Source of the DNA: a virus
Length of the DNA stretch: 39,208 nt
Virus record (IMG/VR): IMGVR_UViG_3300044613_002337
Coordinates: 1-39,208 of that record
Direction: 5' to 3' (one strand)
Numbering within the stretch: the first letter of the stretch is position 1; every line of letters begins with the position of its first letter. Shown piece after piece: positions 1 through 39,208 of this stretch. The notes beneath the pieces are model-generated. The model saw nothing but the letters and a program-made list of their open reading frames with translations, had not been told where the DNA came from and did no database searches. Made by a program: the position numbers and the translations under genes.

Positions 1-2329
1 GCGTATCTACACCATCTAATGTATTTAATTTAAATTGAATAGAATTAACAATATTTTTGGAGGTATTTAATTTGTTTTTTAAAATTACCAACTCATCTTT
101 TGCGTTAATTGCATCTTTTACAAAAACATTATCACAACAAAATTCACAATTAGGGTCATATTTATGTTCTTCTAAATGTAAAATCTTTTCATTCAATGTT
201 TCTTCTATATATTTTAGTTTTTGATAAGAATTTTCCGCTTCTAAAACTTCATTTTTAATACTAATATACTTTGAGTAGACAGTTTCGATATCAACATCAA
301 CTTCTTCTACTTTAAAAGTTTTATTGTTTACCAAAGAATGTGAAACTTCGGTTAGAATTGTACTACATTCTATAATTTTATTTTCTTTCGTATTGTATTC
401 TTTATATAAATTTTCTATTTGAGTTTTTAAATTCGTTTTACTTAATTCTAACTTTGGCAAATCTAAATTGGAATCTATAGGAGTTAATTCTCTGCTTAAT
501 CCAACAATTTTATCATTCAAATCAGTTACTTCTATATTTTTATTGTTTAGTAATGTTTCTAATGATTTTAATTGTGATTTTTTTTCAATTAATTCCTTAC
601 CTTTTTCGGCAAGTTCGGTTGTAAAATCCGTTTTCTTAAAGTTTTTAATCAATACTGAAACTTCTCTAATATCTTCGGTTGCAGTATCATACAATTTATC
701 AAAAATAGTTAACCCCATAAATTGAGCAAGAAGGTCTTTCCTTTCCGATTGTGATTTATCAATGAATAGAGCGTTATTACCTTGCAGTGATAGTGCAGTT
801 AGTACAAAATCTTCATATTTTCCAACATATTGTTCAATAATTTGGTTTGTATCTCTTCTTTCGGTTCCATTTAATGAGGTTTTAGTATCACCATCTTGTC
901 TCCAAAATTGAACATCTACTTTTACATTTTTACCTTTGTTAATTGTTTTAGCAGTTCTCTGAATACCATAATCTACACCATCTATTTGAAAATATAATGT
1001 ACAATCAAATTCTGTTTTACGATTATTTAAAATATTAGATGCTTTATATGCTCTACTGCTTTTATCATATAAACAAAATGATACCGCATCAAATAAAGAA
1101 GATTTACCTGCCGCGTTTGGAGCAAATAATCCAACTAATCCGTTTAATTTTGTAAAATCAATTTTATTCTTTTCACCATAACTAAACATATTTGAAAATT
1201 CAAAACGAATTGGTTTCCATTGTATATTACGTTGGATATCATCTTGAACTATTCTACTATTTATATCTCTATTAATCAGTTCTAGCCCTTTCAAATCTTC
1301 AGGAACTACAAATGGCATCATTCTTTCAATATACTCATTTATAAGTGAGTTTTGATAATTGATATCCGAAATATCTTCAAAGTCTAATTTATTTAATCTA
1401 TCACCTGTTTTAGATTTAGAAAGAGAATCGGTTCTGATAATTGTGAAATCCTCAATACCATACCTCATCTTAATTTCAGCCATTACTTTTTTAGTATCGG
1501 CAGAATCGGTATTAGATAAACGAACTCTTAAACGAGGTTTTTTTGGCATATCCGTTACAATAGGAACTTTACCATTATCAACATCCATAGTATAATATCC
1601 ATAATCATTTTGAATATCAACTTCTTCGTATTTCATACTATCTAAATCCCAAACAAGGAATCCGTGCTTATCCAGCGTTTCACCGAAGTTTTGTTGAATC
1701 AATGAACCCGCATAAACTATCTTACATCCACTTGGTGAAATCATAGTTTGTCTTTTATGAATATCACCTAATAGAGCTAAATCGTATCCATCAAACATTT
1801 CGGTTGTGAAATGACGAGATGAAACTGTGTATCCAATATCCGTTTGAGAGTTATCCACTGGCCCGTGAAATAGAGCAATCTTTTTATTAGAAGATAATGT
1901 ATTTCCTTTTGGCCAATTTTCTTTTCTATCAAAAATACTAAATACTCCAAAATCTACCCCACCAATTCCATACACTTGAGTATCTTTGAGATATGTGAAG
2001 TTTGGTAAATTTAGAGCCTCTACAATTGGTGTAAGTACATCCAATCTATCAGAATTATTCATATTACAATCGTGATTACCTGTAATAAGAATTGTTTCAC
2101 AATGTTTAGAACATTCGGTAAATAACCAACTTATTTCTCTAACCAATTCAGGAGATAATTCCAATTTAGCATGAGCAATATCTCCTGCTAAATAAATGAT
2201 TGAATCTTCCGTACCTCTTTTACGAATCTCCTCAAACATTTTTTCAAACACTTGCCGATACTCATTGTGTCTTTTCACATTACGGATGTGTATATCTGCA
2301 ATATGATAAATCTTTTTTAATCTACTCAT
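1..2329 (-). CDS. Fused SbcD-SbcC (gp47-gp46, Mre11-Rad50-like) recombination nuclease, C-terminus cut by window edge
   Basis: One reading frame starts at the ATG at 2329 and stays open to base 1 (776 codons seen). Residues 1-345 are an SbcD/Mre11/T4 gp47-type phosphoesterase: D12-x-H14, GD at 49-50 with H53, GNHD at 84-87, then LFHGP, GDIHK and YAGSLIQQNFGE. In the same frame an SbcC/Rad50/gp46-type ATPase follows, with Walker A APNAAGKSS (K409), a long coiled coil, and a zinc-hook CEFC at 728-731. The Walker A glycine codon begins at 1132, a multiple of three from the start, so the fusion is direct. The second coiled-coil arm and the ABC signature/Walker B must lie beyond the edge. In T4 the two proteins form a separate-chain complex that resects ends for recombination-dependent replication. 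The start overlaps the primase stop as ATGA. Confidence 0.93.
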   Translation of the reverse strand, partial: MSRLKKIYHIADIHIRNVKRHNEYRQVFEKMFEEIRKRGTEDSIIYLAGDIAHAKLELSPELVREISWLFTECSKHCETILITGNHDCNMNNSDRLDVLTPIVEALNLPNFTYLKDTQVYGIGGVDFGVFSIFDRKENWPKGNTLSSNKKIALFHGPVDNSQTDIGYTVSSRHFTTEMFDGYDLALLGDIHKRQTMISPSGCKIVYAGSLIQQNFGETLDKHGFLVWDLDSMKYEEVDIQNDYGYYTMDVDNGKVPIVTDMPKKPRLRVRLSNTDSADTKKVMAEIKMRYGIEDFTIIRTDSLSKSKTGDRLNKLDFEDISDINYQNSLINEYIERMMPFVVPEDLKGLELINRDINSRIVQDDIQRNIQWKPIRFEFSNMFSYGEKNKIDFTKLNGLVGLFAPNAAGKSSLFDAVSFCLYDKSSRAYKASNILNNRKTEFDCTLYFQIDGVDYGIQRTAKTINKGKNVKVDVQFWRQDGDTKTSLNGTERRDTNQIIEQYVGKYEDFVLTALSLQGNNALFIDKSQSERKDLLAQFMGLTIFDKLYDTATEDIREVSVLIKNFKKTDFTTELAEKGKELIEKKSQLKSLETLLNNKNIEVTDLNDKIVGLSRELTPIDSNLDLPKLELSKTNLKTQIENLYKEYNTKENKIIECSTILTEVSHSLVNNKTFKVEEVDVDIETVYSKYISIKNEVLEAENSYQKLKYIEETLNEKILHLEEHKYDPNCEFCCDNVFVKDAINAKDELVILKNKLNTSKNIVNSIQFKLNTLDGVDT

Positions 2330-3267
2330 AAACTATTTATTTTATTTAATAGTAATTCTTCCGAAGTAAATTCTTTAGTTTTATTTAGTTCTTCGTAGAA
2401 TTTTTCATACCCCATATCTGCGGCATCTTTATCTTTCAAATACATCATTTTAACTTGAATCCCATTTTTTCTAAAGTATTCTGCAGCTTTTAATGCGTCA
2501 GTCATTGCATCGTTATCTAATGATATAATAATGTTGCTTACTCCACTCATAAAGATTTTTTCAACCAATTGTTTTGATGGAAACTTACCTAAAAGTGGAA
2601 TTGCATTTCTTTTAATTGTAATTGCATCAAATACACCTTCACATAATATAATTGGCTCATCCCAATTTATCTGTGATTCTAAACAAATTATATTTTTACT
2701 GATTGGTGGGTTTTTATATTTCATCTTCTCATCTGTATAATAAGAACGAGAAACAAAATAGTTTAGTGAACCTTCTAAACTATAAGATGGTATAATTATT
2801 CTTCTACTATACAATCCATCTTTACAATAACCAATATTGTATTTAACAATTTCCTTCATACCAATTCCTCTTTGAGAAAGATAGAACATAGCATGTTTAT
2901 ATTCTGGATTGAATCCTTTTGGTTCTTCTGCTAATGAAATAAATTCTTTTGGAAGTTGTATAAATACTCGAGTTTCTGCATCTTCTTGTTGTGGTGTCCA
3001 ATTACTATCTCCGTATATTTCTCTAATTATTGATATGGTTTTTCTATCCACATCCAATTTACGAAGTAATGATGTTAATTTTTTACCACCACTATTACAA
3101 GTCCAACAATGCCACTTTTGAGTTTCAGTATTTACTTGTAATTTGGGTTTATGGTGGTTACAAAAAGGGCAATAAAAGGCCAATTCATTACCTTTCAAAT
3201 AATTATATGTACCCAACACATTCGATAGTGTGGTTGTAACGAGATTTTTATCAGTTTGATTCAACAC
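2326..3267 (-). CDS. DNA primase (zinc ribbon plus TOPRIM, DnaG/gp61-like)
   Basis: 313 aa. It makes RNA primers for lagging-strand replication. An N-terminal zinc ribbon is visible with C33-x2-C36 and C54-x2-C57 (CPFC, CWTC). The middle part has the RRIIIP stretch seen in DnaG-type catalytic cores. A TOPRIM domain follows, with LCEGVFDAI (E210, G211) and the acidic pair D251-x-D253. There is no helicase domain, and the length is close to T4 gp61. The start codon is GTG at 3267, because no ATG occurs before codon 127; a TTG follows at codon 2. Only 4 bases separate a host-like promoter box from this GTG, so the message may be leaderless. The gene overlaps the nuclease fusion downstream by four bases, suggesting translational coupling. 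Confidence 0.93.
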   Translation of the reverse strand: MLNQTDKNLVTTTLSNVLGTYNYLKGNELAFYCPFCNHHKPKLQVNTETQKWHCWTCNSGGKKLTSLLRKLDVDRKTISIIREIYGDSNWTPQQEDAETRVFIQLPKEFISLAEEPKGFNPEYKHAMFYLSQRGIGMKEIVKYNIGYCKDGLYSRRIIIPSYSLEGSLNYFVSRSYYTDEKMKYKNPPISKNIICLESQINWDEPIILCEGVFDAITIKRNAIPLLGKFPSKQLVEKIFMSGVSNIIISLDNDAMTDALKAAEYFRKNGIQVKMMYLKDKDAADMGYEKFYEELNKTKEFTSEELLLNKINSL

Positions 3268-3271
3268 AAAT

Positions 3272-3302
3272 CAAAGATAGTATAAATATTTTATATTTCC
3301 AA
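3272..3302 (-). promoter_or_regulatory. Bacteroidota-type promoter upstream of primase
   Basis: On the minus strand a TTG (3302-3300) is followed after exactly 20 bases by TATCTTTG (3279-3272). This fits the TTG-N19/20-TAnnTTTG pattern of the Bacteroidota primary sigma factor with no mismatch. The primase GTG begins four bases after the box. Confidence 0.72.
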
Positions 3303-3307
3303 GTCTT

Positions 3308-3712
3308 TTAAAACCAATCTTCTGGAATGATTTTATCCGCGTATTTGTACCCATTTTTTACACACCAATCTGCGTATGTAGTTTTAGAGTTTTTTGTGAT
3401 TTTGTTATTTGAGTTGGAAAATACGAATCTTATATCCAAATTTGGATTTTGAGCCTTAACTAATAGATGTTTTTTCCTATCAGCTGCAACAAATCTACCT
3501 TTAGTTTCTACAAAAATGCCATTAGGTAATTTGAAATCAGGATTATAAGTGTGGTTTGAAGCGGGTACGATGTAAGGAATCTTTTCAGATTCATATTTAA
3601 CATCGATACCCTTTTCTTTAATTTGACTTGAAATAGTTTCTTCAAGACCAGATTTAAATCCGTGTTTTCTACCAACCCAACTTTTAGATTTTTTTATAAC
3701 TTTTTTAGCCAT
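3308..3712 (-). CDS. T7-type endonuclease I (Holliday-junction resolvase)
   Basis: 134 aa. Endonuclease I cuts four-way junctions and branched DNA, resolving replication and recombination intermediates before packaging. The catalytic residues can be placed by spacing: E24 (in SGLEE), D59 (in NPDF), E69 and K71 (in VETKGR). The gaps of 35, 10 and 2 residues equal those between T7 residues E20, D55, E65 and K67. The N-terminus is very basic (MAKKVIKKSKSWVGRKHGFK). T4 uses the unrelated gp49 for this task, so a T7-type resolvase beside a gp46/47 fusion and primase is a mosaic feature. It sits 40 bp upstream of primase and 6 bp downstream of the 69-aa gene. Confidence 0.93.
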   Translation of the reverse strand: MAKKVIKKSKSWVGRKHGFKSGLEETISSQIKEKGIDVKYESEKIPYIVPASNHTYNPDFKLPNGIFVETKGRFVAADRKKHLLVKAQNPNLDIRFVFSNSNNKITKNSKTTYADWCVKNGYKYADKIIPEDWF

Positions 3713-3718
3713 TAAAAA

Positions 3719-3928
3719 TTATCGTTTTACTGAATCCGAATACTTTGCAAAGGTTTTTTCACCACCTCTACCTGTTTTGAATTTTGCAGCAGTTAAAACT
3801 TGCTCATCTGCTTTTTGCAAATCATTTGTAGAATATGGAGTGTTTGCAGCCTTTCCAGCTTCAAATGAAATTTTATCAACACCTAGTGCCGATTGTTGGG
3901 TTTTGTATAATTCTTCTAATGTTGCCAT
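3719..3928 (-). CDS. Hypothetical 69-aa protein
   Basis: Family not recognised. It begins MATLEELYKTQQSALG and ends with a basic stretch (AKFKTGRGGEKTFAKYSDSVKR), with no membrane segment and no cysteines. It starts 17 bases after a TATATTTATA late-type element and is followed after 6 bases by endonuclease I, so it heads a short transcription unit of late type. Because it has its own late-type promoter next to the tail genes it may be a minor virion or assembly protein, but nothing in the sequence proves this. Confidence 0.7.
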   Translation of the reverse strand: MATLEELYKTQQSALGVDKISFEAGKAANTPYSTNDLQKADEQVLTAAKFKTGRGGEKTFAKYSDSVKR

Positions 3929-3945
3929 TTGTTTTGTATTTTAAG

Positions 3946-3955
3946 TATAAATATA
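3946..3955 (-). promoter_or_regulatory. Late-type promoter element TATATTTATA
   Basis: The minus strand reads CTTATATTTATACTT 17 bases before the 69-aa gene. The trinucleotide 20 bases upstream is TTA, not TTG. The same core recurs before other structural genes, which suits a gp55-like sigma that needs only a -10 region. Confidence 0.5.
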
Positions 3956-3958
3956 AGA

Positions 3959-5125
3959 TTATGTGTCAAATCGTATAATAAAGTTTACAGGAATATCTCT
4001 TTCCGATTTAATTGGTTGAGGAAGTTTAGCTACCGCAACTAAATCACAATTATCATCGTATAAACCAATTGTTGTGATGAATGGTGTTAAGAAAGAACCA
4101 GTTGAATCGATAGAACTACTTAAATCATAATGTTCAAATCCTGCAAAGTGAGTAGAAGAACTTACAGATGATGTATAACGATAATCCAAAGTATTTCCAT
4201 TTTCTAATATAGATTTTTTACGAATGTACTTAACAGGTTGTTTAGAGTATACTCTATGTGTATTTCCAGAAGAATCTACAAATGATGTATATTCACCACC
4301 TTCCGTTACAACGGCGGATGGGTTTTGTGAAACATTAAATTCATCTTCATTAACAATCAATAGATATTCGTGCTCATAAATTGTTTTGGTGGATTTGAAT
4401 GATAAGTCCCAATTAGATATCAATACATCATTGAGTGCTCGGGTGATTACAATCAACCCTTGGGTATAGAATATATTACCAATTGAATTTGTTCCTGCTG
4501 CGCCTGATAAAAATGGTATATTTTCTACTATCATTACACCACTTTCAATATTAAAACTAACAATATTCATATCATAACTTATACCGTTATATGTTAGATT
4601 AAATATACTGTCTTCTATATCAAACCCCATAAATTGAAAAGAAGCAGTATACGCAGCAGATGCTAAATCTGTAAATATAATTTCATTATCTTGAATATCT
4701 ATAGATACTACAGTAATAGTATCTCCCGCAGAATCTATTAAATTTCCAAAGGTATCATCTATATATGTTTTACCATTATCTAATAAATTGATTGAACCTT
4801 TTTTGATTCCTTCTCCAACATATATTTGTGGAATAGATATTACTTTTGCGGAACCACTTAAAAATCTATCTCTACCCGAATTAGAGATTTCGTATGTATT
4901 ATTTTTGGAGCCAAATCTTAAAAATGGGTTATCTTCATTTCCATTATAAAATTGTGCTCTTAATTGACCGTATATAGAATTTTGTGGATATAATCCAGAT
5001 AATGTAGATGAATTTTCATTAGCTTCTAATAAATCTATTTCATTAGAACCACTAGAAAAGTTCCATTCTTTGTAGGCTTTGAAAGGCCTAATACTAATAT
5101 CGGATTTGGGTATTCTTTTTAACAT
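3959..5125 (-). CDS. Virion structural protein (tail/baseplate cluster), paralogue of the next upstream gene
   Basis: 388 aa from the ATG at 5125 (MLKRIPKSDISIRPFKAYKEW). The frame stays open up to 5164, but that stretch lies in a terminator hairpin, so the internal ATG is preferred. The protein is rich in Ser, Gly and Asn like other phage surface proteins. Its C-terminal part resembles that of the 411-aa protein encoded just upstream: FITTIGLYDDNCDLVAVAK here against YITTVGLYNDANELLAVAK there, and EFNVSQNP against EFNFSNNP. This 'TTiGLYnd..eLlAVAK' tail is seen in structural proteins of T4-like phages of aquatic bacteria. No enzymatic motif is visible. Exact position in the particle is unknown. 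Confidence 0.75.
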   Translation of the reverse strand: MLKRIPKSDISIRPFKAYKEWNFSSGSNEIDLLEANENSSTLSGLYPQNSIYGQLRAQFYNGNEDNPFLRFGSKNNTYEISNSGRDRFLSGSAKVISIPQIYVGEGIKKGSINLLDNGKTYIDDTFGNLIDSAGDTITVVSIDIQDNEIIFTDLASAAYTASFQFMGFDIEDSIFNLTYNGISYDMNIVSFNIESGVMIVENIPFLSGAAGTNSIGNIFYTQGLIVITRALNDVLISNWDLSFKSTKTIYEHEYLLIVNEDEFNVSQNPSAVVTEGGEYTSFVDSSGNTHRVYSKQPVKYIRKKSILENGNTLDYRYTSSVSSSTHFAGFEHYDLSSSIDSTGSFLTPFITTIGLYDDNCDLVAVAKLPQPIKSERDIPVNFIIRFDT

Positions 5126-5131
5126 ATCATA

Positions 5132-5141
5132 TATAAATATA
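5132..5141 (-). promoter_or_regulatory. Late-type promoter element TATATTTATA
   Basis: It lies directly after the terminator of the upstream gene and 6 bases before the chosen ATG at 5125. It would restart transcription for the 388-aa structural gene with almost no leader. The triplet 20 bases upstream is ATG, a poor -33 match. Confidence 0.45.
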
Positions 5142-5144
5142 AAG

Positions 5145-5177
5145 AAATAAAAAACCCCCACCATTTCTGACGGGGGT
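5145..5177 (-). terminator. Intrinsic terminator after the 411-aa structural gene
   Basis: On the minus strand ACCCCC (5177-5172) pairs with GGGGGT (5159-5154) across a 12-base loop and is followed by TTTTTTATTT. A second, smaller hairpin with stem CCTTaCGG/CCGAAGG lies just upstream at 5180-5200. This GC-rich pair stands out in very AT-rich DNA and lies between stop (5210) and the next start (5125). Confidence 0.85.
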
Positions 5178-5209
5178 GTCCTTCGGTAGCATCCGTAAGG
5201 AATATGTTA

Positions 5210-6445
5210 TTAGAAATCAAGTTTTACTTTTATAGCTACTTCTTTATCAAATGATTTAGCAATTGGTTTAGAAGTTTTAGCTACCGCTAATAATTCGTTT
5301 GCGTCATTGTACAAACCAACAGTTGTAATATACACATGCGGGTCTCTTTCGAACAACGGTTGTACAAATGCACCTACTGAACCAGTTACGAATGTTGGGT
5401 TGTTAGAGAAGTTAAATTCTCTATTGTTTGCTCTTACAAAGTAATGCGATGTAGAAACATTTTCAGTTCTACGAGCTTGGAAATCACCACCTCTTTTTAG
5501 TGCATCGTACAATTTCAATGAACCAGATACCGAACCTGATTGATGATATTTTAATGTAGTTGAACCAGCAGCTGCTGATAATTCACCACCAACTGATGCT
5601 GAAAGTGCAGTTGGGTTTAATAAGATAATACCCATATCAGGATAGAATAAACCATATCCTTGTTGTGTGTAAGTATCTGATACTTGTGCTACTGATGCAG
5701 TTAAGGATGTTCCAATATTCAATGCACCACTAACCATATTATAAACTCTACCAGCAGTTGTTACATTTTCGCCAGTTCCACCTGAATCATCAATTAATGA
5801 AATATATCCAGCTGAACCTGATAGTGCGATTTGTATATTTCCTGGATCTAATTTTTCTTTATATCTAGCTCTATTAATGTTAAGTACATAGAATGATGAT
5901 AAATCATGTCCTCCTGCGGTTGACCCAGTGTAAACACTAAAATATGCATCAGCTGCATCCAATAATACATTTTTAAATTGATTATAAACTGCAGTAGTTT
6001 GCAAATTGGAATCATCATCTTGAGATAATGTAGGTGCTCCGTTTCCGTTTACATCTCCATACGCGATGGAAAATTGAACCTCTGCAGAAGTTGATGAGGT
6101 TGCAACATTATATACATCCAAATAATACTTACCACTTACAGAGTTCAACTGTGTAGATGATGTGAAAAAATTAGTCAATGAACCTTCATCACCACTCCAT
6201 ATTCCAGAAGTTACAATTTCTGTTCTGTTTGTTACTTTATCAATTGCTCCAAATTTCTTATATATACCATTTGTAATAGTGGTTATATCCGAACTAATTT
6301 GCTCACCCTGTCCTAAAAATTGGTTTACAATACTAACTAATTCATTTGTATCGATAGGAGTACCTGCTACATTTGATTGTCCTGCCAAGTATTGAGCTAT
6401 ATTACTTGCTAAAAGGGCTCCTCTATTGTCTCTAATTAATGCCAT
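5210..6445 (-). CDS. Virion structural protein (tail/baseplate cluster)
   Basis: 411 aa beginning MALIRDNRGALLASNIAQYL. The long central region is Ser/Thr/Gly/Ala-rich with many short beta-type stretches. The C-terminus (FVQPLFERDPHVYITTVG, then LYNDANELLAVAKTSKPI) matches the C-terminus of the 388-aa protein encoded downstream, so the two are diverged paralogues. The family resembles abundant structural proteins of T4-like phages of aquatic bacteria, but I cannot name an equivalent T4 gene. The gene ends at a strong intrinsic terminator, which suggests a transcript level different from its downstream neighbour. It starts 8 bases after the 207-aa gene. Confidence 0.8.
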   Translation of the reverse strand: MALIRDNRGALLASNIAQYLAGQSNVAGTPIDTNELVSIVNQFLGQGEQISSDITTITNGIYKKFGAIDKVTNRTEIVTSGIWSGDEGSLTNFFTSSTQLNSVSGKYYLDVYNVATSSTSAEVQFSIAYGDVNGNGAPTLSQDDDSNLQTTAVYNQFKNVLLDAADAYFSVYTGSTAGGHDLSSFYVLNINRARYKEKLDPGNIQIALSGSAGYISLIDDSGGTGENVTTAGRVYNMVSGALNIGTSLTASVAQVSDTYTQQGYGLFYPDMGIILLNPTALSASVGGELSAAAGSTTLKYHQSGSVSGSLKLYDALKRGGDFQARRTENVSTSHYFVRANNREFNFSNNPTFVTGSVGAFVQPLFERDPHVYITTVGLYNDANELLAVAKTSKPIAKSFDKEVAIKVKLDF

Positions 6446-6453
6446 AGTTTATT

Positions 6454-7077
6454 TTATTGAACGTAAGTTATCGTTACAGGTATTGTTTGTGAACCACCAG
6501 TTTCGTTACCATAAACCGTAATTGTAGTTTTGATAGTTGAAGTTAAAGATGGGTTTGGAATAAATTTAAATGTTAATCCTTTAGCAATTGCTGCGGTTGC
6601 AGATATATCATCACCAATAAAAATAGGCACTGAACCTACATCAGATGTTACTCCTTCTCCTACAATATCACCTGCGTTTTTGTTTGATAATACAATTGTG
6701 TATCCCAAACTTCTATTTCCAGCTGGAGATGTTGTTGGTGATAATGAAACTTCACCACTTCTTTGATTAACTGAAATGGTTGGTATACCAAATTCTACAA
6801 CAGGAATACGAGTTGTATTTTTAGGTAGTGTTACCAATTTATATTTCATTACTTGCGTTTCATCAGGATTGGCTTCCAATACTGGCATATTCTTAATTGC
6901 CGCATCATAATATGCAGAACCAAGTGGATGTGCCGGTTCGTAAAGTGTGTAATCAATCTCATCATCTGCTAACGCAAATTGAGTAATGTTTAATCCTTGT
7001 CCTGATGCTAATTTTTCTCTACCTTTTTTAGTAAGAATTGCATCAACAGTTAATTCACTATTACTTAAATATCCCAT
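6454..7077 (-). CDS. Virion structural protein with N-terminal LTKKGRE motif
   Basis: 207 aa. The N-terminal 50 residues contain DAILTKKGREKLASGQG followed by ITQFALADDEIDY, a signature I associate with structural proteins of large T4-like phages. The C-terminal half is Thr/Ser/Gly-rich with alternating hydrophobic residues, consistent with an Ig-like or other beta-sandwich exposed on the particle (KTTITVYGNE, then PVTITY). It lies between the 1658-aa protein and the 411-aa paralogue and has its own late-type promoter. No catalytic motifs are visible. Confidence 0.75.
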   Translation of the reverse strand: MGYLSNSELTVDAILTKKGREKLASGQGLNITQFALADDEIDYTLYEPAHPLGSAYYDAAIKNMPVLEANPDETQVMKYKLVTLPKNTTRIPVVEFGIPTISVNQRSGEVSLSPTTSPAGNRSLGYTIVLSNKNAGDIVGEGVTSDVGSVPIFIGDDISATAAIAKGLTFKFIPNPSLTSTIKTTITVYGNETGGSQTIPVTITYVQ

Positions 7078-7099
7078 AATATTTTTATTATTCTTTGTT

Positions 7100-7109
7100 T
7101 ATAAATATA
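7100..7109 (-). promoter_or_regulatory. Late-type promoter element TATATTTATA
   Basis: Minus-strand context ATTATATTTATAAAC, 22 bases before the ATG of the 207-aa structural gene. No TTG lies 20 bases upstream (GAA instead). Confidence 0.5.
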
Positions 7110-7126
7110 ATAATTTTTAAATTTCG

Positions 7127-10100
7127 TTATTCTACTTCCAAAATAGGTTCGGAAGAATCTCTACCAGTTTTATTTACTTTTAATGTATTCGGATTAGATA
7201 TAAATGTTTCAATCGGAGAACTACCATCTAGTGTAGTTGCCGCAGTATTTTTAGAACCCTTAAAGAAACTATTTTGTAATCCCCTAGTTAAATCGGAAGT
7301 AAATTTATTATGCGTTGGTAAATATCCATTTACATTTGTTACTTCTATTACATTGCCCCCAACTGTTGGACTATTTGGTGCACCGAATGGTTGAATATTT
7401 AATCGTGTTTCAGTATAAGTTTGAATATCCGAAACATATCCACCACGTGGGTCTCCCAATCCGTTTGCAGATGCGGTAATTGCAAATTTTTGTATAATTC
7501 TTTCTTTTTCTTCCGTAACTAATTGTACTTTAATTCGTTCTTTAACAACTCTATTATCTTTATTAAAATAAGTTCTAATCGCGGAACCGTTTTGTGCGTA
7601 TATACCAAACCCAATTGTTTCAAATTCAGTTTGTCCTATAACTTGATTGGAATTTATAATATCAATTTCAGTTACAATTGTAGGGGTTCCTAAATCTGCA
7701 TCTATAGTTATTTCTTTTTGATAATAATCCGAATTAAAAACAAAATTAGAATTCATATCAATAGTAGAATCCTGTTGATAATTTTCAGCCAATAAATTAT
7801 TTACCGATGCAGTTGAAATCAATGCTTCATACTGATTGTTTTCTACCGTTAAATTTTCTGATAAATTGGCATCTATTAATGTTTCTTTTTGAATATTTTC
7901 AAATGAAATAACACTAGTATCAGATAATTTTATTTCAGTTTCTTTCTGATAATCATCTGCAGTAGGTTTTTTGTGAACAACTTTACTTCTTTCTAAAAAG
8001 TGTGGTTCTATTAATAAACCAGTAGTTGCTTTAACCCTCGCAGGCAACATCTTTTTTAAATCTTCAAACATAGATTTCTCATATAGTTTGATTAGATTTA
8101 TGTAAGCATATATATCTCTATTATCAAATCTTTGGAAATAATAATTTCTTAAATTATCCAATGATTTATAATTTGGTTTATAATCATCCGATGGGTCACC
8201 AATGTAGTTATCAATATTTAACCCACCAAAAGTTTTAGCAATATCCATATTCAACTCTTTTGTAGGAGAGAAGAATAAACCAACTCTGTTAGAATCAGTT
8301 GGAGATTGGTCAAATGCTTTTTTAGTTGCTCTACTTTTTGAAGATAAATCTACACCAACACTTCCAGATATTTTTTGATTAGTTAAAGTATATTGGTCTT
8401 CGAATCTAACTTTATTAGTTGAAAATCTACTCGCTCCACCATCTGGATAATCCATTACAATTGTTCTATCGATTACTTCAAATTGAAATGGATATTCACT
8501 TATAGATGGGAAATTAAATGCCGATGCTGATAATAATGGTGTAGTGTTTACCGAATACAATGAAGCAGTAGTTCCATTTTCATAATCATTTCTAGTCAAT
8601 CCATTTTCAAAATAAATGTTAGTATCAACATTTATTAACGAAGATGTTTGTGCTAAATTTTTAGGATATTCAAAATCTAAACGGAAATATAAATCATCGG
8701 TTGAAGATGAAACACTATTTCCATTAATCATTTCAGGAAATGAAACGTGTTCATAAAATCTTTCAGTATCCAATACTTCAGACCATAAACGGAATTCATC
8801 CACACTACCAATATAGTTTCCACCCAATCTAATTGTAGAACCATTATTCCAATTTGTATAATTAGAAGATGATATTGATTCTTGGAATATAGTTCTTTCT
8901 TTATCGGCTTGTCTTACATCCAATTTTAATCCAGCAGAACCACTACTTACAGATATACCAAAAAATTTACCATTAAATATTGGTAATGTTGAGGTTTCTA
9001 TTGATAGTGACCCACTATAATTAAATTTAACTTTACCATAATCACTATTTGTAGAACCACTTAAATTTACATTCCAGCCACTACCACTTATTAAAGTATA
9101 TTGGGATGATTCTAATGGTTTTACAAATAATTCAATCGTATTTGGTTTAAGACTAGAAGTATTATTTGTTTGTTTCCACTCCATCTGTATTGATGAAGTT
9201 AATGCCATGTTAAGACCCGTAGTAATATTATCTATTACCAACTTACTTTTAGATGTATCGTTTATTTCAGGACCTCCAAATTCTAAAATTGAAAGATTAG
9301 ATGATGGAATACCATAACATGCCATCAATGCGTGAATACCTCTCCTAGTACCTTTATGTTTTAGTAGATATGGTAAGTTATTTACAATTCTTCTCCAAAC
9401 TTCGTTAGTTCTTTGTTTGGCCGGATTTGATTCTTTATCATTACCTTCTTTATCCTTGCCAAATACATAACTCCACAAATCGGCATCAGCTGCTAAATTT
9501 TTAGCATCCCAACTAAATGATTTTAATGTATCAAAAAGTAATTTGTCAGAAATGCCATCTTTTGCTTTATATCCTAAACCTCTACTTTTTTCAATTGATT
9601 TTGTATGGAAATAGATATTATCAAAATGATGTCCAATCATTGAGAAGAATAATAATAAACTTTCGTTTTCATCATTATTAACAATGAATTGAGGTATATT
9701 GTTTAATACATAATTTGAATTATTGGCATCATATATATTTGCAAGTTCTTCTATATTATTGTACCAATTTTTAACTTCGTTAGATGTACTCAATCTTCGA
9801 TTAGCACCATTGTAGGGCCAACTTAAAGAAGATGATGTGTATAAGAATTTTTCAAATCCATCAAATCCGTTTATTAATTGATTTTTCTTTAATTGTTGTC
9901 TTTCTGCTTCTTGTATAGATGGTAACGAACCACTATGTGCCTGTGATGCGTTAGCTGCTGATAGAGCAGTTTCATATAATTCAATTAGTTGTATTTTATA
10001 TACAAAGTTATCAATACGTTCATTTGCAGAACTGAAATGAACAAAATTCTCCCATAAATAAGTAGAACCAGACGAGTATTCGATATTTAATTCATCCGTA

Positions 10101-12103
10101 GTTATTAACGATGAACTTAAATATAGTGATACTAACTCATTAGAAGATGTGGAACCACTTAATATTATATTATCTAATGATTCGTAATTAGTAGATTGTC
10201 CTTTTACAAAGTCTACATCAATTGTAAAATTTGGTCCTTTTATTGGTGGACAACTTACATCATTATTTTCTGTTAATACAACCGTTTCAATTAAAGGATT
10301 ACTCATTAATTTTGTAATCCAGAATGTTGAATTATTCTGTATATTAGCAGGTAATGGTGAATATAGTTTTAATATAATTGAATTAACAACATCATTTGGA
10401 GCAACAAATGTATTACCTAAATTATCTGTAGACTTTTTAGATAATGTAAAATCATCAGTTTCCCAAGATGAAATTATAATTTGCTCATCGTTTCCAAAAT
10501 TAGCAAGGTGTGTTAGATACTTACTTTCTTTTGAAGGTTCATCGATTTTTAATTTTTCAGAAAAAGCATTAAATAAAGCGTTAGTAATTATATCTTCATT
10601 TAATGAAAGTGTTGGTAGTGTTAATTTTGTCAACACTTCGTATTCATTACCAATTAACTCCTCTGCTCCACTTCGATTATATGGTTTTAGTATTAATGTT
10701 ATATTAGTACTACCAACCCAGTTAGGATAATTTTCTCTTAATTTTTTAAGATTAATTTTTATAGAACCGTTTGGTGGTTGATTACTTAATAATCCAATTT
10801 TACTACCATCTTTTTGTTTTAACCAAACATCAACTGATGAAACTGCAAAAGAGGAATATGAAACTTCATAATCAATATTATAATCAGAAAACGATGGTAC
10901 ATCGATTGATTCTGCATATATGACTTCCGTAATAGCAGGGAAATCATTTATAGCAGTAAATGTTAAAATCACCTCAACTCTAGTTCCTGTTCCAAATTTT
11001 TTACTGGTTGGAACAAAAAATATTTTTTTAGAACCGTAAACCTCATTAAAATCTTTTTGAAAGAATATAGTTACTTCTTTGTCACTAGCTGGAATTTCTA
11101 AAACTTTATCAGCCGAAAGATATACTAAAACGGAATCTGCGAATTCAGTATTAAATGGAATTACTATACTTTTTTCTGTATCCGAATCTTTTACATTAAC
11201 ATTATATTGTATTTGATTTAATACTACTGTAGGTGATTCGGATTTAATTTCTCTTTCAGCTTCAATTACAACACCTAAACCTGAATTTAATAATGATGCT
11301 GGTACTCTAAATGCATAATTTTGTTTTGTTAACCTATCGTAGTTAACAGAATCTGAACCAAATTGTTGAGCAATTCCAGAATATATGTTTTTGATAAAAA
11401 TACCATCTGGTACATTACCTTTAATTTCAAAGTTAACAAACCCCCCATCTAAAATATTTTTGGGTATTGTAGAAATTCTGTTATCATATAATTGCAATTC
11501 TCCATCTACAACTATATTATCTTCAAATACAATTTGATATTTTAAACTTAAAGTAGTTAATTCCTTTATATTAGAATTAAACAAAACTTCATAACCAACC
11601 ATTGGATTATCAACGGTTACCACGTCTGCAGGTGGTGTTGGAAGTGTTTGAGTTCGTTGTAATACCTCTGTTTTAAATCTTAAAGTTATTGTTCCGAAAT
11701 TGAAGTTTTGGGTTTGTTGTTCTTCCCATACATCATCTATTAATGAATATTCTGTAACACCGATTCCCTCAACTATTTCATTCGCAAATTGTAGTTGTTT
11801 AGTATTAATTATAAATTTTGATAATACTTTTCCATTATCTAAATTTGCAGTATAAGTTTTAGGACCATTAAATTGTAAAGATGAATTATATACAATATCA
11901 ACGGATTTACCATATCCAGCAGATACACCTTCTTCAAAAAATTCTAAATCATTAGTTTCACTTACTAAATAAATTTTTAACGAAGATGGTGGGTTAGTTG
12001 GTCTATACGTGGGGGCATTGTAAGGACCAGTTTGACCTGTATTCCTAGTACTTCCGTTATTATTAAAATCCGGATAAGCGTAAAGGCTTTCTTGTTCTGC
12101 CAT
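7127..12103 (-). CDS. Very large tail/baseplate structural protein (1658 aa) with ConA/LamG-like domain
   Basis: This is the largest gene in the window. Residues 1-700 are mostly beta-rich segments. Around residue 905 is NNLPYLLKHKGTRRGIHAL followed by YGIPSSNLSILEFGGPE, a conserved block of very large tail proteins next to baseplate J genes that recalls the P2 gpI type. Residues of about 1030-1120 look like a concanavalin/LamG jelly roll (GSTIRLGGNYIGSVDEFRLW). Near 1345 is a helical block (NLRNYYFQRFDNRDIYAYI). Residues of about 1385-1472 form five imperfect ~22-aa repeats with a YQKE..ID..L pattern. By order it occupies the place of T4 gp7, the large wedge protein, but sequence alone does not prove equivalence. 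The start MAEQESLYAYPDFNNNG follows a TATTTATA element by 17 bases. Confidence 0.85.
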   Translation of the reverse strand: MAEQESLYAYPDFNNNGSTRNTGQTGPYNAPTYRPTNPPSSLKIYLVSETNDLEFFEEGVSAGYGKSVDIVYNSSLQFNGPKTYTANLDNGKVLSKFIINTKQLQFANEIVEGIGVTEYSLIDDVWEEQQTQNFNFGTITLRFKTEVLQRTQTLPTPPADVVTVDNPMVGYEVLFNSNIKELTTLSLKYQIVFEDNIVVDGELQLYDNRISTIPKNILDGGFVNFEIKGNVPDGIFIKNIYSGIAQQFGSDSVNYDRLTKQNYAFRVPASLLNSGLGVVIEAEREIKSESPTVVLNQIQYNVNVKDSDTEKSIVIPFNTEFADSVLVYLSADKVLEIPASDKEVTIFFQKDFNEVYGSKKIFFVPTSKKFGTGTRVEVILTFTAINDFPAITEVIYAESIDVPSFSDYNIDYEVSYSSFAVSSVDVWLKQKDGSKIGLLSNQPPNGSIKINLKKLRENYPNWVGSTNITLILKPYNRSGAEELIGNEYEVLTKLTLPTLSLNEDIITNALFNAFSEKLKIDEPSKESKYLTHLANFGNDEQIIISSWETDDFTLSKKSTDNLGNTFVAPNDVVNSIILKLYSPLPANIQNNSTFWITKLMSNPLIETVVLTENNDVSCPPIKGPNFTIDVDFVKGQSTNYESLDNIILSGSTSSNELVSLYLSSSLITTDELNIEYSSGSTYLWENFVHFSSANERIDNFVYKIQLIELYETALSAANASQAHSGSLPSIQEAERQQLKKNQLINGFDGFEKFLYTSSSLSWPYNGANRRLSTSNEVKNWYNNIEELANIYDANNSNYVLNNIPQFIVNNDENESLLLFFSMIGHHFDNIYFHTKSIEKSRGLGYKAKDGISDKLLFDTLKSFSWDAKNLAADADLWSYVFGKDKEGNDKESNPAKQRTNEVWRRIVNNLPYLLKHKGTRRGIHALMACYGIPSSNLSILEFGGPEINDTSKSKLVIDNITTGLNMALTSSIQMEWKQTNNTSSLKPNTIELFVKPLESSQYTLISGSGWNVNLSGSTNSDYGKVKFNYSGSLSIETSTLPIFNGKFFGISVSSGSAGLKLDVRQADKERTIFQESISSSNYTNWNNGSTIRLGGNYIGSVDEFRLWSEVLDTERFYEHVSFPEMINGNSVSSSTDDLYFRLDFEYPKNLAQTSSLINVDTNIYFENGLTRNDYENGTTASLYSVNTTPLLSASAFNFPSISEYPFQFEVIDRTIVMDYPDGGASRFSTNKVRFEDQYTLTNQKISGSVGVDLSSKSRATKKAFDQSPTDSNRVGLFFSPTKELNMDIAKTFGGLNIDNYIGDPSDDYKPNYKSLDNLRNYYFQRFDNRDIYAYINLIKLYEKSMFEDLKKMLPARVKATTGLLIEPHFLERSKVVHKKPTADDYQKETEIKLSDTSVISFENIQKETLIDANLSENLTVENNQYEALISTASVNNLLAENYQQDSTIDMNSNFVFNSDYYQKEITIDADLGTPTIVTEIDIINSNQVIGQTEFETIGFGIYAQNGSAIRTYFNKDNRVVKERIKVQLVTEEKERIIQKFAITASANGLGDPRGGYVSDIQTYTETRLNIQPFGAPNSPTVGGNVIEVTNVNGYLPTHNKFTSDLTRGLQNSFFKGSKNTAATTLDGSSPIETFISNPNTLKVNKTGRDSSEPILEVE
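7686..7951 (-). repeat. Five imperfect ~22-residue repeats inside the 1658-aa protein
   Basis: Encoded units begin YQKETEIK, IQKETLID, QYEALIST, YQQDSTID and YQKEITID, each followed by 12-17 variable residues rich in Ser/Asn. They lie between the helical block and the final beta region, so they may be a spacer or surface repeat whose copy number can vary. Confidence 0.65.
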
Positions 12104-12120
12104 TATTTGTTTTTATTTTA

Positions 12121-12128
12121 TATAAATA
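12121..12128 (-). promoter_or_regulatory. Late-type promoter element, TATTTATA core
   Basis: Minus-strand context AAGTATTTATATAAAA, 17 bases before the ATG of the 1658-aa gene. It shares the TATTTATA core but not the leading TA of the other copies. Confidence 0.42.
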
Positions 12129-12141
12129 CTTTAATATTATT

Positions 12142-13443
12142 TTATTTGATTGCACCTCTTGGTCTCGGTGTAGGAGAAATTCCAGGATTAAATTGTCCAG
12201 TTTGTCCTCTAGTATCTTCAACTAAACCTGTTTCAGATGGTATAGTTTGTTCACCAGTTCCTCCTCCTGTTGAAGTTGGAGTAGTATCCGTTGGTGGATT
12301 ATATTCTGGTACTGTTACAGGAGCCTTCTCTTCTACTACAGGTATTTTTGGAGGAGGTTGTAATGCAGGTGGTTGTGGTGGTATAACTTCAACTGGAGTA
12401 GGTGGAGTTACATTTGGAATACCTTCAAATGATACTGCCACTAATTCTGGAGAATACACATTTCTTACAATTTCTACTTTAGTATCGTACGCTTGAACTA
12501 AATTTTCAATCTGTTTTTTAACTTCCTCTACCCCAAATTCAACAGGTAACTTTTCATATTTTACAACTCTTCTATTTAATGTTTTTATATTAAATGTTAT
12601 AGAATTATTTAAAATGTTTTTTATTTCATTTAATAAATAATTAAAATCATATTGGTCACAATCATCAAATCTTTTTTCAGATGGAGACCCGAATGTGGAT
12701 TGAGCAATATCATAGTTTTTATTGTTTAACCAATATACAACACTATCTCTAAAATCTGTAAATATTTTAGTCTTAAATGCATTAAAATTACTTAATCCAA
12801 AATCTTTTTTAAGAACTGATTGAAAATCATTTCCAAATTTTGCTACCAATGCATCATCTATAGATTGTAAAGATGTTCTTTCAAACGCATCCAACCCATC
12901 TAATATATTTTTTTTATAATATTTAAAATCTCTATTTAGATTGTTTAAGTTTAAAAATTGTTTAGTATTAGTTGCGTTTATTTCAGAACTATTGGTTTTT
13001 AATGGTATAATACGAACCTCTTCTCTTGATGGAGATATTTCATGTATCCAAACTCTTTCTAATTCATTTTCACTACCAACTCTACTACGAACGAAATTAA
13101 TATTAACTTTAAGAATACCGTTTGTAAACCCTAAATCATTTAATAATTTTTCAATATTAATAGCAAGTTCTTTTTTCCCCAATGTATTAGTAAGTGAATA
13201 CATATATGAACCTATGCTATTTTTTTTTATGTATGCAACATTTTTTCCTGATTTTTGGGGTAAAAGTATATTATTAATATCGTATACAGATACTTCCATC
13301 ACATCATACTTACACTCACCAAATTCGGTTTCTTGTTTTTCGTTTTTTGTAACAATAAACAAATCTTCTGCAAGGAGAAACTGCCCTTCATTGGTTGAAT
13401 TTGAATTTATGCTATCAAAATTTGTATATTTTCTAATACTCAT
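12142..13443 (-). CDS. Tail/baseplate structural protein with proline-rich C-terminus
   Basis: 433 aa, beginning MSIRKYTNFDSINSNSTNEG. The block ERVWIHEISPSREEVRIIP (about residues 129-147) is a conserved motif in tail proteins encoded next to baseplate wedge genes in related large phages. Residues from about 345 to the end are low-complexity and rich in Pro, Thr and Gly (PPQPPALQPPPKIPVVEEK, then TSTGGGTGEQ), a likely flexible or exposed tail. It lies 38 bases upstream of the 1658-aa gene and 11 bases downstream of the coiled-coil gene. No enzymatic motif is present. Confidence 0.78.
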   Translation of the reverse strand: MSIRKYTNFDSINSNSTNEGQFLLAEDLFIVTKNEKQETEFGECKYDVMEVSVYDINNILLPQKSGKNVAYIKKNSIGSYMYSLTNTLGKKELAINIEKLLNDLGFTNGILKVNINFVRSRVGSENELERVWIHEISPSREEVRIIPLKTNSSEINATNTKQFLNLNNLNRDFKYYKKNILDGLDAFERTSLQSIDDALVAKFGNDFQSVLKKDFGLSNFNAFKTKIFTDFRDSVVYWLNNKNYDIAQSTFGSPSEKRFDDCDQYDFNYLLNEIKNILNNSITFNIKTLNRRVVKYEKLPVEFGVEEVKKQIENLVQAYDTKVEIVRNVYSPELVAVSFEGIPNVTPPTPVEVIPPQPPALQPPPKIPVVEEKAPVTVPEYNPPTDTTPTSTGGGTGEQTIPSETGLVEDTRGQTGQFNPGISPTPRPRGAIK

Positions 13444-13454
13444 AGTTTAATATA

Positions 13455-14606
13455 TTAATATGAACCTGGATTTGCTTTTACAATATTACATGGATATTCT
13501 TTAAATTCAGTTGTACCATCTTTTTTAGTTGCAATAACTTTTATAGTTCCTTTATATTCCGTTGTATTACCCCATCCCCATGGCCATTTTTCTTCTGATT
13601 CAGCCCTTTTTGGTACTGCGTTTGCATTTATTTTAAAGTCAATAGTTTCATTTCCACCACCAGCTAAATCAAAATTATTCTTCGGCACGGTTACCCAATT
13701 CCAATTATTGGCTAATTTAAGTTGAAATGTTATATTTACAGGTTGAGTATCGTTGTTTGTTATAGCCAACTGACCACCTGCCTCCCATTTGGTTGAGTTA
13801 TAATCCTTCGCATTAATTTTACCAGCCAATCCTTTTGTTATATCGGTTCTAGTTGTTGCACCTGACCACTTAATGATTGTGGTTTTAACTAAAATATCAC
13901 CACCACTTGCTAACGCAGTATTAGATGCCGATTGTTGAATAGCCTGTTGTTGTTGAACTGCGCCTAATTGAGATTGTAAACCTTCTATAATTGAATTTAA
14001 TGAATCAATCTGTTTAATCAATGCTTCAATTTGTGCTTTAAATCCTGCGTTTTGAGATTGTAAAGATGCTCTTAAAATAGATTCATCTACTGATTTTTGC
14101 ACTGCAGATTGTATCTGTGTTGCAAATTGCTCAATCACTTTTGATAACGCATCCAGTTGATTAGCCAATACATCATTGGTTTGCTCTATTGATAATCGTT
14201 TATTAGTTTCAGATAGTACTTTAGATGTTAACGTATTGATTTCAGAATTTAAAACTTCAATATCTGTTGTTAATTTTTCGACTTGTTTTCTTAAATCTCT
14301 ATTAGCAACAACCTCATCATCATATAGTGGTTTAGGTACTAAATTAAGGTTTACTTCAGGAATATTTGGCTTTAATTCCTTAACTTCAGTATCAATTGCT
14401 TTTAAAAGTTCAACATTATCTAGTTTGGATATAACTAAAGGTTTAAACACTAAAGATGATGCTACATTATCTTCATTAACTACGGTTACACCATATTCAT
14501 TTTTAGAAACTGCGGCAGAACCTGATACTTTTAGAATATTTTCTAAATCAGTATTTCTTTTTTCTTCCAATTTTAATGCAATTGCTTCTAATGATGTTAA
14601 TGCCAT
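13455..14606 (-). CDS. Coiled-coil structural protein with C-terminal beta domain
   Basis: 383 aa. Residues of about 105-225 form a long heptad-rich coiled coil (LRKQVEKLTTDIEVLNSEI, later IEALIKQIDSLNSIIEGLQ) ending in a Gln-rich stretch (QQQQAIQQS). A Trp- and Asn-rich domain that looks like a beta sandwich follows (NNWNWVTVPKNNF, KWPWGWGNTTEYKG). This shaft-plus-head design fits a short fibre, trimeric baseplate appendage or wedge connector. The function is inferred from layout and position in the baseplate cluster only. It is separated from the DNRLRE protein by 2 bases, so it is in the same operon. Confidence 0.72.
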   Translation of the reverse strand: MALTSLEAIALKLEEKRNTDLENILKVSGSAAVSKNEYGVTVVNEDNVASSLVFKPLVISKLDNVELLKAIDTEVKELKPNIPEVNLNLVPKPLYDDEVVANRDLRKQVEKLTTDIEVLNSEINTLTSKVLSETNKRLSIEQTNDVLANQLDALSKVIEQFATQIQSAVQKSVDESILRASLQSQNAGFKAQIEALIKQIDSLNSIIEGLQSQLGAVQQQQAIQQSASNTALASGGDILVKTTIIKWSGATTRTDITKGLAGKINAKDYNSTKWEAGGQLAITNNDTQPVNITFQLKLANNWNWVTVPKNNFDLAGGGNETIDFKINANAVPKRAESEEKWPWGWGNTTEYKGTIKVIATKKDGTTEFKEYPCNIVKANPGSY

Positions 14607-14608
14607 TA

Positions 14609-15670
14609 TTATACTATTTGAAATGTTAATTTATCATCAATTATAGTAGATATTTCACCATCAATTATTTTTAATTTTAATCTATATGTTCTATACAATG
14701 GTAGTGTATTTAAATCTAAAATAAAATAATTGGATGTATTATCACATGAAATTTTAGTATATTCTCCAAATGGATATATAACATCATCTGTTACATAATC
14801 TTCCAATTGATAATATGATGTTGTAGGTAAATATTTTGATTGGTCATATTCAAATGTTGTTGAAAATGACTTTAAAGGAAACATATCTCTACCTTTAATT
14901 CTAATTTTTATCTTACTATCTTTACTATATTCCGTTTTTAAATTGGTAATAATTACTTTATAATCATCTTGAGCAGAACCAGTAACTGGTAATAAACTGC
15001 CTGTTACAAATGATACATCATTCCAAACTACTTCTAATTTTGGCTCATATATAGTAGTAGTTTCTTTAGAAAAGAATTTCAATACACCATAATCTAATGC
15101 ATTTTCTTCGTTTTCTAATCCATGATGTACAATAAATCCATTATTTGGTATAGAACCACTTAACCAGCTATTAACTATACCTGTCACATTAATTCTGATA
15201 TCAGCATCTTCATAGTTATAAGATTGAGATGCTTGAGATGCAGTATACCACGTTCCCCCTTCCGCGTTTGCAGAACCAGTTGTTCCTGGCGTAAATACCG
15301 CAGTTCCTGCAGTAACATTATCTTGCCAAGTATCAACACCATTTCGGTATTTCCAACTTACACCATCCGATGTAATATTATCAAATTTAGTACCCGTTCC
15401 CATTGTCCAACTTTGCGAAACTGCGTTCGCGTGTATTGTATATTCTAAAGGAATTTCTTCTGCTTGAGAAGATTTTAGATTTAAATAAACAATAGAACCA
15501 CTTGGGATTCCCATATTAGCTACATCAAATTTTATTAAGGTTCTAGCTATATCTTTAGCGGAACCATAATATAATTTACCAACCTCTAATATCTCATCTC
15601 TACCTGCATTTTGGTCTGGTTGTTGTAAGTAGATACTGGCATCGAACGATGATGTGAATAATTTATGCAT
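14609..15670 (-). CDS. Tail protein with N-terminal DNRLRE-type beta domain
   Basis: 353 aa. Residues of about 1-220 match the DNRLRE/disaggregatase-type jelly-roll pattern: repeated N-terminal strands, ARTLIKFDVANMGIPSGSIV, a Trp-rich middle (SQSWTMGTGTKFDN), then NVTGIVNSWLSG and ALDYGVLKFFSKETT ending PKLEVVW. This fold is common in cell-wall and carbohydrate-associated proteins. The C-terminal 130 residues are a separate beta-rich region. It lies directly downstream of gp6 (1-base gap), so it is probably a baseplate or fibre-attachment component that may contact host surface glycans; this last point is inference. Confidence 0.78.
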   Translation of the reverse strand: MHKLFTSSFDASIYLQQPDQNAGRDEILEVGKLYYGSAKDIARTLIKFDVANMGIPSGSIVYLNLKSSQAEEIPLEYTIHANAVSQSWTMGTGTKFDNITSDGVSWKYRNGVDTWQDNVTAGTAVFTPGTTGSANAEGGTWYTASQASQSYNYEDADIRINVTGIVNSWLSGSIPNNGFIVHHGLENEENALDYGVLKFFSKETTTIYEPKLEVVWNDVSFVTGSLLPVTGSAQDDYKVIITNLKTEYSKDSKIKIRIKGRDMFPLKSFSTTFEYDQSKYLPTTSYYQLEDYVTDDVIYPFGEYTKISCDNTSNYFILDLNTLPLYRTYRLKLKIIDGEISTIIDDKLTFQIV

Positions 15671-15671
15671 A

Positions 15672-17702
15672 TTATAAAGCTCTTCCTTTTATATCTTTGT
15701 TAGGGTATTTTACTTCGAAAATGCAAGGGTCTAAAGATGGATATACTATCTTACCTCGAGTTGCTTCATCGATGTTGTATTTATTTGGTGAATAATTTCC
15801 ATCTCCACCACATAAATTTGATATCTTTACGGATGGTACACTCATTACTCCTTCCACGTTTGCAAGTATTAACTCTAATTCAGAAATGTTTATTGGTTTA
15901 TTAAATGTCCAATTATCAATGTTAAAATAATCTTGCACTTTAACTAAACAATTGGTAACAACTTCTCTTTTATTGTAGTTTGAATAACATATTACATCAA
16001 AGTCAACACCTATATTTACAACAAATCCATCAATCATATTCACCGCATCTGTAATCATTCGATACTCTCCTAAATATGTTTTTAGGTTCTGTTTAACTGC
16101 CTGATTTATTGGAGTTAAATGTTTATTAACATCATACCCTAAAACATACATATTAATTGCAAATGGGTTATTTACTTCATTTAATGATGATTTTTTAGTT
16201 GAAAGATACTTAATCAATTCACCTTGGATGTCCGATTTACTCATACCTTTAAATCCATCTACTAAATTAGTAAATTCTGCAATAGATGCCGGACTAGATA
16301 AAATTGAAGCAGGTGAATTATTATCTATCTCTCCATCTTGAGATACATATACTTTCGCAACTGAACCATATCTTTCTGGTAGTGATAATGCCCTTACTAT
16401 ATAATCCTGTTTAGTTACTGCTCTGTTTTGTGAACCAAATGTTGCTAAAGCATTTTGTCTAATTTCTTCAATAGATTCGGCTCCTCTACCACCTATTGCA
16501 GGTTCTAAATTTTCTACTGCAATCGATGATTTAAATGAATTATACATTCCAACAATTCCAGTTGGTATGGCCAATAAATCATCATCAAATTCAATTTTTT
16601 GAATTTTCGTTAAATCACCAACATTCACATTTGATGCAATTCCACCACCTGTTAAATATTTTATAGTTAATACTTGTCCAGCAGGAGCTATACCAAATGT
16701 ATTTGTTTTTAAAAAATTGGATGGGTCAATTCCTTGATTTAATCTATTAATAGAATTTGCCAAACCTAATCCTATATTTTTTGTATTAGGTAAAATTTGC
16801 TCATCTCTTAAATTAACATCACCACTACCAAATTGTATTTCGGTTGTATTATCTGAATTAATTTTTACAGAAAATCTACGAGGTACTTTTTGTACTTCTA
16901 AAATATATGGTACTGAACCAGAATAATATGATAATTCATTCACATTAGGTTGTTCTACAAATATACTTTCTTGAGCCAAATATGGAACTTCGTAATATTT
17001 GTTATTATTAGAATCTGCTATTGATACTATTTGTATAATGTTAGTTTCGGATAATTGGATAGTTGGATAATCCGTATCACTACCCAATGTAATACCAGTA
17101 GTATTTTCTCTAGCTGATATGGCTTTAATTTTTTTAGATACTAAATATTGAGTAGGAGTACCTGTTATAGCATCCCTTTCATATACTTCAATTGTCCTAT
17201 CAGTTGGGTTTGCAAAATCAATTGCATCAGTTGTTATAAACGATACATTACTATTTGTGGATGATTGTACCTCAAATCCAGCTTTTATTTTAAAGTAGAA
17301 TCTAGAATCAGCTTCATAATTTGTACCACTGTTATTTTGTGCATTATACACCGATGGTATTAATTGATAAACGGTTAATGTAGTTATAGCAGGTGAAGTT
17401 ACTTTGGGCTTATACCCCATAGATTGTGCCAATGATACCACATTTTTACGTTCCGTAGCGTGTGATAACATTGATTCTTTTAATTGAGTATCTTGGTAAA
17501 ATGAAAGAACATCTCCAATTGCTGCAGCTTGTTCAATAAACACCATACCAGGTGATGCTTCATTAAAATCTGAATATGTATTTGGGAAATAGGTTTTAGT
17601 AAAATCTATCAAATTTTGCTTAAACGTAGCAAAATCTTTACCAATGTAATTGATGTTTTTTGTATCACTACCCCAACTTGTATTTGATGGATTAATTGCC
17701 AT
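15672..17702 (-). CDS. Baseplate wedge protein, gp6/baseplate J-like
   Basis: 676 aa, close to T4 gp6. It forms the wedge dimer that ties the baseplate together and transmits the trigger for sheath contraction. The N-terminus has the gp6/J pattern (DFNEASPGMVFIEQAAAIGD, then VLSFYQDTQLKESML). The middle has the diagnostic RGAESIEEIRQNALATFGSQ followed by NRAVTKQDYIVRALSLP, matching the beta-J 'avT.eDY...a' motif. The gene lies 2 bases after gp25, the arrangement seen in many contractile tail systems. A TATAAATA string at 17710-17717 is so close to the ATG that it is more likely AT-rich start context. Confidence 0.93.
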   Translation of the reverse strand: MAINPSNTSWGSDTKNINYIGKDFATFKQNLIDFTKTYFPNTYSDFNEASPGMVFIEQAAAIGDVLSFYQDTQLKESMLSHATERKNVVSLAQSMGYKPKVTSPAITTLTVYQLIPSVYNAQNNSGTNYEADSRFYFKIKAGFEVQSSTNSNVSFITTDAIDFANPTDRTIEVYERDAITGTPTQYLVSKKIKAISARENTTGITLGSDTDYPTIQLSETNIIQIVSIADSNNNKYYEVPYLAQESIFVEQPNVNELSYYSGSVPYILEVQKVPRRFSVKINSDNTTEIQFGSGDVNLRDEQILPNTKNIGLGLANSINRLNQGIDPSNFLKTNTFGIAPAGQVLTIKYLTGGGIASNVNVGDLTKIQKIEFDDDLLAIPTGIVGMYNSFKSSIAVENLEPAIGGRGAESIEEIRQNALATFGSQNRAVTKQDYIVRALSLPERYGSVAKVYVSQDGEIDNNSPASILSSPASIAEFTNLVDGFKGMSKSDIQGELIKYLSTKKSSLNEVNNPFAINMYVLGYDVNKHLTPINQAVKQNLKTYLGEYRMITDAVNMIDGFVVNIGVDFDVICYSNYNKREVVTNCLVKVQDYFNIDNWTFNKPINISELELILANVEGVMSVPSVKISNLCGGDGNYSPNKYNIDEATRGKIVYPSLDPCIFEVKYPNKDIKGRAL

Positions 17703-17704
17703 TA

Positions 17705-18142
17705 CTAATTATTTATATTTATTTGTACTGATTCTGTTAAATTTGGATTTGATGCTAACGCAAATTGAATGTCTAACGATATTCTGTTTGTATCAATATC
17801 ATTATCATCGTAATCAAATACTATTGAAGTTAAACTTAAATATGGTAACCAAGTATCAACTGCATCTACAATAGATGTTTCAATTCTTGATTCAATTGTA
17901 GCACCATCCATCTGTTCAAATAACACCAACCAAACATCACACCCAAATTCAGGATTCATTAATCTTTCTCCCTTTTTTGTTAGTATTAGGTTTTTTAAAT
18001 TATCTTTTGCTTGAGTTAGAGTAGTGTAGTTTGTAGAAAATACGCCATTAGAATTTGAAGATTTATTTATCCCAATTCCTAATATTTTATAATCATTTTC
18101 CGCTAAATCTGCTACTTTTACGTTACCTAACTCTATTGCCAT
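17705..18142 (-). CDS. Baseplate wedge protein, gp25/GPW-like
   Basis: 145 aa, the usual length of the gp25/GPW family, the lysozyme-like-named but structural wedge protein at the sheath-baseplate joint. The core motif is clear: TTLTQAKDNLKNLILTKKGE followed by RLMNPEFGCDVWLVLFE, where the conserved 'E.RlM.PeFG' block is present. The C-terminus SLDIQFAL is a typical final strand. It shares one base with the 175-aa gene (stop and ATG overlap as TAATG) and lies 2 bases ahead of gp6, so all three are translationally linked. Confidence 0.94.
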   Translation of the reverse strand: MAIELGNVKVADLAENDYKILGIGINKSSNSNGVFSTNYTTLTQAKDNLKNLILTKKGERLMNPEFGCDVWLVLFEQMDGATIESRIETSIVDAVDTWLPYLSLTSIVFDYDDNDIDTNRISLDIQFALASNPNLTESVQININN

Positions 18143-18669
18143 TATTTAAATCGTTTTACTAATTCTGAATAATCTCTTGTTAATGCTTTTATTGTAGCAT
18201 CCTGTAATCCATCACCAGTTGATTCCAATTGTTGTGGAATGTTTTGAGGAATATTTGATTCTCTAAAATCCATAGTTTCCCAATCACTTTCATCAACCCT
18301 TAATTCTGGTTTAATCATATCTAATACACTTCCAACTGATTGGGCTCCCTCTTTACGTTGCTCTGCTGAAAATGGTTGAGTCATATTAAGAATCTCATTA
18401 ATCATCGGGTCTTTGGAAAATTCCTTTTTGATTTGAGGTTTTGGTTGAGGTTGCACTACTTTTCTACTTTGTTGTAACGCGGAAGTTGCAGCCTCAAATG
18501 GGTCTACCGATTTAATTGCTTCCTTTAGAGTAGGAGCGGTTGATTTTTTTGGTAAATTTAAAGTAACCGCACCAGATTTGATAAGTTTAGCAACTTCTTC
18601 TTTCACTTGTGCTTTTACTTCATTCTTAACCACTTCTTTAATTAGTGATAATAAAATGTCTGATTTCAT
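18142..18669 (-). CDS. Hypothetical baseplate-cluster protein (175 aa)
   Basis: The N-terminus is a charged amphipathic helix (LIKEVVKNEVKAQVKEEVAK). The middle is basic and Gln/Pro-rich (KVVQPQPKPQIKKE), and the C-terminus contains SDWETMDF and ALTRDYSELVKRF. It has no membrane segment and no catalytic motif. It overlaps gp25 by one base and has a late-type promoter 22 bases before its ATG, making it the first gene of the gp25-gp6 unit. A role as a small assembly or connector protein is plausible from position; I do not recognise the family. Confidence 0.7.
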   Translation of the reverse strand: MKSDILLSLIKEVVKNEVKAQVKEEVAKLIKSGAVTLNLPKKSTAPTLKEAIKSVDPFEAATSALQQSRKVVQPQPKPQIKKEFSKDPMINEILNMTQPFSAEQRKEGAQSVGSVLDMIKPELRVDESDWETMDFRESNIPQNIPQQLESTGDGLQDATIKALTRDYSELVKRFK

Positions 18670-18691
18670 AAAAATTATTGTTCTATTTGTT

Positions 18692-18701
18692 AATAAATAT
18701 A
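18692..18701 (-). promoter_or_regulatory. Late-type promoter element TATATTTATT
   Basis: Minus-strand context ATTATATTTATTAAC, 22 bases before the 175-aa gene that leads the gp25-gp6 operon. One mismatch from the TATATTTATA form; no -33 TTG. Confidence 0.42.
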
Positions 18702-18723
18702 ATAAGTTAAAATTTACACCGAT

Positions 18724-19707
18724 TTATCTTGAGGCAAGTAGTGTAGATGATTCTATTAATTCGGCTTCATCACCATATATTATAGATTTTATAGCTGCTG
18801 CAATTTCTGGTTCCTGTGTTTGTTCTCCCTCTATAAATCCTTTAGCTATAGCTGCTCCAACTGCAGAAACTACGTCATTTTGATTTTCAGTTTGAGTTAT
18901 TTCACTAGAAACACCGACTAACGCATCTACACCAACTATTGCTATACCACCCGCAAGTGATACCATATCCTTAAAATCTAAAGAACTCAATGGACTTCCA
19001 CTAAATGGTTTAACAAAATAACCCGCCCAAGGTAATACTCCAGGTGCAGGCGGTGCTGGTGGGGGATATGTGCAATTACAGGTAAATAATCCACCTACAG
19101 TTAGCAAATGTACTGATGCGGATATTATAAAATTTAATAAAAATGGAGAAATACTTGCCATTGGTGGTACAACAATTGGTGTCCATATTCCAGGAGATAA
19201 ATTCAATCCAACATTTGTTGTTAAATTTGCAACTGCACCAATACATGGTATATTTGGGACGGGTATTTTAGCTGATGTAGCCCCCAACCAATATGCCTGA
19301 ATTGCTGGTCCGATATCCCTTAATAAATCTCCTGTTTTACTTAATGTGGTTGTATTTAAAATTAAAAGTAAAGTTGCTTCCATTAATGAGGTATTTCCTT
19401 CAAATGGAACACCTCCTATCAATGTTTTACCACCTCTTATAGCTTTATCATATTCTTCGGTTAAAGATTGAGCAAACGAGTAATTGTTTGCTATATTTGC
19501 CAAATCTTGTTCAGGAAAAAAATCTCCAATAACACCAGTATCTCCCAATACAGAAGTACCTCCCACAACTGAAGCTCCTACTCCTGCTATTTTAGATTTA
19601 GCAACATTTTCTGCCATTTCTAATGACATATTTAAATAAAAATCCGTCCAACTATTTGAAATTCCTCCCTTAAAAAGTTGTTTCGCTGCATTTAAATTTA
19701 TAGCCAT
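18724..19707 (-). CDS. Baseplate/hub-cluster protein, hydrophobic Gly/Ala-rich (327 aa)
   Basis: Begins MAINLNAAKQLFKGGISNSW. It is rich in Gly, Ala, Ile and Pro, with a cysteine pair CNC followed by a proline cluster (TYPPPAPPAPGVLPW) near residue 215. Hydrophobic stretches (PFLLNFIISASVHLLTVGG, VSLAGGIAIVGVDALVGV) could be buried helices or membrane-interacting segments. It lies between the gp5-like hub and the gp25-gp6 group, sharing one base with the hub gene, so it is co-expressed with the hub. The family is not recognised. A tail-tip component or a membrane-contacting tail protein are both possible. Confidence 0.7.
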   Translation of the reverse strand: MAINLNAAKQLFKGGISNSWTDFYLNMSLEMAENVAKSKIAGVGASVVGGTSVLGDTGVIGDFFPEQDLANIANNYSFAQSLTEEYDKAIRGGKTLIGGVPFEGNTSLMEATLLLILNTTTLSKTGDLLRDIGPAIQAYWLGATSAKIPVPNIPCIGAVANLTTNVGLNLSPGIWTPIVVPPMASISPFLLNFIISASVHLLTVGGLFTCNCTYPPPAPPAPGVLPWAGYFVKPFSGSPLSSLDFKDMVSLAGGIAIVGVDALVGVSSEITQTENQNDVVSAVGAAIAKGFIEGEQTQEPEIAAAIKSIIYGDEAELIESSTLLASR

Positions 19708-20951
19708 TAGGTTTTACTTAAATAATTATTAGCAGATAATATAGTTTTTAATTGGTTGTTTATTGATTGAAATGTAGCTGCGTTTTCAGGACCCAATTTA
19801 CTAGGACCAGATGGGGTTAGATAATTTTGATTTAAAATTGCAAGTATCAAATCTTGTAATATTGCAACCAACTCTCCACCTAATACCATTTGTTGTACAT
19901 CTGCTCCATCTTGTCCAATACCTGTATTCTTTCCTAAAAATATTTTACCACTATCTGAATTAAGGAATATTTGATTAGAACCTTTTGAGTGTATTGTTAT
20001 ATTTTTATTGTTGTGAACATATACTTCTTTTTCTGCATCAATTGTAAAATTACCATCAGTTAATATACCCGTATTTCCTTTACCAAATATAATAAATTCA
20101 CTTGCTTTTGAAGAAAGAATTATTCTATCAGAATTTATAAATAATTGGTCACCCTTTAAAGAATCGGATGATGGATATTCTTTGAATGCAGTTTTAGTTT
20201 TGACTACGGTTTCTTTAAATGGTACTTTAACTTTACCGGAAGTTATATAAATCGATGTACCATCTTTATTAATATCCTCATCTACTAATTCACCTATTTT
20301 TTTTGAATCTAATTCTGGATTCTGTTTATTACGAATAAAAATAGATGGAGATGATGTTTTACTATCTTCAGTTAAAAAAAACTCACTAAAACGAATTGTA
20401 TTACCAACTCTACCACTTATAATAGTATCACCGTTTGATGGTTTTAAAAATTTAATTTTTTCATTTACTACATATTCGTTTTTATCTTTAGTTTTAGTTT
20501 TTGCATTTGTTTTACCACCAGTAGCGGCAGTATTAGCCATAGAACCACCACCCTGTTTTCCAGCAGGCACTTCTACATCTTCCTCTAACGTAGCATAATA
20601 AGTTGTATAATCTCTCCTATAATTTGAGTAAGGAGTGGTTGTATATGGTAAATAAAACGATTGATTATGTAGTTTTACTATAACTACTGTTTCACCTTTA
20701 ATTGGAAATGTAAAATTATTTTTATCAAATGGAAATGCGTAATCATCTACTTTAATACTACTTTCTTTTCGATAAGTGATAGCACCATACATCCTAGCAT
20801 CTTTATCCGAAAATGTTTTATTATCGTTGTATACTGGAATAGCATCAAGTCCTGCTTCACCTGGTTCTTTGGTTAACAATTCAGTTGTTGTACCGTATAC
20901 ATTATCTACGGTTGCTAAAAAGCCAAATATATTACTTTGAGTATCTGCCAT
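19707..20951 (-). CDS. Baseplate hub/spike protein, gp5-like (OB fold plus beta-helix)
   Basis: 414 aa. The N-terminal part has an OB-fold-like pattern of hub/spike proteins (YAFPFDKNNFTFPIKGETVV, then IVKLHNQSFYLPY). The region with PSNGDTIISGRVGNTIRFSE matches the conserved strand pair of T4-like gp5 and VgrG-type proteins. The C-terminus has short repeating strands (FIIFGKGNTGILTDGNFTID, IHSKGSNQIFLNSDSGKIFL) consistent with a beta-helical spike. No lysozyme catalytic domain is visible, unlike T4 gp5, so peptidoglycan digestion would need another protein. The gene is linked by one-base overlaps on both sides. Confidence 0.85.
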   Translation of the reverse strand: MADTQSNIFGFLATVDNVYGTTTELLTKEPGEAGLDAIPVYNDNKTFSDKDARMYGAITYRKESSIKVDDYAFPFDKNNFTFPIKGETVVIVKLHNQSFYLPYTTTPYSNYRRDYTTYYATLEEDVEVPAGKQGGGSMANTAATGGKTNAKTKTKDKNEYVVNEKIKFLKPSNGDTIISGRVGNTIRFSEFFLTEDSKTSSPSIFIRNKQNPELDSKKIGELVDEDINKDGTSIYITSGKVKVPFKETVVKTKTAFKEYPSSDSLKGDQLFINSDRIILSSKASEFIIFGKGNTGILTDGNFTIDAEKEVYVHNNKNITIHSKGSNQIFLNSDSGKIFLGKNTGIGQDGADVQQMVLGGELVAILQDLILAILNQNYLTPSGPSKLGPENAATFQSINNQLKTILSANNYLSKT

Positions 20952-21355
20952 TATATTTTAGTTTTTATCTCTTCGATTTCAACTTGAATATCTAATAACT
21001 TTTCATCTGATTTTTTTTCTACTTCATTTATAGTATCTTCTAATTCGTTTAGTAATTGTGCTTTTTCAGTTTCACTTAACCAACCATCTTCACCAATTCC
21101 TTTAGCTTCAGCTTGAGCCAATCGTTGTGCAATTGTAGCCAACTTAATTAAATGGTCATCATTCTTAATCGATGAATCAATTAAGTCTCTAATAATAGGG
21201 GCTATGACAGTTGCTTCTCCTACACTCTTAATTAATTTACGAAGTGATTCAATCATTTCTGAAATGTTCTTCTTCTTTACTTGCTGATTATCGTAAATAT
21301 CTTTAAATAATGATGATAAATTTTTACCATCAAACAATTGAAATTCTGTGCTCAT
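20951..21355 (-). CDS. Hypothetical helical protein upstream of the hub gene (134 aa)
   Basis: A mostly helical, charged protein (KKKNISEMIESLRKLIKSV, AQLLNELEDTINEVEKKSDE). It begins MSTEFQLFDGKNLSSLFKDI and has a repeated acidic coiled-coil C-terminus. It shares one base with the hub gene, pointing to a hub-assembly partner, chaperone or tail-tip component. There is no conserved catalytic residue that I can identify, and I do not recognise the family. It lies 32 bases after the carbamoyltransferase stop. Confidence 0.68.
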   Translation of the reverse strand: MSTEFQLFDGKNLSSLFKDIYDNQQVKKKNISEMIESLRKLIKSVGEATVIAPIIRDLIDSSIKNDDHLIKLATIAQRLAQAEAKGIGEDGWLSETEKAQLLNELEDTINEVEKKSDEKLLDIQVEIEEIKTKI

Positions 21356-21387
21356 AATATGTTATTCTTTACTATATAATTATCTAG

Positions 21388-23088
21388 TTATGATATTTTA
21401 CTTACTATATAATTTCCAATAACTAAATAATCCATATCACAATTTTTAAATGTAGTAACCGCAATGTATGGGTCATTAACCATTGTTTGTCCTCTTAAAT
21501 TAAAAGATGTATTCAATAGTATAGGTGTTCCACTTACTTTTTCAAATTCTTTTAATAAACTATAATATAAAGGATTTTGTTCATTGGTTACTGTTTGGAT
21601 TCTTGCACTATTATCGACATGAGTTACTGATGGAATTGGAGTTTCTGAAATAACCTGAACTACTTGATTCATATATGGAACATCCTCTTCTGATTTAAAA
21701 TACTGTTGATAATCTTCGTGAGTTACCGATGGAGCAAATGGTCTAAACATTTCTCTCTTTTTGACAACCTTATTAATTCTATCTCTTACATCTGGTAAAT
21801 GTGGATTAGCTAATATAGAACGATTACCCAATGCTCTTGCACCAAATTCAGTTCTACCTTGAAACCAACCTATAATATTACCTTCCTTAATTAATTCGGC
21901 AGTTTTACTTAATAATGTATCGGTATTTTTATAGTATTTAAAAGATATATCTCCTATCCTATCTATAATATCTAATACATATTCTTTACTAAATTCGGGT
22001 CCTAAATATGGAGATTGATTATCACCACCTTTTATTTTGTTGTTTCCAATTACATCATGCCATACATATAAACAGGCTCCAATTGCAGAACCTGCATCAG
22101 ATGGTGCGTAGGGAATCCATACATTCTTAATACCACAATGTTTTTTGATTTTGCCATTAGCAGTTCCATTATATGCACATCCTCCACCTAACACTAAATT
22201 TGAATTACCAGAATAACTAGATGAATTATTAATGATGTAATATAAACACCTCTCATACCATCTCTGTAAAGAAGCTGCTAAATCCATGTGGTGTTGTTCT
22301 AATTTGGATTCAGGTTCACGTGGTTTAAATCCTATCAGTTTAACCAAATCCAATGTAAACATATCCGTATTAGAATATTCCCATGTAAAATACTTCTGAT
22401 TTATATTAACTAAATTAACCGTATCCAACGATGCTAATGTATCAAATAATTCGTTATATTTTGAAGAATCTCCGTATGGAGCCAATCCCATTACTTTATA
22501 CTCACCACTATTTGGTTTAAATCCTAAATATGAAGTTATAGTTGAATACACTAACCCCAATGAATTTGGGAATTTTACGTTTTTAATTTCAATAATACCA
22601 TTTGAATTACATTCCGCAATTGAGATAGTATCCCATTCACCAACACCATCAATTGAAATTCCAATAGCTTCATCAAACGGTGATGTGTAAAAAGATAACG
22701 CTAAATGAGATAAATGATGTTTTGTAAATGTAATTACACCATCATACCCAATAGCATCTTTTATATATTTTTTTAAATTTCCCTCTGTTGCTTTAAATTC
22801 TTTTTTAAACTTATTCCAAGTTTTGAAATATTTAATCCATCTTTTTCCTAATGTTTTACTAACTCTATCATATTTGATATTTGGTACTTCATACCAACAA
22901 AGGATATCTACTTTATCTATTGTAATTTGCGCGTAAGATAAGCATGCTTCTATAGCTTTTAATGGAAAAGAGTTGTCATGCTTTATGCCTGACAACTTCT
23001 CTTCTTCTATTGCAAATATTACCTTACCATCTATAAGCAATGCAGCTGCTGAATCGTGATAAAATGCGGATATTCCTAATTGAATCAT
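21388..23088 (-). CDS. NodU/TobZ-type carbamoyltransferase
   Basis: 566 aa, full length for the family. These enzymes use carbamoyl phosphate and ATP to make carbamoyl-adenylate and pass the carbamoyl group to a hydroxyl. The N-terminal Kae1-like domain shows HDSAA (11-15), the metal-binding KHHLSH (123-128) and SIDGVGEWD (about 145-153). The C-terminal YrdC-like domain shows GRTEFGARALGNRSI (about 411-425) and MFRPFAPSV. Family members act on sugars, antibiotics and Nod factors, and a phage homologue has been linked to 5-carbamoyloxymethylcytosine in DNA. The substrate here cannot be told from sequence. It lies between the late sigma gene (4 bp) and the baseplate hub operon, so it may be expressed late. 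Confidence 0.93.
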   Translation of the reverse strand: MIQLGISAFYHDSAAALLIDGKVIFAIEEEKLSGIKHDNSFPLKAIEACLSYAQITIDKVDILCWYEVPNIKYDRVSKTLGKRWIKYFKTWNKFKKEFKATEGNLKKYIKDAIGYDGVITFTKHHLSHLALSFYTSPFDEAIGISIDGVGEWDTISIAECNSNGIIEIKNVKFPNSLGLVYSTITSYLGFKPNSGEYKVMGLAPYGDSSKYNELFDTLASLDTVNLVNINQKYFTWEYSNTDMFTLDLVKLIGFKPREPESKLEQHHMDLAASLQRWYERCLYYIINNSSSYSGNSNLVLGGGCAYNGTANGKIKKHCGIKNVWIPYAPSDAGSAIGACLYVWHDVIGNNKIKGGDNQSPYLGPEFSKEYVLDIIDRIGDISFKYYKNTDTLLSKTAELIKEGNIIGWFQGRTEFGARALGNRSILANPHLPDVRDRINKVVKKREMFRPFAPSVTHEDYQQYFKSEEDVPYMNQVVQVISETPIPSVTHVDNSARIQTVTNEQNPLYYSLLKEFEKVSGTPILLNTSFNLRGQTMVNDPYIAVTTFKNCDMDYLVIGNYIVSKIS

Positions 23089-23092
23089 AATA

Positions 23093-23782
23093 TTAAATTT
23101 TTATGTCACCATCTCTTTCGAACTCATTATATAGTTCCATTTGTCTTTCTCTCATCTTATTAACAACTTTAGTAATATAATGAGTTGGGTGACCAGTCAT
23201 CTCTCTAATAAGTAGATAAAGAGATTTTTTATTGAAATTTTCTATGTATTCTGCTCTTCTAAATAATTCTAAAACTGAATCTGCTATTTGTAAATCTCGT
23301 TTTTTAGGAAAGAAATTTTCTAAATGTTTATCCCAATAATTCAACATTACTACATTAAAAGTTCTATGGTCATCATTACGGACTTCTTCTGTAAAATTGT
23401 TTTCAGTATCCCAATGGTCTGGCATTGCAGACATTATATCCGTATCTTTATATCTTTTATAATTTGCGTTGTTATTTAAAATCAAATAGTTTCTCGCAAC
23501 AATTGTGAAATAAGAAAAGGCTTTACCTTTTCCATTTTTATACATGTGAATTTTTTCAATCATAAAAGCAACAACTTCACACATCACATCTTGTGGGTCA
23601 TCATCAAAATATGAAAACTTCCATTTGTTGTAAACTATTTCTGCTAGTTTATCAAATGCAGGCTTAATTCTATCCCTATATAATAAATCTTTAATACGTT
23701 GATTATCCGATAGGTTGTATTCTATAATTGCATCTTCAGTATCTTTTGTGAAGTATTGTTTGCTTTTTGCTTTTCTTGGCAT
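23093..23782 (-). CDS. Late-promoter sigma factor, gp55-like
   Basis: 229 aa, somewhat larger than T4 gp55 (185 aa). The gp55 family is a minimal sigma that directs host RNA polymerase to late promoters. The region-2-like core is visible: FSYFDDDPQDVMCEVVAF, then GKAFSYFTIVARNYLILNNN and ANYKRYKD. This matches the sigma-70 region 2 pattern of phage late sigmas ('kgkAFsYf..v.rN.....'). It suits the TATTTATA-core elements seen before structural genes, which lack a -33 box. A membrane protein gene lies 1 base upstream and the carbamoyltransferase 4 bases downstream. Confidence 0.9.
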   Translation of the reverse strand: MPRKAKSKQYFTKDTEDAIIEYNLSDNQRIKDLLYRDRIKPAFDKLAEIVYNKWKFSYFDDDPQDVMCEVVAFMIEKIHMYKNGKGKAFSYFTIVARNYLILNNNANYKRYKDTDIMSAMPDHWDTENNFTEEVRNDDHRTFNVVMLNYWDKHLENFFPKKRDLQIADSVLELFRRAEYIENFNKKSLYLLIREMTGHPTHYITKVVNKMRERQMELYNEFERDGDIKI

Positions 23783-23783
23783 T

Positions 23784-24026
23784 TTAATTGAATTGTTTGA
23801 ATCTTTCGATAGTTTCTTTTATTTGATAAAATATAGAACCTACTTCATCATCCTTCTCAAACATTTCACGAGAATCTATTTCTCTTAATGCCTCCAGTAA
23901 TGCTTGGTTTCTTTGAGTTTCTCTTTCTATAAACTCTTCGTATTTTTCTAATTTTGTTAAAAGATTCCTAACTATATATAATGCAGTTAAGAATAGTACA
24001 ATTATTATTCCTAATAAAATTTCCAT
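23784..24026 (-). CDS. Small membrane-anchored helical protein (80 aa)
   Basis: Residues 2-20 (EILLGIIIVLFLTALYIV) form one N-terminal membrane helix. A charged helical tail follows (LTKLEKYEEFIERETQRNQ, then EALREIDSREMFEKDDEVGS), so the bulk faces the cytoplasm. It lies one base from both peptide deformylase and the late sigma gene, in a tight operon. I do not recognise the family. A membrane anchor or scaffold is possible, but no function can be assigned. Confidence 0.75.
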   Translation of the reverse strand: MEILLGIIIVLFLTALYIVRNLLTKLEKYEEFIERETQRNQALLEALREIDSREMFEKDDEVGSIFYQIKETIERFKQFN

Positions 24027-24027
24027 A

Positions 24028-24675
24028 TTAAACTATTTCGTATCCTTTTAAAAAATAATCATTTGCTTTTTTGTATTTAACCTCAACTAATTCACCTGTT
24101 GGTGATTTCATTACAATTTTGTCATTTCTACCATAATTGTTTTTCTTTGTGATAGTTGTAGAATAAATTCTATCTTTAATAGTTATCCCATCTAAATGGT
24201 CAATTTCATGTTGTACAATAACTGTCATCATTGTTTCCATTGAAACTCTTTCATCTACTTTATCTCCTTCTGGATTAATTTCAAATTCTAATTCTCCCAA
24301 ATTATCAGTTTGAACTTTAATTTTACAAGACCTGATAGTTTTCAGTGGTTTTTCAATTGTTTTTGGAATAGATAGACATCCTTCATAAAAAAGAAATCCT
24401 TCTTTAGACCTTTCTGTAATAACTGGATTTAAAAGAAATAGTTCTCTACCAGTTTCTTCGTCACCAAATTTAATATAACAGGCTCTTTTCTTAATACCTA
24501 ATTGAGTTGCCGAAATACCTAAACCTGGATACTGATGTAATCCTGCTTTAAGTGTTTCTTCTAATTCATTTGCTTCAATAGCAGTAAATTCTGTTTTGGG
24601 AACGCGTGTTAACAAAAACTCGCTAAATTCGTTAGATTGTAATCCGTTTGATGCTTTGTCTGTAATTAATTTCAT
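24028..24675 (-). CDS. def: Peptide deformylase
   Basis: 215 aa. It removes the formyl group from N-terminal methionine of new proteins. All three family motifs are present: PGLGISATQLG (50-60, motif 1 with Q58), EGCLS (98-102, with metal ligand C100) and QHEIDH (155-160, HExDH metal site H156/H160 and catalytic E157). The N-terminus has about 35 extra residues before the core and the C-terminus about 40 extra, longer than compact cyanophage deformylases. Phage deformylases are thought to keep up with very high late protein synthesis. It lies 8 bases after the DUF2061 gene. Confidence 0.95.
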   Translation of the reverse strand: MKLITDKASNGLQSNEFSEFLLTRVPKTEFTAIEANELEETLKAGLHQYPGLGISATQLGIKKRACYIKFGDEETGRELFLLNPVITERSKEGFLFYEGCLSIPKTIEKPLKTIRSCKIKVQTDNLGELEFEINPEGDKVDERVSMETMMTVIVQHEIDHLDGITIKDRIYSTTITKKNNYGRNDKIVMKSPTGELVEVKYKKANDYFLKGYEIV

Positions 24676-24683
24676 ATTTTTAT

Positions 24684-24893
24684 TTATTTTTTTAATCCGT
24701 ATTTTATAAATTTATACCATATTCTTTCATGAATATAATATTGAACTGGTTTATACACTAATTCTACAACTCCAAATGCAGCCCCTATCTGAATTGAACC
24801 ACTTATCCACCACATTATTAAAAACCCTATGAGGGTACTTAAAATACGATATGAGATGGTTTTAGCAATATGTCTCTTACGTTGTACTACCAT
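24684..24893 (-). CDS. DUF2061 small membrane protein
   Basis: 69 aa from the ATG at 24893 (MVVQRKRHIAKTISYRILST). The frame opens further upstream to 24929, but that would place 12 extra residues deeper in the preceding gene, and the DUF2061 family usually starts shortly before the RKRHxAKT motif. A membrane helix (LIGFLIMWWISGSIQIGAAF) and the family tail (ELVYKPVQYYIHERIWYKF) are clear. The function of DUF2061 is unknown. The start overlaps the nucleotidyltransferase end by 17 bases, so the two are translationally coupled. Confidence 0.85.
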   Translation of the reverse strand: MVVQRKRHIAKTISYRILSTLIGFLIMWWISGSIQIGAAFGVVELVYKPVQYYIHERIWYKFIKYGLKK

Positions 24894-25236
24894 TTGAATA
24901 TATTTCTCCTTTTCTAATTTTAGTACCACTTATTTCAGCAATTTCTGTTGGTGGTTCATGATATATTACATCATATCCTACACCTCTACCATAGTTTACT
25001 GATTCAATATCAGGAATAATAGATATATGAATTTGATTCCAATTTTCTTGAAAGAATGGTTCTTTTGTTAATTCAATCATTACCTGTTGGGCAGTTTTGG
25101 GGTTGTTTTCATCTACATCCACATCTCTAATTGCCACCCAAACATTCTTTCCCTTTTCAAGTTGTTGATTGATTAACCATTCATGTCCTTTGTGCCAATT
25201 CTGCCATCTTCCGATGTATAGTGCGTACTTTTTCAT
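24877..25236 (-). CDS. Cytidylyltransferase-like nucleotidyltransferase
   Basis: 119 aa, a minimal single-domain HxGH nucleotidyltransferase. The ATP-binding motif GRWQNWHKGHEW has the HxGH signature at H15-K-G-H18, and the second motif ISGTKIR (102-108) is the ISGTxxR of the superfamily. The family transfers a nucleotide from NTP to a phosphorylated substrate such as nicotinamide or pantetheine. A NadM/NMN-adenylyltransferase-like role is possible, but the small size leaves the substrate open. It overlaps UvdE by 4 bases (ATGA) and DUF2061 by 17 bases. Confidence 0.85.
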   Translation of the reverse strand: MKKYALYIGRWQNWHKGHEWLINQQLEKGKNVWVAIRDVDVDENNPKTAQQVMIELTKEPFFQENWNQIHISIIPDIESVNYGRGVGYDVIYHEPPTEIAEISGTKIRKGEIYSNGSTT

Positions 25237-26132
25237 AACATTGTTTTTATAAATGGTAATATTGCTAATTCTTTTCCTTTTGCTTCAACCATAATGTCCA
25301 CATCCAACTCGTATGTATTGGGGAGGGCATTAATATACACCGAATGGGCTTGTGGTTTTTCTTTTGGATTATTTTCATGTAATGCTTTTGATTCTGAATA
25401 ATGAACTTCTTGTATAATACCTTTTGGCCAAGTTGTGGCAGCAAGTTTAAGAGCTTCTTCTTCGGTTAACCCACCCGTACAAAATTGGTGATGATGGTAA
25501 TCAAATACAATAGGAATACCTGTTCGTTCGTAGATATACATCAAATCTTTTACGGAATACATAGAAGCCTTATCATCATTCTCCAATGTCAATCGTTTTT
25601 GTACGCTTGGAGAGAGTCTTTTGAAATTTGTAATCAATCTATCCATCGCAGATTGTTTATCTCCGTATACCCCATTACAATGGATATTAATATTGTTGTA
25701 ATGGGTTTTAGATAACCCCATAAGGTCAAATATCTTACCATGTAATTCTAAATCAGCAAAAGTTTTCTGAATAACTTCTTCGTTGGGTGAAGGGAGCACA
25801 TTGAATGGGCCAGGATGAGAATTAATACGGATATTATGAAATTTGGCAAAATCACCTGCTTTCTTTAACTCCGATTTAATTTCTTTGTAATCTTTTAGTT
25901 GGGTTAAATCCAAACCATCACCCCACGGAATAATAGTGGATGATAAACGAAAAAAATTGATATTATGGATACGATTCCATTCTAATATCTTAATAATATC
26001 TTTGGCATTTGCTAACGCCAACTCCGAAACGTAATCCAAGCCTTTGGCATTGAATGTTTTCTTCACCATTGAACGATTTGTGGTAACCTTGTTACCCATC
26101 GACATATTAATACACGCATATCCTATATTCAT
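25233..26132 (-). CDS. uvsE: UV-damage endonuclease UvdE/UvsE
   Basis: 299 aa, the usual UvdE length. It nicks DNA 5' of UV photoproducts and starts an alternative excision repair. The TIM-barrel fold motifs are visible: N-terminal IGYACINMS, FRLSSTIIPWG, RINSHPGPFNVLPSP, LTLENDD, VFDYHHHQF and the C-terminal VDIMVEAKGKE. The His and Glu residues in SHPG, LEND, DYHHHQ and MVEAKGKE are the expected metal ligands. T4 uses the unrelated glycosylase DenV for this work. A host-like promoter lies so close to the ATG that the message may be leaderless. Confidence 0.95.
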   Translation of the reverse strand: MNIGYACINMSMGNKVTTNRSMVKKTFNAKGLDYVSELALANAKDIIKILEWNRIHNINFFRLSSTIIPWGDGLDLTQLKDYKEIKSELKKAGDFAKFHNIRINSHPGPFNVLPSPNEEVIQKTFADLELHGKIFDLMGLSKTHYNNINIHCNGVYGDKQSAMDRLITNFKRLSPSVQKRLTLENDDKASMYSVKDLMYIYERTGIPIVFDYHHHQFCTGGLTEEEALKLAATTWPKGIIQEVHYSESKALHENNPKEKPQAHSVYINALPNTYELDVDIMVEAKGKELAILPFIKTML

Positions 26133-26136
26133 ACTT

Positions 26137-26167
26137 TAAATATAAGAAAAATATTTCGTATTTACAA
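26137..26167 (-). promoter_or_regulatory. Bacteroidota-type promoter upstream of uvsE
   Basis: TTG (26167-26165), 20-base spacer, then TATATTTA (26144-26137); the ATG follows after four bases, the same geometry as at the primase promoter. One mismatch at the last box position. Confidence 0.65.
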
Positions 26168-26171
26168 GCGG

Positions 26172-27212
26172 TTAGTAAGTTTTGATGTTTTCTTCTTCGT
26201 TACGGAATTTAGCCAAATCCCTAACACTTCCTTTTTTGGTGTTTAACCAATAATTTACAGCTTTTGGATTATTTATCCACAATTTACGATTATTCCATGG
26301 AAATTCTGGATGCATGTATTCTTCCCATTTTAAATTTGAAGTTTCTTCTTCCTCTTCTTGAATTTTTTCAATGTTAGAAGCAGTTTCGTCAACTACATCC
26401 TCTGTTTTATCACCATAAATTTCATATAACCCCAATTTTTCATCATTTTCTATCATTTCAACTAATTTTTCTTTTTGTTGGAGTTTTTTGTTAGAAATTA
26501 AACCATTAAATGCGATAATTAGAGCAACTGCGAGAGGGTCAAACACAATTACAATCAAAAATATGAAGAATTTTACTACATTTTTTAATTCAATACCGAA
26601 TGCTTCAGCTACAAATCGAAATCCACCTACTTCTTTCTCTAAATCGAGGTTAGCAATCTTAATTTCGTTGATTTTTTCTGTTTCAATTGCGTTTTCTGCT
26701 TGTAAATTAGAAATTTTATCGTTAATTTTACTAATTTCCTTATCTCTAGCATCAAGTGAACGTAATAAACGTGAATTTACTGTACCTCCATCAATAATTT
26801 TACCTTGATTGGAGTTAAATTCGGTAATTTGAGTAGAAAGTTGAGTAATTTGCTCGGTGTTTTGGTCAATTTTTGTTTGATGAACCTCAATTTCTCTATC
26901 TACTTGCTGCAATTGTAGTGATTGTGCTTGAAATGCGTTTGAAAGGTATCCAAAAATACCTGCGGAAGTGATTAACATTAATAATCCAACAGATAAAGTT
27001 AAATACCATTTGTTGAATCCTTTAATGTTATCCCATTCTTGTTTGAGATATGTTGCAGCAACTAATTTAGCTAACTCTAAAGAGGAAGCCATTACTATAA
27101 CTGATGTAGATGCTCCCGCAAAGAGAACACCTAAACCAGTTACAGAGAAATAAGCCGCACATCCGGCTACAATAATAGCAGATAATCCTACTAATACTTT
27201 TAGCCAATTCAT
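26172..27212 (-). CDS. Membrane protein with periplasmic-type coiled coil (346 aa)
   Basis: Three to four membrane helices can be placed: about 5-25 (VLVGLSAIIVAGCAAYFSV), 27-45 (LGVLFAGASTSVIVMASSLE), 68-90 (WYLTLSVGLLMLITSAGIFG) and about 211-235 (FFIFLIVIVFDPLAVALIIAF). Between the last two lies a coiled coil of over 100 residues (QLQQVDREIEVHQTKIDQN, then SKINDKISNLQAENAIETEK). The C-terminus is acidic (IQEEEEETSN) with several tryptophans. Similar proteins occur in other T4-like phages of aquatic bacteria without known function. The 58-aa gene lies one base upstream, so the two form a bicistronic unit after a terminator. Confidence 0.8.
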   Translation of the reverse strand: MNWLKVLVGLSAIIVAGCAAYFSVTGLGVLFAGASTSVIVMASSLELAKLVAATYLKQEWDNIKGFNKWYLTLSVGLLMLITSAGIFGYLSNAFQAQSLQLQQVDREIEVHQTKIDQNTEQITQLSTQITEFNSNQGKIIDGGTVNSRLLRSLDARDKEISKINDKISNLQAENAIETEKINEIKIANLDLEKEVGGFRFVAEAFGIELKNVVKFFIFLIVIVFDPLAVALIIAFNGLISNKKLQQKEKLVEMIENDEKLGLYEIYGDKTEDVVDETASNIEKIQEEEEETSNLKWEEYMHPEFPWNNRKLWINNPKAVNYWLNTKKGSVRDLAKFRNEEENIKTY

Positions 27213-27213
27213 A

Positions 27214-27390
27214 TTATCGATTGATTCTAGCTAACTCTCCTACACGTTCTATTAATGCTCGGGCGTCTGCTAATGTAGTATGTGCTTCAGAAGGTGATAA
27301 GTTCTGTGCACCTGAAATTCCATTTTGTAAAATTCTCAATTTACCATCAATGGCTTCTAGTAAGTTTTTTATTTTTTCGTCGTATATCAT
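27214..27390 (-). CDS. Hypothetical 58-aa protein
   Basis: ATG at 27390, stop TAA at 27214-27216. The product reads MIYDEKIKNLLEAIDGKLR, continues with ILQNGISGAQNLSPSEAHT and ends VGELARINR. It looks mostly helical, without cysteines or membrane segments. It lies directly after an intrinsic terminator and one base before the coiled-coil membrane protein gene. The codon pattern is typical of real genes here and the fit between neighbours is tight. I do not recognise the family; a soluble partner of the membrane protein is possible. Confidence 0.72.
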   Translation of the reverse strand: MIYDEKIKNLLEAIDGKLRILQNGISGAQNLSPSEAHTTLADARALIERVGELARINR

Positions 27391-27410
27391 ACTAATAAGT
27401 ATTTTTAAAT

Positions 27411-27440
27411 AAAAAAAGGTGATAAGTTAGTCTTACCACC
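27411..27440 (-). terminator. Intrinsic terminator after the Hsp20 gene
   Basis: On the minus strand GGTGGTAAG (27440-27432) pairs with CTTATCACC (27426-27418) across a 5-base loop, nine pairs with one G-U, followed by TTTTTTT. It lies 25 bases after the Hsp20 stop and isolates it from the 58-aa gene. Confidence 0.9.
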
Positions 27441-27465
27441 CATAAATATAGAAAAAATATTTCAA

Positions 27466-27846
27466 TTAATCAACTGTAATCGGAATTGATTTTGACTTTC
27501 TTTCTTCTTTTTTATCAATTGTTAAAATAAGTAACCCATTAGAAAATTTAGCTTTCGTTTTAGTTCCATCATAATCTTTGCTTACCGTAAAGGTAACATC
27601 GATATCATGAACCAATGGAGAGCTTCCTTCTTCTTTTTTTGCTTTAATTTTAATTTTGTCATCTGTAACATCTAATTTAATGTTTTTAGCATCATGTCCT
27701 AAAACATTTAAAGTTAGTTGTTGCTGACCATCTTCCAATTGAGATACATCATAATCCGCTACAAATGAAGCGTAATTTGATGATGTAGTATTCCATTTTG
27801 GAGAATCAAATAACTCGTATAATTTTCTTAAATCTGTGATGTACAT
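27466..27846 (-). CDS. Small heat-shock protein Hsp20 (alpha-crystallin family)
   Basis: 126 aa. An alpha-crystallin domain fills residues of about 25-120: DYDVSQLEDGQQQLTLNVLG, then IKLDVTDDKIKIKAKKEE and KAKFSNGLLILTIDKKEE. The 'a.l.nGlL.i.i.k' block is the family hallmark. The C-terminal KSIPITVD resembles the IxI/V tail used for oligomer assembly. Hsp20 proteins hold unfolding proteins for refolding, and homologues are common in T4-like cyanophages. It forms a single-gene unit: palindromic operator-like sites upstream and a strong terminator downstream. No convincing -33/-7 promoter was found between them. Confidence 0.93.
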   Translation of the reverse strand: MYITDLRKLYELFDSPKWNTTSSNYASFVADYDVSQLEDGQQQLTLNVLGHDAKNIKLDVTDDKIKIKAKKEEGSSPLVHDIDVTFTVSKDYDGTKTKAKFSNGLLILTIDKKEERKSKSIPITVD

Positions 27847-27915
27847 AATTTTTAATTTTAAGTTTTCAAATAATTTAAACTGATAGTATCCATTTTTATA
27901 CCAATCAAATTATTA

Positions 27916-27960
27916 TGACAAATTGTCAGTGTTCTCTAAATAAAGTATGACACTTTGTCT
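27916..27960 (-). promoter_or_regulatory. Paired operator-like palindromes upstream of Hsp20
   Basis: TGACA-AAT-TGTCA is a perfect 13-bp palindrome at 27916-27928. A second copy, TGACA-CTT-TGTCT at 27948-27960, has one mismatched arm base. Their centres are 32 bp apart, about three helical turns, so a regulator could bind both on one face of the DNA. They lie between the HD-gene stop and the Hsp20 start. Confidence 0.6.
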
Positions 27961-27963
27961 GTA

Positions 27964-28617
27964 TTATTTAGATTTAATGTAATTTTGTCTTTCAATAATA
28001 GTACTCATGTGGTCTGCCCAATGCATTATGTACTGAATATTTGATTTAAGATATTTGGATAAATCAAATGTTTTGTAATATTTTACATTATCTTCATCAT
28101 ACATTCCATCTGTAAGTTTAATACCAAAATATTCATTTTCATTATACTGAATACCATACCTGTTAAGTAAGAAGAAAGTTCTGTCAGTAATTGCCATATA
28201 AGAGTTCTTACTATTTCTAGTGTATACTTCACCTTTATTTTTTACATGCCATTCTGATTCATTAGGTTCATAATGCAATTCTTCTTTAGTTCCTAACTTT
28301 CCTAAATCATGATGTAGTGCTACAAATATTAATTCTTCATCTGTAAAATCAGGTACACCACCCTGTGATACAAATACATTTTTCATAGCAATTGCATTCT
28401 TACAAACATTAAAAATGTGGTCGATATAACCACCAGGATATGCATTATGAAAATTTAAATTACCTGAAGCTGGTGATATCATAAGGTTACCACCTAATTC
28501 TGATTCAGAGTACATGTGAAGAAGTTTTTCTAATCTTTCTCCTGTGAAGTACTTTTCTAGGATTTTAAGAAACTTTTCGTAATTTGTTTTTAATTCTTGT
28601 TCTGTTTTTTGTTTCAT
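27964..28617 (-). CDS. HD-domain phosphohydrolase
   Basis: 217 aa. The HD metal site is visible as H67 (GGYIDHIFNV), H103-D104 (ALHHDLGKLGT) and D202 (MHWADHMS), the H...HD...D order of the superfamily. Such enzymes hydrolyse nucleotides or cyclic nucleotides. Similar phage HD proteins occur in T4-like genomes of aquatic bacteria, possibly acting on nucleotide pools or signalling nucleotides; the substrate here is not known. It has its own host-like promoter and a leader of about 35 bases, and it precedes Hsp20. Confidence 0.88.
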   Translation of the reverse strand: MKQKTEQELKTNYEKFLKILEKYFTGERLEKLLHMYSESELGGNLMISPASGNLNFHNAYPGGYIDHIFNVCKNAIAMKNVFVSQGGVPDFTDEELIFVALHHDLGKLGTKEELHYEPNESEWHVKNKGEVYTRNSKNSYMAITDRTFFLLNRYGIQYNENEYFGIKLTDGMYDEDNVKYYKTFDLSKYLKSNIQYIMHWADHMSTIIERQNYIKSK

Positions 28618-28655
28618 TTTCTTGAGTAGTAAAGAGTTTAACTATTAATAATACC

Positions 28656-28686
28656 CAAACATACGAAAAATTTTCAACTTTTCCTA
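28656..28686 (-). promoter_or_regulatory. Bacteroidota-type promoter upstream of the HD gene
   Basis: TAG (28686-28684) in place of TTG, 20-base spacer ending TTTTTCG, then a perfect TATGTTTG box (28663-28656). The CTAGGA and TTTTTCGTA contexts are also found before the rightward 69-aa gene. Confidence 0.68.
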
Positions 28687-28690
28687 GTCA

Positions 28691-29008
28691 TCAGATAAAA
28701 AGTTTTTTCTTTGTTAAAATTTCATATAGAATTTCAACCTCTTCTTCAGTAGTTAATTCAGGCAAATCATCATCAAACAATCGAAGAGTGTAGACGGTAT
28801 TTCCTTTTTCATCAAAAAATTCATCAGATTCAGAACTGAATAATGCGGGAGCATATTCTATATTTTCTAAAGCATCCTCATCATCTATATCTATCAATGG
28901 TATAACATAATAGTGATAAGAATCTACTCCATCTTCTACTTCTATTTTATGACACTTCCATTTATTGAAGCTATTTTCAGTTATTAGAGTCTGTGGTAAT
29001 ATAATCAT
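28691..29008 (-). CDS. Hypothetical acidic protein (105 aa)
   Basis: A strongly acidic product (IDIDDEDALENIEYAP, SSESDEFFDEKG, LFDDDLPELTTEEEVEILYE) beginning MIILPQTLITENSFNKWK. No membrane segment or metal motif is seen. The acidity could mimic nucleic acid, as in some phage inhibitors, but this is only a thought suggested by composition. The promoter upstream is of the host-like early type and the HD gene follows with a separate promoter, so it is a single-gene early unit. Confidence 0.72.
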   Translation of the reverse strand: MIILPQTLITENSFNKWKCHKIEVEDGVDSYHYYVIPLIDIDDEDALENIEYAPALFSSESDEFFDEKGNTVYTLRLFDDDLPELTTEEEVEILYEILTKKKLFI

Positions 29009-29026
29009 AATTAAAACATTTAGAAG

Positions 29027-29057
29027 TAAATATAATAAAAAAATATGAATTTTACAA
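29027..29057 (-). promoter_or_regulatory. Bacteroidota-type promoter upstream of the acidic 105-aa gene
   Basis: TTG (29057-29055), 20-base spacer, then TATATTTA (29034-29027), 18 bases before the ATG. One mismatch at the last box position. Confidence 0.62.
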
Positions 29058-29068
29058 ATTACAGTTTC

Positions 29069-29719
29069 TTATAATATCTTTTTACCATTTTCTTTAAACA
29101 ATCCTGCGTACACATAATTTGCAAATTGTTTATGTCCCAAAAAACTTAAATGATAATCTTCCATTTTACCTTTGGTAGCATCTTTTATATTTTGTGCTCT
29201 CGAATCTTCCCAAATAGTTTGGGTATAAAATTCAAAATATTTATAACATTTTATTATAGATTTTAAAAAATCATATCTTTGTTCATGACGTTGACGATAT
29301 ACATCATGCCCACTAAAATAATATGAAAAATTAACAATGGTTTCATATTCTTCTTTACTTTTAACTGTGGTTTTATATCCTGTTTCGGATTTGACTACGT
29401 TTCCGCATATAGTATAAAATTCACCTGGAGTTTCAGATGGTATATCAAATCGATTTGAAAAAGTTTTATTAACAATTACAATATCGTTTTCCGAAATTAA
29501 ATGATAATTACTTATTATCTTATCAAATATATAATCATTAGATGCTCCACATTTACCCAAATTATTTAATTTATATCCCAATTTATTGGCCAATATAACA
29601 GGCCAAATTAAATCATCATCATTTTTTTTATATTGTTTATAATAGTCATCCCCCTCATAGTTTAGGACACATCCGTGTCCAAACGTCATTGAATCGCCAA
29701 AAGTCCAAAGTGTTGCCAT
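29069..29719 (-). CDS. SGNH/GDSL-type hydrolase
   Basis: 216 aa. The nucleophile block is WTFGDSMTFGHG (G8-D9-S10), the third block is GKCGASNDYI with N61, and the last block is DYHLSFLGH (D188, H190 or H196). Together these give the Ser/Gly/Asn/His pattern of the SGNH superfamily, which cleaves esters, acetyl groups on sugars or lipids. There is no signal peptide, so it acts in the cell or on the particle. It follows the radical SAM gene by 2 bases and is the last gene of the chemistry island. De-O-acetylation of a glycan would fit the neighbours, but the substrate is unknown. Confidence 0.8.
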   Translation of the reverse strand: MATLWTFGDSMTFGHGCVLNYEGDDYYKQYKKNDDDLIWPVILANKLGYKLNNLGKCGASNDYIFDKIISNYHLISENDIVIVNKTFSNRFDIPSETPGEFYTICGNVVKSETGYKTTVKSKEEYETIVNFSYYFSGHDVYRQRHEQRYDFLKSIIKCYKYFEFYTQTIWEDSRAQNIKDATKGKMEDYHLSFLGHKQFANYVYAGLFKENGKKIL

Positions 29720-29721
29720 TT

Positions 29722-30771
29722 TTAAATTAAAGTTTTTTCAGTTTCGTATAAATGATGAAAATTATGTAATACATTTGGAATATTTTTAACTTTATCCAAT
29801 TCTAACAAAAACAAATTATGTTCTGGATGTTCTGGATTTGCTACATTTTTAATTTTAAATTCAGCTTCACTGAATGTACCCCAATCCGAAATTACATTAG
29901 TTCTGATATCCCATTTTACTTTACTTTCTCTGTTATCCATATATGATTTAATCATTTTATAAAAATCATACATTTCTTTATAATTAGTATCTTGCACCAC
30001 AAATGAAAAAATATATTCTTTAATTGTTGGTATTTTTGTTATAAAACTTAAATTTTCATGTAACACATTCCAATTACCACCAATTCTAGTTTTAGTTTCG
30101 TATGTTTCTTTTGTAGCTGCATCTATTGAAATTTCACAAGTATTAACATAACAATGTATTCCACTCATCTTCTCCCACATTTCGGGAGTCCATAGTGACC
30201 CATTTGTATGTAAGTGAATTGATTTTAATTTTTTAAATTTGGTTGAATCCAATGTAATAAGAAACTGTCTAAATGATTTTGAGAAAAATGGGTCAGCCGA
30301 ACCACTCAATACTAATCTTTCAACAAACGGTGATATTTCGTTATTGATTTCAGTTAGTTTTTTTTCTACAGTTAATCGTGCATTACCTTTATAATTTATC
30401 AATTCAACTCTACAGGATGGACATTGAAAATTACAACTTCTATCAAATGTAAAATTAATTACTTTAGGTTTTTTGGTTTTATGTAAAGTATCAACATTTT
30501 CACGTGTATTAGGTATAAATTTAAGAGGTACTCTATTACTTTTTAAACTTGCTAAATACGGACATAAAGTTTCATTACAATATTTGTAACTACCATCGGT
30601 TACACTATCTCTTATTTTTTCAGAAATTTCAGAATTAAAGCTAGATACTATACCACTACCATCATTTATATCAACTGGTAGCCAAGATGGACAGCACAAA
30701 AATTGTTTATTATCCTCCACTTCTGTAAAGTAGAATGGAGCGGTACATATATATTTTGATTTATCAATCAT
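29722..30771 (-). CDS. Radical SAM enzyme with N-terminal twitch/SPASM-like cysteines
   Basis: 349 aa. The [4Fe-4S]-SAM motif C113-x3-C117-x2-C120 (FDRSCNFQCPSC) is canonical. The following RLVLSGSADPF block is in the position of the GGE-type SAM-binding motif, and HLHTNGS and CEISIDAATKETYE fit the later strands. Extra cysteines lie before the barrel (C9, C26, C27, C65, C70), suggesting an auxiliary cluster domain at the N-terminus. Relatives act on peptides, sugars or RNA. The substrate is unknown, but auxiliary-cluster members most often modify peptides. It belongs to the operon with the oxygenases upstream (17-base gap). Confidence 0.88.
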   Translation of the reverse strand: MIDKSKYICTAPFYFTEVEDNKQFLCCPSWLPVDINDGSGIVSSFNSEISEKIRDSVTDGSYKYCNETLCPYLASLKSNRVPLKFIPNTRENVDTLHKTKKPKVINFTFDRSCNFQCPSCRVELINYKGNARLTVEKKLTEINNEISPFVERLVLSGSADPFFSKSFRQFLITLDSTKFKKLKSIHLHTNGSLWTPEMWEKMSGIHCYVNTCEISIDAATKETYETKTRIGGNWNVLHENLSFITKIPTIKEYIFSFVVQDTNYKEMYDFYKMIKSYMDNRESKVKWDIRTNVISDWGTFSEAEFKIKNVANPEHPEHNLFLLELDKVKNIPNVLHNFHHLYETEKTLI

Positions 30772-30788
30772 CCTTTAATACTATTATA

Positions 30789-31271
30789 TTAAAATATTTT
30801 CTTTTTTATATTTTTTTTATCTATAAACACAATCAATGACCATCGTTCACCATAAGTTACTTCTTTAACTTCATGCAATCCACTTCCATAAAAACTATAT
30901 ATAGAACCACATATCTTTGGTAAAATTTTCATCGGATTGTAACATATAAGTTCTCCACCTCCGTAATCTTCATTCAAGCAAACTCCTATATTATATTCAC
31001 TTCTTTTATCTATATGCGGTTGAAATTTATTTCCTGTTTGAACATTTTGTAAGTGAATTAAATTAATTGGTTCTACTAATTTTATACTTGTATGTTGTTC
31101 AATGTATTCCATTAATCTTACAAAAATCCATTCCGTTAAATCGGTTCGTTCTACATGCCAAGCAAAGTATTTTGTTTCATCACTTTCCCACCATTCATCA
31201 GATGTATGTTTTTTAAATACACTTTGAAGTGAAATTATTTTTTTACATTCTTCTTTTGTAAAATTTATCAT
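30789..31271 (-). CDS. 2OG-Fe(II) oxygenase (first of two)
   Basis: 160 aa. The iron facial triad is visible as H86-x-D88 (FQPHIDKRS) and H133 (SGLHEVKEV), with R143 (GERWSLIVFI) as the 2-oxoglutarate anchor. The core NIGVCLNEDYGGGELICY is the usual jelly-roll strand pair of prolyl-4-hydroxylase/PiuC-type proteins. These enzymes hydroxylate proteins, nucleic acids or small molecules. It is unusually short, with almost no N-terminal extension. The gene sits between the SDR-like and radical SAM genes. Confidence 0.88.
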   Translation of the reverse strand: MINFTKEECKKIISLQSVFKKHTSDEWWESDETKYFAWHVERTDLTEWIFVRLMEYIEQHTSIKLVEPINLIHLQNVQTGNKFQPHIDKRSEYNIGVCLNEDYGGGELICYNPMKILPKICGSIYSFYGSGLHEVKEVTYGERWSLIVFIDKKNIKKKIF

Positions 31272-31277
31272 ATAATT

Positions 31278-31850
31278 TTATAATAAAGTTTTATTACTAG
31301 ATATAGTACTACCATATTTAGCATTATTAGATATAGTAGTTCTCAATATAGATATATGTGTAAGTTTTAAATGAGATGGAAACAATAGTTGAAATTTTAT
31401 TATATCAAAAATTTCTGAAAATTTTATTTTATTAGATGTAACTATTTTGTTATGTTCTAACGTAGTAGGATATAAATTCACAACTCTTAATTTCATATTG
31501 TGATGTTTATTTATTAGATTAATGGAAGATTTTTGTAAATTTAATTTACTTTCTCTATACTCATCAATACTACCATTATTAAGAATAGCCGATGTTAGTA
31601 TATTAAAAATAGTTTTTTCTTTATATTTCCATTCTTCAAAAAGTTCTTCAAATAATTTTTGTTGATAAATTGGATGATATGTATTATTTATAAAAACATC
31701 ACATTCATTAGCATCTTGTATTATTTTTTCGTAATTTTCTAATGAATAATTATTGGTTCTTGAAAATCCAATAACTTCGTTTTCTTTTTTGAGTAGGGTA
31801 TAAAGTTCTTTACCTAAATTTTGAGTATGACCTGTTATTGCTACTTTCAT
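31278..31850 (-). CDS. SDR-like NAD(P)-binding oxidoreductase
   Basis: 190 aa, shorter than the usual 250. The N-terminal Rossmann glycine motif is present in degenerate form (VAITGHTQNLG, residues 3-13). INNTYHP (54-60) occupies the position of the NNAG motif, and S87 with Y98-RES-K102 gives the Ser/Tyr-xxx-Lys active site. The shortened C-terminal half suggests a minimal reductase or epimerase. Nearby oxygenases and a glycosyltransferase-like gene make a sugar or peptide-linked alcohol/ketone a plausible substrate, by inference only. Confidence 0.75.
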   Translation of the reverse strand: MKVAITGHTQNLGKELYTLLKKENEVIGFSRTNNYSLENYEKIIQDANECDVFINNTYHPIYQQKLFEELFEEWKYKEKTIFNILTSAILNNGSIDEYRESKLNLQKSSINLINKHHNMKLRVVNLYPTTLEHNKIVTSNKIKFSEIFDIIKFQLLFPSHLKLTHISILRTTISNNAKYGSTISSNKTLL

Positions 31851-31898
31851 TGAATTAATTTTTTTGTTTCCTTTAGAATATATACGGCATTGTTTTAC

Positions 31899-32843
31899 TT
31901 AAATTAAACTATTATTTTTTAATAAAACACTTTTCTTTTCAGTTTTCTGAATCCACTCATAGTATTTTTTAGATGCAGTATTTTCTTTTAGTTTTAAATT
32001 TAAGTTATATGGGAGTGATTTTTTATAGTTTGATTTATTAAAATAATTGATATTAGAATTGGTTACTCCTGCATTATGCATTATGTTATATCTATTATAA
32101 AAATCCTCACTTGATGTTGCAAAAACAAACATTAAATCGGGATGACATTGTGTTTTATATCCACCCTTCCAAATGTTCCATAGTACAGACCACATATCTG
32201 CTGCCCATATTTGTAATTCATGATAAGATGGATTTTCTTGTTTTTTCTTGTTATTTAATTGGGTTATTTTTTTATATAAATTTTCACAATCACGCTCCAC
32301 ATTTTCCCAAAAAGTATCATCTATATTTTTTAAAATATACTGTGCCCCGATTGAATTATTATTATTATCGATAACAAGTTGTGGATTTATATCTACTATT
32401 TTAACCATTTTATCAAAAACATCTTTGCCTTTAGAAATTATATAGTCATACGAAATATACCAATGTGTATTAGAACCATAAAATATATCATCGTTTTCAA
32501 ACTGATTCCAATTTATTGGAACTCTAAATATAATATCACAATCGTGATAAAATATGGTTTCATTTTTTAAATTAGGATGTAATTTAAAATGTTGTTTAAG
32601 AATATTAGGTCTTATTGAAGAAATATAATGTTTTGTTATACGAGTATCCTCATAGAAAAAAAATCTAGCATTATACCCATTTGATAATTTTTTCCATACT
32701 TCTGGTATTTTATTATTTTTTTTTGTGCAAACTATATCAACACATTGAAGGTCCACCCCCATTTCCATAAAATTATTAAGCATGACTTCTATTTGCCATG
32801 CAAAGTATAATTCGGATGGTTGTGCACAAATAAATCTAATCAT
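31899..32843 (-). CDS. Glycosyltransferase-like protein with DxD motif (GT-A type)
   Basis: 314 aa. The N-terminus MIRFICAQPSELYFAWQIEV starts the Rossmann-like nucleotide-sugar half. YHDCDIIF carries the D101-x-D103 metal/UDP motif of GT-A enzymes, preceded by FYEDTR and followed by a Trp-rich segment (IWAADMWSVLWNIWKGG). This pattern is seen in phage glycosyltransferase-like proteins of uncertain donor and acceptor. No membrane segment is found. Flanking oxygenase genes (14-base gap upstream) indicate one operon. A virion-protein or DNA hydroxyl are both possible acceptors. Confidence 0.72.
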   Translation of the reverse strand: MIRFICAQPSELYFAWQIEVMLNNFMEMGVDLQCVDIVCTKKNNKIPEVWKKLSNGYNARFFFYEDTRITKHYISSIRPNILKQHFKLHPNLKNETIFYHDCDIIFRVPINWNQFENDDIFYGSNTHWYISYDYIISKGKDVFDKMVKIVDINPQLVIDNNNNSIGAQYILKNIDDTFWENVERDCENLYKKITQLNNKKKQENPSYHELQIWAADMWSVLWNIWKGGYKTQCHPDLMFVFATSSEDFYNRYNIMHNAGVTNSNINYFNKSNYKKSLPYNLNLKLKENTASKKYYEWIQKTEKKSVLLKNNSLI

Positions 32844-32857
32844 AATTTTTTTATAAA

Positions 32858-33454
32858 TTATAATAATTTACTTTTAGCAGAAGAAAAATCGGATTCATAT
32901 AAAAATATAGTTAAACTAAATCTAATACCCTCTTCTAATAGTTTTACTTCATGTATATCCGAACTTAAAAATAAAGAATATGACCCTTGTTCTTTGGATT
33001 GAGGAACATCCTTAACATATAAATATCCACCAACATAATCTTTAGGGTCTGATAATTGGATTACTAAAGTTTTATATGTACAACCAAATTCATCTATGCT
33101 TCTAAAATCACGATGAGGCGCAAAAAAATCACCTTCAATATATTTTGTTATTTTAACCTGATTATTTAAAATAGATTTTATACCGATTTTTGATAATCTA
33201 CTTAAAATAAAATTTATTAATTCTTTGTTAAACAAATCTAAAAATTTTAATTTTGCATTTTTTGGTTTGATGGTAATTATTCTACCGTTTTCCGTTTGTA
33301 ATTGTACAGTAGTTGCACCATTTATTACGGTAGTAGTATCTTTACGGTAATTGCCATTGGTTGTTCGATATACTACACCATCTATTGAATTAAAATCATC
33401 CCAAAAAGATTTTATATATTCACAATCTTCTTTTGAAAATAAAACATTATCCAT
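32858..33454 (-). CDS. 2OG-Fe(II) oxygenase (second of two)
   Basis: 198 aa. The triad is H114-x-D116 (FAPHRDFRS) and H168 (SDIHEVKLL), and R178 (IRFSLTIFLY) is the 2OG anchor; DYVGGYLYVKD gives the GGxL strand. It is only distantly related to the 160-aa oxygenase, with a longer, Thr-rich N-terminal half (YRKDTTTVINGATTVQL), so a different substrate is expected. It starts 16 bases after the 45-aa gene and begins the enzymatic run of the island. Confidence 0.88.
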   Translation of the reverse strand: MDNVLFSKEDCEYIKSFWDDFNSIDGVVYRTTNGNYRKDTTTVINGATTVQLQTENGRIITIKPKNAKLKFLDLFNKELINFILSRLSKIGIKSILNNQVKITKYIEGDFFAPHRDFRSIDEFGCTYKTLVIQLSDPKDYVGGYLYVKDVPQSKEQGSYSLFLSSDIHEVKLLEEGIRFSLTIFLYESDFSSAKSKLL

Positions 33455-33469
33455 AAATAACTTAATGTA

Positions 33470-33607
33470 TTATAGATGTTTTTGTTTAAATAAATTTACA
33501 AAGGTAGTAATTATATTCATTGCTTTTAATTTATCATCAGATGATGCTAATGATATTTGTGTATTTGCTACTTCTTGAACCGGTATTTTTTTATATATTG
33601 TTGCCAT
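33470..33607 (-). CDS. Hypothetical 45-aa protein
   Basis: ATG at 33607, TAA at 33470-33472. The product begins MATIYKKIPVQEVANTQISL and ends TTFVNLFKQKHL. It lies 22 bases after the Hint protein stop and 15 bases before an oxygenase gene, in the middle of a compact operon, which supports it as real. No membrane segment, cysteine or zinc motif is seen. Its position between an ATP-grasp-like Hint protein and a run of peptide-modifying enzyme families makes it a possible precursor-type small substrate, which is speculative. It could equally be a small structural or regulatory protein. Confidence 0.66.
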   Translation of the reverse strand: MATIYKKIPVQEVANTQISLASSDDKLKAMNIITTFVNLFKQKHL

Positions 33608-33629
33608 TTTATTTTTGTTTATTAATAAG

Positions 33630-35837
33630 TTATTGAAAAACTGCTTGTCTTTTAAGAGTATTATTTAGTAATTCATTATCCCCTAAACCAGAAACCACAA
33701 AATCCTCCACTATAAAGTTATGCTCACTTTCAAATAAAAGATTACCATCTATTTCTAAATTATAAAAATTATCCACATATTGAATACCTAATTCAACACC
33801 TGGTGCTTCAAAAATTGGTTTCCATTCTCCATTATCATAGAATGGATGTAATCTATCGGAAATCATTCCTTTATATTTTACAACCTCAACAACATCATTT
33901 GTAGGGTGTATTAATTTATCAGTTACAACACCTCTTACATATTTACCGTCTTTGTAACTTAAAATACAATCTCCTATTTCTATATCAATAATATTTTTAA
34001 AACTACCATCTTCCATTTCAACTTTGGTTTCAGCAGTGAAACACGATGTTGTTGTTGTAACTTTATTATGAACTAAAATGTTTTCTGCAAAATAAGTATG
34101 ATTATCTTTAACATCAATTAAGTGATATACTTTGAATTCACCTTTTAAAGATTCAATTGATTTAACTTTTACAAGAATACCATCTTTATTAAATAACAAA
34201 TTACCTACTTTAATATCTTGTGCGTGAGACCATCCGTGTTCCTCAACATAAAATTTATGTAAAGGTGTACTTTTAACTTCATCACCATTTTCAGTTACAA
34301 TATAAATAAGTTCATTTTGAGTAGAAACACGAATACTTGTAGCCGTACCTGCTCCATATTTTCCTTGTTCATTATTGTAAGTAAGTAAAACATCAGTAGT
34401 AGTTAAATCTTCAATGTTTTTATATGTACCATCATTTAACAATATACGAGTTCCTGCTGGGAAACAGTTGTGGGTTACAATCTTAATATTGATATCATTA
34501 TCATATAATGCAAATGTATCAGTTTCTTCCAAATCTAAAATGTAAGTTGAAAGTCCTTCTTCGTTTAAAACTTCAAAATCATTATCAGTAATATCAATAA
34601 GATTACCATCTAATTTGAATACCTTATGTTCTCCTGGTATAATTCCTGCAACTTCTTCGTATCTAATTAAATCAGAAACACTATCATAAATAAGAATATG
34701 TTGACCACCATTTGCTCTAAACGAACCACTACCATAGTATAAATGAGATACTAGATTATTTGGAAGTGATTGTTCTATTTTATTTATTAAAACCGAAGAT
34801 GTAACATAAGAACCACTTGGTAAAGTTTGTCCAGGATAACTCCAACTTGTAAATACCATAACACTATCGGTATCAGGTGTTCCTTCTATACAAAAAGATT
34901 TATAAGAACCGCCAATTTCAACATCAGATATTTGTACAGGATTTCCATCCGAATCACTAATTAATTCTTCTTCAAAAATACCACCCCATGAATTATCAGT
35001 AATAAATTTAGGAAAGTTTGTTGTAAATTCATAATAATGTTTAGATGAAAGGTTAGATTCATCAATAAAAGATAAAGATTCTGGTTTTTCAAAAACTGCA
35101 GTAGGTTCAATTGTTACCAAATTTATTACATCTAATTCAGAACCATATATTATGTTAAATGTACGAATTGATTTATGTCTAATGTCATCGGTATCTTCAT
35201 AATTCATTAAAATATTAGATTCAATATATGATTGAGATATAAATGAATCAAACGAATTTTCTAAACTTACACCATCTTGTGTTTGTATTTTATAAAAAGA
35301 TAATGGATATCTAGCATAAGTTTCATCTTTTATAACAATATCCGGTATATTTTCGGAATTAACAACTCTTTGTAATCCATCATAAAAAAATTCCGATGAT
35401 GAAATATACATAGAAGGTATTGAACCAGTTTCGGATGCATCTATAAATAATTTATGTAATTCAAATGATGATTTACAATATTCACTATCAAATACAGCAG
35501 ATTCATCATACGCTAATCTTAATATAAATTTATTATCAGAATCTTCAACATTTGTTGGATAAACAGTTGATATATCTTCTTCGTATATAACAAATGAGGT
35601 AATGTTAGGTTGTGATTGAATACTTTGAGATAAAAAAGTTAAAAACCCACTTTGGAATGGTTTGTGAATTACCTCCAATGAATCGATATTATTATCAGAT
35701 AATATTGAAAAGAATTCAGTAAAATCAAGTTGAGATACTGAACTACTCCAGAATCCAGTATCGGTATTTAATTCCAATAATCTCAAATTACCAGTTGAGT
35801 CTTTTACAAAATCTGCGGAAAATAGTGTTCCTTTCAT
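33630..35837 (-). CDS. ATP-grasp-like protein with two tandem C-terminal Hint (intein-like) domains
   Basis: 735 aa. The N-terminus has SADFVKDSTGNLRLLELNTD (residues 7-26), like the last ATP/metal-binding strand of ATP-grasp enzymes, and FILRLAYDESA (about 105-115) like an earlier one, so the order looks swapped against the classic fold. Residues of about 150-457 are beta-rich. A Hint domain begins at C458 (CFPAGTRILL), has STPLHKF as block B and ends NILVHN at 591 before K592, so no nucleophile follows for splicing. A second Hint begins at C599 (CFTAETKVEM), has SDRLHPF, and ends FVVSG instead of HN. Self-cleavage rather than splicing is expected. A late-type element lies 27 bases before the start. 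It may be virion-associated. Confidence 0.82.
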   Translation of the reverse strand: MKGTLFSADFVKDSTGNLRLLELNTDTGFWSSSVSQLDFTEFFSILSDNNIDSLEVIHKPFQSGFLTFLSQSIQSQPNITSFVIYEEDISTVYPTNVEDSDNKFILRLAYDESAVFDSEYCKSSFELHKLFIDASETGSIPSMYISSSEFFYDGLQRVVNSENIPDIVIKDETYARYPLSFYKIQTQDGVSLENSFDSFISQSYIESNILMNYEDTDDIRHKSIRTFNIIYGSELDVINLVTIEPTAVFEKPESLSFIDESNLSSKHYYEFTTNFPKFITDNSWGGIFEEELISDSDGNPVQISDVEIGGSYKSFCIEGTPDTDSVMVFTSWSYPGQTLPSGSYVTSSVLINKIEQSLPNNLVSHLYYGSGSFRANGGQHILIYDSVSDLIRYEEVAGIIPGEHKVFKLDGNLIDITDNDFEVLNEEGLSTYILDLEETDTFALYDNDINIKIVTHNCFPAGTRILLNDGTYKNIEDLTTTDVLLTYNNEQGKYGAGTATSIRVSTQNELIYIVTENGDEVKSTPLHKFYVEEHGWSHAQDIKVGNLLFNKDGILVKVKSIESLKGEFKVYHLIDVKDNHTYFAENILVHNKVTTTTSCFTAETKVEMEDGSFKNIIDIEIGDCILSYKDGKYVRGVVTDKLIHPTNDVVEVVKYKGMISDRLHPFYDNGEWKPIFEAPGVELGIQYVDNFYNLEIDGNLLFESEHNFIVEDFVVSGLGDNELLNNTLKRQAVFQ

Positions 35838-35864
35838 AGTGTTGTGTTTATTCGTTTATTCCTG

Positions 35865-35872
35865 TATAAATA
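35865..35872 (-). promoter_or_regulatory. Late-type promoter element, TATTTATA core
   Basis: Minus-strand context CTCATATTTATACAGG, 27 bases before the ATG of the Hint protein. No TTG at the host-like distance. Confidence 0.42.
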
Positions 35873-35900
35873 TGAGTATTACAAATAAATGATTATTATT

Positions 35901-36500
35901 CTATATTAAGTTTTGTTTTGGTTTAATATCAATTGTATTTCGTAATCTATTTCTATTATCTAATAGAGAATACGATTTTACTTTTTTAATTTCTAGATAG
36001 TTAGTTAATTTATCAATATCTACATTACTTTGATATAGATTTTCACAATATATATTTTCGTATGATATTAATAATTCAATTTGTGGTATATTAGATATTA
36101 ACTCTTTGTTTTTTTGTAATCTAGATTCCTCCTTTTTGATTTCTTCTTCATTTTCTGTTATCCATTCATTAGTTATTTCATAACAATCTCTCCAAATGTT
36201 AGAAGCCAATGCCCAGCAGTGTGATATCGCACACTCTCGTGTATCATTTCGTATCAAACCAATAATTTTATCCCAATTACTCCAATCGAACGTATCTAAT
36301 TCATTTTCTATTTCACTAATCAAATATTTTACTACCGTATTGTTTTTGTTTTTAGCCAATAATCGTATTTTATAAATACTCAATATATCCCCATTATCCA
36401 TTGTTGGTTCATGAATAGTTTCATACCTTTTTTCTGAACCAATCCAATTAAGTAAAGAGTATCCACCACTTCTACCCATCGCTATTATTAATATTCTCAT
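35901..36500 (-). CDS. Sulfotransferase-like protein
   Basis: 199 aa. The N-terminal MRILIIAMGRSGGYSLLNWI carries the P-loop-like 5'-phosphosulfate-binding loop (GRSGGYSLL, residues 9-17) followed by IHEP, typical of phage and bacterial sulfotransferase-like proteins. IRNDTRECAISHCWA is in the place of the 3'-phosphate-binding strand (RdP...S). Sulfotransferases pass sulfate from PAPS to hydroxyl or amino groups. No PAPS-synthesis gene is in the window, so the host would supply the donor. It shares one base with PhoH (TAATG), showing coupling to the early operon. Confidence 0.68.
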   Translation of the reverse strand: MRILIIAMGRSGGYSLLNWIGSEKRYETIHEPTMDNGDILSIYKIRLLAKNKNNTVVKYLISEIENELDTFDWSNWDKIIGLIRNDTRECAISHCWALASNIWRDCYEITNEWITENEEEIKKEESRLQKNKELISNIPQIELLISYENIYCENLYQSNVDIDKLTNYLEIKKVKSYSLLDNRNRLRNTIDIKPKQNLI

Positions 36501-37240
36501 TATTTACCATTCTTAATTGAGCCAGATATATTTGATGCAATCGCATAAAACGCATCGTATGCTTCTAATAGGGAATCAACTACTGGATGTCTATGGTTGG
36601 TAAGTAGGGTATGTGAATCCATATCCTTAATCTTCTTTGCAGCAGATACTAAAAACTTAAATCCACTTTCTCCTTTTGATTTTAAATCTACTTGTTGTGT
36701 ATCACCACACACCACCATTTTACTTCTCAATCCCAAACGAGATGTAATCATTTCCATTTGTTCGTTAGTACAATTTTGAGCCTCATCTACAATAATAAAT
36801 GAATCCAAAAATGTTCTACCTCGCATAAATGCAAGGGGTACAATTTCTACTGTCCCATCTTTTAAAATCTCATCTATTTTTTGTTTGTTGTAAAGTTGAT
36901 AAAAGTTTGCATAAACTGGCTGCATCCAAGGTTCCATCTTTTCGCGAAGGTCACCTGGTAGGAATCCAATTTCTTCTTTGGATACGGTAGGTCTTGTGAT
37001 GATGATTTGTTTAACTTCTTTCTTAAATAACATATCCAATGCAACCTGACACGCTAGGAGTGTTTTACCACTACCTGCTTTACCACTCAATATGGTAATT
37101 GCATTTGATAAAATCTTTTCTTTGGCTTGTTTTTGTTCTTCATTTAACTGAAGTTGAAATTTAATAGAACCTTTTGGTCGTTTTTGGTCTGCTATTTGTT
37201 CTGTCAATTCTCTATGTTTTGTTGATATATTTGATGCCAT
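36500..37240 (-). CDS. phoH: PhoH-like ATPase
   Basis: 246 aa, the usual phage PhoH length. Walker A GKAGSGKT (53-60), then IITRPTVSKEEIGFLPGD, the PhoH signature, Walker B IIVDEAQN (149-156) and VCGDTQQVDL are all present. It is an RNA/DNA-helicase-like P-loop ATPase of the phosphate-starvation family, extremely common in T4-like phages of aquatic bacteria, though its role there is unproven. It is followed by the sulfotransferase-like gene with one shared base, and lies 28 bases after the SIS gene. Confidence 0.96.
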   Translation of the reverse strand: MASNISTKHRELTEQIADQKRPKGSIKFQLQLNEEQKQAKEKILSNAITILSGKAGSGKTLLACQVALDMLFKKEVKQIIITRPTVSKEEIGFLPGDLREKMEPWMQPVYANFYQLYNKQKIDEILKDGTVEIVPLAFMRGRTFLDSFIIVDEAQNCTNEQMEMITSRLGLRSKMVVCGDTQQVDLKSKGESGFKFLVSAAKKIKDMDSHTLLTNHRHPVVDSLLEAYDAFYAIASNISGSIKNGK

Positions 37241-37268
37241 AAATTTTTTGTCTAACTAATGAAACTTA

Positions 37269-37769
37269 TTAAATTACAGAATGTAAAATTAGTTCGTGCA
37301 ATCCTTCAACAATTCCGTAATCTTTACTATCTACCCAAAAATGTAATTTTGAATGACTACCAAAGTTGGATTTCAATTTATTCTTTTCGGAATGACCCGA
37401 CATTGTAATCATATCAATAGAGTTATCTACACAATACTTCGCACAATTCAGTATATTTTTTGAATTACCTGATGATGATATTAATATTACCAATGTATCG
37501 CCCTCCACAAAGTGTTCTAAAAACATTTGATATGCGTTATCCCATCCGTAATCATTCGCATAACAACTCATTCTAGGAGTATCTCCGAACGCAATTGCTT
37601 TAACCCCTAACATTTTATGGTAATCCTCTGCTATATGTAACGCAACGGCATTACTACCACCATTACCTAATATAATGATATTACTATGATGATGTATTAA
37701 ATTTTTCAATGTTGCTAATTTACCCAATTCTATTTGGGATAAACATTTTTTATATTCTTGTAAATCCAT
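37269..37769 (-). CDS. SIS-domain sugar-phosphate isomerase (GmhA-like)
   Basis: 166 aa. The SIS fold motifs LGNGGSNAVALHIAEDY (34-50) and ISSSGNSKNIL (97-107) are clear, and VEGLHELILH (154-163) matches the GmhA C-terminal helix with its catalytic His. GmhA turns sedoheptulose-7-phosphate into heptose-7-phosphate, the first step to ADP-heptose for lipopolysaccharide. The phage protein is slightly short of bacterial GmhA (about 190 aa). A role in a nucleotide-sugar route for virion or host surface glycans is possible. DiaA-like SIS proteins that act in replication are an alternative. Confidence 0.88.
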   Translation of the reverse strand: MDLQEYKKCLSQIELGKLATLKNLIHHHSNIIILGNGGSNAVALHIAEDYHKMLGVKAIAFGDTPRMSCYANDYGWDNAYQMFLEHFVEGDTLVILISSSGNSKNILNCAKYCVDNSIDMITMSGHSEKNKLKSNFGSHSKLHFWVDSKDYGIVEGLHELILHSVI

Positions 37770-37776
37770 ATATGCT

Positions 37777-38013
37777 TTATAAATTTTCTACACTATTCCA
37801 TTTCTTTAAATCGCAACTACCCATAACAGGTGTGAATATCTTTTTACCCAACGGACACCCACATTCACCGCATATTTCGGTAAATACTACTGAAGGTTGT
37901 TTGGATGGGCATGTTTGACAAATAGTATATCGTTTTCCAGCTAATATAGTTTGCTCTGGTGTTGGGTTTGCAGCTCTTCTCCAACTTAAAAATATTTCTG
38001 ATACTTTGTTCAT
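37777..38013 (-). CDS. Small cysteine-rich zinc-ribbon protein (78 aa)
   Basis: Six cysteines form pairs C32-x2-C35 and C48-x2-C51-x-C53, plus C67: ICQTCPSKQP, ICGECGCPLGKK and GSCDLKKW. This CGxCGCPLxxK...CPlgKW pattern recurs in small proteins of many large phages, probably binding one or two zinc ions. The role is unknown. It overlaps the 100-aa gene by 4 bases (ATGA) and precedes the SIS gene by 7 bases, in the early leftward operon. Confidence 0.8.
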   Translation of the reverse strand: MNKVSEIFLSWRRAANPTPEQTILAGKRYTICQTCPSKQPSVVFTEICGECGCPLGKKIFTPVMGSCDLKKWNSVENL

Positions 38014-38312
38014 AAAGATTTGATTATATCATCGATTCGTTTACACTGCTCAAAAATTTCAAAATCTAGCATTCTCTGATGTATCCAATCCAATATTGAA
38101 CTATATTCTTCCTTTTTAACGGTAACGTATGCAGGTACTCCTTCAAACCTAAATACAACTAATTCTTTAGTTCCTTTAATTTTTTTGAAAACTTCGATTA
38201 AATCGATAATCTTAATCATCTGCTCTGCATTCATTTCTATCTTACTAATATATTCTTTCCAATCCAATTGGATGTAACTTCTTTCTAGGCTAGATAAAAC
38301 TTTGGCATTCAT
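38010..38312 (-). CDS. Hypothetical protein, first gene of the leftward early operon (100 aa)
   Basis: Begins MNAKVLSSLERSYIQLDWKE; mixed alpha/beta with a central strand pair (ELVVFRFEGVPAYVTVKKEE) and a helical C-terminus (FEIFEQCKRIDDIIKSL). No motif is recognised. It starts about 25 bases after a host-like promoter and is coupled to the zinc-ribbon gene, so it is among the earliest leftward products. A regulator or host-takeover protein would suit the position, but the sequence gives no direct clue. Confidence 0.75.
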   Translation of the reverse strand: MNAKVLSSLERSYIQLDWKEYISKIEMNAEQMIKIIDLIEVFKKIKGTKELVVFRFEGVPAYVTVKKEEYSSILDWIHQRMLDFEIFEQCKRIDDIIKSL

Positions 38313-38336
38313 ATAGATGTAGATGATTAGAGTATA

Positions 38337-38367
38337 ACAATATACTAATAATTATTAAATTTTCCAA
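38337..38367 (-). promoter_or_regulatory. Bacteroidota-type promoter for the leftward early operon
   Basis: TTG (38367-38365), 20-base spacer, TATATTGT box (38344-38337). The ATG lies 24 bases beyond. It is back to back with the rightward promoter at 38385-38415, only 17 bp away. Confidence 0.65.
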
Positions 38368-38384
38368 AATAACTGATTAAAAGC

Positions 38385-38415
38385 TTGTTTTTTATTTTCA
38401 TTTTTTGTACATTGG
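38385..38415 (+). promoter_or_regulatory. Bacteroidota-type promoter for the rightward 50-aa gene
   Basis: TTG (38385-38387), 20-base T-rich spacer, TACATTGG (38408-38415), 24 bases before the ATG. Two mismatches from TAnnTTTG. Confidence 0.55.
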
Positions 38416-38439
38416 ATTTGTTATGAAATAATACACTAT

Positions 38440-38592
38440 ATGAAAAACGAAACGGATATTCTAATAGAAATTGCAGAGTTAGAGGTTGAACTGGCACGAG
38501 AAATGCGGGAAGATATTCTACATGATATCAACATACTAAAAATAAGAACGGCAATTGCTACACTCCAATGGGTGTTAGGAGTTGAAAAATAA
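38440..38592 (+). CDS. Hypothetical 50-aa helical protein
   Basis: ATG at 38440, TAA at 38590-38592. The product starts MKNETDILIEIAELEVELAR and ends IRTAIATLQWVLGVEK; it looks like two amphipathic helices. It is the first rightward gene after the divergent control region. Tiny early proteins of this kind in T4-like phages often bind host proteins, but this one has no recognisable family. No cysteines or membrane helix. Confidence 0.68.
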   Translation: MKNETDILIEIAELEVELAREMREDILHDINILKIRTAIATLQWVLGVEK

Positions 38593-38606
38593 ATGTTAGA
38601 AAAAGC

Positions 38607-38637
38607 TAGGATTATTCGGTCTTTTTTCGTAGATTAG
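38607..38637 (+). promoter_or_regulatory. Host-like promoter for the rightward 69-aa gene
   Basis: TAG (38607-38609), 20-base spacer ending TTTTTTCG, then TAGATTAG (38630-38637). It departs from consensus at several places but copies the CTAGGA and TTTTTCGTA context of the HD-gene promoter and the duplicated module downstream. Confidence 0.5.
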
Positions 38638-38665
38638 TAGAGTAATAATAGTTAAACCCCTAACC
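38624..38665 (+). repeat. Duplicated promoter-leader module, copy 1
   Basis: From TTTTCGTA through TAGAGTAATAATAGTTAAAC to CCCCTAAC this leader matches 38931-38972 at roughly four of five positions, although the genes that follow are unrelated. The C-rich CCCCTAA tract is striking in such AT-rich DNA. Confidence 0.7.
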
Positions 38666-38674
38666 CCAAATCGT

Positions 38675-38884
38675 ATGTATAATTACAAAACTTACACCAA
38701 AGCCCAACTAATCGAATTAGTTAACTCAATTGAATCCACTATCCACTCTACATTGATGGCAGCAGAACCTGCTTCGAGGGAACACTCTTCCGAACTCCTT
38801 TCCCAACTGGCATTTGAGACTGGGTATCTGAAAGGTGGATTAAAGAGTGTAATATCACACATCCAAGCTGCAAAAAAATATTAA
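38675..38884 (+). CDS. Hypothetical 69-aa protein, rightward
   Basis: Begins MYNYKTYTKAQLIELVNSIE and ends FETGYLKGGLKSVISHIQAAKK; predicted largely helical, no cysteines. It is driven by its own promoter and a leader shared with the following gene. Base composition is visibly richer in C/G than the leftward genes. I recognise no family. Confidence 0.72.
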   Translation: MYNYKTYTKAQLIELVNSIESTIHSTLMAAEPASREHSSELLSQLAFETGYLKGGLKSVISHIQAAKKY

Positions 38885-38913
38885 AAATAATCCAAAAATA
38901 TTTTCACAAGCTC

Positions 38914-38944
38914 TTGGAATTGTGAGAAACTTTTCGTACATTTA
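38914..38944 (+). promoter_or_regulatory. Bacteroidota-type promoter for the last rightward gene
   Basis: TTG (38914-38916) in CTTGGA, 20-base spacer ending TTTTCG, then TACATTTA (38937-38944). One mismatch at the last box position. Confidence 0.66.
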
Positions 38945-38972
38945 TAGAGTAATAAGAGATAACCCCTAAAAC
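38931..38972 (+). repeat. Duplicated promoter-leader module, copy 2
   Basis: TTTTCGTACATTTATAGAG, then AATAAGAGATAACCCCTAAAAC. It keeps the GAGTAATAA and CCCCTAA blocks of copy 1 in the same order and nearly the same distance from the ATG. Confidence 0.7.
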
Positions 38973-38982
38973 CCCCCTAAAA

Positions 38983-39208
38983 ATGAGTAAGAAAATGAAA
39001 TTCGGATTTAACAAAATGACTTTTGAACTTCCATCTGCTTCCCTACAGACCAAAAAATGGGATAACAACAAACCATTTATCAATATGAATGCTAAAAACA
39101 CTGCGAGTGTGATTAAGCAATACGCAAAACAAAAGTACGGAAACTCCATAGTAGTTTGGGCTAATTCCGATGTCTATAGTGGTGGTTCTTCAGTACGAAT
39201 CAATGTGA
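38983..39208 (+). CDS. Partial protein, possibly LPD29-like, cut by right edge
   Basis: ATG at 38983, open to the edge (75 codons). It begins MSKKMKFGFNKMTFELPSAS and continues with KNTASVIKQYAKQKYGNS and VYSGGSSVRINV. The 'Ty..a..ik..lk..yp....v.s...SgGsSi.i' shape resembles the LPD29 small associated domain found in large polyvalent phage proteins. This is a loose resemblance by eye. It is preceded by a host-like promoter and the duplicated leader, so it is expressed early. Confidence 0.6.
   Translation, partial: MSKKMKFGFNKMTFELPSASLQTKKWDNNKPFINMNAKNTASVIKQYAKQKYGNSIVVWANSDVYSGGSSVRINV

Follow-up and report, generated by a model that had tools for sequence, protein, structure and literature searches.

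The 735-residue protein studied here, encoded in the window (the whole 39,208 nt stretch of DNA that was analysed, IMG/VR record IMGVR_UViG_3300044613_002337), is an enzyme-like protein from uncultivated large phages that carries three Hint domains in a row. Downstream of an N-terminal ATP-grasp-like domain (N-domain), it harbours a degenerate Hint domain (Hint0), a complete one (Hint1) and a third one that has lost its terminal HN motif (Hint2). Its make-up suggests an enzyme that trims or attaches itself, of a kind not previously described. The first-pass annotation of this DNA had proposed two tandem Hint domains on an ATP-grasp-like protein; both parts of that description were confirmed, the Hints in Pfam, NCBIfam and PDB searches and the ATP-grasp likeness by fold comparison, but the count was too low, since Hint0 had been missed. 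The 735-codon ORF is intact, and its start codon is supported by the motif MKGT[LFV]FS, found at residue 1 in all relatives. A 100% identical protein is present in three further uncultivated-virus contigs, one of them 145 kb long. The PHROG match of the ORF is an unnamed family and covers that family's own C-terminal part. The full-length AlphaFold model has a pLDDT of 83, with a pTM of 0.57 that leaves the relative placement of the domains uncertain. Coordinates of all features are given in Table 1.

Table 1. Positions in the window of the protein, its domains and candidate functional residues, and the downstream neighbouring gene.
Feature	Position	Strand	Remarks
Whole ORF, 735 aa	33630..35837	-	ATP-grasp domain, Hint0, Hint1, linker, Hint2, tail
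N-domain, aa 1-274	35016..35837	-	Circularly permuted ATP-grasp, glutathionylspermidine-synthetase type; AlphaFold, Foldseek, hhalign
Metal-binding hairpin D9...E22-x-N24	35766..35813	-	Invariant in 63/63; equivalent to Gss D318/E330/N332
K122, candidate ATP lysine	35472..35474	-	62/63; Gss K498 equivalent; motif matched by eye
K170, candidate ATP lysine	35328..35330	-	63/63; Gss K533 equivalent; aligned near YgiC VVKP
Hint0, aa 286-457	34467..34982	-	hhalign, Hint HMM, AlphaFold strand order, residue conservation, dN/dS
N457-C458 junction	34466..34467	-	Single peptide bond joining the end of Hint0 to the start of Hint1, addressed by both (predicted)
Hint1, aa 458-591	34065..34466	-	Complete: C458, T524, H527, H590, N591; A-type-BIL-like
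Linker KVTTTTS, aa 592-598	34044..34064	-	Predicted released heptapeptide, 737 Da
Hint2, aa 599-719	33681..34043	-	C599, H664, H706 kept; SG replaces HN; B-type-BIL/hog-like
C-terminal tail (L)GDNELLN..KRQ	33633..33680	-	Conserved in alignment of eight SG-type modules
2OG-Fe(II) oxygenase, downstream neighbour	32858..33454	-	PF13640, 5.7e-7

IMG/VR scans with the N-domain yielded, after merging, 63 distinct complete relatives, all from uncultivated phages. No homologue of the N-domain was found in GTDB genomes, nor by tblastn in isolate phages. The isolates nearest to the window phage by baseplate protein, at about 40% identity, infect Microcystis and Flavobacterium. Matches to PF07591 and intein_Nterm are confined to this ORF in each record tested, with the exception of one further weak match in record G011. 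The relatives carry 0 (three proteins), 1 (25, including L220), 2 (29) or 3 (six) Hint modules starting with Cys, related sequences being counted here and below as separate entries. In these modules, Cys1 is present in 72/72, the block-B Thr in 71/72, the block-B His in 72/72 and the terminal HN in 71/71 complete ones. HN is followed by Lys or Arg in 79 of 91 complete modules (by Lys in 47/50 terminal modules, by Lys or Arg in 29/41 internal ones, with Arg the commonest internally) and never by Cys, Ser or Thr (0/91), so ordinary ligation is not expected.

Pfam models matching the ORF are PT-HINT (9e-18), Intein_splicing (1e-9) and Vint (2e-9) (two stretches), and the NCBIfam model intein_Nterm matches the Hint region at 2e-10. 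A sequence search of the PDB retrieved the BIL domain 2lwy over residues 458-591 (4e-9) and Tetrahymena BIL2 over residues 598-691, and a fold search with the full model retrieved BIL2 (6y75, 2e-10) and 2lwy (4e-9). The Hint fold, which had been proposed from the letters only, is thus significant in Pfam, NCBIfam, PDB and AlphaFold/Foldseek comparisons. Residues C458, H590-N591, K592 and C599, and the FVVSG stretch that replaces HN, all lie where the first reading had placed them, and Hint2 does start seven residues past the end of Hint1. Hint1 shows both sequence hallmarks of A-type BILs, namely Cys1, block-B Thr/His and a terminal His-Asn in a Hint fold, and, with Lys592, no nucleophile behind HN. 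Its complete catalytic set and the residues following HN in the relatives agree with the proposal that it is BIL-like and would cleave rather than splice. A canonical intein is ruled out by the C-terminal position and the Lys at +1. Compared with the A-type BIL of C. thermocellum (2lwy), the modules described here differ in forming a tandem array, in being located C-terminally on a phage ATP-grasp protein and in the basic residue after HN.

Hint2 has the N-terminal Hint motifs and lacks the HN motif, as do B-type BILs. With its Cys1 and block-B His, its missing HN and its C-terminal location, it also resembles the Hog-Hint domain of Hedgehog (1at0, 6tyy), from which it differs in being preceded by two other Hints; a sterol-recognition region was not identified in it. 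HN has given way to SG in eight aligned modules, which come from an eight-member subgroup that includes the window protein and is characterized by the ending SGLGDN and a tail of the form GLGDN..LN...RQ. Most of the other relatives have an intact last Hint with the ending ...VHNK-stop; decay at this place thus marks one subgroup. In another family member (L044, 5001-7160), the last Hint ends mid-domain at ...GKNIILMNI, possibly because of a frameshift or of natural decay.

The region between the N-domain and C458 was identified as a Hint domain by several comparisons. A profile of Hint0 built from 51 relatives aligned over its full length, terminal HN included, with a profile of 71 Hint modules (hhalign probability 97.3%, E 1.7e-11, a value that, like the other single profile comparisons reported here, refers to one comparison and not to a database search), whereas the N-domain gave E 0.67 against the same Hint profile. 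An HMM of the Cys-starting modules matches Hint0 in 25/63 relatives (best 2e-7). In the AlphaFold model, the strand order is common to Hint0, Hint1 and Hint2, with a long central strand at 344-357, 501-515 and 632-644, respectively. The place of Cys1 is occupied in Hint0 by Gly286 (Gly in 60/63 relatives, Ala in 3/63), neither the Thr nor the His of block B is kept, and a conserved insertion carries P340/S343/S348. The C-terminal residues are retained: D440 in 62/63, H456 in 60/63 and N457 in all 63 relatives, also where long spacers follow and where no Hint lies downstream. In the latter proteins (L077, 5001-6707; L078; L080), Hint0 is the sole Hint and the chain ends 5-7 residues after HN. 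Loss of Cys1 and block B with retention of D440, H456 and N457 is the pattern expected of an Asn-cyclising Hint acting at its C-terminal end only; judging from these residues, Hint0 has lost its N-terminal chemistry and is predicted to be able to cut only behind itself.

Selection on Hint0 can be estimated from close relatives. In the L049/L053 pair, dN/dS is 0.010 for the N-domain, 0.020 for Hint0 and 0.056 for Hint1; Hint0 is therefore constrained and no relic. The L077/L078 pair is an exception, with a Hint0 dN/dS of about 1 based on few substitutions, indicating little constraint. Across the array, competence is predicted to be graded: Hint1 has the full catalytic set, Hint0 could cut only behind itself and Hint2 only before itself. 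The unequal decay noted in the first-pass annotation for a pair of Hints thus holds for Hint2, which has lost only its C-terminal half, but it concerns three domains and runs in both directions. Staged cleavage would be the simplest reading of such unequally decayed Hints.

A Foldseek search of the PDB with the model of the N-domain (pLDDT 88) gave five matches below 1e-3, namely YjfC, YgiC (twice), homoglutathione synthetase and GspS, all from the glutathionylspermidine-synthetase/glutathione-synthetase ATP-grasp superfamily, in line with the ATP-grasp-like N-terminus noticed earlier. E-values range from 2.1e-6 to 6e-5 with a probability of 1.00, and TM scores are only 0.40-0.46. By hhalign, the N-domain matches 13 GSP_synth sequences with E 2.4e-4 at residues 9-27, the alignment being collinear up to residue 262. 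The aligned metal hairpins read DFVKDSTGNLRLLELNTDT in the N-domain and DLAWDGTGEPKLLENNADT in YgiC. The reference residues in Gss are D318, E330, N332, K533 and K498, with the roles given in Table 1; their identities were checked in the K-12 gene. The N-domain shares with GspS, YgiC, YjfC and eukaryotic glutathione synthetase the D...E-x-N-x-D-T metal motif, the two ATP lysines, the fold and the permuted order of motifs. A circular permutation of ATP-grasp motif order is common to GspS and eukaryotic glutathione synthetase; the motif order described as reversed in the first reading was correctly seen and is no oddity.

The N-domain differs from this superfamily in several respects besides its fusion to Hints. 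It lacks a stretch of about 98 residues found at the N-terminus of YgiC, and no clear counterpart of Gss R316 or R598 was found: an invariant Ser7 occupies the place of R316, and the C-terminal region of R598 is unaligned. Since these elements are missing, any ligase activity may be changed or lost. Searched alone, the N-domain reached no Pfam family above threshold (PF03738, best member E 0.053); its profile gave no match in a sequence search of the PDB, and a fold search of BFVD gave none below 1e-3. We infer that it is a truncated, circularly permuted, ligase-like ATP-grasp domain with a putative enzymatic activity.

Hint modules and N-domains do not share the same history. The Hint2 modules of the window protein and of its relative L030 are 86% identical whereas their N-terminal parts are 41% identical, which argues for separate histories of the Hint modules and rules out that Hint1 and Hint2 arose when a single Hint was recently duplicated. 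The second module of L040 and the first module of L074 are likewise 84% identical, for 39% in the N-terminal parts. A precise exchange is seen between L056 and L058, which are 98.6% identical at the nucleotide level through codon 469 (N-domain and Hint0) and about 94% identical in both flanks, with Hint cassettes only 59% identical; the break falls at the HN-C junction and the far end in the conserved terminal motif. Exchange at HN-C and a module number varying from 0 to 3 fit parts that are absent from the mature protein, although this point would also be a favoured one if conserved motifs simply recombine with each other. The best explanation is that the Hints behind Hint0 are cassettes that can be removed and that differ between phages in number and sequence.

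We lean towards a BIL-like self-processing precursor, probably cytoplasmic, that would release an ATP-grasp-Hint0 product ending at Asn457. A-type BILs end in HN without a nucleophile behind it and mainly undergo cleavage; B-type BILs lack HN and are cut at their N-terminus (PMC7765530; PMC7664689). The domains, catalytic residues, conservation and cassette exchange are observed; we infer each cleavage and, by analogy with these two types, expect three cuts, between residues 457 and 458, 591 and 592, and 598 and 599. The N457-C458 bond could be activated by an N-S acyl shift on C458 of Hint1 and/or cut through cyclisation of Asn457 of Hint0; as HN and Cys are adjacent, the Asn457 side chain might even resolve the Hint1 thioester directly. 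Asn591 of Hint1 would cut before K592, and Cys599 of Hint2 behind S598. Hint1, the heptapeptide and Hint2 with its tail would thereby be removed, leaving a mature ATP-grasp-Hint0 protein (residues 1-457, 51.6 kDa) with Asn457 or a succinimide at its C-terminus. Calculated masses are 83,086 Da for the whole chain, 51,630 Da for residues 1-457 (18 Da less with the succinimide), 15,131 Da for residues 458-591 and 15,642 Da for residues 599-735. The strong purifying selection on N-domain, Hint0 and Hint1 in the L049/L053 pair would support self-processing. On the other hand, if the Hints merely remove themselves, their retention has no explanation.

The main alternative, which we consider unlikely, is conjugation: a thioester at N457-C458 or S598-C599 would be resolved by an amine, attaching the N-terminal part elsewhere in a hedgehog- or BUBL-like manner. 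The amine might, with the same low probability, belong to a lysine side chain, either in a target or directly behind HN, or to a polyamine held by the ATP-grasp domain. Among solved Hints, BIL2 of Tetrahymena BUBL1 (6y75, 6tmm) is the nearest in fold; it is reported to form isopeptide bonds with the epsilon-amine of lysine independently of ATP (PMC8616854). Both systems have several Hints per polyprotein and could use lysine chemistry, and the superfamily of the N-domain couples carboxylates to spermidine. The basic residues after HN would suit such a reaction, but Arg, prevalent internally, is a poor nucleophile, and a terminal Lys before the stop codon can reflect shared ancestry. In contrast to BUBL1, where ubiquitin-like domains accompany the Hints, the passenger here is an ATP-grasp domain, flanking ubiquitin-like domains are absent, only Hints and short linkers occur besides the N-domain, and no acceptor is known. 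In its fullest form, a doubtful proposal in our opinion, the protein would be a self-contained phage conjugation system in which an ATP-grasp amidoligase is combined with a Hint array activating Asn457 (as thioester or succinimide) for amine transfer. It is equally tentative that the acceptor would be a host protein or a polyamine and that the exchangeable cassettes would set where and when transfer occurs.

Less probable still, the Hints could be catalytically silent, serving as structural or regulatory C-terminal domains that recombine like other phage tail-end cassettes. Cassette exchange agrees with this, as do the HN-K-stop endings, where a cut would free one lysine and terminal C-cleavage seems pointless; the near-perfect retention of Cys1, Thr/His and HN in divergent modules, together with N457, is nevertheless hard to explain without chemistry.

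Inteins of class 2, such as KlbA, combine Ala1 with Cys+1 (PMC7765530), and Hint0 resembles them in lacking the N-terminal nucleophile, keeping the terminal Asn and being followed by Cys in the window. By such a route, which we regard as improbable, C458 would attack the bond before Gly286, Asn457 would cyclise and Hint0 would be excised, joining the ATP-grasp domain to Hint1, which would then cleave. However, residue 1 is Gly and only rarely Ala, and Cys directly follows HN in only 12/63 relatives, most others having AP/SP or a longer spacer, yet N457 is found in all; Hint0 therefore does not qualify as a class 2 intein. A class 3 intein (WCT, block-F Cys) was rejected as well, since the commonest residues of Hint0 show no Trp in block B and no Cys in block F. 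Finally, although the best Pfam model is PT-HINT, toxin-like release of a C-terminal effector is highly improbable, as nothing comes after the Hints of the 63 relatives except a further Hint, a single Lys or a short tail, and no effector or toxin domain was found behind them.

In the literature searched, tandem graded Hints arranged around a shared peptide bond, carried by a permuted ATP-grasp domain and swapped at HN-C among near-identical phages, were not encountered; reviews on Hint and BIL domains and one jumbo-phage survey do not contain this fusion, ATP-grasp peptide ligases being mentioned in the survey. The relatives amount to natural separation-of-function variants of Hint domains. 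With them, it can be tested directly whether phage Hints capture lysine or polyamines, and they are possible compact cleavage or ligation tools.

Same-strand neighbours of the gene include 2OG-Fe(II) oxygenases (49/57 loci), SET-domain proteins (22/57), a radical SAM protein and a carbamoyltransferase. The SET (lysine methyltransferase-like) genes lie, for example, at +1 in L051, where the assignment was confirmed (4.6e-6), and at +1 in L035. All of these are modification enzymes, but genes of this type are common in such phages, so that the neighbours point only weakly to a function in modifying proteins. Other intein-related sequences were observed as well. In L117-L136, many ORFs start with a C-terminal intein half of 30-40 residues (ITVEDNHNFYANGILVHNC) followed by a ribonucleotide-reductase-like C-terminus; these look like known phage split inteins. 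In L125 (ORF ~3849-3920), an unrelated phage protein of 380 aa, whose N-terminal part differs, also has a C-terminal Hint-like stretch, ending with GGFLMHNVHGK. Elsewhere in the window, a 1658-aa ORF (7127-12103, minus strand) with no PHROG match is located to the left of baseplate-wedge genes.
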